Assembly (NCBI GenBank): GCA_037139415.1
Contig: JBAXGN010000030.1
Location: forward strand, 1-49,706
Length of the DNA stretch: 49,706 nucleotides
From: Verrucomicrobiota bacterium
GTDB taxonomy: Bacteria > Verrucomicrobiota > Verrucomicrobiia > Limisphaerales > Fontisphaeraceae
Direction of reading: 5' to 3'
Shown here: piece by piece, positions 1-49,706 of the stretch
Layout of the letters: every line of letters starts with the position of its first letter
Numbering within the stretch: the first letter of the stretch is position 1
Translations under genes and position numbers: made by a program
The notes under the pieces: generated by a model
The model's input: only the letters and a program-made list of their open reading frames with translations
The model's database searches: none
Told to the model about the DNA's origin: nothing

Positions 1-140
1 CTCCGGGAGGGAAAAAACGAAAGGCAAAAGGCAGAAGGCAAAATGATGAATGAAACAACCCATGAAACCGATTTTGCAGAAATATTGTTGTGGGCAGAAA
101 AATGGGGAGAAACTGCCATCGGGATGGATGCGAAGTGAGT

Positions 141-190
141 TTTGCACTTTATTTCACCTTTTTTCACTTTTTTTCACTTTTTGTCACCCT
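141..190. repeat. Five 10-bp tandem units, TTTTCACTTT-like
   Basis: Five consecutive 10-bp units read TTTGCACTTT, ATTTCACCTT, TTTTCACTTT, TTTTCACTTT and TTGTCACCCT. The 10-bp period puts the T-tracts on one DNA face, which would favour intrinsic curvature or side-by-side protein binding. No adjacent gene start explains it. Confidence 0.75.
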
Positions 191-289
191 GGTTTTGACG
201 CGTGCCAAGTTGGTTGATCGTTGAGAGAACGGAGCAGGGAGTGAACTCTCCCAAAATAAGTTCGCGCATTGAACCCTGGAGCGACTGAT

Positions 290-389
290 ATATGCGCCGA
301 CTGACGACATTCCGAGCTGACCTGCTCGGGTAGCGTAAGTCCGGGTGTAACTGCTGATGGGCCAAAACCGAAATATGCGCCGACTGACG
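290..389. repeat. 17-bp direct repeat, copies 83 bp apart
   Basis: The word ATATGCGCCGACTGACG occurs at 290-306 and again at 373-389 in the same orientation. The second copy is followed by a short palindromic stretch (GACGTCGTC). This could be a remnant of a mobile-element end or a binding-site pair. No transposase or integrase is nearby. Confidence 0.6.
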
Positions 390-587
390 TCGTCGGCTAC
401 TTGGCCGGGGCTGCGGCCTTCCCCAGTTCTGGTTCCAGTCTGACTTTTGGTATTCATGCTATGCATCGTTTTTTGCACCGCTACCTATACACCCGGATTT
501 TATGGCGGCGCTGCCTTTTTGCTCGGGGCACCTATTTATATTGGACAATCAATACACTATTCGCGCCACACGATGACAATACATGAC

Positions 588-608
588 ATATTTTTTTGTA
601 AAAAATAT
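588..608 (-). terminator. AT-rich hairpin, possible terminator
   Basis: A perfect 9-bp stem of A and T (588-596 with 600-608) has a TGT loop. It lies about 50 bp beyond the stop codon of the leftward zinc-ribbon gene. It could end that transcript, but the stem has no GC pairs and would be weak. Confidence 0.3.
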
Positions 609-654
609 TTGACATGGGTTTTGGCAGGATGGAGAGGGCGTTAACCATGGAGTT

Positions 655-1323
655 TTATGCCCGATGCCTTCGTCTGCGTGATTGGACTGGTTGCCGTTCA
701 GGCCTTTCACGGAACATCTCCCGGACCGCGATTTCTTTCTGGACGACCAGTTGCCTGATTATGGCTACAGCTTCGGCGAGTTCTGGATGGAATGGCCTAC
801 CTAGCAGGGATTCCGCCTCGGCAAACTGGCCTAGTTCTCGCAAAGCCTCGGCCTTCATAATCCGTTGCTGTTCGTTCTTTTCATCAAACAGAACCGATAA
901 AGCCCGTAGGTTAGTGCGCTCTTCTTCCGTCATGGGCTCGGCATTGGGGTTCAAGCGGCGTTGATCGTTCCCCGCCCACCACGCCCGCATTCTGAGATAT
1001 TGTTCCTTGTCCCGTTTAAACACACCTTTGGCAAGGAAGGCCAAATAGTCTTGGAGGGAGGGAGTTTCGCAGCCAAGGGAATTCTCAACATCACTTAATT
1101 GATACTCACACTCTTCGCCGACTTGTTCCTGCTCATCAACCCAAACGAGTGCCGCGCAATGCGGACATTTGATCAGCCATGGCTGGTCGGGAAGCATGGG
1201 CGCCTCCCGTTTTCCGTCACTCCAGAAACGTGCGCCGCACGTGTTTCCGGAAGCGATCGTGTGCCGCTCGATGTATTTCCCGCAAACTGAGCATTTGAGG
1301 ATGATAGTTGGTCCTGGTGTCAT
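655..1323 (-). CDS. Zinc-ribbon protein with helical C-terminus
   Basis: A 222-residue protein of unknown function. Two CxxC pairs (C11/C14 and C53/C56) plus C29 make a zinc ribbon at residues 10-60. The stretch between them (GARFWSDGK, then APMLP) matches a pattern I associate with unnamed zinc-ribbon proteins of planctomycetes and verrucomicrobia. The remainder is charged and helical, with a TPR-like segment around residues 145-180 (MKAEALRELGQFAEAESLL), and ends in an Arg-rich tail. The ATG start is supported by an AAAGGA element about 8 bases upstream, one of the few clear ribosome-binding sites here. It is the last gene of a leftward trio, 30 bp after the 209-residue protein. A scaffold or nucleic-acid-binding role is only a guess. 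Confidence 0.75.
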   Translation of the reverse strand: MTPGPTIILKCSVCGKYIERHTIASGNTCGARFWSDGKREAPMLPDQPWLIKCPHCAALVWVDEQEQVGEECEYQLSDVENSLGCETPSLQDYLAFLAKGVFKRDKEQYLRMRAWWAGNDQRRLNPNAEPMTEEERTNLRALSVLFDEKNEQQRIMKAEALRELGQFAEAESLLGRPFHPELAEAVAIIRQLVVQKEIAVREMFRERPERQPVQSRRRRHRA

Positions 1324-1353
1324 AACGTATTCCTTTCTGGTGCCAGCGTCAGT

Positions 1354-1983
1354 TTATACGATGGTCTGTGACATTTGTGGACGCATTTGAGGTGCGTCCT
1401 GTGCCGACGGAACAGCTTTTAAGGCGGTCCTGAGGCAATCACAGGCGTGACAATAGTCCGGTGCTGGCATTCGGACCAATTCCTCCAACGCGCAACGTTG
1501 ACGTTGGCGATCCGTGTCCTGCACAAAGGACCTCGGCGGTTCCCCGTCACGGGGAAGGTAAACCTGGATTTTCTGCCCGATGTGGTCAGCAACCATGGCC
1601 ATGTCTTCCAGCGCCGTCCAGTTGAAGGCGAACCTTGTGAGCACCGTCGCGAGCCGGAAGTTGGTTTTGGCATAAACTTGCCGAAACTGTGCAATAGCGG
1701 AGGCGCGGAAGTCCACGACTGGTTTCTGGCCGATGCCATAAAGCTCATCCAACTGCATATCAATATCCCTCGCGTGCAGAACCAGATGACGCAGCGTGCG
1801 GAGGTGCAGCTCGCGATATACGTGCTTTTCGGTTTTAATAACTCGCTCAAACTCCTCTGTCGGTGGTTGCGCCAAGAGCTTCTCAGCCAGCAGAATGTGG
1901 TCCTTGGCAATAAAACCCATACTGTAGAGGATCCGCCGGACTTCCTCCTTCGGATCGCGAAGTTGTAAAATTTGGTGGTTCAT
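1354..1983 (-). CDS. Unrecognised helical protein, faint sigma-70 region 2 resemblance
   Basis: A 209-residue, mostly helical protein that I do not recognise. Residues about 104-138 (YAKTNFRLATVLTRF, then a LEDM word) faintly resemble the N-x-RL...LED pattern of sigma-70 region 2. No promoter-binding HTH (region 4) follows, so this is a lead rather than an assignment. The C-terminus has a CHAC motif and a Met/Gln-rich end. It sits between the pseudo-ClpP gene (24 bp upstream) and the zinc-ribbon gene (30 bp downstream), all leftward, so the three are probably co-transcribed. No Shine-Dalgarno element precedes the ATG. Confidence 0.65.
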   Translation of the reverse strand: MNHQILQLRDPKEEVRRILYSMGFIAKDHILLAEKLLAQPPTEEFERVIKTEKHVYRELHLRTLRHLVLHARDIDMQLDELYGIGQKPVVDFRASAIAQFRQVYAKTNFRLATVLTRFAFNWTALEDMAMVADHIGQKIQVYLPRDGEPPRSFVQDTDRQRQRCALEELVRMPAPDYCHACDCLRTALKAVPSAQDAPQMRPQMSQTIV

Positions 1984-2007
1984 AGTCGGTTGATGCAGGT
2001 TCTGATA

Positions 2008-2691
2008 TCAGGGGTTGTGGCGGTTTGGCGAAGGCTGGCTGTTCACTTTCGGTTCTGGGGGACTGGTTTTCTTGGCAGCAGCGACGCCAGTGACTTGGTC
2101 GCCAGTCAATTTTCCGGTCGGTTCGTCGCCCAGAAGACAATACTCGCCTAGAATATGGGGCGTCAGCGGCTTGCCAGCCAGGAGTTTAACTGGCAGGTAG
2201 TCGTTTATTAGCCGAAGCAACGTGTGGTAGTCTATCTCCCGCAAATCTGGCGTGGTTGTGTCCTCCTGCTGTTGCCACCATTCCCCAGCCTCCCGCCAAG
2301 GCGGGCGGTGGCCTCTCTCCCGGTGGCTGCGTGGTCCACGGAAGAAGATCCAGGCGGTGGGGCGAATCCGGCGAACGTCTCCCAACAGCCAGATCAGCAC
2401 GCCTGGGCCAATAATGGGCGAGCAAGCATCCGTCACGAGCTTCATATCCGGCGGACGATGCTTCAATGTCTCGTGGAGCACCAGCGCCGAATCCAGATTC
2501 ATCTCGTTGATGCCCAAAAATTTAAGTATTAATAGTTTGGGTTTGGTTTGGAACCGGGCAATCAGTTCGTCGTTGATTTCGGCCAGCTCTGAGGACCGGT
2601 CGCAGTCGGTGACCGTGATTACGGTGTTATCCGCACGCTTTTTCTTGCGCGCAGGCTGTATGTCTTCAAACAAGCTATCAATATCATTCAT
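2008..2691 (-). CDS. ClpP/crotonase-fold protein, apparently without the catalytic His
   Basis: A 227-residue protein with a ClpP-like core. LLILKFLGINEMN (residues 53-65) aligns with the strand-and-loop before the ClpP oxyanion region. DACSPIIGPGVLIWLLG (88-104) places S91 where the nucleophile should be. AWIFFRGP (113-120) aligns with the ClpP word RIMIHQP, which puts R118 where the catalytic His belongs. It is therefore probably not a working serine protease and may be a binding or scaffold paralogue. I chose the ATG at 2691 over an in-frame GTG at 2802, because the longer form adds 37 residues without domain character and covers the divergent operator-like repeat. It is the first gene of the leftward trio. 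Confidence 0.6.
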   Translation of the reverse strand: MNDIDSLFEDIQPARKKKRADNTVITVTDCDRSSELAEINDELIARFQTKPKLLILKFLGINEMNLDSALVLHETLKHRPPDMKLVTDACSPIIGPGVLIWLLGDVRRIRPTAWIFFRGPRSHRERGHRPPWREAGEWWQQQEDTTTPDLREIDYHTLLRLINDYLPVKLLAGKPLTPHILGEYCLLGDEPTGKLTGDQVTGVAAAKKTSPPEPKVNSQPSPNRHNP

Positions 2692-2944
2692 AAATATTGG
2701 CCACAATTTAGCACAAGGGGTGTGACAACTTCGGTCATATTCGGGAACCACTTCCGGCCAGCAGAACTTTTTTTGAAAATTAATGATGACAGCGGGTGTC
2801 ACACCCGGTGTGCTAAGCTTGGCCTATGAGAAATACTCGACACATTGATCCCAGTGGGTTGGTGGACTGCCAATTCCGGCAAAACAGCCTTAAAAAAGGT
2901 TGTGCGAGCATGGCAGTCTGGCTGATACTGGAATAAACTCACCC
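2692..2944. promoter_or_regulatory. Divergent promoter region between the two arms of the accessory locus
   Basis: This 253-bp gap separates the leftward pseudo-ClpP trio from the rightward phosphatase trio and must hold promoters for both directions. Its main feature is a pair of inverted 18-bp arms (2710-2727 and 2797-2814). I could not assign -35/-10 boxes with confidence. The HTH protein encoded at 4931-5800 is a natural candidate to bind here. Confidence 0.5.
2710..2814. repeat. Inverted repeat, operator-like
   Basis: The arm AGCACAAGGGGTGTGACA (2710-2727) is matched by the reverse complement of 2797-2814 at 16 of 18 positions, across a 69-bp spacer. The right arm overlaps a smaller near-palindrome (GGGTGTCACACCC, 2794-2806). 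Two such sites in a divergent promoter suggest a dimeric repressor that bridges or blocks both promoters. The assignment is from sequence symmetry only. Confidence 0.6.
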
Positions 2945-3529
2945 ATGAGCACGAAGAAACCAACAGCCCAGAAGGGCTCCACGCCAACCAGTGACCGCCG
3001 CGATCTGGCGGTCGAACCGATCTTGGAGATTGTTCAGGAAACGGGAATTCAGTGGGCAATTCCTGGGGTGCTGGCCTATAGTGGGCGACCTGGGTACCCA
3101 GACTACAGCGTTTCGACACATGTAGTGGAACGATGGCTGGAGGAATTGGGGCGACAAGGCATTCGATCAGTGATTAACATGCTTTCGGAGGATGAAATGG
3201 ACGTCTATTATCGCCGCCTGGAAGCACCGCTGGCCCAGTACTATGCTGACGCGGGTTTAGAAGTACGCCAGATCTCCCACTTAGACCAGGGCGTCGTGGT
3301 TGCCAAACCGACACTGCAGGCCAGGCTGCTATCAGCCTTTGAAAGTCTGCCCAAACCGGTTCTTATCCATTGCAGTGCGGGAGTTGAGCGATCCAAGGAG
3401 GCGGCTGAGGGGATCAGCAACGCGTGCCGAACCGCCACTGGAAAACGGGGCTCAATGCAGCCCCAGCCACGTGGCCGCCGCAGTGCCAAGGCAGTTCGGG
3501 AAAAAAACAGGGTAGTCACTGGCCAATGA
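2945..3529 (+). CDS. Dual-specificity (cysteine-type) phosphatase
   Basis: A 194-residue protein with the protein tyrosine/dual-specificity phosphatase signature HCSAGVERS. C143 and R149 form the CX5R phosphate loop. Upstream, IPGVLAYSGRPGY and RSVINMLSEDE match the N-terminal strand of DSP-fold enzymes, and the Asp in ISHLDQG is the best general-acid candidate. The family hydrolyses phosphoesters on protein, nucleotide, lipid or glucan substrates, so the substrate cannot be read from sequence. The region after the loop is short and ends in a basic tail. The ATG at 2945 is preferred over an upstream in-frame ATG at 2900, because the family similarity begins after it. The phosphohistidine-domain gene starts 36 bp downstream on the same strand. 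Confidence 0.82.
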   Translation: MSTKKPTAQKGSTPTSDRRDLAVEPILEIVQETGIQWAIPGVLAYSGRPGYPDYSVSTHVVERWLEELGRQGIRSVINMLSEDEMDVYYRRLEAPLAQYYADAGLEVRQISHLDQGVVVAKPTLQARLLSAFESLPKPVLIHCSAGVERSKEAAEGISNACRTATGKRGSMQPQPRGRRSAKAVREKNRVVTGQ

Positions 3530-3565
3530 CGGTTTCAGTACTTTGGTTAACAACGTCTTTATTTT

Positions 3566-4891
3566 ATGTCACTCAAATCTCGCTGTCCGTCTGTGTATCG
3601 GGATCTCCTTCAAGCTGGTGAAGCCGCCGAGCGCTGGCTAAGGGATTGTGCCGATATTGAATTCACCTTTGACAACGGAGCACTCTACGTAACCTCCGTC
3701 AGGAAGGCGCGGCTGTTGCCCTTGGAAAACACTCGGGTGCAACTTCAACTCCTGGTAGAGGGGCTGACCGCACCCGAAGAGTTCCTGGAACGGATCAGGC
3801 CAACGGACGTCGCGCAGTTTCTGCGTCCGGAGATCGTTGATAAGGCACGTCTGGAATTACTCGGAAAGGGTTTGCCCGCCGGTGGTGGGGCCGCCTCGGG
3901 AAGGATTGCGATTTGGCGATCGGAAGCGGATGACCCCGTGATTCCGGGGTGTCCGCCCCCCTTGATTTTAAGTGATCGGCACGCCCCAAGTCTGCACGCC
4001 ACCAAAGCCTGCGCTGGCATGTTAACCCGGATGGGGGGAATCAGCTCCCATGCAGCAATGCTTTGCCGGCAGTTGGGAAAACCTTGTATCGTTGGCTTCC
4101 AAAAAGGGGAACTGAGCCACGAAGAGCACTTGTTTACCCTGCCGGGACACGCTCCCTTGCACGCGGGAGATTGGCTGACGATTGACGGCATAACCGGTGA
4201 GGTTTTTGCCGGGCAGGCCCAGATTGAAACGAGGCCGTGGAAGTCCCACTCCGAACTCCGCAGTTTATGGCTGATCATCGCGTATGCTGTAACTTCGGGA
4301 CACGTCCCAGCAAACTGCGCGGGGAATGTGTGGCGGATATGGGATTTCATGCGCCATGAATTACCGCTGCCCGGACAACCAAACAGTAACCAGCCGACCA
4401 AAAATTCTCCGCGTCGGAGGGCTTTGCCCAACAGGGAAAACCCCGTCAAGGCGCGGACTAACATGGTTCAAATTGAAACTGTGGACCGACAAAACTACAG
4501 CGAAATTATTTGTGGTCTCCTTACGGCGATTGAGCGGCGGCTTGGCCTTTCGGCAGGAGGCAAGTCACAATCGCATAGCCGAGTGCTCTGGGAGATCGGG
4601 TCCCCCATTTGCCTGCAAGAGCAAAGTCAGTTGGTGGGATTTGAGTTTACGGGCCTTAACCAACATGACCTCAACTTGATCGAAGTCTCCAGTATTCGCT
4701 TTGAGCTTGAGTGTGAAGTTCAGTCCCCCGCCGAGGCTTGGACAGCAGAATCCATCCGGGGAGGTGGGAGCCGGATGATTCCAAACTCGAGGATCGTCAA
4801 ACGGTGCCGGATCATGGTGAACGGGGTGCCTTTGAAGCATGAGGACATTCCGCAGTTCTACACGTGGCTGCGCCGGCGTGAATATTTTTGA
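3566..4891 (+). CDS. Stand-alone PPDK-type phosphohistidine (swivelling) domain protein
   Basis: A 441-residue protein. Residues 1-60 resemble the linker after the ATP-grasp of pyruvate phosphate dikinase (the DIEFTFDNGALYV region). Residues 140-215 are the swivelling phosphohistidine domain, with GMLTRMGGISSHAAM carrying the phospho-acceptor His at 162, followed by GKPCIVG and a G-D-x-(L/I)-T-(I/L)-DG-x-x-G element. There is no ATP-grasp before it and no PEP/pyruvate TIM barrel after it. Residues about 235-441 form an unrecognised region, starting with a helical segment, then a basic linker, then a beta-rich end rich in conserved-looking hydrophobics. The domain cannot charge itself with phosphate in the usual way, so a partner kinase or a non-catalytic role is needed. 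It lies between the phosphatase and the HTH gene, suggesting one operon. Confidence 0.75.
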   Translation: MSLKSRCPSVYRDLLQAGEAAERWLRDCADIEFTFDNGALYVTSVRKARLLPLENTRVQLQLLVEGLTAPEEFLERIRPTDVAQFLRPEIVDKARLELLGKGLPAGGGAASGRIAIWRSEADDPVIPGCPPPLILSDRHAPSLHATKACAGMLTRMGGISSHAAMLCRQLGKPCIVGFQKGELSHEEHLFTLPGHAPLHAGDWLTIDGITGEVFAGQAQIETRPWKSHSELRSLWLIIAYAVTSGHVPANCAGNVWRIWDFMRHELPLPGQPNSNQPTKNSPRRRALPNRENPVKARTNMVQIETVDRQNYSEIICGLLTAIERRLGLSAGGKSQSHSRVLWEIGSPICLQEQSQLVGFEFTGLNQHDLNLIEVSSIRFELECEVQSPAEAWTAESIRGGGSRMIPNSRIVKRCRIMVNGVPLKHEDIPQFYTWLRRREYF

Positions 4892-4930
4892 CAACGTGGC
4901 GGTTGACATTGGGCCGCCCCGCCGAGCACT

Positions 4931-5800
4931 ATGAGACACATGAAAAAGAAATCAATTAAACCGAAGGCCATTAACACTAGAGAAATGCTGCGTCGCGTCA
5001 TTGCGGTCCTGGACCTTATCAAAAGCTTGAACTACCCGTCCATGGATAAACTTGTGGATGAACTGGATAGACGAGAGCTCTCGCATGATCGGCGAACGGT
5101 GTTCCGAGACCTTCAGTGCCTTCGGGATTCCCTCAACTGGCCGATCTTTTATGACGCGGAAAAGCGAGGCTATTACGTGGACATGGAAAAAGGCAAAGAG
5201 GCAGGTTTTGATCCCCATGTCCTGGACCCCAAAACCCTTGCGGCCATGCTGCCGCAGGAGACAATACGGCCACGCGCATCCACACTTCCCGCCGGTGAAT
5301 CGCTGGCGGAGATTCAGAAGTGGGCAAAATCCAAGTTGAAGGCCTGGGAGCCACTGACGGCGCAACCCCCAACGCTGCGCATGGGGATCTTTTACCGGGG
5401 ATGCCAGATTCTGGAGGGATTGCTTGCCCAGTGCGTTTCAATCCTAACCGTTAGCCGCGTAGAAACGGACGATTTGGAGGCGTATGGCCGGTTTGAAGAA
5501 CAGGTTGCGTTGCTGCGGCAGGCAAACGAGGAAATTTCAACCACCATTAAAGCGCGTCTTCCCGGAAGCCTCAAGGGCATGCTGCTGCTTTCTGCCCCTG
5601 ACCTGGCTCTGCTTGAAAAACTCGAACACTTTCGCCAACAGCTTTCGAACCCGGCCCGTTCGTCATTCAAGCAACAACTGGAGGACGTACCCAAGCTGCT
5701 TGAACAGTTTCTGCCGGCCCTGAAGGACTTCATTGATAGCGATTTTATGAAAACCTGCGCCGTCATTGAACCACAAAAGCAGGCGCTTCGCGGAGACTGA
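4931..5800 (+). CDS. HTH regulator of the YafY/WYL type with a non-WYL C-terminus
   Basis: A 289-residue protein. Residues about 15-85 are a winged helix of the DeoR/YafY kind: a helix pair, then LSHDRRTVFRDLQCLRD as the recognition helix region, then the wing IFYDAEKRGYYV. These domains bind DNA as dimers. The C-terminal 200 residues are helical and do not show the WYL tripeptide domain usual in YafY relatives. They may sense a different ligand or protein. A second ATG at 4940 is also possible. It follows the phosphohistidine gene by 39 bp on the same strand and converges with the defence operon end at 5828. Control of the divergent repeat at 2710-2814 is an inference from position. Confidence 0.72.
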   Translation: MRHMKKKSIKPKAINTREMLRRVIAVLDLIKSLNYPSMDKLVDELDRRELSHDRRTVFRDLQCLRDSLNWPIFYDAEKRGYYVDMEKGKEAGFDPHVLDPKTLAAMLPQETIRPRASTLPAGESLAEIQKWAKSKLKAWEPLTAQPPTLRMGIFYRGCQILEGLLAQCVSILTVSRVETDDLEAYGRFEEQVALLRQANEEISTTIKARLPGSLKGMLLLSAPDLALLEKLEHFRQQLSNPARSSFKQQLEDVPKLLEQFLPALKDFIDSDFMKTCAVIEPQKQALRGD

Positions 5801-5827
5801 CGGCAGAGGCAGTCGGGTTGGGCAATG

Positions 5828-6379
5828 TCACTGACCGGTGCGTTTCAGGAACGATTTCCAGTCGAAGTCGTTCGCCGGGTTTTCGACCCGTACTTGTTTG
5901 CCGTTATCCAGTTCGAGCGTCACCGCCTTAAGCCCTTTGTGGCAATAATACTCATACACCTGCACCCGGCGCTTCCGGTATTCCCCCTTGGGCAGTTCGG
6001 CCAGCGACTTCCAGGTGCGCCGGGAGCGCGGATACCCACGAAACCAATCATGCACATGATCCATAAATCCGGGATCGCCCGGCAGCACCTTGATGGCGTC
6101 AGCGTTTTCCGTATGCGAATTGAAGCCATTCCGCTTTAAAGCGCGCAGCGCCTTGGCCCGGCTGCGCGGCAACTCGTAACGGGTCTCGAACTTGCTGGCG
6201 CTTACTGTCACCTCGAAAACTTGCTTCGCCGTCCTGGCCAGTTTTGCGTCCAGCGACAAATGCGCCCTGTTCCCGTTAAACTCGAGTCGGAGCGCAACCG
6301 GACGTGGGACGGGATGGCGTGTCCGAATGCCAGAGGTTTGGGTGCCCGACGGCAGTTTTTTTTGAATCATGGGTTTCAT
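5828..6379 (-). CDS. Unrecognised basic protein, last gene of the McrBC operon
   Basis: A 183-residue, strongly basic protein I do not recognise. It has a Pro/Arg-rich N-terminus, a beta-rich central part (residues about 28-75) and an acidic-then-basic tail (ENPANDFDWKSFLKR). Its ATG overlaps the McrC stop as ATGA (6376-6379), so its translation is coupled to McrC. This points to a role in the same restriction system, for example as a third subunit or DNA-recognition accessory. It converges with the HTH gene ending at 5800, with only 27 bp between them. Confidence 0.7.
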   Translation of the reverse strand: MKPMIQKKLPSGTQTSGIRTRHPVPRPVALRLEFNGNRAHLSLDAKLARTAKQVFEVTVSASKFETRYELPRSRAKALRALKRNGFNSHTENADAIKVLPGDPGFMDHVHDWFRGYPRSRRTWKSLAELPKGEYRKRRVQVYEYYCHKGLKAVTLELDNGKQVRVENPANDFDWKSFLKRTGQ

Positions 6380-7944
6380 AGCGTTGCAGGTTGGGTTTCG
6401 GTAGCGGCTGTTGTGTTCGTTTTTTGGGAATTATCCAGCATGCCCTGAAAGGCCCGCTTGATGGCATTTTCTTCAGGCGTATTCCCATGCTCATCGGTTT
6501 TTGAGGCTTCCTCAAAGTGAATCTTCAGGTCCCACACCTTGATGGTGATCGCATGGCCGGAGTTTTCATCCTCATTGTGAGGCCAGGTCTTGAAGGTGCC
6601 GATTGGCTTGGCTTCCCCTGTTTTTTCCTCTGTGCCCAAGTCCATCTTCGGATATAGCAGATGTACGTTATTGCAAGATCGGCGGTAGGCATAGGCAATC
6701 ATCTGATACATGTCGCCTTGGGTGACACCAAGATTGGCCTGATTCCGCTCTGCCTTTCTGGTGCGATGTTTCCATTTCGCGTCCGCAATCACACACTGCT
6801 CTTTCACGCACTTATCTTTCTTGTTCTTGAAGAAGAGGTCATGTTTAAGCTGAAACGCATCCTTCGCATCCTTATTACGGATTAGATACGGTTGTGAATT
6901 GTCCATTTCCCAGTCGGTATTCGCCAGCGATTCAGTGGCTAAGGCGCGAAGATACGACTCGAACAGCCGGTCCATAGGCAGCAGAAAGCAGAAGCGCCGC
7001 CCTGTTTGTCCAGAGGCGTCAGCCTGGGCGACGGCAAGAATCATTCGGCACGCATCCAGAACCTCAAGGTAGCCAGCCTGCATGCGGTTCAGATGAACCC
7101 GGTCGCAATCAGCGGCGATTCGCGGCACATCCTCCACTTCGTCCATCTCAAAAATGATGGCATCCAGAAGTTCCTTCACCTCGTCCGCATCCGTACAGGC
7201 GCGGGCTACGCGGCAGGCGCGCTTGATGATTTGGTTCAACAGGTTGTCGAAGATGAATGGCTCGTGCTCGTACACCAAGCGATGCCATCGCCCGCGTGCT
7301 AGGCAGTCGCGGATGTAGGGGTTGATCAGCAACCGTCCGCGCAGCACCACGCCCTCTTCTTCCTGCAACTGGTACTGCCAGTAGGGCTGGGTGGCCACCA
7401 GCTTTCGCGCATGGTTGGCGAATAGCCAAAGATAAGCGTCAAAAAAGGTTTGCAAGGAAGCCGGGGCACTATCTGCCACCCCTGGATTCAGCCCTTCGAA
7501 ATATCCCGCTCTCGAAGCCCAGTGCAGCAGGTTCCGCGTCATTAGCCCACGCATTCCCTGCACCTGCGGTTCTTGTTTTTCCGGTGTTGAATCCTGCTTA
7601 TTCTTGATTGTCTCGAATTTAGTTTGGAACACCCGTGGCCAAATGTTAATCGTCCGGCCTTCGTACCAGATGGTCCCAACAAAACGCCCGGCTTCAAAGC
7701 GGTCTCCCTTCTTCAGCAGATAAGGCTGCTCTGTTTCACTCTGGATTTCGTCTTCGTCGCTGTCATCGGAATTCCCGTCCGAGTTATTGGTCGCCGCCCA
7801 AAATCCTGACTGCGATTGCGGCCGATTCTTCCATGTTTCGAAGAGAAAATCCTCCAGACCAGAACAGTGACGTGAGAACCAATCTACGGCATCACTTCTG
7901 CCGAGTGGCAATTCGCGGTAATCAAAAAAGTCAATCGGGTTCAA
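6376..7944 (-). CDS. mcrC: McrC-family restriction endonuclease subunit
   Basis: A 522-residue McrC relative. In McrBC systems this subunit supplies the nuclease that cleaves modified DNA once McrB hydrolyses GTP. The N-terminal part is the McrC beta domain. The word MDRLFESYL (residues 324-332) matches the family's helix before the nuclease core. The PD-(D/E)XK site is visible as D369 and D388-A-K390 (in VIADAKWK). The start codon is TTG: its TTGA overlaps the McrB stop (7941-7944), and no in-frame ATG lies nearby. A low-complexity acidic stretch (residues 53-72) separates the first two segments. It is translationally coupled to both neighbours. Confidence 0.88.
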   Translation of the reverse strand: MNPIDFFDYRELPLGRSDAVDWFSRHCSGLEDFLFETWKNRPQSQSGFWAATNNSDGNSDDSDEDEIQSETEQPYLLKKGDRFEAGRFVGTIWYEGRTINIWPRVFQTKFETIKNKQDSTPEKQEPQVQGMRGLMTRNLLHWASRAGYFEGLNPGVADSAPASLQTFFDAYLWLFANHARKLVATQPYWQYQLQEEEGVVLRGRLLINPYIRDCLARGRWHRLVYEHEPFIFDNLLNQIIKRACRVARACTDADEVKELLDAIIFEMDEVEDVPRIAADCDRVHLNRMQAGYLEVLDACRMILAVAQADASGQTGRRFCFLLPMDRLFESYLRALATESLANTDWEMDNSQPYLIRNKDAKDAFQLKHDLFFKNKKDKCVKEQCVIADAKWKHRTRKAERNQANLGVTQGDMYQMIAYAYRRSCNNVHLLYPKMDLGTEEKTGEAKPIGTFKTWPHNEDENSGHAITIKVWDLKIHFEEASKTDEHGNTPEENAIKRAFQGMLDNSQKTNTTAATETQPATL

Positions 7945-9527
7945 GATGCGATTTGTGGTTTGTCCTTATTCTCCAACCGGACAGGTCGCTCGATGAATCG
8001 ATAAGCTTTACCGTCATTATTAGGGATCGTCTGCTCCAAGATTTGGACTCCAGCCGCTTTCAAAACGTCTAGTACTGTTTCCTGATTTCCTCCAAAGTAT
8101 TCCTCGAGCAACGGAACAATTTTCCGGTCCAGTACGGCCTCAAACGAAGCCTTGTCCTTTACGTTCATTAAGTATGCGTGGCCAATGGCAAAGTCCGTTG
8201 ATTTCTTTCGGATTGCAATTTTTTTGTTCAAATTGACAAGGATATTCTGAAGGTTGCCGACATTCGGAATCCCATCGCTGAGCACACTTTCTGTTGGATC
8301 AAGTCGCACAAACTCAAACCTGCGACGCAGGGCAAGGTCAAGTAGGGCGAGTGACTTATCCGCCGTGTTCATGGTGCCAATGATAATCAGGTTTTTGGGC
8401 ACGCCGAACATTAATCCTTTCGGATGATTTGGGAGCGACACGATTAACTGCTCCTGGCCACCAAGCCGTTTGTCGTCCTCCAGCAGCGTGATCAACTCCC
8501 CAAAAACCCGCGACATATTTGCCCGGTTTATTTCGTCAATGACAAGGACGACTGAAGGGTACGGCTTTCCTTCCTGTTCTTTATAACTATCCAAATTGGC
8601 GGTGCTGCAAAAGTTCAAGAACTTGTCAACATCGTCGGCCAATGACTTTTCCTCGGGAGCTTTGGTCTTTTGGGCTTGCTTGAAGGCGGCTGCACAAGCG
8701 CGGAGAAAGATGCCGGGCTCCCATTTGAACCGAAGGTTAGCACCGCCGTCTGTGACAGGTCTGAGTCCTCCAATAAAATCCTCATAGCTATAACTTTGGT
8801 GGAATGTGATGAAATGGATGCGCGTACCCCGATTAGTAGCAAAGCTTTCCCGACTAGAGTTTCTTGCCTCCTTTTCATCCTCAGAAGCGGTGTCTACAAA
8901 ATAATTCCAAGTACCATTCTCGTCTGCATCAGGATCGAGTATCTGGGCAGCAACAGAAATGGCAGCATAAGTCTTGCCTGTCCCGGGCGGTCCAAAGAGA
9001 ATGACATTCGGACAGAGTGTAGATTCTGTTGGGCGCGTAACACTACTTTTTTCTTTTGGATTTTCGATACCGTTGCCTTGTCCAGCGATTGGCGCCTTTT
9101 GCACATCTTCATCGAGTACCCAATTCACCTTTTTGGCTTCAGCAATCGTCTTTAAATTACGTAGGCGAAGCGGACAACTCTGGAGGAGCAGCATATAGCG
9201 ATTGGGTTGAAGGGAGATCAACACTTCGCGCAGCGGTTTGGCTTGAGGTCTTCCGTAGGTCCACTTATGGGGGTATTTTTGTTTTTTTCTCTGTTCAATC
9301 GTGTTTTGGATCGTATTTTCGAGAACGTCGTCTTTGTCGTTACCAGTTATTTGCTGAAAGACACACCCGGTATTTTCCAGATCGGTGAGGTTCACACCCT
9401 GGATTATGAGTTCATGAACTACTTTGTATAGCAGTTCTTTATCCGAGCTGCAAATTGTTGAGTCGTTGCCTAGTTTTAATGTGTATGTCATAATGTTTAA
9501 ATGTTTTTCGGATCCTTTTTTCAGCAA
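7941..9527 (-). CDS. mcrB: McrB-family AAA+ GTPase, motor of the restriction complex
   Basis: A 528-residue protein. A variable N-terminal region of about 170 residues, probably for DNA or modification recognition, precedes the AAA+ core. Visible motifs are Walker A GPPGTGKT (179-186), Walker B VVLVIDE (326-332) followed by INRANMSRVFGEL, sensor 1 GTMNTAD (384-390) and the Arg cluster RRRF (401-404). The INRAN and MNTAD words are typical of McrB. The N-terminus does not look like the E. coli 5-methylcytosine-binding domain, so the recognised modification may differ. An ATG at 9491 (MTYTLKLG) is a plausible shorter start. Its coding sequence looks AT-richer than the helicase gene beside it. 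The McrC start overlaps its stop. Confidence 0.9.
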   Translation of the reverse strand: MLKKGSEKHLNIMTYTLKLGNDSTICSSDKELLYKVVHELIIQGVNLTDLENTGCVFQQITGNDKDDVLENTIQNTIEQRKKQKYPHKWTYGRPQAKPLREVLISLQPNRYMLLLQSCPLRLRNLKTIAEAKKVNWVLDEDVQKAPIAGQGNGIENPKEKSSVTRPTESTLCPNVILFGPPGTGKTYAAISVAAQILDPDADENGTWNYFVDTASEDEKEARNSSRESFATNRGTRIHFITFHQSYSYEDFIGGLRPVTDGGANLRFKWEPGIFLRACAAAFKQAQKTKAPEEKSLADDVDKFLNFCSTANLDSYKEQEGKPYPSVVLVIDEINRANMSRVFGELITLLEDDKRLGGQEQLIVSLPNHPKGLMFGVPKNLIIIGTMNTADKSLALLDLALRRRFEFVRLDPTESVLSDGIPNVGNLQNILVNLNKKIAIRKKSTDFAIGHAYLMNVKDKASFEAVLDRKIVPLLEEYFGGNQETVLDVLKAAGVQILEQTIPNNDGKAYRFIERPVRLENKDKPQIAS

Positions 9528-9594
9528 GTATCAACACGAGGTCATGCTAGCCTTGGTCTGTCCATGTTTGGAGTGTGAAATAGTTTTCAAGACC

Positions 9595-12500
9595 TCATTC
9601 CAATTTACAAAAAAGGTTCAACTTTTCCATCTGCTCAATATTACTTGCTTCAGTGGTGGCAATCCGTGGGTCGCCAACCACAATCGCAAGCGTCTTCGCC
9701 CGTGAAATGGCTACGTTCATCCGGTTCTTATCGAGTAGGAAATCCAAACCACGCGAACCGAACTCCCCGGCACTGGAGCACATCGAGACAATGACCACAG
9801 GGGCTTCCTGGCCCTGGAACTTGTCCACGGAACCGACTTGAGCGGCGGGCAATGCCTGTTGGAGTTTGCGCACCTGCAGGTTGTACGGCGCGACGAAGAG
9901 AATGTCAACCAAGGCGAGCGGCCTGGTTTGGCCATTCCGGTCAGTCAGCGTTCGTCCCAGCAGTTCCCTGACGATTTCCAGAATCCGCGCCACTTCCTCA
10001 TTGCTGCCTTGGGTGTTGCCCTCGTGTTCCACGGGGCTGAATACGATGCCGGCTTCCTTGGTCACGTGCTTGCCTCCGGCGGGCGGCAAGGTTAGCCGCT
10101 GGTTTTTATTGGCTTCGGCGGCGGTCAGGCGACCTTCATAGGCCATCTTGGAAACGAACTGGCAAATCTCCGGGTGCATGCGGTACGAAACGCCGAGAAA
10201 GATGCCAAGGCTTTCGGGGATGGTGGCGTGTTTTTGCAGGTAATAGTTGAGCGGCGACTGGCCGCTCTCGCCGGGATGGGTTCCTTGCACCGGCTGCTCC
10301 AACTGCATCTGGTCGCCCATGAGCACGATATTGGCAGCGGAGCGGGAAACGGCCACGAGCTTCGCCAACGAGAGCTGGCCGGCCTCATCCACGAACAGGT
10401 AATCCAGCCGACCTTGCATATCGTCACTGGCGAACGGCCAAGCCGTACCGGCAAAGACGCCCGCCGAATAGACCGCTACGGCATCCGACCCGCCCTTGAC
10501 CACCACCAGCCTTGGGCAATCGGTTTTCAATTCAGCCTTGGCCGACTCGGCAGCCTCTTCATCCCCCTTGCCGGCATAGACGCCGATCAGCGTCCCTTGC
10601 GTTTCCCTGCCCGCAGCCCGCAACAGATTTTGAATCGCCTTGTGGCTGTTGGATGTGATGCCGACCTTTTTTCCCGCCTTCAGCAAGCTGGCGATGATCC
10701 TGGCAGCCGTAGTCGTCTTGCCTGTACCGGGCGGCCCTTGGATGCAGAGGGTGGAGTTCCGCATGGTTTGAACGACCCTCAGCGCGGCCTCGGCGGCTGG
10801 TTCACCGGGCTGCGCCAAGGAATGTCCGGGGGTAACGCCGGGTATCTGCGGCGGTTGGCGGAGCAGAAAACGGTGCAACGCAGCGGGCAGGGTGCCCCGG
10901 GTGGCCCAGTTCTGCGCAAGCTCACGAATAGCAGTGTCCAGCGGGCCTGTCTTAATGTCCTCGTGGAGGAAAATCGCGGTGGAGTGCGGCATGTCGCCGT
11001 TCAATCGTTTCGTCAATTCCTGCTGGCTGATCTTCAGTTTGACCAGACCGGTTTTGGCATCCATTTCGGCTACCATGGCCGAAGGCAGGTTTATATGATC
11101 CAACTTAACTCCGTCCCCAAGCCTGATCTTGGTCTCGCTATCCGGGTCAAACTGGTAGGTATAAATCCACGATCGCTTCTCTTTAACCGGGGCAGCGCCG
11201 GAAAGCCAGAGTCCCTCCAAGCTATTCAAGTCGGCTTCCCGTTCTCCAGGGGTCTTGTCTTCCAGCCAATCAAAAAGCCGCCACCAGCCGGGTTTGCTTT
11301 CGCGCCGGTGGAACTCGATCAAATCGGCCAACAACGCGGTGATGCCCGCTTCGGGCGAACCGGGGGCGCATCCAGCGAGTTTGGCCTCCAGTTGTTTCCG
11401 GAGTTCAGCCAATTCAGCCAGCATTTCCTGTTTCTTCTCGGTGACCTCGGCCTCATCCTTGGTGGGTGTCAGATAGGCTATGCCGTTCTGCTTCTGCACC
11501 TGGCGCAACCAATCCACCAGTTGGTGGGTGGACTGGCAGTCGTCCTCGTTGTAGTCGCGAATTTTCTTGAGCAGTTCCGCCTGTCGCCAATCGCGAGGCT
11601 GCCTGCTCTCGATCCAGTTGGCATAATACACGACGGATTCCCCGGCGGTTTTGACGTCGCTGGCTCGTTTCTCGCGGTAAAGCAGTTCGATGGATTTGAT
11701 GGAGTAGCTGGGTTCGCCGACCCGCAAGCCCTGGCGCACGACCTGATAGAGATCCACCAGCACGCGGTTGCGCTGGAGTTCATCTACCTCAAGCTCGCGG
11801 GTGGCATGGCGGCAGGCCAGGCGACGGAGAGCGGCGCGCTCGTAATCCGCGTAGTGGTAAATGTGCATCTTCGGGTCCCGGTTCCAGCGCGCACAGACCC
11901 AATCTATGAACCCCTCGAAAGCGGCCTTTTCCCCGGCACGATCATGGCCCCACCAGTCGTGGAACTCCAGTTTGCCGCCTTCCCCGATGCGGTCGTGGCA
12001 AACCGCCCCGAAGAGGTACTCCAGGCCGTCTTCGTGCAACGGGTAGCCTTCCATATCGAAATACACGTCCAACGGCGAGGGAGGGGGAAGTTGCTCCAAT
12101 CCACGGCGCGGTGAGTCTGGCTCGGGCTGGATGAGCTTGAAGACTGGCCTTACCAACTCGTCGGCCTTGGCCTTGGCGCGCAGTTCCCGCGTCTGGACCT
12201 GCAATTCCGCCTGTTCAACGAGTTTTTTCAGCACGTCCTCGGACATCTTTGGCACCCTTTTCCCCTGGGACCTGGCGAGTGCGGCGACGGTGGTAATACC
12301 ATTCGCCGCCAGCTTCTTCATCTGGCTGGTGTTGATGCCAGCGACTTGGGCCAGGTGATCCGTTTCGAGCAAAATCCGGTCGGCATGTGACTGCCACCGG
12401 CGATGATTGTCGCGGGGTTCGGGAATTGGCGGTTGCCCGCTGGGGTCGAAGACCTCCATCTGCGCCAGAAACGCCTGGCGCAACCGGCGGTAATAATAGA

Positions 12501-13113
12501 GGAAATCCTCGACCCGGAATGGCTTGTGCTCACCGTTACCAAGCACCACGCTGGTATGCGTTGGCATTTGGCCTTGGATGGCGGCCAGCATTTCCGAGTA
12601 ACCGCAGAGCTGGACGAGGTAGTACGGTTTGACTGCATGGGCGAGTTTGGTGTCCCAAACTTCATAAAGCGGACGATCCCCCGGCAGCTTCACCAGAAAA
12701 TCCGTATAACCCTGGAATCCATCCCGGCTTAGAAACGCCTGGTAAATCACCTCGCGACCCGCTTCGATGGCTTGCAAGGTATGGACAGCGGCGGCAGGGC
12801 CTTTAGCAATTTCGCAGACATCGCGCCTCTCTTTTTTAAGCTGCTCCAGAAACCGTTGCTCGTGCTGGTTCCCCGTCTTGGCGATCAGTAACTGCTCTTC
12901 GGTTGGTTGATCCGGATGCACACGCTCCGGACATTCCAGATGGAGCCGCTCCATCCAACTCGCAAACGGTGATTCCAAGAAGCGAATCAAGTCCGATGGC
13001 GAATAAACCATGTACCCGTTAGTTTGGTGCATAATAAAGTGCTTGGTGTGAAGTGTTTGCCGGAGACCCGGCTTTGTCAAACCTTGCTTTCGGTGACTTT
13101 TCCGAAGAACCAT
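9595..13113 (-). CDS. RecB-like nuclease / DEDD exonuclease / SF1 helicase fusion (TM0106-type)
   Basis: A protein of up to 1172 residues with three enzymatic modules. The first (about 35-215) is a RecB-type PD-(D/E)XK nuclease with GNQHEQRFL, GYTDFLV, a catalytic DTK in YEVWDTKLA and the QLCGYSEML motif. The second (about 345-520) is an RNase H-like exonuclease of the TM0106 kind, with acidic VYFDMEG and a DEDD-type YNEDDCQST. The third (about 780-1170) is a superfamily 1 helicase with GPPGTGKTTT near 792, VDEAGQ near 905 and DKFQGQEAP near the end. The first ATG (13113) overlaps the small upstream gene's stop as TGATG. An in-frame ATG at 13032 (MHQTNG) fits the domain edge better. Such enzymes would bind and degrade DNA ends. 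It lies 67 bp before McrB on the same strand. Confidence 0.85.
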   Translation of the reverse strand: MVLRKSHRKQGLTKPGLRQTLHTKHFIMHQTNGYMVYSPSDLIRFLESPFASWMERLHLECPERVHPDQPTEEQLLIAKTGNQHEQRFLEQLKKERRDVCEIAKGPAAAVHTLQAIEAGREVIYQAFLSRDGFQGYTDFLVKLPGDRPLYEVWDTKLAHAVKPYYLVQLCGYSEMLAAIQGQMPTHTSVVLGNGEHKPFRVEDFLYYYRRLRQAFLAQMEVFDPSGQPPIPEPRDNHRRWQSHADRILLETDHLAQVAGINTSQMKKLAANGITTVAALARSQGKRVPKMSEDVLKKLVEQAELQVQTRELRAKAKADELVRPVFKLIQPEPDSPRRGLEQLPPPSPLDVYFDMEGYPLHEDGLEYLFGAVCHDRIGEGGKLEFHDWWGHDRAGEKAAFEGFIDWVCARWNRDPKMHIYHYADYERAALRRLACRHATRELEVDELQRNRVLVDLYQVVRQGLRVGEPSYSIKSIELLYREKRASDVKTAGESVVYYANWIESRQPRDWRQAELLKKIRDYNEDDCQSTHQLVDWLRQVQKQNGIAYLTPTKDEAEVTEKKQEMLAELAELRKQLEAKLAGCAPGSPEAGITALLADLIEFHRRESKPGWWRLFDWLEDKTPGEREADLNSLEGLWLSGAAPVKEKRSWIYTYQFDPDSETKIRLGDGVKLDHINLPSAMVAEMDAKTGLVKLKISQQELTKRLNGDMPHSTAIFLHEDIKTGPLDTAIRELAQNWATRGTLPAALHRFLLRQPPQIPGVTPGHSLAQPGEPAAEAALRVVQTMRNSTLCIQGPPGTGKTTTAARIIASLLKAGKKVGITSNSHKAIQNLLRAAGRETQGTLIGVYAGKGDEEAAESAKAELKTDCPRLVVVKGGSDAVAVYSAGVFAGTAWPFASDDMQGRLDYLFVDEAGQLSLAKLVAVSRSAANIVLMGDQMQLEQPVQGTHPGESGQSPLNYYLQKHATIPESLGIFLGVSYRMHPEICQFVSKMAYEGRLTAAEANKNQRLTLPPAGGKHVTKEAGIVFSPVEHEGNTQGSNEEVARILEIVRELLGRTLTDRNGQTRPLALVDILFVAPYNLQVRKLQQALPAAQVGSVDKFQGQEAPVVIVSMCSSAGEFGSRGLDFLLDKNRMNVAISRAKTLAIVVGDPRIATTEASNIEQMEKLNLFCKLE

Positions 13114-13298
13114 CAGGGCCGCTCTAATAACCGCATCCGTTGGTCGCCTTTGCCGACGATTTTGCCGCCGCGATCACGGGTATAGTTATCACTTTTGGTG
13201 TACTTGCCGAGGATACGCCCTGCGCCGTCTCTGATGAAATCACCATCGAAAAAGCCGATGATTTTGCCGGTCCGATCTCTGATATACTTGTCATTCAT
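13113..13298 (-). CDS. Small 4-fold beta-flower-like protein
   Basis: A 61-residue protein made of short repeated beta units: YIRDRTGKIIG, FIRDGAGRILG and YTRDRGGKIVG follow each other at about 17-residue spacing, each with a D-x-x-G-(K/R)-I-(I/L/V)-G core. This matches what I know of the 4-fold beta-flower domain. The ATG at 13298 has an AAGGTG ribosome-binding element 7 bases upstream and is preferred over a GTG two codons earlier. Its TGA overlaps the first possible ATG of the helicase gene (TGATG at 13111-13115), so the two are probably coupled. It appears to be the first gene of the defence operon. What it does there is unknown. A DNA-end or ligand-binding partner is possible. Confidence 0.7.
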   Translation of the reverse strand: MNDKYIRDRTGKIIGFFDGDFIRDGAGRILGKYTKSDNYTRDRGGKIVGKGDQRMRLLERP

Positions 13299-13396
13299 AT
13301 CCACACCTTACCACATCCACTGTGCCAAATGCTGTCACACCAAATCTTGGCGACTTGCAGCGCCGTAAAACCATCCTCTCCCGCAAAGGTGTTATC

Positions 13397-13424
13397 AATC
13401 GAAATGCATGGCTGCATTTCGATT
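13397..13424 (-). terminator. Perfect 12-bp hairpin after the GH127 gene
   Basis: AATCGAAATGCA (13397-13408) and TGCATTTCGATT (13413-13424) are exact complements around a 4-base loop. It begins 18 bp beyond the GH127 stop on the leftward strand and precedes the defence operon. There is no T-run, so it may be an insulator, mRNA-stabilising stem or factor-dependent terminator. Confidence 0.5.
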
Positions 13425-13442
13425 ATGCTTTCGTCCCACTCG

Positions 13443-15839
13443 CTACCGGACTGACCACTCGTACACGCCGGCGGAAAATTCCTTTTGTTGCTGAATCTCA
13501 AGCCGCAGGGCAGAGGTGGTCACGGGGGTGAAGTTCACTTCGACCAGAATCCCCTTGTCCACAGGATAGGCGGTCACTCCCTCCACCGGGGCCCACGTGC
13601 CGTCCGTTTTTTTGTAGGTTAATCGCCATGAGGCGGGCACGCGGCAGGCACCGCGCCCGGTGTCGTCAAACCACCAGACCGAGGAGGATTTGAGCTGGAC
13701 TGGTTTCCCGAAATCGTATTGCAGCCACTCGGCGGTGCCCCGGTGCGGCCAGAAATCAAAGTTGTTTAGCGAGCGATCCTTGGCGTCGCGCGGGGTAACG
13801 CCGTCGTTGGCTGCTGAGGGATCCATGCCGGGACGGCAGAACGAGACGGTCAGATCCGCCACGCTGGCCAGAGAGGTGATGCCGGCTTTCTCGCGATCCT
13901 CAATCAGCCAGACCTGCGATGCACCGCCCCGGTTCAATCGGACATAGTTGGGAACACCCACCAGCCCGCCGCCGGCAACCGTCATGACTCCGCCCAGCAG
14001 GTCGCTCCGCCACACGGTCTTGAGTTCCGCGTCCGGCTTGAGAATTGCCGAGCGAACCGGTTTGGCGTGGTCCACATCCTCAAAGCTATAGACAATCGGT
14101 CCGCGCTGCACGGCCACGCGTCCTCGATTGGCCACGACCCGTTCATCGCACCGCACCCGTTGCACTTCCAGCGGCAGCGTGAGGGTGACGCGGTCCCCGG
14201 CCTTCCAGATGCGATCAATGCGGGCGTAGCCGTCTTTCAGTATGACCGGATGGGCAGTCCCGTTGACCGTTACCGTGAAGTTCGTGCCGTCTTTCGGGGT
14301 TGCGGTGTACAGGTCGCTCTCGGTGCGGTCCGGGATGCGGAGCGCCAGCGTGAAGGCCCAGGGCGTCGCCAGGGACATGGTGAAGGTGACCTCGCCATCC
14401 CACGGATAACGCGTTGCCTGGCGCAGGCGCAGCGAGGCCGCCTTGCCGACGGCGGGAATCTCGCCGTCGCTATCCACATAATGGTTGACGTACAGAACGG
14501 TGCGCCCGGCATTCACCGAATACATCAGGTCCTTGATCGCGATCAGCGTGCGGGGGATGTTGCCGACGCAGCAGGGGCAGCCGTGCCAGGGATAGCGGGC
14601 CAGCCGGGAACTCAGCGGGTTCTGGTAATAAAACGTCTCGCCACCCTGTGCCACTGAGCCCAGCACGTTGTTGTACAGCACGCGTTCCTGAACGTCGCAG
14701 GCCGGGGCGCTGGCGTGCAGGCGGTGCATCTGCTCGGCCCAGAAGCTGAGCCCGCAACCCGCGCACGCCTCGCAATAGCCGTTGTTGGGAAGCTCGTAAT
14801 CGCCCGCAAACGCTTCCCCCTGGTGCGATGCCCCTACGCCGCCGGTCAGGTAATGCTTCTTGTGAATGGCGTTGGTCCAGATGCGGTCGGCGGCGGTGCC
14901 GAAGGCGGCATTGCCTTGAATCCGGGCGACATCCGCCATGGCGGTGTAGAAATAGGTGGCGCGCACGGCATGGCCGGTTGCCTCAGTCATCGCCACGGCG
15001 GGCTTTTCGGATTGGTTATAGGCATTGGGCTCGATCTCGTGCTGGTGCTCCAGAAAGTGCCGGGCCAGCGCGATGTATTTATCCCCCTTGCCTGCACCGT
15101 CACTTGCATTTACGGCCTCGCCGAGCCGACACAAGGCGTGCTCCATACCGGGATGTCCGTTCTTCCAGGTGCGTTTGGGTGCCGGACCAAAGGTATCGCA
15201 CAACAGATTGGCGCACTTGAGCGCCGCGTCGTAGAGCCGGCGATCCTTGCCGCCCGTCATCCGATAGTGCGCAATGCCCATCTCCATCAAATATCCCATG
15301 ACATAGAATTCATGATCGCTGATGGCGGTGAAGCGCGGGCGCTGCTTGAGCGTGTGGAAGGAGTGGATGTAGCCATCCGGACCCTGCGCGGCCAGGATGA
15401 TGGGAATCCATTCCTCGACCTTGGCGCGCAGTGCTGCCTGCGCCTTGGCGAGGTCGGCGTCGCCCTCCGGATCCACCTCCAGCGCCAGGCAGATCGCCTC
15501 GACGGTGTTGTACACATAGGCGTCACTCCAGGGTGCGCCCCGGTATTTGCCCACCGGTTCGCCGCGCAGCGCCTGGCCGGTGGCGCTCAGGTTTAATAGT
15601 TCCTGGCCCTCACCTCCCTGTTCCATCTGCCGGACGCAGTGCGGAATCCATTTCTCGGTTTGCAGTTTGATCTGCTGTTTCCAGAACCCGCCGATTTTCA
15701 CCTTCTGGAAGCGCACTGTCTCCAGTGGTCCCTCCGGGGCGGGCTCCGCCGCCGCGGCGGAGAGGGTGGTGGCGGCAAGAGAACAACACACGATGGCCGT
15801 CGAGATGGCGGATAAAATTCGCATAGTCATATTTATCAA
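13443..15839 (-). CDS. Secreted GH127-family glycosidase (beta-L-arabinofuranosidase type)
   Basis: A 798-residue exported enzyme with a signal peptide (about residues 1-30, ending AAAAEPAPE). The (alpha/alpha)6 barrel spans about 45-500. The GH127 zinc/nucleophile cysteines are visible as YCEACAGCG (near 352) and HGCPCCVGN (near 418), the second containing the adjacent Cys pair used for catalysis in characterised members. Two beta-sandwich regions follow. The last about 130 residues (EWLQYDFGKPVQ, SSVWWFDDT) resemble a discoidin-like carbohydrate-binding domain. The family releases L-arabinofuranose from plant glycans, but many members are uncharacterised. In-frame ATGs near 15824 could be the true start. 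It is the last gene of a leftward operon, 28 bp after the HEAT/propeller gene. Confidence 0.88.
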   Translation of the reverse strand: MINMTMRILSAISTAIVCCSLAATTLSAAAAEPAPEGPLETVRFQKVKIGGFWKQQIKLQTEKWIPHCVRQMEQGGEGQELLNLSATGQALRGEPVGKYRGAPWSDAYVYNTVEAICLALEVDPEGDADLAKAQAALRAKVEEWIPIILAAQGPDGYIHSFHTLKQRPRFTAISDHEFYVMGYLMEMGIAHYRMTGGKDRRLYDAALKCANLLCDTFGPAPKRTWKNGHPGMEHALCRLGEAVNASDGAGKGDKYIALARHFLEHQHEIEPNAYNQSEKPAVAMTEATGHAVRATYFYTAMADVARIQGNAAFGTAADRIWTNAIHKKHYLTGGVGASHQGEAFAGDYELPNNGYCEACAGCGLSFWAEQMHRLHASAPACDVQERVLYNNVLGSVAQGGETFYYQNPLSSRLARYPWHGCPCCVGNIPRTLIAIKDLMYSVNAGRTVLYVNHYVDSDGEIPAVGKAASLRLRQATRYPWDGEVTFTMSLATPWAFTLALRIPDRTESDLYTATPKDGTNFTVTVNGTAHPVILKDGYARIDRIWKAGDRVTLTLPLEVQRVRCDERVVANRGRVAVQRGPIVYSFEDVDHAKPVRSAILKPDAELKTVWRSDLLGGVMTVAGGGLVGVPNYVRLNRGGASQVWLIEDREKAGITSLASVADLTVSFCRPGMDPSAANDGVTPRDAKDRSLNNFDFWPHRGTAEWLQYDFGKPVQLKSSSVWWFDDTGRGACRVPASWRLTYKKTDGTWAPVEGVTAYPVDKGILVEVNFTPVTTSALRLEIQQQKEFSAGVYEWSVR

Positions 15840-15867
15840 GTATTACATGTTAATAAGTTTTCGCTCT

Positions 15868-18800
15868 TCACCTCGCCAAGAGATTCACCGCATGCACCGT
15901 TCGGGTTCGCTCCTCGATTTCAGCGGGGAGACTGCCTTTGAACCACGCCTTGGCGCGATAGGTGAATTGTCCGGGCTCCGGCATACAACGCACGGGACCA
16001 CCTTGCAGTGCCTGGGGAAGGCCCACCGGCAACTGCGTGGTTTGTGCGTTCTCGTGACACCCCGCGCACGCCTTGGTTTCGCCGGGGCGGGCATAGATCC
16101 AGGTCCTTTGGTTATTGATGACGCGGCGATCGCAATCGAGAACCTGCAAATGGACCAACCGGTCCGCCGGCAGCTCGAGGTAAAAGGACCCATCCGCCGC
16201 CAACGGCACCGTGCCCAGCACGCGACCCTGTGTGCCGCCGTGGTTTTTCCACACCGGATCCGGACCGGTATGCGTCGCATGCCGGCTTGGCACGGGCATT
16301 CCCTCCACGAGGCGGATCAGCCGGCCACGCCGCCGCACTTCCGGTTCCTGCGTATTAAAGACGCTCGCGCACAGCATGCGTCCGGAAGATTCGGTCGGGG
16401 AGTCGGTGGCCAGCGCGGGCGGTGGCCGCCGGGCAATGACGGGGCGGGCCTCGTAATCCGCCGTAGTGGGATCGTTATAGATCAATTGTAAATGCCCTGA
16501 ACGCGGGTCCAGCCGGTAAATTCCCAGGTCCACCTTTTTCCGATCCGGCGTTTTTAACGTCGTCGCACACAGGATGGTTCCATCGGCTAAAGGCATCGGC
16601 GTAGTGTAGGCTCGGGTTTTAAAATCCGGGCAGATGAGCTGCTCGCCATCGCGGGAGCCCACGAGGGCCAGACCGCCCTGGGTCGCGACCACAATTCGGC
16701 CATCCGGCATGCCCTGCGGTTGGGTCATGCGTAACACCCGGTGGGTCAGCGGCGCTTCCTGGCCGTCATCGGGTCCCGGTTGACCGTGGTCGAGCGCCCG
16801 CCAGAAGGCCCGCCGTTCGGGGCCGTAAATGACGGTATCGCGCGTGCCATCCGGGTGCATGGCATGCAGCACCAGTTCCGTTTTGTTGCGCGAATAAAAC
16901 ACCTCCAGGCGGCTGAAAACAATTCGGCCATCTGGTAGAATCGCCGGTTCGTTATCCCGGCCAATATTCGTGGCAATGGGCTGGAACGATGCGCCATCGG
17001 CGGAAAGAATACCCAGGGCTGTGCAGAGATACCCGTGATACTCATCGCGAATTCCCGTATGGCTGGAGGCGCAAAGAATGCGGCCATCCGGCAAAAAGAC
17101 CGGTCCCACATAATGATACGCTCCATGCGTAAGCTGCCGCAAGCCGGTCCCGTCGATATTCATAATCCAGATATGCCACCAGAGGCTATCCGCTTCCCGT
17201 CGCGTGAAGACCACTTGGCGCGCATCCCAGGAAAGTTCCGGCTCGCCAATCCAGCCGTTCGTGAACGGCGTCAGGCGCGTCACCTTGCCATCCGGCTGCG
17301 GTGGGCTGAGCAGGTAAAGATTGTCGCCTGGACGATACGATGGTCCTTCATCCGTCACCACATACGTCTGCCGCCAGCGATCTGCCTGCTCCACCGTTTG
17401 GGGGGTATTGGGTAGATCGTTGGCTCCTTTGATGAATAGCAGCGCGTTAAAGTTCGTGCCGTAAATTCCCGGTAAATTTCCCGCGCCGGTCACTGCCGAT
17501 GCCTCCCTATGGACCTCGGTCACCGGCCTGAACGTTTCCTCCGGTCCCGGCCCCCCGTTTGCCCGGAGGGCATCTTGGGCCGCGTTGCGCACCGTGCCAT
17601 AGGGATGGGTGGCGGCGGCACGGCGCAATAACGCCAGGGTCTCGGGCGTTCCCAAATCAGCCAGCGCCTGCGCGGCGGCCAGCCGCACTTCCAACACCGA
17701 TTTTTCGTCGTCCATGATTTTGGCCATCAGCGCGGTGTGCGGCGTCGCCTTCAGCAAGCCCAGCGCGCGCAAAAAGGCCTCGCGCCAGCGGGGGCAGGGA
17801 TCATTGAACTCTTCGTCCTTGAAGGTGCGGCTCCAGCCATAATCCCCCTCGGCTTTGGCTTCGGCTAAAATCCGCGCCAACGGCGCAACGGCCCGGGCAT
17901 CCCCCAGCCAGCCCAATGCTTTTGCCGCGTTGATGCGCACCCAGCCGTTGGTGTGTTCCAAAAGCGCGGTCAACCGCGGCAGATCAGCGGCATCGGTACA
18001 CACGCACGGCAGCCACGTAGCCATGCGTTCGGCCGGAAACACCGGCCAGGCCAAATCCGGTCGAGGATTGTCCACCCTCCGGGCCATTCCGAGCTGGGTA
18101 AACGCCTGTTCTGCCGCCTCCTGACGAAGCCCGGCCACCATCAGCAAATGACGCGTGAGCCGATGCGCAACCTCCGGCTGATACAGCACAAATGTGTCAT
18201 GATCTCCCGGCAGGTTGGCCATCAGCCGGGGAGCCAGCGCAGTCAACGTTTCGCGATCCTGCGGATCATCCAACGGCAGGCGGCTCAGCGCATGGATGAT
18301 CCAGTAAGGCGTCTCCAACATGCGATCATCCGAAGGAAACTTCATGTCATCATCAACCGGGACTTCGGCGGGATTCTTGCCGTTTAACAGCTTGGCAAAA
18401 CGCGCGTATGCCGCCAACAACGGCCCCACCACCCGACGATCACCCGTGTCCCCCAAAGCCTCTGCTGCCGCCCTGGCCCAGAAAGGATTTCCCAACTGTG
18501 TCACCAGATAATCCCGCCCCTTGGCCTCGCCCAACTGGCCCAACGCCCGCAGCCCGGCACGTACCGCCGGACGACTGGCCTGATCGTTGGCGGGCACCGC
18601 ACCTAAATTTTGCAGCACCAATGCTGTCGCTCCGGCACCGCCCAGCGCACCCAGCGCGCGCAAACCCCGTTCCCGCTGCCAGTCTGTCTCGGGATCTTTG
18701 GCTACTGCAGATTGCCCGTTGATCTCAATCTCCCGAAACGTGGTGGGGAACTGCTTGTTCTCAGACCCAAGGCTGGTAATGCGCACAAACCGCGCCGGTC

Positions 18801-19614
18801 GGGAGGCAAACGGGATATCCCAGGTTACCGGCGTAAGCTTCTGCCCACTCGCGACCGTCATGAATTGGTTGCCATCCAGACTGGTAGCCACGTCGTAGTT
18901 GGTCACGCAATAACCCGCGCCATACTGATGCACGGTCACCCGTTCGACCTGTTGGGTGGTTCCCAGATCCAACTGGCACCATTGTGGCACCGGAACATTC
19001 TTCGTCTGCCAATAGCCCGGTCCCAACTGGCCGTCGATCAAAACTTCCAGGGGGCCGCGATACGTGCTGGATGCCGTCATCTGCCAGGGCGCAGTCGTGC
19101 GCGTCCGGGACTTTTGGAGCAACGCCCGCACCTCATCAGGGATGCCATCCGCCGGAACGCTCCGCCACCAAGTGCGCCATGCTTCCGCCTGTTGTTGCCG
19201 CACCGCCGCCGGGGCCAGGGCATCAAACGGGAATTCCAGGCCGGTAAGCGCCGTCAACGCCACCTGCGCACCTTGGCGCGTCAGCCAATCCGAATCGTCG
19301 AGATGCTGCAGCAACGGTGCCACGGCACTCCGCTCTCCACACCAGCCAAGCGCCAGCACCGCCTGACGGCGCACTTTGGGAGATGGATCCTCCAGACATG
19401 TCACCAAACGGGGCCCGGCTTGGCGGGCGCGCAAAAATCCCAGCGCCTCCGCGGCCCGCACACGCACCGATGAGGAGGCATCGGCCAGCTTTGCCAATTG
19501 TTCCTCTATCTGTTGTTCATAAGGGCCGGCCGCAGCCATAGCCGCCATCTTTGGCAGGTTTCCCAATACCAGGAAACCTGCCACCACGATTATAAATTTG
19601 TTTTTTTGAGTCAC
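15868..19614 (-). CDS. Exported HEAT / discoidin / beta-propeller protein with a CXXCH motif
   Basis: A 1248-residue multidomain protein with an N-terminal signal or anchor segment (about 1-30). In order: HEAT-like repeats (about 30-150); a discoidin-type domain (about 175-305, with VPVPQWCQLDLGTTQQVERV); more HEAT repeats (about 315-720, with FTNGW...NAAKALGWLG); a TolB-like beta-propeller (about 740-1080, with IWIMNIDGTGLRQLTHG); and a C-terminal part with CAGCHEN (near 1181), a heme c-binding CXXCH motif. The propeller plus CXXCH tail resembles PVC proteins related to the hydrazine synthase alpha-subunit fold. That resemblance is structural and does not mean anammox. It probably acts in the periplasm or at the surface. 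It sits between DUF6288-like and GH127 genes, 18 bp after the first. Confidence 0.8.
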   Translation of the reverse strand: MTQKNKFIIVVAGFLVLGNLPKMAAMAAAGPYEQQIEEQLAKLADASSSVRVRAAEALGFLRARQAGPRLVTCLEDPSPKVRRQAVLALGWCGERSAVAPLLQHLDDSDWLTRQGAQVALTALTGLEFPFDALAPAAVRQQQAEAWRTWWRSVPADGIPDEVRALLQKSRTRTTAPWQMTASSTYRGPLEVLIDGQLGPGYWQTKNVPVPQWCQLDLGTTQQVERVTVHQYGAGYCVTNYDVATSLDGNQFMTVASGQKLTPVTWDIPFASRPARFVRITSLGSENKQFPTTFREIEINGQSAVAKDPETDWQRERGLRALGALGGAGATALVLQNLGAVPANDQASRPAVRAGLRALGQLGEAKGRDYLVTQLGNPFWARAAAEALGDTGDRRVVGPLLAAYARFAKLLNGKNPAEVPVDDDMKFPSDDRMLETPYWIIHALSRLPLDDPQDRETLTALAPRLMANLPGDHDTFVLYQPEVAHRLTRHLLMVAGLRQEAAEQAFTQLGMARRVDNPRPDLAWPVFPAERMATWLPCVCTDAADLPRLTALLEHTNGWVRINAAKALGWLGDARAVAPLARILAEAKAEGDYGWSRTFKDEEFNDPCPRWREAFLRALGLLKATPHTALMAKIMDDEKSVLEVRLAAAQALADLGTPETLALLRRAAATHPYGTVRNAAQDALRANGGPGPEETFRPVTEVHREASAVTGAGNLPGIYGTNFNALLFIKGANDLPNTPQTVEQADRWRQTYVVTDEGPSYRPGDNLYLLSPPQPDGKVTRLTPFTNGWIGEPELSWDARQVVFTRREADSLWWHIWIMNIDGTGLRQLTHGAYHYVGPVFLPDGRILCASSHTGIRDEYHGYLCTALGILSADGASFQPIATNIGRDNEPAILPDGRIVFSRLEVFYSRNKTELVLHAMHPDGTRDTVIYGPERRAFWRALDHGQPGPDDGQEAPLTHRVLRMTQPQGMPDGRIVVATQGGLALVGSRDGEQLICPDFKTRAYTTPMPLADGTILCATTLKTPDRKKVDLGIYRLDPRSGHLQLIYNDPTTADYEARPVIARRPPPALATDSPTESSGRMLCASVFNTQEPEVRRRGRLIRLVEGMPVPSRHATHTGPDPVWKNHGGTQGRVLGTVPLAADGSFYLELPADRLVHLQVLDCDRRVINNQRTWIYARPGETKACAGCHENAQTTQLPVGLPQALQGGPVRCMPEPGQFTYRAKAWFKGSLPAEIEERTRTVHAVNLLAR

Positions 19615-19632
19615 TGCGTGTTCATCTCCAGA

Positions 19633-22134
19633 TTACGGTTTGTTCCCGGATGCGGTCGTGGACGGGCGAATGCTGCGCAACGCGGGTTGAGTAGTCGCGG
19701 TTTCGATGGCTTTGATGGCCTCCTGCACGGCTGTGACTCTCCGGTTGTTGAGTTCACCGGCAGGGAATTCCCCCCGCTTGCATTGCTCGTTCAAGGCCAC
19801 AATCAATTCTTTCAACGCTGGAATCACTGGACGGGCTGCTGTGCCATAACTCACGATTTCCTTCATGATTTCCCCGGTTCGTTTTTCGCTGCCGTGACCG
19901 CCCTGGGTTTTTGCAAAAATCACCCCGACGTCGATCCCCTCCTTGAAATGATACTTGGTCAGGGCTTTGAATCCGCCCATGCGGATTTCATTGCCAAACA
20001 TCGTGTCCGCCGGACACCGCGTTTTCACGGCCTCGAGAATATCCGGTGCTAGTGCCTGCACATCATCCGCCGTCAGTTTGTGTTCAAAAAGGTCCCGCAG
20101 CGTGGCGCGCGCCATGCCATCCGCGTTCTTTGAAATTGCGCGTACCGCCGGATAGAGCAGTTCCGGACTGATATCTTTGACGGACGATCGCAACAAGCCC
20201 TTGAACAAAGCCGCCGCCAATTCGCCATGCGTGAGCTGAATGGGGTCGGCCCAGGCAATCGGCTGGAGCGGTTCGGCGGTCCGGGCGACCGCCTTGAGCA
20301 TGTCGGGGATGACTGGTTTGGCGATATCCCCCATGTTCTTCAAAGCATTGGCGGCCTTGACCCGCAGCCAGCGGTCTTCGTGCGTGAGCAGCCGGACCAG
20401 GACGGGTAGCGCCTCGGCGCACTTCAGGTAACCAAGCGTCTCGCAAGCACTCTGGCGGACATGCGCGTCGGGGCCTTCCGCCATGGTGATTAACTGGGGG
20501 ATCATCGTCACCGCCTCGGGCCGTTTGGCCAACTCCTCCGCCGCCCAGCCACGGACGACCGGCGACCAATCGCCGAATGCCGCCACGATTTCCTTCGTGC
20601 TTTTCTGCCGGCGCTCCACATCAAAGCGTCCGGAGGCGATGGCCTCAGCGACATCCTTTTTGCTCAGCCAGCTCGACCGCGCCGCGTCCCGACCGGTGAT
20701 CCAGAGTTTTTTCAGCGGCAGGGAATAGGTGAGCACGTAGCAGGCGTTCGGGCTCAGGCCATAGTAGCCGCTTTTGCCGTAATAGGTATTATCGTCGGTT
20801 TTGCCGGGGCCGTATTGTTCACCGCCATCATAGGTGAAGGAACCATCGCAACGCCGCACGAGATCAAGATGCCAGGTGGCTTCCTTGAAAAATGCGGCGG
20901 TCGCATCCGGTCCGCCAACATTGGCACCCATCGCCCCCCACAGATAACTGAATCCCTGGCCGGTGTGCCCGTACTCGCGGTTTTCATACGAGGCCGTGAC
21001 CATCTTCGCAAAGAACTGCGCTTCCTTGGCCCGGTCGCCCTGGACGCCGAACAACACAGCCGTCATGGCGTTCTTGCCGTTATTATCATGATATGGCCAT
21101 GGCATGTGTTCGCCATAAGGAATCGCGCCTTTGTCCACATAATAGCCGAAGAACTTGGAGGCCCGGTCAATCGCGGGATCAATCTCCGGATCGGACACGC
21201 CGCATTTTTTCCCCATGATGATCGCCAGGTTGCCGATCAAGCCAGCGGCATTTACCGGACCATACGGCGGGATGGACCCGTGAAGCTGGCCATCCGAAGT
21301 GAGGCTGGCAATGCCGTGCCCAAAGGTGCCATACATGCTCTGCCCCTTCGCGAGCGACACCGTATATTGCCGAATGGCGTGCAACACTTCCTGGTCGCCG
21401 GTGAGCAGATAGTACTCGCTGAGGAAGAGGTTGCGGTAACCCCAATCCCAGACCACCATACCGTCTTTCAATTCCAGTTTCAGCGTGGGCGGCCCGATCT
21501 TCCGGGCAAGTTCCTGCACGCGCGGCATGCAGTCGCGGTTGCCGGTGGCCATCAAAGCCAGACCGTTGATGGCGCCCCAGATATCCGCTTTCAGCGGCTC
21601 CCGCTCCAACGCCTTGCAGGCCTCATCAAAAATACGCTTGGACTTGGGGCAATTGTACGGCGCGGTATCGCTGTAGGTTCCCATGACTCGCAGCTTGAGT
21701 TGGACTTCTTCGGTTTTACCCGCCCGCCAGCGTGTCAGTTTCAAGACGCCTTGATTGGCTTCCTGCTCGGCCTCCTGGATGGCAATGGCGATGCTCTTCC
21801 GGGCGTCGTTGGTAAACCGTTTGCCACCCGCGCCCAAGATGATGTCATCCACTTTCATCACGCCATCCGCCGGTGACTTGGCACCAACATGCGTAACCAG
21901 GATTTGCCGGCTGGCCGTCGTGGTTCGCCCCTGAACGCTCTCAAAAAAATTCGTCGCCTTGGTATAAATCCAGCCGCGCAATCCGGTGGAACCCAGATTA
22001 TAGGTCAGCGTGCGATCCACGTTATTGCTGCGCGTAAGATCGGGCGGCGGCGGTACCGGTGCCGCCGCGCAAACACGGAGGATGCTCATGGCCAAGACGA
22101 ACACTCCAAGAATACGCTTCATGTGCTGATTCAT
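19633..22134 (-). CDS. Exported DUF6288-like protein with PDZ and HEAT repeats
   Basis: An 833-residue protein with a signal peptide (residues 1-25, ending RVCAAAP). An N-terminal segment (TYNLGSTGLRGWIY) and a PDZ-like domain (about 70-145, SPADGVMKVDDIILGAGG) fit the DUF6288 family common in planctomycetes and verrucomicrobia. A middle alpha-toroid (about 160-490) contains WGYRNLFLSEYYLLTG and similar terpenoid-cyclase-like helices. HEAT repeats follow (about 530-640, with ACETLGYLKCAEALPVLVRLL). No catalytic site is evident. It is the first gene of the leftward operon leading into the HEAT/propeller and GH127 genes. An ATG at 22122 (MKRILG) is an alternative start. Confidence 0.75.
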   Translation of the reverse strand: MNQHMKRILGVFVLAMSILRVCAAAPVPPPPDLTRSNNVDRTLTYNLGSTGLRGWIYTKATNFFESVQGRTTTASRQILVTHVGAKSPADGVMKVDDIILGAGGKRFTNDARKSIAIAIQEAEQEANQGVLKLTRWRAGKTEEVQLKLRVMGTYSDTAPYNCPKSKRIFDEACKALEREPLKADIWGAINGLALMATGNRDCMPRVQELARKIGPPTLKLELKDGMVVWDWGYRNLFLSEYYLLTGDQEVLHAIRQYTVSLAKGQSMYGTFGHGIASLTSDGQLHGSIPPYGPVNAAGLIGNLAIIMGKKCGVSDPEIDPAIDRASKFFGYYVDKGAIPYGEHMPWPYHDNNGKNAMTAVLFGVQGDRAKEAQFFAKMVTASYENREYGHTGQGFSYLWGAMGANVGGPDATAAFFKEATWHLDLVRRCDGSFTYDGGEQYGPGKTDDNTYYGKSGYYGLSPNACYVLTYSLPLKKLWITGRDAARSSWLSKKDVAEAIASGRFDVERRQKSTKEIVAAFGDWSPVVRGWAAEELAKRPEAVTMIPQLITMAEGPDAHVRQSACETLGYLKCAEALPVLVRLLTHEDRWLRVKAANALKNMGDIAKPVIPDMLKAVARTAEPLQPIAWADPIQLTHGELAAALFKGLLRSSVKDISPELLYPAVRAISKNADGMARATLRDLFEHKLTADDVQALAPDILEAVKTRCPADTMFGNEIRMGGFKALTKYHFKEGIDVGVIFAKTQGGHGSEKRTGEIMKEIVSYGTAARPVIPALKELIVALNEQCKRGEFPAGELNNRRVTAVQEAIKAIETATTQPALRSIRPSTTASGNKP

Positions 22135-22186
22135 GCTTGTGGTTATTTTAGCGCAGCCAAGCTACGACCTTTCACGTAAATACCGG

Positions 22187-25100
22187 TTACCGTCGCGTCT
22201 TATAGGCTTTCTCGTAGCGATCCGACTCAGCCAATGCTTTACGCAGACCGACGAGACGGCGATCCGTAAAGGGCAGGTTCGGGCGGACGCGGCGGAGCAT
22301 GGGGTCGGTCTGGAATTCCGACTTGATAAATGCGACTTCGTCGGTGGGAAGCTTGAAGGCTTTGGCTACGATTTTGTCAAGCGCGTCCAAAGTCCCGGCG
22401 AGGGATTTCTCGTAGTTCGTGTGATCGAAGTCGGCGACCGTCTGCTGCCAGGTTTTGAGCGTGGCGGGCGTCGGGATGGGGATTTCCACCATGACGTTCC
22501 GCGAAAGGGAGGCCCCAGTTTGCAAGGCCAGCCCTTCGGCGAAGCAGCGGGCAATGGTTTCATCATTCATGGCAATCCAGTGGAGAAGGTCATCGCCGGG
22601 CTGGACGATCCAGAGTCCATCGCGCTCAAACACAGTTGGCTCGCCGATTTTAACAGACTTGCCGGTCTGGAGTTCCTCGGCCCATGCCACTTTTCCCTGG
22701 GCGGCTTCGGTGACGATGACTTTAAGGGTGGTGGGCGCGCTTTGGGCGAGCTTTCCCAGCAACACTTCTTCGCGGCGGTGCAGGTTCTCGCAGGCAGCCA
22801 GGAACTCCCCACGCAATTGCACGAGCCGGGCCTGTTGCGCGGCCAGTTTATCGGACCACGGCAGGCGCCGAACGGTGGTTGGATAAACGTTGCACCGGGC
22901 ACGAAACAAAATGGCTTCACGCTGCGAAAAAGCGAAGAAGTACTGGTAAAGCCGGGACAGCACCAAAAAATCGAACGGAAACCCGGCCAAGGCAGCTTTC
23001 GGAAAAAATAAGGTTGCCGTATTGAGAATGACACACTTATCCGGCTCAAACGGCGCGAAAGTCAACGCCGTGGAAATTCGGTGAATCGCAAAACCCGCCT
23101 TTGGCAAGATGTCTTCAAACCGCCATAGGCTCGCGTCATCCATTCGGTTTACGTCAATATTTCTATTGACTGGGTCGCCTTCCATTCGGCAGGCAACGAT
23201 GTTCTCGCCTTTGAACACATCTTTCCCCCCCTTCTCCACTTCGTGGACCGAACCGCGAAACGCTGCTCCCATGCGGATCATATCCGTCTGTTCCCATCGC
23301 AGCTCACGTTCATCGGCCGGCTTGGTCAGCGCCCAGTCCTCAATCGTGTTTTTCGCCTTGCCGACCCAGAAAGTTTGCACGATGTCCTCGAAGGTCGGTC
23401 CGACGAAACGATCCAGGATGGCTTTTCGTTCCGGCGTAATCTTGGTGAGGATACGGCCATCGGCGGTGAACACATCCGCGTAGGGCATCTCAACGAGGGT
23501 GGTTTTATGCAAGTCGAACTCGACGTGTTTCTGGTCAAAGCCGGTGAACTTGGCGCAGCGCTCGTCGGCGACACGCAAGCGAATCTTGTCTTCGGGCGTC
23601 GGCGGGCGCTTCTCCGCGATCAGGATGATCGGCACGACGTCGGCACTGAAGATCATCGGCCCGATGAGTTCGAGGTCCACGATTTCACGGAGGGTCCATC
23701 GGCCGCCAAGCGAAAAGAGCTTGCGGAGGGCCCGGTTGTCGTCGTTATCGCAGAAAGAAATAGGCACCACGAAACCGACCTTGCCGGGACGGTTGTTGCC
23801 ATTGGCGGCGCGGCACCAACCTTCCATCGCTTTGTACAGAAACAGCGAATATAGATCTATGTTGGCGGATACTTCCTTGAAAAAGAGGGCGTCCTCCGGG
23901 TTGAGGCTGGCTTCCTGGCGCTCGGGCCGGACGTAAGGCGGATTCCCAACGACGGCGGCGTATTCGGGCAGATCAACGAGGGAGAAATCGGTGAGATGTG
24001 CGTCGAACAACCCTTCGGCAAGCGCTTGGTGGCGAAGTGAATTGTGGCCGCCGGTGATGGCGGTTTCGGGAAAGCCGCGTTGTTTGATTTCATCGCGAAA
24101 GATGAACAAATGCCAGAGCATCTGGATTTGGGCAACCATCGCGGAGAAGGCGTTGAGGTCGTTGCCGCGCACGTTGGCAAGGGCTTCCAATACATCGTCG
24201 AAGGAGGCCACACCCTTGGCCGCCGCATCCCCGGCAACCGCTTTAAACGCTTCGATCAAGAATGTGCCGAGGCCGCAGGCGGGATCGAGAACCTTATCGC
24301 CTTTCTGGAGGCCCAACTGGCGAACGATGTAGCGGGCGATGTCGGGCGGCGTGTAATGCTCGCCAAGGCGCTTGCGCTGGCTGGTCTCGAGAAACTGGCC
24401 GTAAATATTGCTGAGCACGTCTTGCTCGATGGTCGCGAAGTCAAAGTGCGACAGGTAGAACAGGGCGCGCTCGATGGCGACGGAGAGGTGGGGGTCGCTG
24501 TTTGCCAGCACCCAGTCGAGTTCGTTTTCACCGAAGATGATGGCGTTCAGCTTGGAACCCTCGAGGTACGTTTCGCGCACGAGGCGTCCATAGCTGGTGC
24601 CGAAATAGTGGTGCATCTGCTGGAAGGCCGCGATGCCGCCGTTGCAGAGGTATTTCTTCTCGCGGAAAAAACCATGATCCTCGAAGAAACGGAGCACCAT
24701 GCAGCGGGAAAGCAGGAGGCTGGCGGTTTCGGCGGCGAGCAGATCAAGGGCCTTATCCTGGTCCCCTTTGGTCCGTTCAAGATATTGCGGCAGCGTGAAA
24801 CAGCCAAGGCGGGCGATGGGGACATCGCGCTTCACCGCCGTGTAGATCGCGAGCACGTCCTTCCGGTGTTGCTTGAACGCCTCCCGGCTGTTCAGTTCCT
24901 GACCGGCCAGACGAAACGGATCAAAGTGGAACTCCCGAACGCCGTACTTTGAGCGAAAATCATCGAGGAGTTGTTGCACCGCCATAGCCGGACCAACCGC
25001 GCCTTCGAGCGCGCGACGGCAGGCGGTTTGCAGCAGTTGTGCCGAGGTGCGCATCGCGAGATAAAATTCGTTGCGGGCGCGCTCGAGCGCTTCCTCTTGG

Positions 25101-25717
25101 GCGAGGGTGAGCAGCTTGCCAAAGGCACTCAGTTTGACCCCGGCAATGGGATGGCCCTTATCCTCGCGGAACGCTTGCAGACGGCGGTTGACCCCGGCAT
25201 GAGCGGCGGAGATTTCAATACACCGTTCTTTGAACGTCGCCTCAGTCAACCCCGCCCATTGGATAACGATATCGAAGCTGGCGTCGTAGTTTGCGGAGCG
25301 CGTGGTGACGGCGCGCAGAATGAAGCAGGAAGGGTCGGTCATCGCAAACCACACGGTATCGAGATCAATGTATTTCGATTTTTCCGCAAAGGTGATGCGC
25401 CGACTGGCCTCGTTCAGGAAAATCTCCGGCTCATCCTTCGCTTCCAAGACCAGCCACCGCGACTTGACTTCCCGGCCTTTGGCGTCGAGCACCCCAGTGG
25501 GCGCCATTACCGCAACGTCGGGAATTCCGCCCTGTTCTGTGGCGGTATCGGTGAAGACATCCTCGGCGTTGAAACCCAGGAAGTACACGAACAAGTCCCG
25601 GATGAAGGGATACATGTTGCGCTCCTGACCACGCTGGCAGGAGATGATGCCACGAATGCATTCCTGAAAATCAATCGTCGGCCTCGTGCGTTTTGTTTCT
25701 GTTCGTTTCGGTGCCAT
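22187..25717 (-). CDS. Type IIG-like restriction-modification enzyme (nuclease-methylase-TRD fusion)
   Basis: A 1176-residue single-chain enzyme. The N-terminal nuclease shows PD (66-67) and EAK (92-94), the PD-(D/E)XK core. A helical linker leads to the N6-adenine methylase: RLGEHYTP, motif I DPACGLGTFL (478-487) and motif IV NPPY (592-595). The last about 400 residues form a target-recognition region with LPWSDKLAAQQ and coiled helices. It should methylate adenine and cut near its recognition site, as in Eco57I-class enzymes. The ATG at 25717 (MAPKRTETK) is chosen, because the longer frame upstream runs through the end of the methyltransferase gene and lacks family character. It follows the methyltransferase by 85 bp on the same strand. 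Confidence 0.85.
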   Translation of the reverse strand: MAPKRTETKRTRPTIDFQECIRGIISCQRGQERNMYPFIRDLFVYFLGFNAEDVFTDTATEQGGIPDVAVMAPTGVLDAKGREVKSRWLVLEAKDEPEIFLNEASRRITFAEKSKYIDLDTVWFAMTDPSCFILRAVTTRSANYDASFDIVIQWAGLTEATFKERCIEISAAHAGVNRRLQAFREDKGHPIAGVKLSAFGKLLTLAQEEALERARNEFYLAMRTSAQLLQTACRRALEGAVGPAMAVQQLLDDFRSKYGVREFHFDPFRLAGQELNSREAFKQHRKDVLAIYTAVKRDVPIARLGCFTLPQYLERTKGDQDKALDLLAAETASLLLSRCMVLRFFEDHGFFREKKYLCNGGIAAFQQMHHYFGTSYGRLVRETYLEGSKLNAIIFGENELDWVLANSDPHLSVAIERALFYLSHFDFATIEQDVLSNIYGQFLETSQRKRLGEHYTPPDIARYIVRQLGLQKGDKVLDPACGLGTFLIEAFKAVAGDAAAKGVASFDDVLEALANVRGNDLNAFSAMVAQIQMLWHLFIFRDEIKQRGFPETAITGGHNSLRHQALAEGLFDAHLTDFSLVDLPEYAAVVGNPPYVRPERQEASLNPEDALFFKEVSANIDLYSLFLYKAMEGWCRAANGNNRPGKVGFVVPISFCDNDDNRALRKLFSLGGRWTLREIVDLELIGPMIFSADVVPIILIAEKRPPTPEDKIRLRVADERCAKFTGFDQKHVEFDLHKTTLVEMPYADVFTADGRILTKITPERKAILDRFVGPTFEDIVQTFWVGKAKNTIEDWALTKPADERELRWEQTDMIRMGAAFRGSVHEVEKGGKDVFKGENIVACRMEGDPVNRNIDVNRMDDASLWRFEDILPKAGFAIHRISTALTFAPFEPDKCVILNTATLFFPKAALAGFPFDFLVLSRLYQYFFAFSQREAILFRARCNVYPTTVRRLPWSDKLAAQQARLVQLRGEFLAACENLHRREEVLLGKLAQSAPTTLKVIVTEAAQGKVAWAEELQTGKSVKIGEPTVFERDGLWIVQPGDDLLHWIAMNDETIARCFAEGLALQTGASLSRNVMVEIPIPTPATLKTWQQTVADFDHTNYEKSLAGTLDALDKIVAKAFKLPTDEVAFIKSEFQTDPMLRRVRPNLPFTDRRLVGLRKALAESDRYEKAYKTRR

Positions 25718-25802
25718 CGCTGATGGCAAAGCGTCGCAAAAGGCCAAGCGGCTAGCAAGACTCAAAAACGCGGACAAATGGAGAGCCGGAACATGGCAAA
25801 AA

Positions 25803-26522
25803 TTATAAGAAGCAGATGGAGGATGGGTGGCCGAAGGTAGAATCCGTCTTGGCCTCTTTTCTCCCCCACACCATGACATGGCGATCGCTCACCACGCGGA
25901 CCTGAAAATGGCCGAAGCCGGCAGCGGTGAGTTGTTCGCGAATTTCGTCCGGTGAGAAGGCCGCCAGGAGAGAATTGTAAAAGTCGCGCCGCAAGATTTC
26001 CGGTTCCCCGCCACCATATAGCTCCATCAGTTTTCGTGCGTCTTCGGCGCAATCAGGTCGCCTGAGATCCACCACGAAGACCCGCGCGCCAGGGCGGGCG
26101 AAATTCCGGACGGTTTGCCACATCACTCGTGGATCGTGCAAATGATGCAGGAGGGAATTGCAAATGATGGTGTCAAATTTTTGGCCGTGCAATTCAGGGG
26201 CGGGCAGCAGTCCTTGCACCAGCGAAATTCGATTACGCAGTTCTGGCGGTTGCCGGAGCAGGATTTCGCGGCCGTGCCGCAACATTTCTGCGGAGCCATC
26301 CACGCCCACAACATGACATTGGGGAAAAGCGCGCGCGAACCGCAGCGCAATATCGCCGGGACCGCACCCGGCATCGAGCGCCTCGCCGGTAATCGCCGCG
26401 TCTGGAAACGCTTCACGAAACAATTCGATGAAGCGGGCGTGAGGAGCGGCGAAATCCGCATTCGCGTACGCCGCCGCCTGCTCGGCGGTTTCCATCAATT
26501 CCGGCTCTGGGATTCGTTGCAT
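25803..26522 (-). CDS. Class I SAM-dependent methyltransferase
   Basis: A 239-residue methyltransferase of the UbiE/small-molecule type. Motif I is ALDAGCGPGDIALRFA, followed by the acidic strand end VVGVDGSAEML, then CNSLLHHLHDPRVMW and FVVDLRRPD. It methylates an unknown small substrate and is not a DNA methylase: no NPPY or PC motif is present. The ATG at 26522 is chosen; upstream in-frame codons have no domain match. It is the first leftward gene before the restriction-modification enzyme. That adjacency may be chance, since nothing ties its substrate to DNA defence. Confidence 0.8.
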   Translation of the reverse strand: MQRIPEPELMETAEQAAAYANADFAAPHARFIELFREAFPDAAITGEALDAGCGPGDIALRFARAFPQCHVVGVDGSAEMLRHGREILLRQPPELRNRISLVQGLLPAPELHGQKFDTIICNSLLHHLHDPRVMWQTVRNFARPGARVFVVDLRRPDCAEDARKLMELYGGGEPEILRRDFYNSLLAAFSPDEIREQLTAAGFGHFQVRVVSDRHVMVWGRKEAKTDSTFGHPSSICFL

Positions 26523-26872
26523 GCAGGGAAACAATATAAAACGCGACGGTGAAAAACAAGCCTGGCGCACACATGAAAGCGAACATGGCAAAAAATGAAG
26601 ACCCAGACCGAAGACACCCCTTCCTGGATGCCCCACTGAAGGGTCAGCACTGGCGGAAAATTTAACCTGATAATGCGACTTGATAAGTTTGCGTTGCATC
26701 CATTATTGAATGAGGTAGGGTTTTGACCATGCTTTATACAACATTAACGGCGCAAGACGCCAGCCAGTAAAACTGCCTAGACCAGTTTTATCGCAATTTG
26801 TTCCCGACATCATGGGTAACCATCATGCCGCGAGAGCAGCTTAAGATTAAAAAACCATATCCTTTAAAAAGT
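26523..26872. promoter_or_regulatory. Divergent intergenic region (350 bp)
   Basis: No coding region is seen. It lies between the leftward methyltransferase and the rightward Ig-repeat gene, so it should carry a promoter for each. On the minus strand a TTGTTT box (26554-26559) lies 15 bp from TATATT (26533-26538), close enough to the ATG to imply a nearly leaderless transcript. On the plus strand I could not assign boxes. Confidence in these boxes is low. Confidence 0.3.
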
Positions 26873-29800
26873 ATGAAAAAATTGACATTAACACTGGGGT
26901 TAATCGCCCTCATGACCGCTTCGGTGAAGGCCAACCCCGGTTATTTCGTTTTCCAAAATAATACCACCGATAAAATATTCAATACCAACGAAATAGCGTC
27001 TGGCACGGGTACCTCTTTACTAAAATCGAATGTCGTCCAATTCCAAAACTTGCGAATCGCCATTTATTATAACACCAATGGCATTACCACCAATCTAACG
27101 GATCGGCGTGCTTATCGGTGGCCCGACAACGCCAGTAGCGGCATCACCGGTACCGATTTATACACGAACACCAGTGGCATCATTGGGTTCGGCTCCTTGT
27201 CGGGAGGGAATTTTTCCGGTGGAACCGGCTCGAACAACGCCTACAAGGTGGATGCCGCCATTACGAATCAGTTTCAAGTTCGTGTCTGGGACAAAACGTA
27301 TGGGCTCACATGGGAGTCATTCAAAACCAACATGGATGCCGGCAATGTGCCAATATACACCTTGTACGGGTTATCCCCCGTTTTTAGTTTTTTGCCGCCA
27401 GATATCTATGCCAACCCTACCCCGACATTCCTCTATAATTTAGGCTTGCCCTTCTGGAACTTGACCAACGTGGTCGCCGCCGCTCTACCACCGGGCATCA
27501 CCGGCCAACCGCAGAGCGTGACCAACGTACAGGGGACCACCGCCAGTTTCAACGTGACGGCTGGTGGCACCGCCCCGTTGACTTATCAATGGCAGTTCAG
27601 TGGCACCAATCTGAGTTTGGCCACCAACAGCACACTGACGCTCACGAACGTGCAAGGGGTCAACGCTGGCAGCTACACTGTGGTGGTGAGTAACACCTAC
27701 GGCATGGCAACCAGTTTGGTGGCATCCCTCACCATCGTGTATGTGCCAGCCATTACCACCCAACCGCAAAGCGTGACCAATGCAGTGGGAACCACCGCCA
27801 ATTTCAATGTGACGGCCACTGGCACGGCCCTGCTGTCATACCAGTGGCAGTTCAATGGTGCCAACCTAAGCCTGGCCACCAATAATACGCTGACCCTCAC
27901 CAATGTGCAGGGGATCCATGACGGCAATTACACTGTGGTAGTGAGTAATGCCTACGGTATGGCGACCAGCACGGTAGCCACCCTGACCGTGCTGAGTGCG
28001 GCGGCCATTATCACCCAGCCACAAAGCGTGACGAACGTGGCAGGGACCACCGCCAGTTTCAACGTGACGGTTACTGGTACGGATCCGCTGTCCTATCAGT
28101 GGCAGTTCAATGGTGCCAACCTGAGTTTGGGCACCAACGACACGCTGACGCTCACCAATGTGCAGGGCGTCAACGTCGGCAGCTACAAGGTGGTGGTGAG
28201 TAATATCTTCGGCATGGTAACCAGTACGGTGGCCACGCTGACCGTGGTGTATCCGGCGGCCATCACCACCCAGCCACAAAGCGTGACCAACCTGCAGGGA
28301 ACCACCGCCAGTTTCAATGTGACGGCTGATGGCACGGCCCCGCTGTTATACCAGTGGCAGTTCAACGGGACAAACCTGAGTTTGGCCACCAATAACAGCC
28401 TGACCCTCAATAATGTGCAGGGGGCCAACGCCGGCAGCTACACTGTGTTGGTGGGCAATGCTTACGGCATGGCAACCAGTTCGGTGGCCACCCTGACCGT
28501 GACGTATCCGGCAGGCATTACCAGCCAGCCACAAAGCGTGACGAACGTGCAGGGGACCACGGCCAGTTTTGATGTGACGGCTAGCGGCACGGCTCCGCTG
28601 TCATACCAATGGCAGTTCAATGGCACCGCCTTGAGTTTGGCCACCAACAGCACCCTGACCCTCAATAATGTGCAGGGCACCAACGCCGGCAGCTACCATG
28701 TGGTGGTGAGTAATGCCTACGGCATGGCAACCAGTACGGTAGCCACTCTGACCGTGGTGTATCCGTCGGTCATTACTGCCCAGCCGCAAAGCCTGACAAA
28801 CGTTCAGGGGACCACCGCCAGTTTCAATGTGACAGCCACCGGCTCGGCCCCGTTGACATACCAGTGGCAGTTCAGTGGCACCAACCTGAGTTTAGCCACC
28901 AACAACACGCTGACCCTCACCAATGTGCAGGGCGTCAACGGCGGCAGCTACAACGTAGTGGTGAGTAATGCCTATGGCATGGCGACCAGCGCCGTGGCGA
29001 CACTGACCGTGGTGTATCCGGCGGTCATTACTGCCCAACCACAAAGCGTGACGAATGTGCAGGGGACCACCGCCAGTTTTGATGTGACGGCCAGCGGCAC
29101 CGCCCCGCTGACATACCAATGGCAGTTCAATGGCGCCGACCTGAGTTTGGCCACCAACCACACGCTGACCCTCACCAATGTGCAGGGCGTCAACGGCGGC
29201 AGCTACGATGTGGTGGTGAGCAATGCCTATGGCATGGCGACCAGCACCGTGGCGACCTTGACCTTGCTGTTCCCCTCCGCGATTACCGCCCAGCCACAAA
29301 GTGTGACGAACATCGCCGGGACCACCGCCAATTTCAACGTGACGGCTTCTGGTACCGCCCCGTTGACATACCAGTGGCAGTTTAATGGTGCCGACCTGAG
29401 TTTGGCCACCAACAGCGCGCTGACCCTCACCAACGTGCAGGGGATCCATGACGGCAGTTACACTGTGGTGGTAAGTAATGCCTACGGCATGGCGACCAGC
29501 ACGGTAGCGAGCCTCACCGTGGTGTACCTGCCAGCCATTTCCACCCAGCCAGTAAGTCTGACGAACCTGCAGGGGACCACCGCCAGTTTCAACGTGACGG
29601 CCAGTGGCACGGCCCCGCTGACTTATCAATGGCAGTTCAATGGTGCTGATCTGAGTTTGGCCACGAACAGCACGCTGACCCTCACTAATGTACAGGGAGT
29701 TCACGGCGGCAGCTACAATGTGGTGGTGAGTAACGCGTATGGCATGGCGACCAGCACCGTGGCAACCTTGACCTTGCTGTTCCCGTCTGCCATTACTGCC

Positions 29801-32563
29801 CAACCACAAAGTTTGCTAAGCGTGGCCGGGACCACCGCCAACTTCAACGTGACGGCCTTCGGTACAGCCCCGTTGTCATACCAGTGGCGGTTTAATGGTG
29901 CCAATATTAGTTTGGCCAACAACAACACACTGAGCCTCACCAATGTGCAAGGTGTCAACGGAGGCGGCTATAGTGTAGTGGTGAGTAATGCCTATGGCAT
30001 GGCGACCAGCGCCGTGGCGATCTTGACAGTGGTGTACCCGGCGGCCATTACCGTCCAACCGCAAAGTCTGACGAACCTGCAAGGCACCACCGCCAGTTTC
30101 AACGTGGGGACTACCGGCACGGCCCCGCTGTCATACCAGTGGCAGTTCAATGGTACCGATCTGAATTTGGCCACGAATAGCACACTGACCCTCGCCAATG
30201 TGCAGGGCGTGAATGGCGGCAGCTACAAGGTGGTGGTGAGCAATGCCTACGGCATGGCGACCAGTACCGTAGCGACCTTGACCTTGCTGTTCCCGGCAGC
30301 CATTACCGCCCAGCCCCAAAACCAAACGAACGTGCTGGGAACCACGGCCATTTTCAATGTGACCGCCTTCGGCACGCCGTCGTTGGCGTATCAATGGTAC
30401 AAGTCAGTGGCCAGTAATCAGTCACTCATCATCGGTGGCGCCAAGAATAGCCGGTTTACCATCCCCGATAGCCAAACGAGTGATGCCGGCTACAAATATT
30501 ACTGCGTGGTGAGCAATGCCTACGGCATGGCGACCAGCACGGTGGCGACGCTGACAATCCTTTATCCGCCGGCCATTACCACCCAACCGCAAAGCCAGGT
30601 GAACCTGCAGGGGGCGACCGCCAGTTTCAACGTGGCAGCGACGGGTGACGCGCCGCTGTCCTATCAGTGGTGGTTTAACGGTACCGAACTTGGTTTGGAA
30701 ACCCGTGCCACCTTAACACTCTCGGATGTGCAGAGCAGCGACGTCGGCAACTACAGCGTGGTGGTGAGCAATGCCTATGGCATGGCGACCAGCACGGTGG
30801 TAACCCTGGCTTTGGTGTACCCGCCAGCCATTACCGCCCAGCCACAAAGCCAAACGAACGTACTGGGAGGTACGGCGCGTTTCAACGTCACGGCCACCGG
30901 TACCGCGCCCCTGACGTATCAATGGTACAAATCAGGCGTCAGTAATCAGTTCTCTGCCATCACTGGTTGGATACTAGGTCGTGGAGCCGATGGGACCAAT
31001 TTCATATTTCAAATCGCAAATCTGAAATTGACGGATGCGGGCAATTACCAGGTGGTGATCCTCAATAGCTTTGGCTCGGTGACGAGCGCGGTGGCCACCC
31101 TGACGGTGTCAGACAATCAAGGGCCAGCCATCACCGTCAACGGCAGCTTCGGGCAGACGGTCAACCAACGCCGCTACACGCTCACCGGGATGGTGACCGA
31201 TGCCGGACGGGGGAACAATGGGGTACAAAATGTTTGGGTGAACGGCACCTTACTTACCAATGTAAGTGGCAGCGGCGAGGCCAGTGTGCCCTGGAGTCAG
31301 GTCATCACCTTGCGGCAAGGCACGAACTCAGTGTTCATCCTGGCGGAAGATACCTTGGGTAATTTCACTACCAACCTGTTCCAACTCAATTTCGTTCCCA
31401 ACGAGCCAGGGATTCCCACCTTGACGATCACCGCGCCGCGCAGTCCCACCTATTCCAATGTGGTGGTGGTTACTGGCACGGCGGCGGATGCCAAAGGCGT
31501 GGTGGAAGTCTGGTGTCAGCATAACTCTGGTGCCTGGGTACTGGCCAGTGGCACCAACAAATGGAGCATCCAACTTATTCCCACGATCAGTACAAACCTC
31601 CTCTCGGCATATGCCGTGGATACCTCGGGGAACTACTCGAAAACCAACAGTGTCAAGTTTGTGAAACTGGCGACCGATACCTTGAATGTGGTACGGGTTG
31701 GCAATGGCACGTTGAGCCCGGATTTGAGCGGCAAGATGCTGATCCTCAGCAATAAATACACCATGAAAGCCTTGCCGGGAAAAGGTTTCATCTTTTCCAA
31801 CTGGGTGGGGAATGGTTCGGTGCTGACGAACCAGGCCAACCTAGTCTTCACCATGCGCTCCAACCTGACCTTGACCGCCAACTTCGTCACCAATATCTTC
31901 CTGGCGCGCAAGGGAAGTTACGTGGGGCTTTTCGCTCCGGAAAATGACGTGTTCCAGGCCGACTGGACGAATAGTGGCAGCATTAAGCTGACAGTGACGG
32001 ACCAAGGCGCTTTTTCCGGTCAGTTGACCCATCAAGGCAAAGGATATGCGCTGGCCGGAGCATTTGATGCCGGTGGCGCCTCCACAGTGAGAATTGCCCG
32101 GGGTAAAGATCCGGTGTTGCAGGTGTTGATGAATCTGGATCTGGGCACGGATAATGGCGTAACGGGAACCGTCAAAGAAGGCACCAACGCCATGGCCTCA
32201 CTGTGGGCAGATGCGGTATTGAAAGAATCCCAAGTGAAGGCGAGCTACACCGTCACCGTAGAATCAGGGCCAACCGGCACCAATGGTGGCACCATCACGC
32301 TTACCGTGCAGCCCTCGGGAATTGTAACTGTGATGGGCTCATTGGTGGATAAAACCATCCTGACCGGCTCACTGCCGTTGACCTCCCGGCCAGAAGTGGT
32401 CTTATACCAGACCTTGTATGGCGGCAAAGGAATGTGGCTGGGATATCTGGACCTGCACACCACGAACCAAGCCGGTGTGGCGCATTGGCAGAAGCTGGCG
32501 AATGCGGCGGATAAAGTGTCCCCGCAAGGATTCTCGGTGAATACCCGATTGTTGCTGCCGTAA
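26873..32563 (+). CDS. Giant secreted protein with fourteen tandem Ig-like domains
   Basis: An 1896-residue exported protein. The signal peptide is residues 1-24 (MKKLTLTLGLIALMTASVKA). A unique N-terminal domain (about 25-205) precedes fourteen Ig-like domains (about 208-1414), nearly all 85 residues long, each running from an ITxQPQS start through YQWQFNG to a VVVSNAYGMATSTVATLT end. Two beta-sandwich regions and an InlB-type repeat (GKGFIFSNWVGNG) follow, then a C-terminal domain seen in verrucomicrobial surface proteins. No sortase or PEP-CTERM signal is present. It is likely an adhesin or surface protein. The start at 26873 is chosen because the signal peptide begins there. It converges with the VWA gene, with only 6 bp between stops. 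Confidence 0.85.
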   Translation: MKKLTLTLGLIALMTASVKANPGYFVFQNNTTDKIFNTNEIASGTGTSLLKSNVVQFQNLRIAIYYNTNGITTNLTDRRAYRWPDNASSGITGTDLYTNTSGIIGFGSLSGGNFSGGTGSNNAYKVDAAITNQFQVRVWDKTYGLTWESFKTNMDAGNVPIYTLYGLSPVFSFLPPDIYANPTPTFLYNLGLPFWNLTNVVAAALPPGITGQPQSVTNVQGTTASFNVTAGGTAPLTYQWQFSGTNLSLATNSTLTLTNVQGVNAGSYTVVVSNTYGMATSLVASLTIVYVPAITTQPQSVTNAVGTTANFNVTATGTALLSYQWQFNGANLSLATNNTLTLTNVQGIHDGNYTVVVSNAYGMATSTVATLTVLSAAAIITQPQSVTNVAGTTASFNVTVTGTDPLSYQWQFNGANLSLGTNDTLTLTNVQGVNVGSYKVVVSNIFGMVTSTVATLTVVYPAAITTQPQSVTNLQGTTASFNVTADGTAPLLYQWQFNGTNLSLATNNSLTLNNVQGANAGSYTVLVGNAYGMATSSVATLTVTYPAGITSQPQSVTNVQGTTASFDVTASGTAPLSYQWQFNGTALSLATNSTLTLNNVQGTNAGSYHVVVSNAYGMATSTVATLTVVYPSVITAQPQSLTNVQGTTASFNVTATGSAPLTYQWQFSGTNLSLATNNTLTLTNVQGVNGGSYNVVVSNAYGMATSAVATLTVVYPAVITAQPQSVTNVQGTTASFDVTASGTAPLTYQWQFNGADLSLATNHTLTLTNVQGVNGGSYDVVVSNAYGMATSTVATLTLLFPSAITAQPQSVTNIAGTTANFNVTASGTAPLTYQWQFNGADLSLATNSALTLTNVQGIHDGSYTVVVSNAYGMATSTVASLTVVYLPAISTQPVSLTNLQGTTASFNVTASGTAPLTYQWQFNGADLSLATNSTLTLTNVQGVHGGSYNVVVSNAYGMATSTVATLTLLFPSAITAQPQSLLSVAGTTANFNVTAFGTAPLSYQWRFNGANISLANNNTLSLTNVQGVNGGGYSVVVSNAYGMATSAVAILTVVYPAAITVQPQSLTNLQGTTASFNVGTTGTAPLSYQWQFNGTDLNLATNSTLTLANVQGVNGGSYKVVVSNAYGMATSTVATLTLLFPAAITAQPQNQTNVLGTTAIFNVTAFGTPSLAYQWYKSVASNQSLIIGGAKNSRFTIPDSQTSDAGYKYYCVVSNAYGMATSTVATLTILYPPAITTQPQSQVNLQGATASFNVAATGDAPLSYQWWFNGTELGLETRATLTLSDVQSSDVGNYSVVVSNAYGMATSTVVTLALVYPPAITAQPQSQTNVLGGTARFNVTATGTAPLTYQWYKSGVSNQFSAITGWILGRGADGTNFIFQIANLKLTDAGNYQVVILNSFGSVTSAVATLTVSDNQGPAITVNGSFGQTVNQRRYTLTGMVTDAGRGNNGVQNVWVNGTLLTNVSGSGEASVPWSQVITLRQGTNSVFILAEDTLGNFTTNLFQLNFVPNEPGIPTLTITAPRSPTYSNVVVVTGTAADAKGVVEVWCQHNSGAWVLASGTNKWSIQLIPTISTNLLSAYAVDTSGNYSKTNSVKFVKLATDTLNVVRVGNGTLSPDLSGKMLILSNKYTMKALPGKGFIFSNWVGNGSVLTNQANLVFTMRSNLTLTANFVTNIFLARKGSYVGLFAPENDVFQADWTNSGSIKLTVTDQGAFSGQLTHQGKGYALAGAFDAGGASTVRIARGKDPVLQVLMNLDLGTDNGVTGTVKEGTNAMASLWADAVLKESQVKASYTVTVESGPTGTNGGTITLTVQPSGIVTVMGSLVDKTILTGSLPLTSRPEVVLYQTLYGGKGMWLGYLDLHTTNQAGVAHWQKLANAADKVSPQGFSVNTRLLLP
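27496..30300 (+). repeat. Eleven tandem 255-bp DNA repeats within the Ig gene
   Basis: Starting at each ITxQPQS codon block, boundaries fall at 27496, 27751, 28006, 28261, 28516, 28771, 29026, 29281, 29536, 29791 and 30046, each exactly 255 bp apart. Three more diverged units (273, 255 and about 285 bp) run to about 31115. Long shared stretches at DNA level imply recent expansion or gene conversion and a capacity for copy-number change. Confidence 0.9.
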
Positions 32564-32569
32564 CGGCGG

Positions 32570-33586
32570 CTACGAATTGCCCAGCGGCTGGCGTTTGCGT
32601 TCGCTAATCAGCATTTCTCCCAGCAACAGGAGAAGGCCCAGCGCGAGCGGCCATTGAAACAGTTCCTGCTGATCCTGGGATTTGCGGACGTGGCTGCCCT
32701 TGGGCAACACCTTGGGATGCTGCTCATACAGTTCGAGCAGGGAATTCGCATCGTTCTCGAGGTGGGCGTAAGCGCCGTGTCCGGCGGCGGCGACTTGTTG
32801 CAAAACGCGCTCGTTCATGCGCGAGACCACGTCGTGACCAAATTCGTTCCGGCCATATTTTAATTGTCCCCAAGTGCGTTCCGGCAGCCGGGCTCCCGCG
32901 CTACTGCCCACCCCCACCGTACATACCGAAATTTTCTGCGCCGCCGCGTCCCGGGCGGCCAGGATGGCATCGCCTTGTAATTCCTCGCCATCCGTCACCA
33001 GCAAGATCGCCTTGCCCGCCTCCTGTTTTGATTCAAATGATTCCGCAGCCAATTTGATGGCGGCGGCCAGGTCGGTGCCGGGTTTGGAAACCGAGGTGGT
33101 AGTCAGCGCCGCGAGGGACCGATCAATGGCACCATGGTCCTGCGAGATCGGGGAGATCAGGAAGGCGTCACCCGCAAAGGCAATAAGGCCCACGCGGTCG
33201 CCCGAGGGACGATCCAGCAAATTGGCCAGAGCACGTTTGGCAGCGGTGAGGCGGTTGGTGCCGCCGGCATCCTCGGCCAGCATGCTTTTGGAGACATCCA
33301 ACGCGATGAAATAGTCTATGCCGGGCAATTCCACGCGCACCTCGAGATTGCCGGACATCGGACGCGCCAGGGCAGTGAGAACCAGAATCAACGCGAGCAG
33401 CATCAGGAACTGTTTGCGGCGGCGCCGGACAAAATCCACCGAGGCAAGCAACTGTTCATGGAGGCGCGGTGCGACCACGCGGGCCAGGCTTTCACGCCGT
33501 TTGCGCGCACCCCAATGCAGAAAGGCGATGACGCCTGGCGCCAGCACCAAAAGCAGCAACAGCCAGAGGGGTTGGTCAAAATTCAT
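32570..33586 (-). CDS. Membrane-anchored VWA protein (BatB-like)
   Basis: A 338-residue protein. Two N-terminal membrane segments (about 6-24 and 58-75) precede a von Willebrand A domain with the metal-ion site DVSKS (97-101), followed by LIAFAGDAF and LLVTDGEE. A last membrane helix (about 310-330) lies near the C-terminus. This is the layout of BatB proteins in the Bacteroides aerotolerance-type cluster, where VWA domains face the periplasm. The ATG at 33586 lies 2 bp after the stop of the upstream VWA gene, so the two are coupled. It converges with the Ig-repeat gene. Confidence 0.85.
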   Translation of the reverse strand: MNFDQPLWLLLLLVLAPGVIAFLHWGARKRRESLARVVAPRLHEQLLASVDFVRRRRKQFLMLLALILVLTALARPMSGNLEVRVELPGIDYFIALDVSKSMLAEDAGGTNRLTAAKRALANLLDRPSGDRVGLIAFAGDAFLISPISQDHGAIDRSLAALTTTSVSKPGTDLAAAIKLAAESFESKQEAGKAILLVTDGEELQGDAILAARDAAAQKISVCTVGVGSSAGARLPERTWGQLKYGRNEFGHDVVSRMNERVLQQVAAAGHGAYAHLENDANSLLELYEQHPKVLPKGSHVRKSQDQQELFQWPLALGLLLLLGEMLISERKRQPLGNS

Positions 33587-33588
33587 GG

Positions 33589-34551
33589 TCACGGCAATTT
33601 CCTCCACACCGTCTGGCTTAAGAGTAATTCCAGCAACAACAACAGCAAGGCCGCGCCGACAAACCACGGCATCAATTCGCGGTAGATGCGCTGCCGGCCC
33701 TCTTTGAAGCTGGCTTTTTCCAACAGATCAATTTGCTGATAGACACTGCGCAACCCGACAAAATCCGCCACCTGGAACAACTGGCCTCCCGTCAGCTTTG
33801 GCACCTCGGCCATTTCGTTATCCGCCAGATTGAAGGCAGCCATATCCTTGAAATCAATGACCTGAATGACATGCACCCGGATGCCCAACGGAGCGAGGAC
33901 GCGCCCCACCTCCATGGGCGCGGGGCCGTGGTTCACATTATCGGCATCGGTCACCACAATGATCACTTTGGTCTGGTTGGTGGCCGGCAACAGGTGTTCG
34001 GCGGCAATCACCATGCCCGAGCCGGGGGCGGTGCCGTGAAAGGTTTTCTCCTCGCGAATCCGGCCGATCAGCCAATCATGATCCAGGGTCAGCGGGCTGA
34101 CGAGAAAGGCATTGGCGTCAAACCGCACCAGCCCGATCCGGTCCTTGGGCCGGGCACGCATGAATTCGCTGATGACTTTAATCAGCGCCTCGGCGCGGGT
34201 CACGCGCTTGCCATCCATGGTGAAGTCGCGTTTTTTCATCGTGCCCGAAAAGTCCAGCGCGAGCATGATGTTAATGCCTTTGGCTTCGACATCGGACATG
34301 CCTTTCTCGACTTGAGGGCGGGCCAGGCCCAGCAGCAGCAATGCCAACGCCAGGTACCGAAAGGATGCCAGCCAATGCTGATGGTTGAACCGTGTCAGGC
34401 GGCTGGCGGCGCGCAGCAGGTTGCCGGAGGAAAACTGCACCGCCGCCACTGGCGCGCGCCGTCCGCGCAGCCACGCCCATAAAGGAATTAACAGCAATCC
34501 CGGCAGGAACCACCACGCGGCAAACCGAAAGGTGTCGAGGAGGGAAGTCAT
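33589..34551 (-). CDS. Membrane-anchored VWA protein (BatA-like)
   Basis: A 320-residue protein. Membrane segments at about 10-28 and 62-78 precede a VWA domain whose metal-ion site is DFSGT (100-104), with LVRFDANAF and IIVVTDADN further on. A C-terminal helix (LLLLLELLLSQ) ends the protein. It is the likely BatA partner of the downstream VWA gene. The ATG at 34551 is chosen because the membrane helix begins right after it; the longer frame runs through the intergenic TCCGAA repeat. In most such clusters a MoxR ATPase and a DUF58 protein lie upstream, and neither is present here. Confidence 0.85.
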   Translation of the reverse strand: MTSLLDTFRFAAWWFLPGLLLIPLWAWLRGRRAPVAAVQFSSGNLLRAASRLTRFNHQHWLASFRYLALALLLLGLARPQVEKGMSDVEAKGINIMLALDFSGTMKKRDFTMDGKRVTRAEALIKVISEFMRARPKDRIGLVRFDANAFLVSPLTLDHDWLIGRIREEKTFHGTAPGSGMVIAAEHLLPATNQTKVIIVVTDADNVNHGPAPMEVGRVLAPLGIRVHVIQVIDFKDMAAFNLADNEMAEVPKLTGGQLFQVADFVGLRSVYQQIDLLEKASFKEGRQRIYRELMPWFVGAALLLLLLELLLSQTVWRKLP

Positions 34552-34711
34552 CTGGGGTGCGGTGCTGTTTTCAGTGAAATGCCCGCCAAAATCCGAATAC
34601 CGAAGTCCGAAATCCGAAAGAAATCCGAAGCCCGAAACTCGAAACCGGAAGACGGAACGCGGGCGAGCCGGAGGGGGCAGCAAAACTGGGAGGGACTGGA
34701 AGGTGGTTTCA
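34552..34711. repeat. Degenerate TCCGAA-rich intergenic repeat
   Basis: Between the DUF4381 and VWA genes, 34585-34660 contains iterated variants of CCGAAATC and CCGAA words. Similar runs of this kind (GGAATGCGGAAT words) occur in the mosaic repeats at 38398-38425 and 49597-49625. It looks like a genome-wide intergenic filler class. Coding extension through it is unlikely. Confidence 0.55.
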
Positions 34712-35275
34712 TCATTTGTGATTTCTTCCAGCGGGGGCATTCTGGACTGAAGCTGGTTGCTCCGGCAGCGGCAACCAGGTTTCCGTGACGAAAATGACCG
34801 CTGCCTGGTGCAAGAGTTCCAGTTCGTCCACCCCGGCGGTGCCTTTGGCAAACTTGAGGAAATCGCAACACCCGAGGAAATGCCCTAGTTTCTGCTGATA
34901 CTTCTCCACCAGCAGCGGGGATTGTCGGGCTTCCATCAGAAACTCCTCGGTCGAACGCCGGGGCGCGCGAATGCCAAAACGCCGTTCGATGTAACGGCGA
35001 ACCACACCCGACACCTCGATGGCGTAGGTCCGCGAGGGTTCGTTGGCGATCCGTTCATGGATTTTCTTCAATGCCTCCAACGCGTTTTCGCCGGCGGCCT
35101 GCGACTCGGCGGGCGATCGTGCGGACGCCAAGTGGCGGCGCTTGCGCCCCCAAATCACGTAATACACGAGTAGCGCGATGGCGACGATGAGCAACACCCA
35201 AGCCCAAACCGGCAGCCAGCCCGGTGCCTCCAATAAACGGAGGTCATCAATGATGTTGGTGTAGCTTTGATTCAT
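34712..35275 (-). CDS. DUF4381 membrane protein
   Basis: A 187-residue protein. One membrane helix (WVLLIVAIALLVYYVIW, about 26-42) is followed by a helical cytoplasmic domain of the DUF4381 kind (EVSGVVRRYIERRFG, then STEEFL). DUF4381 genes typically accompany MoxR, DUF58 and Bat-type VWA genes. The two VWA genes follow it leftward, which fits. The ATG at 35275 (MNQSYTN) is chosen because the longer frame covers the intergenic gap. Confidence 0.8.
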   Translation of the reverse strand: MNQSYTNIIDDLRLLEAPGWLPVWAWVLLIVAIALLVYYVIWGRKRRHLASARSPAESQAAGENALEALKKIHERIANEPSRTYAIEVSGVVRRYIERRFGIRAPRRSTEEFLMEARQSPLLVEKYQQKLGHFLGCCDFLKFAKGTAGVDELELLHQAAVIFVTETWLPLPEQPASVQNAPAGRNHK

Positions 35276-35301
35276 GATGGCGCTTGAATACCCGCTGCTC
35301 C

Positions 35302-35709
35302 TTATCCCAGCCGGAAAGAAATCTTCTGGATCAACTTGCTGCCAAAACAGTGTTGCAACCGTTGGAGCATCTCGCGCCGGCGAAAGCGGATGATTTCCGC
35401 CATCCACACGTTGCTATCCACTTTGACGAACAGCGTGCCCTTGTTGAGTCCCACCGGTTGGGCGTGTGCCGTTACGGTGGGATCGAGCAGTTCATTCCAG
35501 GCGCGCAACACCTCGGTTTCCGCCTGGCGTTGTTCCAAGCGCAGCGTTTTGAAAATGCCGGGCATGACCTGGCCGATCGGCAGGGCCGTTTTGGCCCGCG
35601 CTTTTTCCTCCCGTTCCAAGTGCTGGCCGCGCCATTCCGCGAGCACTTGCTCGCGCGGCGAGGACTTGGGCGGTCCCAAGGCAGGGATGAAACGTGGGGG
35701 GAAATTCAT
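35302..35709 (-). CDS. DUF721 protein, DciA-like
   Basis: A 135-residue protein with the DUF721 pattern: a helical N-terminal half, then an alpha-beta half with GTLFVKVDSNVWMAEI and FRRREMLQRLQ. In bacteria without DnaC-type loaders, DUF721/DciA proteins help load the replicative helicase. Assignment is by family resemblance only. It starts 22 bp after the GH42 stop and is followed by DUF4381 in 26 bp, but the three need not share a function. Confidence 0.75.
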   Translation of the reverse strand: MNFPPRFIPALGPPKSSPREQVLAEWRGQHLEREEKARAKTALPIGQVMPGIFKTLRLEQRQAETEVLRAWNELLDPTVTAHAQPVGLNKGTLFVKVDSNVWMAEIIRFRRREMLQRLQHCFGSKLIQKISFRLG

Positions 35710-35731
35710 TCAAGTTTCAGCGTCGCCGGGT

Positions 35732-37825
35732 TCAGACCAAAACGCCTGAGCCAATCATCGGCGACCCCTCGGTCTCGACCACGCCCTCATCCAGCACCAA
35801 TACCCCATGCGGCGGCAAATCATAATTGCCCGTGAAGGTGCGGCCGCTTAAAAAATCATGCATCGGTTTGAAGAAACTGATGCGCACCGAGGCGTTTTGA
35901 TGGTTGAGCAGGAAATACAGTTTTTGATCGCCCTTTTGGCGCAGGCTTACCTCGACGGTGTCCGGCACCTTGAGCAAGGGCGATAGCGCACATAGCCCAC
36001 GCAGCCAGGAAACCAGGTCATAATAGAATGGCTGCCCGCTCACCGTGCCAAAGTACACGGCCCGGCCAAGGCCGAACTCGTTCATGGTCAACGCCGGTTT
36101 GCCCGCGTAAAAATCCTTGGCGTAGGTGGCCATCACCTGGCAGCCCATGGGCTCCAGGAGATCGCACCAGAGCCGCGCCGGATGCAGGTGGGTGGACGGA
36201 AACCCGCTCCGAAAGGACAGGTGGTTTTCCTCGTTGGGCGCGAGCGTGTCAAATTCCTGTATTTCCACGCCGAACACATCCTGGAGCCCATGCGGGTAGC
36301 AATTGTCGGGAGCGATGTGGTTCTCGTCCAACAAGGCGGTGTTGCACGTGGCCACCAGCGTGCCGCCGTTCTGCACATACTCGCGCAAGCGTTGCGCCTC
36401 CTGGCTGCTCAACAACGCCAGGGAGGGCGCAATCACCAGCCGATACTGGGATAAATCATCCTCCGGTCGCGCAAAATCCACCGCGATGTTACGGTCGTGC
36501 AGCGCGGAGTAAAACAACAGCAGATGTTCGCGCAGGTTGAAAAATTTATTGGGCTGGCGCGGTTGTTTCAGCGCCCATTCATTCGTATGGCTGTACAGGA
36601 TGCAGGCGTTGGCGACCACCTTGGTCCCGGCGAGCACAGGCCCCAACCGCTTCATCTCCGCGCCGATCTGGCTGATTTCCTTATAGACCCGGTTGGTGCC
36701 GCGCCCGTCATGCGTCAGGACTCCGCCATAAAACTGTTCCGAACCAATCCGCGGCTGTCGCCAATAAAAGTACAACACCCCGTCCGCGCCGCGCGAGACC
36801 ACCTGATACGTGAACAGCCGCACCACGCTGGGGCGGATCAGGGAATTGACATCCTGCCAGTTCACCTGGCCGGCCTTCTGCTCAATCGCCCAGAATCCCG
36901 AGTTGCCTCCCGGGATGCGGATGTCGCTCTTTTTGAGCGACCGGATCATATCAATATCGCAGGCATTCTCCGCCGCGCGGCTTTTGATGGTCGCATAGCT
37001 GTCCATCGCCACAAAATCGAGCGCCTCGGCCATGTAAAAATGGTCAAAGTGGCGGGTCATCGCGCGGATATTTGTGGTGACGGGCAGGTTGGGCGTCAAT
37101 TCACGCAGCAACTCCGCTTGCACCCGGACGAACGCCACCATGGTATCGCTGGAGAACCTCATCCAATCCAACATCAGCGCCGGATTATGCGTGGTGGGGG
37201 CCGCCATGGGCATGGGCATCTGATCCCAATCCGTGACCGTTTGCCCCCAAAAACTCAACCCCTGGCAGAGGTTAAGATTCTCGATGGTCTCGTATTTGGC
37301 CTTCAACCAGGCATGCCAATCCGTGCGGGTTTCCGGGTTGAAAGAAAATTCAGTGAAATGGCCGCCGATGCCGTTATCAATTTGCCAGGCAATCAAGGCG
37401 GGATGATTGCCCAAGGCCTTGGCCAGCTCGGTGACCATGCGCTTGGAATACGTCCAGAATACATCGCTGTTGAGGCAGGCGGCGTGGCGGGTGCCAGCGT
37501 GCAGGGTGAGCCCGCGTTCATCTATGGGCAGGATTTCCGGGTGTTTCTGGCTGAGCCAAAGGGGCGGGACGGCCGTGGGGGTTCCCAGCACTACTTGGAT
37601 GCCGTAGCGGTGCATCACCTCCATGACGCGCCGCAACCAGGCGAAATCAAACTTGCCATCCTCCGGCTCGGATAACCCCCAGGAAAACTCGCCCATGCGC
37701 ACCACGTTAATCCCGGCGGCAACCATCAGCTCCGCATCGCGTTCCCACCGCGATTCCGGCTGTTCTTTAGTGCCCGCATACGGGTACACCCAATGTTCCG
37801 GATGATAATCAGCGCCAAAATACAT
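35732..37825 (-). CDS. GH42 beta-galactosidase-like protein with the acid/base Glu replaced
   Basis: A 697-residue protein with the GH42 TIM barrel (YFGADYHPEHW at the start, NVVRMGEFSWG, then TPTAVPPLWL). The nucleophile Glu is present (E363, in IGSEQF). The acid/base site, normally the Glu of a DNE-Y/I-G or SNEYG word, reads IDNGIGGH, with Gly at 152 (codon GGC). Two base changes from Glu are needed, so a simple read error is less likely. A trimerisation domain and a beta domain follow. No signal peptide is visible. It may be inactive, slow, or use another residue as proton donor. Confidence 0.85.
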   Translation of the reverse strand: MYFGADYHPEHWVYPYAGTKEQPESRWERDAELMVAAGINVVRMGEFSWGLSEPEDGKFDFAWLRRVMEVMHRYGIQVVLGTPTAVPPLWLSQKHPEILPIDERGLTLHAGTRHAACLNSDVFWTYSKRMVTELAKALGNHPALIAWQIDNGIGGHFTEFSFNPETRTDWHAWLKAKYETIENLNLCQGLSFWGQTVTDWDQMPMPMAAPTTHNPALMLDWMRFSSDTMVAFVRVQAELLRELTPNLPVTTNIRAMTRHFDHFYMAEALDFVAMDSYATIKSRAAENACDIDMIRSLKKSDIRIPGGNSGFWAIEQKAGQVNWQDVNSLIRPSVVRLFTYQVVSRGADGVLYFYWRQPRIGSEQFYGGVLTHDGRGTNRVYKEISQIGAEMKRLGPVLAGTKVVANACILYSHTNEWALKQPRQPNKFFNLREHLLLFYSALHDRNIAVDFARPEDDLSQYRLVIAPSLALLSSQEAQRLREYVQNGGTLVATCNTALLDENHIAPDNCYPHGLQDVFGVEIQEFDTLAPNEENHLSFRSGFPSTHLHPARLWCDLLEPMGCQVMATYAKDFYAGKPALTMNEFGLGRAVYFGTVSGQPFYYDLVSWLRGLCALSPLLKVPDTVEVSLRQKGDQKLYFLLNHQNASVRISFFKPMHDFLSGRTFTGNYDLPPHGVLVLDEGVVETEGSPMIGSGVLV

Positions 37826-38718
37826 ACAGTTCGTCGCCCCTACAGGGCAATCACAGGTTAACTTCTTTTTGCTCCGAGTTCAAACCTTAATTTGACCTTC
37901 GTTGGTAAGCGGCAGGGCTGCCTCAAGCTCGGTTTGGTTCAAGCTGGAAGCGGCGGCTCGGGTGTCCCATGGCCGCCCAACCGCAAACGTAGGTGACGAG
38001 TCTCAAATATGGTGGCTCGGGAAATTTTGGAGTGCGGTGGCAACAGCCGGGGGAGAAAGGGGGGGATGGCGACACCGCTTTGGATTTGCGCCGTCCACTG
38101 AAGAGAACGCGGGTGTGCCTGTGGAGAAGCAAAGATGCCGGTGCGGAGGATTTTGACAGTGGGGAAATTCCCAGAGTTTCATACCCCCTCACCTCTTTCC
38201 TCTCCCTCGGGGAGAGGAGGTCTGTTCTGCGGCTGAGAGAGCAGATTGCGGGCTATTTGCAGGTCTTCGGCGTCCGGCGCAGAATCCGGAAACGGCGAGA
38301 GCGCACGAATGCCCCTTGGAATACCAACGCGCCGCGAGCGGCTTTCCCTCTCCCCAGCAACGGTGTTAGGGTGAGGGGGTACGGAACTCTCGAATTCGGA
38401 ATGCGGATTGCGGAATGCGGAATGGAGGTCCGACGACTATTAGGGCGGTAAATCATGGTTGGCGGGTTGAAATCCAAAACGGCGTCGCGGCCCCTTTGCC
38501 CCACCTTGCCGCCGTACTCCAAAAAATGCGGCTCCCGTGCTTCCTTGGGCACGGGCCAAAGTGAGGCTTCCCCGAACCAACGAATTTCGCTCTTTGCGAG
38601 TCGGGAGACTCGCGCTCCTATCCGTTGTGCCCGGCTCGATCAAGCTGCGTTGCGCACCGCTTTCATTTGTTTCACGCTTCAAGCTTGCACTGGAGCGAAA
38701 TTTCCCAAAACTAGCGAC
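37826..38718. other. Long gene-free region holding mosaic repeat copy 1
   Basis: No gene is supported over about 890 bp. The middle (37978-38531) is a mosaic repeat shared with the right end of the window. The right part (about 38560-38718) contains an arm-like word pair (GTCGGGAGACTCGCGCTCC) and leads into the GYF_2 gene start. A promoter for that gene must lie in the last about 150 bp but could not be pinned down. Confidence 0.6.
37978..38531. repeat. Mosaic intergenic repeat, copy 1
   Basis: Starts with CAACCGCAAACGTAGG and runs through TTTGGATTTGCGCCGTCCAC, a G/C hairpin (CCTCTCC...GGAGAGG around 38205-38220), GAATGCCCCTTGGAATACCA and ends with CCGCCGTACTCC. The same blocks, in the same order and roughly 85% identical by eye, form copy 2 at 49107-49681. 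It is non-coding and lies between operons. Confidence 0.8.
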
Positions 38719-39537
38719 ATGCAATGGTATTATTCCAGGAACGACACGCCGGTCGGGCCAGTGCCGGAAGATGAATTCCAAACCTTGGTGCGGAATGGCA
38801 CCATCACGCCGGATACACTGGTCTGGCGCGAGGATATGACGAGTTGGCAGCCGTTGCGCGCGACGCAGGCAACGCCGCCGGGCGAAACGATCAGCACCGC
38901 CAGCGCCACCACCGTCAAGTGCGTGGAGTGCGGCAACCAGGTCGCCCCGGAGGATGCGCTGCAATACCAGGGCTCCAGGGTGTGCGCCCGCTGCAAGCCG
39001 GTGTTTTTCCAGAAAATCAAGGAGGGCGCGGAAAACATCGGGGGGGCCGCCCTGTGGCGGTCGGGCAAGTACCTGGTGATGAAGAAAGGCGGCACCCTGC
39101 CGGATCGCTGCATCAAATGCAACGCCCCCGCCGAGGGCTATCAGCTCCGGCGCAAACTATCATGGCACAACCCGCTGTTATACGTGCTGATTTTTGTTTG
39201 CAACCCGCTGATTTATATTCTGGTAGCGGCGGTGGTCAGCAAGCGTGCCGTGGTGGGCGTTGGATTGTGTCCGGCACACCGGGAACGCCGCCGGAAACAG
39301 ATCACCATTAACCTCGGCCTTTGCGCCGCCGGCTTCTTTATGATTGGCGCGGGCATTGCCTTCAACAGTGTCGCGGTGGGCGTGCTCGGCGGGGTGGTGC
39401 TGCTTGGTTGCCTGATTTTCGCGGTCATCATTACCAACGTGGTGGCCGCCGGCAAAATTGACGACCAGTATGCGCGTATGCGCGGGGTATGCCCGGCCTA
39501 TTTGGAGTCGTTGGACAAGTGGATGGGTGGCGATTAA
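38719..39537 (+). CDS. GYF_2 (DUF4339) membrane protein with zinc ribbon
   Basis: A 272-residue protein. Residues 1-45 are a GYF_2 domain (QWYYSRNDTPVGPVP, then VWREDMTSWQPL), a peptide-binding module. A CxxC pair each side of about 70-95 (CVECGN, CARCK) and a second later (CIKCNA) suggest zinc ribbons. Three or four membrane helices follow (LLYVLIFVCNPLIYILVAA, then GFFMIGAGIAF and LLGCLIFAVIITNVVAAG). The ATG at 38719 (MQWYYS) begins the domain; the longer frame to the left lies in repeat DNA. The role is unknown. It precedes the RNA methyltransferase by 20 bp. Confidence 0.8.
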   Translation: MQWYYSRNDTPVGPVPEDEFQTLVRNGTITPDTLVWREDMTSWQPLRATQATPPGETISTASATTVKCVECGNQVAPEDALQYQGSRVCARCKPVFFQKIKEGAENIGGAALWRSGKYLVMKKGGTLPDRCIKCNAPAEGYQLRRKLSWHNPLLYVLIFVCNPLIYILVAAVVSKRAVVGVGLCPAHRERRRKQITINLGLCAAGFFMIGAGIAFNSVAVGVLGGVVLLGCLIFAVIITNVVAAGKIDDQYARMRGVCPAYLESLDKWMGGD

Positions 39538-39557
39538 CCCCTGCCAATACGTTTGCT

Positions 39558-40373
39558 ATGCTCCGCCTCCAGGTTGCCGATTCCTTCGAGCATCCCACGC
39601 TCGCGCCCTACCAGACGATGCGCGCCCAACGGGATCATCACCAACAGCGCATTTTTGTCGCCGAAGGGGAGAAGATTGTCCGCCGCCTGTTGGAAACGGA
39701 CATTGTGGTGCGCTCCGTGCTGTTGCCGCAGAAATGGCTGCCAGATATGCGTCCGCTGATTGAGGCCCGGCCCGAGGAAGTGGAAGTGTTCGTGATGGAA
39801 AAGGAAATTCTGGAAAAGCTGACCGGTTTTTCCATGTATCAGGGGTTGCTGGCGGTGGGGCGCATCCCCAACCCGGCGGACCTGGGCGAAATCCTGCGCA
39901 CCGCCCCGCGCCCGCTCTTCCTGGTGGCGGTGGATGGCCTGAGCAATTCGGAAAACATGGGGGCGCTGGTGCGCAACTGCACCGCCTTTGGCGCCCATGC
40001 GCTGCTTCTGGGGGAAACCTCCAGCCATCCCTATATGCGCCGCGCCGTGCGCAGTTCCATGGGTACCATTTTCCAGTTACCCGTGGTGGAGTGTTGCCGC
40101 CTGGAGCAAACCTTGCGCCAGTTACATGCCCAAGGAATCCGTATCGTCGCGGCGCATCCGCACACGGATCAGCGCACGCTTAGTCAGGCGAGTCTGGCCG
40201 GGGATGTTTGTGTGGTCTTCGGCAGCGAGGGCGACGGCATCTCACCAGAGGTGTTGGCAGTCTGCGATGAGACGGCGGTGGTACCCATGAGCAAGGGGGT
40301 GGATTCCTTGAACGTTGGCAGTGCCGCAGCGGTATTCTGCTACGAAGTCGCCCGGCAACGGGGTAAAGCGTGA
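39558..40373 (+). CDS. SpoU-family tRNA/rRNA 2'-O-methyltransferase
   Basis: A 271-residue SPOUT methyltransferase. An N-terminal substrate-binding domain (about 1-105, with RIFVAEGEKIVRRLL) precedes the knot domain. SpoU motif 1 is NSENMGALVRNCTAFG, motif 2 is VVFGSEGDGIS and motif 3 is VPMSKGVDSLNVGSAAAV. It methylates a ribose 2'-OH in tRNA or rRNA using SAM; the site cannot be read from sequence. The ATG at 39558 (MLRLQV) is chosen over an earlier in-frame ATG at 39489 that overlaps the previous gene. Its last 96 codons are repeated at 46233-46521 beyond the island, so its 3' end may have been delivered by that island. Confidence 0.88.
   Translation: MLRLQVADSFEHPTLAPYQTMRAQRDHHQQRIFVAEGEKIVRRLLETDIVVRSVLLPQKWLPDMRPLIEARPEEVEVFVMEKEILEKLTGFSMYQGLLAVGRIPNPADLGEILRTAPRPLFLVAVDGLSNSENMGALVRNCTAFGAHALLLGETSSHPYMRRAVRSSMGTIFQLPVVECCRLEQTLRQLHAQGIRIVAAHPHTDQRTLSQASLAGDVCVVFGSEGDGISPEVLAVCDETAVVPMSKGVDSLNVGSAAAVFCYEVARQRGKA
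40085..40373 (+). repeat. 289-bp direct repeat, left copy (3' end of the SpoU gene)
   Basis: This 3' end, from the GGTGGAGTG word to the TGA, matches 46233-46521 at all but about 10 of 289 positions. The copies are in the same orientation and exactly 6148 bp apart. Both keep the reading frame. The differences are scattered and partly synonymous, so the two look like alleles rather than a fresh copy. Confidence 0.9.
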
Positions 40374-40466
40374 TTTTCACCTCTGTGGAACGTGGTTCTG
40401 CTAGCGAGGAATGATGCCTGCGAAGTTAGGATACTTCCCTTGCTTTGTTTCCGTCCGTGGAGGAGG

Positions 40467-41126
40467 CTATGGTTTCACTTGGCTTCTTCCCGTTAAGAGG
40501 GCTGCGGTATTTGTGAGTTTCCTCTCCCGCGCCCGGTCATACGGAGTGCGACCTTGGCAGTCAGCAACCTCTGGACGCGCCCCATTGCTCAACAGTAGCC
40601 CGATCATTCCATCGAAACCGCGCGACGCGGCATTTGCTAAAGGGGTCCGTCCTCCCCGATTTGTGGTATTGACATCCGCTCCGCGCCGCAGGAGGTCTTC
40701 AGCAATAGCTATGCGCCCCCCGATCGCCGCTTGCAACAACGCAGTATTCCCATCCAAGTCCTGGCGGTCGAGGTGTGCACCACGTGCCAGAAGAAAATCA
40801 TAAACCTCCTTATGCCCCCAGAAGGCAGCCAGCATAAGAGCTGTTTGCCCGTGTTCGGTGCCTGCCTCCAAGTCCGCCCCGGCCAGCACAATTGCATGCG
40901 TTGACTCGAGGTCGCCACGCGCTGCGGCTATTACGACAAGCGGAACCCCGTTGGTATCCCGAACGTCGCAGTTGCGGCGAGAAACGAGTCTGCTGACAGA
41001 AGCGTGGTCCCCTGCCCACGCGGCAGCGACAAGGTTCCGCTCAGTTTGAATGTTCCACCACAAAACTCCAAGCGTGCCCAAGCTCACTGCTACCACAATT
41101 ATCAGAAGGATTTTTCGATACACCAT
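40467..41126 (-). CDS. Membrane-anchored ankyrin-repeat protein
   Basis: A 219-residue protein. An N-terminal membrane helix (LLIIVVAVSLGTLGVLWW, about 7-24) leads to five to six ankyrin repeats (from about 33: NLVAAAWAGDHASV, then DTNGVPLVVIAAARGDLES, HGQTALMLAAFWGHKEV, DGNTALLQAAIGGRIAI and GGRTPLANAASRGFDG). Ankyrin proteins bind other proteins. Some lie next to polymorphic toxins as immunity factors, which is a possible role here. It is the last leftward gene of the island, 35 bp after the small membrane protein. Confidence 0.82.
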   Translation of the reverse strand: MVYRKILLIIVVAVSLGTLGVLWWNIQTERNLVAAAWAGDHASVSRLVSRRNCDVRDTNGVPLVVIAAARGDLESTHAIVLAGADLEAGTEHGQTALMLAAFWGHKEVYDFLLARGAHLDRQDLDGNTALLQAAIGGRIAIAEDLLRRGADVNTTNRGGRTPLANAASRGFDGMIGLLLSNGARPEVADCQGRTPYDRARERKLTNTAALLTGRSQVKP

Positions 41127-41161
41127 TGTGCTTCTCCTTGCTCACCGCAGCCTATGGAATG

Positions 41162-41659
41162 TCAAAATAGAACACCATTGCCCGGCGTTTGTTCGAAACT
41201 GACAGGCATTGGCAATCCATTCAGGCGTTTGCTAAGTCCAGGGAATAATTTCGACACATTTGTGGCTTCGATCAGAGTTACTCGATAAACTTTCCCGTCA
41301 CGAACATCAATCGCCACCTCCAATTTACCGCCATCGTCCGACCGGTATTCACAAACGAAACCGTGTTGATATGGAATACCTACTCCACCCAACTTAACAC
41401 CATGGTTGCGAATGGTTTCTGCAAGCCCACGCATTCGCAAAAGTAGTGGTGGGGAAGTGTGTGTCAAGTCGTTGCGGGTTTGACGGACAAACTGGCAATC
41501 CTTCGTGATAAAAAAATCTTGTACCGCCTTTAACACTTGGTCCGACGCGGGGTACCGTTGAATTGATCGGTATTCCTGAGTGAAGAAACATACTACCCAA
41601 CTGATCACTAAGGCACACCCCACAAGCGCTAATTTGAAGAAGGTACTCCTCCGTTTCAT
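41162..41659 (-). CDS. Small membrane or lipoprotein, unrecognised
   Basis: A 165-residue protein I do not recognise. The N-terminus has a hydrophobic segment (FFKLALVGCALVISWVVCFF). LVGC could be a lipobox, but the hydrophobic run continues past it, so a membrane helix is at least as likely. The rest is alpha-beta with a basic N-terminal and a beta-hairpin part (VAIDVRDGKVYRVTLI). It lies 18 bp after the first mini-RHS gene on the same strand, the position expected for an immunity partner. Confidence 0.65.
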   Translation of the reverse strand: MKRRSTFFKLALVGCALVISWVVCFFTQEYRSIQRYPASDQVLKAVQDFFITKDCQFVRQTRNDLTHTSPPLLLRMRGLAETIRNHGVKLGGVGIPYQHGFVCEYRSDDGGKLEVAIDVRDGKVYRVTLIEATNVSKLFPGLSKRLNGLPMPVSFEQTPGNGVLF

Positions 41660-41677
41660 ACCCGATTAGTTATTGGC

Positions 41678-42496
41678 TTATTTGAAAACCTCTATTGGTT
41701 TCTGGAGAATAGACCCCTTTCCGGTTCCACCGCTTTCGGAATAAATAAGAGTAATGCGATGTTTACCTTCAAATGCGTTATCTGCATCTTCAGCCCTGAC
41801 CGCCCATGCAACAGACAACCGGTATTCCCATTTATCGCCTTCATCGACCAAATCTCTAATCATGTCGCCTGCAACGATTTTTAAATTCGTGATTTTCTCC
41901 ACTTGAGAAGGGCCATCAACTGTACCAGGGGCTTTCCATGCAAGCTGTTCGTTTAACATCCAAACACCACCTTTTTTTCTCTTATACCATGAGAAATCAG
42001 TTATTGTTTGAGATATTTTGAACTTATCCATGGTGTCCATAGCTACGCACTCCCGATTCACCACGTATTCAAACTTGTAGCCGACAGCCGTACGGGCTGG
42101 CCGTGTGACTTTTACTTGTTGAAAACTACCCCACCCAGAATTGGCAGTGTACACATAGTGCTCCGGGACCAATTGGTGCTTAAATCCCAAATCCCCAGGA
42201 AGAATGACATCATAATAGTCATCCCAAGTGTTGACCCTGCTAAGGTAGGTGCTGTCTGAAATTTCAGCCGTGCCTGAGTGCCTGATCTCTAAGGACAGAA
42301 TCCGCTCCCCAAAAGCATCAATCTCATTTACTGGTGAGTTCTGCGTGAATGCGTACAGGTTTAAACCGCCAGATTCTTCAATGGTATCCCTAGACAACCA
42401 TCGCCCCGTGCTGGGGCTGTACCACCGCATGGCTTGGGCTTCGGTAACGATGGTGCAAACAATCACAGTAAGCACGAACTTCAACGTGGCATTCAT
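41678..42496 (-). CDS. Secreted mini-RHS protein 1 (signal peptide, one RHS core, variable C-terminus)
   Basis: A 272-residue protein. A signal peptide (MNATLKFVLTVIVCTIVTEA, with cleavage after AQA at 22) is joined directly to a single RHS-associated core motif (MRWYSPSTGRWLSRD, then NLYAFTQNSPVNEIDAFG, residues 23-64). Full RHS proteins have thousands of residues of YD-repeat shell before this point; here the shell is missing. The last about 205 residues are beta-rich and unrecognised. In RHS proteins the region after this core is the variable toxin domain, so this one may be an effector. Its first 60 residues closely match those of mini-RHS protein 2. The C-terminal parts are unrelated. 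Confidence 0.75.
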   Translation of the reverse strand: MNATLKFVLTVIVCTIVTEAQAMRWYSPSTGRWLSRDTIEESGGLNLYAFTQNSPVNEIDAFGERILSLEIRHSGTAEISDSTYLSRVNTWDDYYDVILPGDLGFKHQLVPEHYVYTANSGWGSFQQVKVTRPARTAVGYKFEYVVNRECVAMDTMDKFKISQTITDFSWYKRKKGGVWMLNEQLAWKAPGTVDGPSQVEKITNLKIVAGDMIRDLVDEGDKWEYRLSVAWAVRAEDADNAFEGKHRITLIYSESGGTGKGSILQKPIEVFK

Positions 42497-42645
42497 AGGC
42501 TCTATTTCTTTATCATTAGGGCCTTTATCTCAAATCCGTCGGGCACGGTCAATGGCATTCGCGGAGAAACTGAAGAGTTGGCGGCTGGCGCTTCTAGTGG
42601 GCTTTGGCTTGGCACGGCAGGGATTATGTCAATAAGTGGTAGCGA
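42386..42645. repeat. Internal island direct repeat, left copy
   Basis: About 260 bp covering the 5' end of mini-RHS gene 1 and the remnant before it. It matches 43896-44158 (5' end of mini-RHS gene 2 and the 3' end of the transglutaminase-like gene) at roughly 80% by eye, with a 3-bp indel. Same orientation. This is the footprint of cassette duplication. Confidence 0.8.
42502..42640 (-). pseudogene. Remnant 3' end of the transglutaminase-like gene
   Basis: Reads leftward as a 45-codon open stretch (IIPAVPSQSP, then SVSPRMPLTVPDGFE, ending MIKK and a TAG) that closely matches the last about 45 residues of the 715-residue protein encoded at 44015-46162 (IIPAAPSQSP, SVSPRMPLTVPVGFE, MIKR). No upstream part of that gene is present here. 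It ends 5 bp before the mini-RHS 1 ATG. Confidence 0.85.
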
Positions 42646-42664
42646 CTTATCAAGGGCCGTCAAC

Positions 42665-43120
42665 CTATTTCCTATTTTCTTTTGTTAAATAGACGTCATC
42701 TCCGAACCCGTTTTCATTAACTCCATTTGAACCGTTCGACCAGACAACCACATCAAAACCCGCCTCCGTAAGCGCAGTCGGCCCGAATTTGGAAAGTAAG
42801 TTCGTCTTAAACTCAACATTGAAGCGACGCCCATATCCATCCGACAAAATTTTCTTGTCAATGATTTTAGGATCAAACCCAAGCGTTTGCGAATTATTTG
42901 ACAATAAAACCAACAAACCTTTTTGAAGATTGGTTTCTGTGGAATTTTGAAGCAACCGACCAATATTGGTATGGTTTTCGGACTCCAAAATACGCAGGGC
43001 GTGATAAATATTCTTGAGCCTGTTCTGCGTTTGTGCTTTCGGCGCCACAGTTGTTGGTGGTGAGCATGAAACAAGCCCAACAAACAACATAGAAACGAGG
43101 AATGACCGAAATCTCCACAT
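42665..43120 (-). CDS. Small lipoprotein with a pseudopilin-like C-terminus
   Basis: A 151-residue protein. The N-terminus is a lipoprotein signal with the lipobox LVSC (Cys 19). The C-terminal half has DGYGRRFNVEF, then VVVWSNGSNGVNENGFGDDV, which resembles the calcium-binding end of type II secretion pseudopilins (GspG-like). There is no pilin N-terminal helix, so it is not a pseudopilin itself. It starts 16 bp after the stop of mini-RHS gene 2 and is its likely immunity or export partner. Function is inferred only from position. Confidence 0.68.
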   Translation of the reverse strand: MWRFRSFLVSMLFVGLVSCSPPTTVAPKAQTQNRLKNIYHALRILESENHTNIGRLLQNSTETNLQKGLLVLLSNNSQTLGFDPKIIDKKILSDGYGRRFNVEFKTNLLSKFGPTALTEAGFDVVVWSNGSNGVNENGFGDDVYLTKENRK

Positions 43121-43136
43121 ATAATTCCAAAAGGAA

Positions 43137-44018
43137 TCATCGGTTCCCCAATGAATACGGGTAGTTGTTCTTTCCAGGCGCAGAGGTCCAAAGAAAAACG
43201 TCGTTTATTGTATTGACTGAACCCTCGTAGCCGATAAAACGCCCCTTTGTTGAAACGTTTGACTCCCACGAGTTATATCGGTATTTAGCTCTTGGCACAG
43301 GAACCAAGTCCGCGCTATAGCAAGCTTTAAGAACCAAGAAAGCAATACCATGAGGAGTGTAGCGATCAGGCCCCAACCCGCTCATATCTTCGCCAAGATG
43401 AGAATATGTGTTAATAATGGCACCAGGGCCCCCATGGCCTATGAACATGTATCCGTAAATATTCGCATCGCCAAGGTGGGTTGTGATATCATTATCAGTT
43501 ACTCCAACATCGCTTACGACACGATATCCGTTGTTTTCCCAGTCAATTTTGGATTGGTTGGCAGCGGACATCCAGATACTGATAATAGACCAAGGAACCT
43601 GATCCATAACTTTTTGATTTCCAGAGTCGATAAAAATTGTGTTAGGAATAGAATATCGTTTGCAAGGTTCGGGCCTTGCGTCTGCTGGCTGCAACCACTT
43701 GTCATAATCTGAATAATCGAAGCGAATTAAATTGGCTAAATCCTGAAATGTGTCGGATGTGCTTGTTGCATAGGCAACCGTCCTTGGGTTTCCTTTTCTT
43801 GTGACAACCCATTTTAGCCCAAGAAAGTCTGTTTTGTTTACAGGATCATTTTGAAGTATTGCATAAATATTTGGTCCGTCCATTTCCCCAATCGGATCCC
43901 TGGATAACCATCGCCCCGTGCTGGGACTGTACCACCGCATGGCTTGGGCTTCAGTAACAAAGGCAGAGGCAGCAATTACTGCAAGCATGAATTTCAAAAC
44001 GGCATTCATAGGCTTCAT
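43137..44018 (-). CDS. Secreted mini-RHS protein 2 with a caspase-clan-like C-terminal domain
   Basis: A 293-residue protein. Signal peptide and RHS core (MRWYSPSTGRWLSRDPIGE, then NIYAILQNDPVNKTDFLG) match mini-RHS protein 1. The C-terminal domain (about 70-293) begins with a LysM-like word (SDTFQDLANLI). It carries YGYMFIGHGG, with H195, and AFLVLKACYSA, with C233. A hydrophobic strand ending in HG and a second ending in Ala-Cys, 38 residues apart, is the clan CD (caspase/CHAT) peptidase pattern. It may therefore be a secreted peptidase effector. The ATG at 44018 overlaps the transglutaminase gene stop (ATGA). The homologous start in protein 1 corresponds to the ATG at 44009, which may be the real one. 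Confidence 0.75.
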   Translation of the reverse strand: MKPMNAVLKFMLAVIAASAFVTEAQAMRWYSPSTGRWLSRDPIGEMDGPNIYAILQNDPVNKTDFLGLKWVVTRKGNPRTVAYATSTSDTFQDLANLIRFDYSDYDKWLQPADARPEPCKRYSIPNTIFIDSGNQKVMDQVPWSIISIWMSAANQSKIDWENNGYRVVSDVGVTDNDITTHLGDANIYGYMFIGHGGPGAIINTYSHLGEDMSGLGPDRYTPHGIAFLVLKACYSADLVPVPRAKYRYNSWESNVSTKGRFIGYEGSVNTINDVFLWTSAPGKNNYPYSLGNR

Positions 44019-44158
44019 CTTTTTATCATTGGAAGTTTTGTCTCAAATCCGACGGGCACGGTCAATGGCATTCTCGGAGAAACTGACGGAATGATGGCTG
44101 GTGCTCCTGGTGGGCTTTGGCTTGGCGCGGCAGGGATGATGTCAATATGTAGTGGCGG
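43896..44158. repeat. Internal island direct repeat, right copy
   Basis: Partner of the repeat at 42386-42645, covering the 5' end of mini-RHS gene 2 and the 3' end of the transglutaminase-like gene. The gene is intact here, so this is probably the source of the other copy. Confidence 0.8.
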
Positions 44159-46162
44159 TTGCATCAGCGGTATTTGGTCCAGGGTGTGTCGTCTGGCTTG
44201 AATCACTTGAAGCGCGGACTCTTTTTGGCGTTCATCCGACTCAAACCGCCGGACTTCATCCATTACCGCAGTTTCTTTTCCAAAGGTTATAGATCTCGTT
44301 CGTGATACAATCCGTTTCTGTAATTCAGGGGAAAGTTCCCGGTTGCGGTAACTCCATGGGATACTGTTCGCGGGAATGCCACTCTCTCGGGCAAAATCCG
44401 CCAATTTCAGGTGGTCCTTTGGCTGCCATTCCGGCGGCAAAAAGGGGTGATGGCCGGAATTGAACAACGATTCGCTGGCTTGCATATTCCGCAGGTGGAG
44501 TTCTTCCGCATAATATAGGTGCATTTCTTCAACCATTTCCTGCTCGTTATCCAACTTGCGCAGCCGTTGCTGGAGTTCGAGCGGAAAACCATTCCAAAAA
44601 TACTCGGCCGGAATTCGTTCCTGCTGGATCGCCATGCGCCTGGCCTGGGTTGGCCCAGAGGCAACCGCAGACTGGTTACCCGCCTGAGAGTCCTTCTGCC
44701 GGGCCAACATGCTGGTTTCGTAATGCTTCCACAGTTCAGTCAAGATGGACTGCTCGTTATCCAGCTTGGCAGCGCCAATACGAGCCCATGATGAGGACGG
44801 AATCTGCCTGTTTTCAAACGGGGGCAGGAATTCCTCCGGGATGACCAACTCTTTTCCCGAAGGCAAGGTGACGCGCAAAACAAGGATTGGTGTTGGCGAT
44901 GGTGGCGGCAGCATCACAATATTCGTCCGTGGAGCATCCGTAGGCTCGATCATTCGCCTATGGTAGTCTGCCAAGTCACGCCGTAAATCGCCGACAGCCT
45001 GTTCCATGGCGGGCAAGTCCGTGCCCTGACTCATGCGCATGTGGACCTGCACTTTACGATTTTGGAATTGGGCAAATTCCGGGCCGGGCGGCACATACAT
45101 TCCATCCACTTCCGTCCAAAGTTGGTCCCATTTGCCAGCGTTCTTCGAGTTTTGCGCCCGTTCGAGGCAGGCTTGAATAGTTCGCCGGGAAAGCGGTGTA
45201 TCGGGCAAATACCGTCCGGCGTTCGCAATGGCCTCGGCCTCTTCCGCATACCGTTCCATGTTGCGCAAACACCCGGCGCGCGCAAAAAGAAACGCCCCCA
45301 ACATTTCCCGCCCAGTCATGGGCCGCAGCCAGCCCAGGTCCCGGATTTGTTCCTCGGTGCTTGGGAAAGGTCCTTTCCGATATTCTTCATCGGTTGGGGT
45401 GGTGAATCCCCGATTCTCGGTGGCCTCAACATTGAGGTGACCGCCATCCTCTTGCTCATAGCGGACATATAGGTGGTACTTGGTGGCGGCAAGGTTCACG
45501 GGATACCCTAAACGCCGGGCGATGGCCGTGTAGAGCACGGGCATGGAGGCGCAAGTCCCGAACCGCTCGCCCGCCAGCAGCCCGTGAATGAAAACATTCT
45601 TGGAATTGGCGTAATTGGCCTGCTGGTCAGTCCGCTTTCCATGCACCCACGGTATTTCAAGTTTAGGATTGTAACGCATACCGTAATCCTCTGCGAGCAC
45701 GGTGCCCAGCATTCCCATCCGGTAATAAGCCAGGGAATTTTTATGCTCTTCCGGGTGTTCTGTAAAACGATGCTCGTTGCGTTTGGTTTCCCATTCCACC
45801 TGCCTGGCAAGGGAGTTCAGCCGTTCGATATATTTACTAACGTCCAAGTCCTCCGAACCGCGCAGCCCCTCCGCGCAAAGCAAGTTCATGACCGCGATAT
45901 CCACGCCGTCAAGTTGTTCGGGAGGAATTTGCAGTAACTCTCGTAATGATTGTGGTTGATGGCTGGCCAATGATGGTGGCTTCGGCACGGTGTTTGCAGC
46001 TAGCTGAATTCTATCCCACGGGCCAAGCAGCAACACAACGGCAGCGATCAGTAGAAAAAACAGCACAGCCGGAAGAAGCATTGATCGGTGCTTTGACTGC
46101 CGTTTTTGGCCTGATCGTCCGAGGTTAGCCACCGGGCGATTATTGTTGTGACTCTTTTCCAT
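44015..46162 (-). CDS. Membrane-anchored transglutaminase-like protein
   Basis: A 715-residue protein. A basic cytoplasmic start and one membrane helix (LLPAVLFFLLIAAVVLLLG, about 29-47) lead to a transglutaminase-like domain (about 70-270). The Cys-His pair is visible as GTCASMPVLY (C204) and ATKYHLYVRY (H230), with an acidic third residue near 245 (NVEATE). The remainder is helical and Pro/Gln-rich, with paired segments around ELWKHYE and EEMHLYYAEE. Such folds act as cysteine peptidases or cross-linkers on the outer side of the membrane. Its stop overlaps the ATG of mini-RHS gene 2 (ATGA), so it may process, anchor or secrete that protein. Confidence 0.75.
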   Translation of the reverse strand: MEKSHNNNRPVANLGRSGQKRQSKHRSMLLPAVLFFLLIAAVVLLLGPWDRIQLAANTVPKPPSLASHQPQSLRELLQIPPEQLDGVDIAVMNLLCAEGLRGSEDLDVSKYIERLNSLARQVEWETKRNEHRFTEHPEEHKNSLAYYRMGMLGTVLAEDYGMRYNPKLEIPWVHGKRTDQQANYANSKNVFIHGLLAGERFGTCASMPVLYTAIARRLGYPVNLAATKYHLYVRYEQEDGGHLNVEATENRGFTTPTDEEYRKGPFPSTEEQIRDLGWLRPMTGREMLGAFLFARAGCLRNMERYAEEAEAIANAGRYLPDTPLSRRTIQACLERAQNSKNAGKWDQLWTEVDGMYVPPGPEFAQFQNRKVQVHMRMSQGTDLPAMEQAVGDLRRDLADYHRRMIEPTDAPRTNIVMLPPPSPTPILVLRVTLPSGKELVIPEEFLPPFENRQIPSSSWARIGAAKLDNEQSILTELWKHYETSMLARQKDSQAGNQSAVASGPTQARRMAIQQERIPAEYFWNGFPLELQQRLRKLDNEQEMVEEMHLYYAEELHLRNMQASESLFNSGHHPFLPPEWQPKDHLKLADFARESGIPANSIPWSYRNRELSPELQKRIVSRTRSITFGKETAVMDEVRRFESDERQKESALQVIQARRHTLDQIPLMQPPLHIDIIPAAPSQSPPGAPAIIPSVSPRMPLTVPVGFETKLPMIKR

Positions 46163-46232
46163 TGAAAACTAGCAGATTTTGATATGACGATTTCATAACC
46201 GCAAGAAATATTTATTGGTCTTGGTGCTTTGG

Positions 46233-46521
46233 GGTGGAGTGTTGCCGCCTGGAGCAAACCTTGCGCCAATTGCGTGCCCAAGGAATCCGTATCGTCGCAG
46301 CGCATCCGCACACGGATCAGCGCACGCTTAGTCAGGCGAGTCTGGCCGGGGATGTTTGTGTGGTCTTCGGCAGCGAGGGCGACGGCATCTCACCAGAGGT
46401 GTTGGCAGTCTGCGATGAGACGGCGGTGGTACCCATGAGCAAGGGGGTGGATTCCTTGAACGTTGGCAGTGCCGCCGCGGTATTCTGCTACGAAGTCGCC
46501 CGGCAACGGGGACGCGCCTGA
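46233..46521 (+). pseudogene. Displaced 3' end of the SpoU methyltransferase gene
   Basis: Encodes 95 residues (VECCRLEQTLRQLRAQG to VARQRGRA) nearly identical to the end of the intact SpoU gene at 39558-40373. It contains SpoU motifs 2 and 3 but lacks the substrate domain and motif 1. No promoter or start suggests it is made. It marks the right edge of the 5.9-kb island. Confidence 0.88.
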
Positions 46522-46641
46522 CTCCATTCTGATTTTCCGCCGGGCCGGGCGCAGCTTGCATTTCTTCCCCGCCCCCAGTAAGGTGACCGGAACGCAACCA
46601 TGAACTCAAAACCTCAAGGATCGCATCCGGAAAAAACGTCG

Positions 46642-48294
46642 ATGATCAGGCGGCGAGAATTTCTGGCCGGCGGCACGAGTGCCATCGCCTTGTGTGGATT
46701 GCCTTCGTTTTCGGCGACGGCGATCGCCGAGGAATCCCGCCCAGCGCGGGGTAAGGCCCCCTTTCGCGCACTCTACAGCAACGACACGACCAACATCACC
46801 TCCTGCATCAGCCCCTTTCACAAAGCGCGCGAGCCGTTCCGCCCGGAGATGCTCGAGGCCACGGTGGATGAATTACAGGATACCGGGATCGAAGTCCACC
46901 TGTTGCAGCCTGGTTTGGGGATGGTGCCGATGTGGCCAAGCAAGGTGCTGTCGCTGGAAGAACACTACCGCTGGGTAAAGGAACGCTACGGCGTGGATCC
47001 CGATACCTTTGGCCGGTACGTCATGGCGGGCGGCGATGTCGTCAAAGTGTTCATTGAACGCTGCCGCTTGCGCGGCCAGGCGCCCTTCATTTCCTTCCGC
47101 CTGAACGACGCCCACAACAAGGAATTTGCGGAGGCCAAAAAGAGCGACAAGATTGGCGGGGGCGCGGCGATGAGCCTCACCCGATTTTTTGTCGAACATC
47201 CGGAGTATCGCATTGGCCCCGACCTGAAAAGCTCCATGCAGCGCCTCCAGAATTGGGCCATCCCGGAAGTGCGCGCGCACAAGTTTGCGTTCCTCAAGGA
47301 GCTTTGCGAAAATAACGATCTCGATGGGCTGGAGTTGGATTACCTGCGTTTTCACAGCTATTTTCCGCAAGATCGGACGACCGTCGAACAGCGGTGCGCC
47401 ATCATGTGCGGTTTTGTGCGCGAGGTGCGGGAATTGCTGGATCGCACCGCGCGCGGTGGTCGTACCCGCTGGCTGTGCGCCCGCGTGCCGTGCTACGTGA
47501 AAGCCTTCGACCCCATGGGCCTGGACCTGCCCGGCATGGTCGAGGCGGGGCTGGACATGGTGAACGTGTCTGCCAGCTATTTCACCGTTCAGCAAAACGA
47601 CCTGGCTACGATTCGCCAGATGGTGCCGTCCGCCGCCTTGTATCTGGAATTGTGTCACTCCATTTGGAATGGCGACAAACTCACTCCGGGCTACGACACC
47701 TTTACCTTTCGCCGCACCACGCCGGAGCAGTTTTACACCGCCGCCCATCTGGCCTACGCGCGTGGCGCGGACGGGGTTAGCGCGTTCAACTTTGCCTATT
47801 ACCGCGAGCATGGCGGTCCCGGACGTGGCCCGTTTACGGAGCCGCCTTTTGAAATTTTCCAGCATCTGCGGGATCAGAAGTGGCTGGCGCTTCAGCCGCA
47901 GCACTATTTCCTCGCGCCGGGTTGGAATAACCCGTTTATCCGGCCACCACTGTTGCCGCGCAAACTGGTTCCGACCGAACCGCTTTCTTTCAGTCTCGAC
48001 CTGGCGCCACCAACCGGCGGCTGGCAACCGGGTGGACGGTTGCGCATCCAATGCGAAGCTCCCCTGGCACAGGCAAGTTTCCAGGTCCAATTCAACGGTC
48101 AATCGCTGGAGCCATCCCCGGATGTCTCGGAACCGTATCCGGCGGTGTCTCCCTCGCTACTTGGCAAACCGGAAGCAATGCGCGCCTGGCACGTACCCGC
48201 CAAGCGATTGCGTGACGGCCAGAATCAGCTTGGGTTGACCATGCTAACCGGCATGCCAAACCGCCTTGATTTTATGGACTTGGCGGTACGGTAA
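46642..48294 (+). CDS. Tat-exported TIM-barrel glycosidase-like protein
   Basis: A 550-residue protein. A twin-arginine signal (MIRRREFLAGGTSAIALCG) directs export in folded form. The body is a TIM-barrel resembling family 10-type glycosyl hydrolase-like proteins: SNDTTNITSC near the start, GLELDYLRFHSYF with an acidic pair, WLCARVPCYV and a GADGVSAFNFAYY strand. A beta domain follows (about 450-550). The substrate is unknown and catalytic residues were not assigned with confidence. The ATG at 46642 begins the Tat signal; an in-frame ATG 14 codons earlier (46600) is also possible. It lies just beyond the displaced SpoU fragment and converges with the hemerythrin gene, with 17 bp between stops. 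Confidence 0.8.
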   Translation: MIRRREFLAGGTSAIALCGLPSFSATAIAEESRPARGKAPFRALYSNDTTNITSCISPFHKAREPFRPEMLEATVDELQDTGIEVHLLQPGLGMVPMWPSKVLSLEEHYRWVKERYGVDPDTFGRYVMAGGDVVKVFIERCRLRGQAPFISFRLNDAHNKEFAEAKKSDKIGGGAAMSLTRFFVEHPEYRIGPDLKSSMQRLQNWAIPEVRAHKFAFLKELCENNDLDGLELDYLRFHSYFPQDRTTVEQRCAIMCGFVREVRELLDRTARGGRTRWLCARVPCYVKAFDPMGLDLPGMVEAGLDMVNVSASYFTVQQNDLATIRQMVPSAALYLELCHSIWNGDKLTPGYDTFTFRRTTPEQFYTAAHLAYARGADGVSAFNFAYYREHGGPGRGPFTEPPFEIFQHLRDQKWLALQPQHYFLAPGWNNPFIRPPLLPRKLVPTEPLSFSLDLAPPTGGWQPGGRLRIQCEAPLAQASFQVQFNGQSLEPSPDVSEPYPAVSPSLLGKPEAMRAWHVPAKRLRDGQNQLGLTMLTGMPNRLDFMDLAVR

Positions 48295-48311
48295 ATGCCG
48301 CGCTCCGGGCG

Positions 48312-48869
48312 CTATTGGGTGGCGGTTTTTTCGGCTGTCAGATTGGTAGAAAATTCGACACAACGCGCCACCACCTCCATTCCCACGGCGCGATCCGCCC
48401 AGGCAAATTTGGTTTCCAACTCATGTTTATCCGCGTCGGTCAGCACTTGCTCGGCCATGGGAATCAGGGTCGCCTTGTCTTTCACGAGATGGCGCTCAAA
48501 GGTGGCGCAAACATCATCCAGCGCATGGGCCAGGGCATCGCCCGACCCCGGTTGATCCCGGACGAACCGGTCCAGGCTGTCATCCAGGACGCGCACCAGG
48601 GCGCGTTCCTGCTCGTGGTCGTGCCGGAAACTATCAATCGGGTTGGCCTGGTCAGGGATGCCGCGATGCGCCAATCTCGGAAACAACAACGTCTCCTCTT
48701 TGAGGTGGTGCAGCCGGTCGCCGTAGATGCGCAGAAATTCCACGGCGGCGCGCAGCAGCTCCGTGTCCGGGCGCTGGCCCTGCAACATGGCGTCAGCCGT
48801 TTGGCGCAGCGCCAGCAGCACGGTTTCAATATGGTGATGTTCGCGTTCCATGATTTCGGAAGGAGCCAT
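48312..48869 (-). CDS. Hemerythrin-like (HHE) protein
   Basis: A 185-residue four-helix protein with the metal-binding His/Glu set of HHE hemerythrins: EREHHHI near the start, RLHHLKEETLLFP, SFRHDHEQER and FERHLVKDKATLIP. Such proteins bind a di-iron centre and act in oxygen, nitric oxide or iron stress. The ATG at 48869 (MAPSEIME) is chosen because family similarity begins there, while the frame upstream (to 49052) lacks it. It is a lone leftward gene that converges with the Tat-exported protein. Confidence 0.85.
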   Translation of the reverse strand: MAPSEIMEREHHHIETVLLALRQTADAMLQGQRPDTELLRAAVEFLRIYGDRLHHLKEETLLFPRLAHRGIPDQANPIDSFRHDHEQERALVRVLDDSLDRFVRDQPGSGDALAHALDDVCATFERHLVKDKATLIPMAEQVLTDADKHELETKFAWADRAVGMEVVARCVEFSTNLTAEKTATQ

Positions 48870-49706
48870 AATAGGGATCAGTTTTTGAGGTTGTTGGTTG
48901 GATGGAGGATGACAACCAGACCGAAGCGGTTCCGCGCGCGCGGCAAGCGACGTTGCCGGGGCGGACAGCATTCCATTGCATGAACGGGTGTTGTCATGTG
49001 TCGCCGGCAAACTGGCATAAATCTGCCCAAAAGCAATACTTAACTTTAACATTAATAAGATTTATGCTTGGAGAATGAATGCATTAGCGCCGGCAACCCT
49101 TGGGACCAACCGCAAACGTAGGTAACGAGCAAATCAATCTCAAATATGGTGGCGCGGGGGATTTTGGAGTGCGGTGGCAGAATCCGGGGGTAACAGGGGC
49201 GGATGACGACACCGCTTTGGATTTGCGCCGTCCACGGGAGCGCGCGCGGGTGTACCTGAGGAGACCTAAATGGAGTGGCGCGGGAGATTTTGACAGCGGG
49301 GGAATTCCCAGAGTTTCGTACCCCCTCACCTCTTTCCTCTCCCTTGGGGAGAGGAGGTCTGTTCTGCGGCTGAGGGAGTGGATGATGGGCTGTTTGCAGG
49401 TCTTTGGCGTCCAACGCAGAATCCGGAAGCGGCGAGAGCGCACGAATGCCCCTTGGAATACCAACGCGCCGCGAGCGGCTTTCCCTCTCCCCAGCAACGG
49501 GTGAGGGGGTGAGACTTCCCCGAACAACCGACTTTCGCTCTTTGAACCCATGAACCTGGAAGTGAAGGTTCGTGGGGAGGGAAACGGCGGCAATTCCGCA
49601 TTCCGCATTCCGCATTCCGCATTCCAAAGCGGCGTCGCGGCCCCTTCACCTCACCTTGCCGCCGTACTCCAAAAATGTCGGCGCGTGCATTTGCTCTGCG
49701 CCGCAG
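48870..49706. other. Gene-free right end holding mosaic repeat copy 2
   Basis: No gene is supported. The hemerythrin promoter should lie in about 48870-49080, but boxes could not be assigned. From 49107 on, the sequence is the mosaic repeat. Confidence 0.6.
49107..49681. repeat. Mosaic intergenic repeat, copy 2
   Basis: Shares with copy 1 (37978-38531) the opening CAACCGCAAACGTAGG, the TTTGGATTTGCGCCGTCCAC block, the CCTCTCCC...GGGGAGAGG hairpin (about 49336-49352) and the closing CCGCCGTACTCC. An extra GACTTCCCCGAAC block (49510-49545) sits inside here but right of the repeat in copy 1 (about 38571). A run of GCATTCC heptamers lies at 49597-49625. The element is a patchwork of smaller modules. 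Confidence 0.8.

What the first reader, a model, noticed from the sequence alone, without database searches (positions are those of the whole stretch)
41678..44018. Secreted mini-RHS proteins: signal peptide fused straight to the RHS core and a variable C-terminus
Two tandem genes encode nearly the same first 60 residues (signal peptide plus one RHS-associated core) followed by unrelated C-terminal domains. The YD-repeat shell of full RHS toxins is absent. Constant N-terminus plus variable C-terminus plus small downstream genes is the pattern of polymorphic effectors, here in a minimal Sec-exported form. This could be an undescribed effector class in verrucomicrobia.
Basis: partly seen in the sequence, partly recalled or inferred. 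Interest (0 to 1): 0.88.

Follow-up and report, generated by a model that had tools for sequence, protein, structure and literature searches.

The report
Shell-less secreted RHS effectors with transglutaminase
Bacteria of the Verrucomicrobia and Planctomycetes carry a cassette of an exported transglutaminase-like enzyme followed by small exported proteins that share a short RHS tag but end in ever-changing enzyme domains, which looks like a stripped-down and apparently undescribed toxin system.

Summary
Two tandem genes (43137-44018 and 41678-42496, minus strand) share a signal peptide plus about 42 residues of RHS-associated core (43 of 64 aligned residues identical), then diverge into unrelated C-termini; each is followed by a small lipoprotein or membrane-type gene. 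In 80 TG loci, mostly Verrucomicrobia and Planctomycetes, the next gene carries an RHS core in 68 of the 75 with enough sequence; upstream 0 of 66. The TG catalytic Cys and His are kept in 81 of 81. C-termini are hypervariable: 35 of 3570 pairs are related, against 3240 of 3240 for TG. In 20 of 21 within-locus pairs with similar N-termini the ends are unrelated. A minority of C-termini match known toxin or exoenzyme families (TNT, Ntox44, PT-HINT, Tle1, PLA2, SLT, M35). Downstream genes are enriched in lipoproteins, and in one genome a C-terminus and its small gene moved together between two N-termini. Best reading: a PVC-wide, Sec-exported polymorphic effector system without YD shell, with a dedicated TG handling the RHS tag. 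Toxicity, immunity and the TG reaction are inferred, not shown.

The parts
44015..46162 (-). TG: transglutaminase-like protein (PF13369, Transglut_core2) with N-terminal hydrophobic segment, 715 aa; its stop overlaps the mini-RHS1 start (ATGA, 4 nt)
   Evidence: catalytic Cys204 and His230 81 of 81, Glu/Asp246 80 of 80; core model pLDDT 93.5
43137..44018 (-). mini-RHS1, 293 aa: signal peptide 43941-44018, RHS core 43815-43940, C-terminus 43137-43814 (LysM-like part plus GHG...AC caspase-like His/Cys pattern, both by eye)
   Evidence: same C-terminal family in L095, L099, L115, L121 and in an RHS ORF at a contig edge of this genome, L029
42665..43120 (-). small gene 1, 151 aa, lipobox LVSC; candidate immunity protein
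42502..42644 (-). remnant of a TG 3' end directly upstream of mini-RHS2; read as a relic of cassette insertion
41678..42496 (-). mini-RHS2, 272 aa: signal peptide 42431-42496, RHS core 42305-42430, unrelated C-terminus 41678-42304 of unknown kind
41162..41659 (-). small gene 2, 165 aa, N-terminal hydrophobic segment; candidate immunity protein
40467..41126 (-). ankyrin-repeat protein with N-terminal hydrophobic segment (by eye), last gene of the island; possible further immunity-type gene
40085..40363 (.). left copy of a 279-nt direct repeat (3' end of SpoU rRNA methylase gene) flanking the island
   Evidence: 98% identical to 46233-46511
46233..46511 (.). right copy of the 279-nt direct repeat

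Best explanation
A polymorphic effector system in a minimal, Sec-exported form. Shown by sequence: a TG gene with a conserved Cys-His-Glu/Asp triad is followed by one or several genes encoding signal peptide + RHS core + variable C-terminus, often each with a small gene behind it. Inferred: signal peptidase cleaves just before the core, so the mature protein begins with the last RHS core strand (Y-x-P-x-x-GRW-x-x-RDP). The TG, itself anchored in or exported across the inner membrane, recognises this constant tag and acts on it (cleavage, or transpeptidation that attaches or releases the protein), so one enzyme serves any cargo; the conserved Asp pair of the core may add self-cleavage behind the tag. 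The variable C-terminus is an enzyme acting on periplasmic or extracellular targets of competitors (or prey), and the small lipoprotein or membrane protein shields the producer. New cargo arrives as a C-terminus plus small-gene cassette recombining at the TG-end/signal-peptide/core block, and old cargo is pushed downstream.
For: TG-core linkage: 68 of 75 testable next genes, controls 0 of 66 upstream, 0 of 73 antisense, 1 of 53 at 3 kb. TIGR03696 in 75 of 75 mini-RHS. TG triad conserved. Export: hydrophobic N-terminus in 58 of 68 mini-RHS and 62 of 76 TG, concordant within loci (50 both, 6 neither, 4 and 5 mixed, of 65; p 0.0009). Cleavage-like motif exactly 6 residues before the GRW anchor in 48 of 58, against 0 of 16 non-exported RHS cores. 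Two core Asp and a Gly are the only invariant columns in the alignment of 75. Hypervariable ends. Toxin and exoenzyme Pfam hits. Downstream genes: lipobox 17 of 56 vs 12 of 451, hydrophobic N-terminus 45 of 56 vs 126 of 451 (Fisher 1e-10 and 3e-14). Cassette exchange L095/L096: C-terminus 78% identical, small gene 44% identical, each with the N-terminus type of its own locus.
Against: No toxicity, immunity or TG reaction has been measured. Neither window C-terminus has a Pfam hit above cut-off. No downstream gene matches a named Imm family in Pfam (54 scanned of 56), and 19 of 78 mini-RHS had no such gene under my rule. Same-C-terminus pairs share related downstream genes in only 3 of 46. 10 of 68 mini-RHS lack a signal-peptide-like start, and 7 of 75 TG have no scoring core behind them. 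Export calls rest on hydrophobicity rules, not on a trained predictor. How a Sec product would leave the cell or enter a rival is unexplained.
Confidence: 0.62

Rival explanations
1. Exoenzyme sorting system, not warfare: TG and RHS tag anchor or release a changing set of secreted hydrolases used for nutrition or prey digestion, and the small genes are partner lipoproteins, inhibitors of self-digestion, or chaperones.
For: Several C-termini match or look by eye like peptidases, lipases or transglycosylases that would act outside the cytoplasm; not all loci have a small gene.
Against: TNT, Ntox44 and PT-HINT matches, one member each; tandem arrays with constant N-terminus and unrelated ends; downstream genes with export signals and a few co-moved with cargo, as expected for toxin-immunity cassettes.
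Confidence: 0.22
2. Degenerate orphan RHS C-terminal cassettes, left over from full-length RHS genes that recombined, with a signal peptide by chance.
For: Such orphan arrays do exist in related genomes G001 and G002, and window C-terminus 1 is related to that of an RHS ORF at a contig edge in the same genome.
Against: Those orphans keep longer remnants of the region before the core and show no signal peptide; most mini-RHS start with signal peptide and core at a fixed spacing, two pairs show dN/dS about 0.2, and mini-RHS sit behind TG across many families.
Confidence: 0.06
3. TG is a tether rather than a maturation enzyme: a peptide-binding scaffold (as the inactive transglutaminases of RHS toxins were proposed to be) that holds the mini-RHS at the cell surface.
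For: Zhang et al. 2012 (PMC3482391, section 19) propose anchoring for transglutaminase domains N-terminal to RHS repeats; the predicted fold is nearest to menin, a scaffold protein (PMC10318531, passages).
Against: Their domains had lost catalytic residues, whereas here the triad is intact throughout.
Confidence: 0.1

Closest known systems
Rhs/TcC YD-repeat polymorphic toxins (e.g. P. laumondii Rhs1, PMC8636562)
   Same: RHS-associated core with two Asp motifs just before a variable C-terminus; small gene downstream
   Different: No YD shell and no PAAR/EagR/VgrG or Tc parts in the genes described; Sec-type signal directly before the core; separate TG gene
Polymorphic toxins with N-terminal inactive transglutaminase domain (Zhang et al. 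2012, PMC3482391)
   Same: Signal peptide or TM helix, a transglutaminase-fold domain, RHS and variable toxin
   Different: There fused to RHS repeat arrays and catalytically dead; here a separate gene with intact triad and no RHS array
Orphan rhs/CDI C-terminal cassettes (general notion recalled; example arrays in G001/G002)
   Same: Tandem arrays, changing ends
   Different: Here units have their own start and signal peptide, and TG heads the array
Transglut_core2 (PF13369) and menin-type papain-like proteins
   Same: PF13369 in 41 of 47 TG cores; predicted fold closest to human menin, Z 13.5, 3.8-4.2 A over 212-214 residues
   Different: Bacterial, exported, RHS-linked; no sequence match to menin seen; human menin lacks the catalytic Cys (PMC10318531, passages)

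Membership tests
Full-length Rhs toxins | RHS-associated core (TIGR03696) | tested here: met
   75 of 75 mini-RHS at E<=0.01; in the window only the C-terminal half of the model
Full-length Rhs toxins | YD-repeat shell enclosing the toxin | tested here: not met
   Core starts at median residue 27 of proteins with median 277.5 aa
Full-length Rhs toxins | Two Asp motifs for C-terminal autocleavage | tested here: inconclusive
   Asp41 and Asp64 invariant in 75, but cleavage is not measurable here and the shell that holds the site is absent
Polymorphic toxin systems | Constant N-terminus, hypervariable C-terminus, cassette recombination | tested here: met
Polymorphic toxin systems | C-terminus is toxic | not testable with these tools
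   Pfam matches to toxin families in a minority of members; none above cut-off for the window's two proteins
Polymorphic toxin systems | Cognate immunity gene downstream | tested here: inconclusive
   Downstream genes with export signals enriched; related in 3 of 46 same-C-terminus pairs and 0 of 3953 others after dropping six artefacts; no named Imm family
RHS toxins with inactive transglutaminase (Zhang 2012) | Transglutaminase fused to RHS repeats with lost catalytic residues | tested here: not met
   Separate gene; Cys and His 81 of 81
Transglut_core2 (PF13369) | Pfam match above cut-off and triad | tested here: met
   Window TG 25.8 bits (whole) and 28 bits (core), cut-off 23.5; triad
Menin (PF05053) | Sequence profile match | tested here: inconclusive
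   PF05053 not among the matches at E<=0.01; fold similarity only, Foldseek best E 0.13
Orphan RHS C-terminal cassettes | No own export signal, RHS remnant longer than the core | tested here: not met
   58 of 68 mini-RHS have a signal-peptide-like start directly before the core; contrast

The most novel reading that the evidence does not exclude
The RHS core here is not a relic but an N-terminal sorting and processing tag, exposed by signal peptidase and acted on by a dedicated menin-fold transglutaminase-like enzyme: a two-gene export or display device that lets PVC bacteria swap effector enzymes freely, without the YD cage or any known injection machine.
Probability: 0.42. Interest if true: 0.92.

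Novelty: new variant of a known kind. Interest (0 to 1): 0.8.

Why it matters
It separates the RHS core from the RHS shell: these bacteria keep the 40-residue core alone, behind a signal peptide, with a changing cargo and a partner enzyme. That makes the question of what the core itself does testable in a protein of about 270 residues, gives a genetic context to a group of exported bacterial Transglut_core2 enzymes (a family whose function a 2023 classification calls unknown, PMC10318531, passages), and points to a large reservoir of unstudied exoenzyme or toxin domains in environmental PVC bacteria.

Tried and rejected
Orphan-cassette reading: looked at G001/G002 RHS ORFs; they differ in kind. 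Structure of mini-RHS1: pLDDT 52, core part under 50; not used beyond noting the LysM-like order. Sequence search of TG against PDB: only TPR-like, viral glycoprotein and other chance-level matches. Foldseek PDB with the TG model: no match at E<=0.001; menin came out on top by VIA-align, a second look at Foldseek's own list. Small gene 1 of the window against the gene behind the related C-terminus in L029: E 0.007 over 23 aa, not counted; L095 against L121 small genes: none. First motif scans failed through a too strict pattern. The two weak TG matches (G351, G128) showed no RHS core behind them.

Rows dropped: of 78 mini-RHS, three cut or very short ones (L130, L163, L166) were left out of A5; of 56 downstream genes, two (L163, L080) were left out of A7; L109 TG left out of A8 (in-frame stop). 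L117_5797 is a false unit (it is the TG gene): so one search has 84 true C-termini of 85, and one search has 23 true pairs of 24. Two L105 pairs have no C-terminus to compare. Six different-cargo pairs were discounted because, by coordinates, their 'downstream gene' is the next mini-RHS or they involve the false unit. L079/L121 and L083/L145 are the same records and were counted once. Of 125 TG relatives the tool kept 80; the other 45 were not seen. Background ORFs were picked mechanically (longest non-overlapping, 100 aa or more), so some are not real genes; for those under 260 aa the rates are 8 of 233 lipobox and 64 of 233 hydrophobic.

Papers: searches listed no paper whose title or opening describes TG plus mini-RHS; the library holds open-licence PMC papers only. 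PMC13274458, PMC13129497 and PMC6971182 were seen as listings only. Searches were for background. Seen further: passages of PMC8636562, PMC10318531, PMC12419801; section 19 in full and passages of PMC3482391. Other papers: listing only.
Full report
WHAT IS THERE. On the minus strand of the window lie, in order of transcription: a transglutaminase-like gene (TG, 46162-44015, 715 aa), mini-RHS1 (44018-43137), a 151-aa lipoprotein-like gene (43120-42665), mini-RHS2 (42496-41678), a 165-aa gene with an N-terminal hydrophobic segment (41659-41162) and an ankyrin-repeat gene (41126-40467). TG and mini-RHS1 overlap by 4 nt, ATGA. Pfam gives TG PF13369 (25.8 bits, cut-off 23.5) and the two mini-RHS nothing above cut-off; NCBIfam TIGR03696 matches them over model positions 34-76 and 35-75 of 76.

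THE PAIR. The two mini-RHS share 43 of 64 aligned N-terminal residues with dN 0.24 and dS 1.24; their C-termini have no significant match. The duplicated DNA block is longer than the coding N-terminus: it starts about 145 nt inside the TG 3' end and runs through signal peptide and core (185 nt at 82% and 146 nt at 72%). Mini-RHS2 is thus preceded by a TG-end relic. I read this as a cassette once next to a TG and later displaced by a new one (inference). The estimates of dN and dS rest on few codons with dS near saturation.

OTHER COPIES IN THE SAME GENOME. The genome (7.9 Mb, 378 contigs) holds two further TG loci: contig 2 (TG, mini-RHS, small gene, mini-RHS, small genes) and contig 89 (TG, mini-RHS, small gene), again with 4-nt TG/mini-RHS overlap. 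The contig 2 pair shares 52 of 66 N-terminal residues, dN 0.20, dS 1.05, with unrelated ends. The genome also has full-length RHS genes near 2000 aa.

TG IS THE CONSTANT PARTNER. A TG profile searched in 387 genomes of the phylum found 15 places in 11 genomes. Of the 13 strong ones (E<=4e-20), two run off their contigs (G240); of the other 11, ten are followed at once by a mini-RHS and the eleventh (G284) has a mini-RHS and small gene just upstream, with only about 314 nt left behind TG. The two weak ones have no RHS core behind them. A scan of GTDB genomes with a ten-member TG alignment gave 125 relatives, of which the best 80 were kept and studied: Verrucomicrobia, Planctomycetes, Lentisphaerae/Kiritimatiellaeota and a few MAGs labelled otherwise. 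With a core profile made only from seven full-length RHS of this genome, the next gene scored in 68 of 80; five of the 12 misses have under 200 nt of sequence behind TG or none, so 68 of 75. Controls: upstream 0 of 66, antisense 0 of 73, 3 kb downstream 1 of 53 (a second mini-RHS, L105). True misses: L112, L137, L141, L157, L168, L169, L170; two of these (L168, L169) look RHS-like by eye.

THE REVERSE TEST. A profile of signal peptide plus core, searched in 288 genomes, gave nine listed matches that include the signal peptide (profile start at 10 or less): four in this genome, and one each in G211, G230, G284, G240 and G034. Eight have TG adjacent or in the same array; G240 has 68 nt to the contig end. 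The list was cut by the tool, so weaker ones are unseen.

ANATOMY. Of the 68 mini-RHS in the 80 loci, 66 are complete, with median length 277.5 aa and the core starting at median residue 27; 22 overlap TG by exactly 4 nt and 58 have a hydrophobic N-terminus. A loose signal-peptidase motif ends exactly 6 residues before the GRW anchor in 48 of these 58, against 0 of 16 RHS cores that are not exported; the window's own pair belongs to a subtype with two more residues (AQA-MRWYSPST-GRW), by eye. So the mature N-terminus is probably the last core strand itself. Across 75 aligned mini-RHS the only invariant columns are Asp41, Asp64 and Gly67. In P. laumondii Rhs1 the C-terminal autocleavage site follows two DPLGL motifs 17 residues apart and needs the Asp of the second (PMC8636562, passages); Asp41 and Asp64 have a similar spacing (23 against 22, my count). 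All 75 match TIGR03696 at E<=0.01. Most members were admitted with an RHS-core profile, so some of this conservation is by choice; the TG linkage is independent of it.

TG. Cys204 and His230 are kept in 81 of 81 and an acidic residue at 246 in 80 of 80. 62 of 76 TG have a hydrophobic N-terminal stretch. TG and mini-RHS agree on export: 50 both, 6 neither, 4 and 5 mixed, of 65 (Fisher p 0.0009). The core model is confident (pLDDT 93.5, pTM 0.92). Its closest solved structures by VIA-align are human menin (Z 13.5, 3.8-4.2 A, 212-214 residues), then S. pyogenes TglA (Z 9.5) and PNGase (Z 9.4); Foldseek itself gave nothing at E<=0.001, and for helical proteins the tool warns that Z up to about 13 may mean only a common arrangement, so this is fold resemblance to be taken with care. 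A 2023 classification states that Transglut_core2 function is unknown and that human menin lacks the catalytic Cys (PMC10318531, passages).

CARGO. 75 C-termini of at least 40 aa (of 78) fall into 58 clusters; with array members, 85 give 64 clusters and 35 of 3570 pairs are related, while 3240 of 3240 TG pairs are (one of the 85 is a false unit). Within loci, pairs with N-termini at least 60% identical number 23 in 15 loci; of 21 with two C-termini, 20 have no match at 1e-3 and one matches over 21 aa. Pfam at E<=0.01 finds TGL in 3, Aspzincin M35 in 2, and one each of TNT, Ntox44, SLT, PT-HINT, Tle1-like, phospholipase A2 and VWA7_N among 75, besides single Hint_2, Intein_splicing and weak KH hits; the great majority have no Pfam match. 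By eye a number of others show lipase or metallopeptidase motifs. Window C-terminus 1 belongs to a family with an invariant His and Cys in GHG and AC contexts in six aligned members, caspase-like in pattern, and is related to the end of an RHS ORF at the edge of contig 29 (E 1e-17). Window C-terminus 2 is unassigned.

SMALL GENES. Of 78 mini-RHS, 59 have an ORF of at least 60 aa starting -30 to +250 nt from the stop, 56 within 100 nt. Lipobox 17 of 56 against 12 of 451 other ORFs of the loci; hydrophobic N-terminus 45 of 56 against 126 of 451 (p 1e-10 and 3e-14). No named immunity family in 54 scanned; single ankyrin, HEAT, pentapeptide, WG-repeat, DUF1559 and signal-peptidase matches. Related downstream genes occur in 3 of 46 pairs with related cargo and, after removing six artefacts explained under Tried and rejected, in 0 of 3953 others. 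The clearest case is one MAG (L095, L096): cargo 78% identical over 209 aa and small genes 44% identical, while each unit keeps an N-terminus like its own locus neighbour, 71% and 72%, and the two N-termini share 13 of 39 residues. Cargo and small gene moved as one cassette.

READING. This meets the sequence marks of a polymorphic effector system; what is new is the combination: no YD shell, plain Sec export, core at the very mature N-terminus, and a dedicated TG with intact triad. Zhang et al. 2012 described transglutaminase domains at the N-terminus of RHS toxins, but fused, catalytically dead and proposed as anchors (PMC3482391, section 19). I know of no description of the present pair; the searches behind this are listed under Tried and rejected. 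Steps shown: linkage, architecture, conservation, variability, cassette movement in one case. Steps inferred: signal cleavage, TG acting on the core, toxicity, immunity, target and route out of the cell.

Noticed in passing
window 40085-40363 and 46233-46511: A 279-nt direct repeat, 98% identical, flanks the whole island; it is the 3' end of a SpoU rRNA methylase gene whose intact copy lies at 39489-40373. It looks like a recent insertion that duplicated the gene end.
   Followed up: partly
window 38001-38300 and 49138-49437: Another direct repeat, 300 nt at 85%, not explained.
   Followed up: no
L058-L060 (G001:C1 about 2085-2118 kb): Thirteen RHS-core matches in 33 kb: an array of orphan RHS C-terminal cassettes, mostly with broken core frames and no signal peptides.
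   Followed up: partly
L026 7143-10686 and L028 13565-14818: Another exported truncated RHS type (signal peptide MSRFCYMLF..., partial RHS, 417-529 aa), behind full-length RHS genes in this genome and without TG beside it.
   Followed up: no
L084 2906-3436: The gene behind the mini-RHS appears to be a signal peptidase (Peptidase_S26 hit; assigned to L084 by eye) in place of the usual small lipoprotein.
   Followed up: no
L159: A planctomycete locus with three signal-peptide mini-RHS units and two further RHS-core ORFs around one TG.
   Followed up: partly
TG core model m637f322d467c: The predicted fold of the bacterial TG is nearest to human menin among solved structures.
   Followed up: partly
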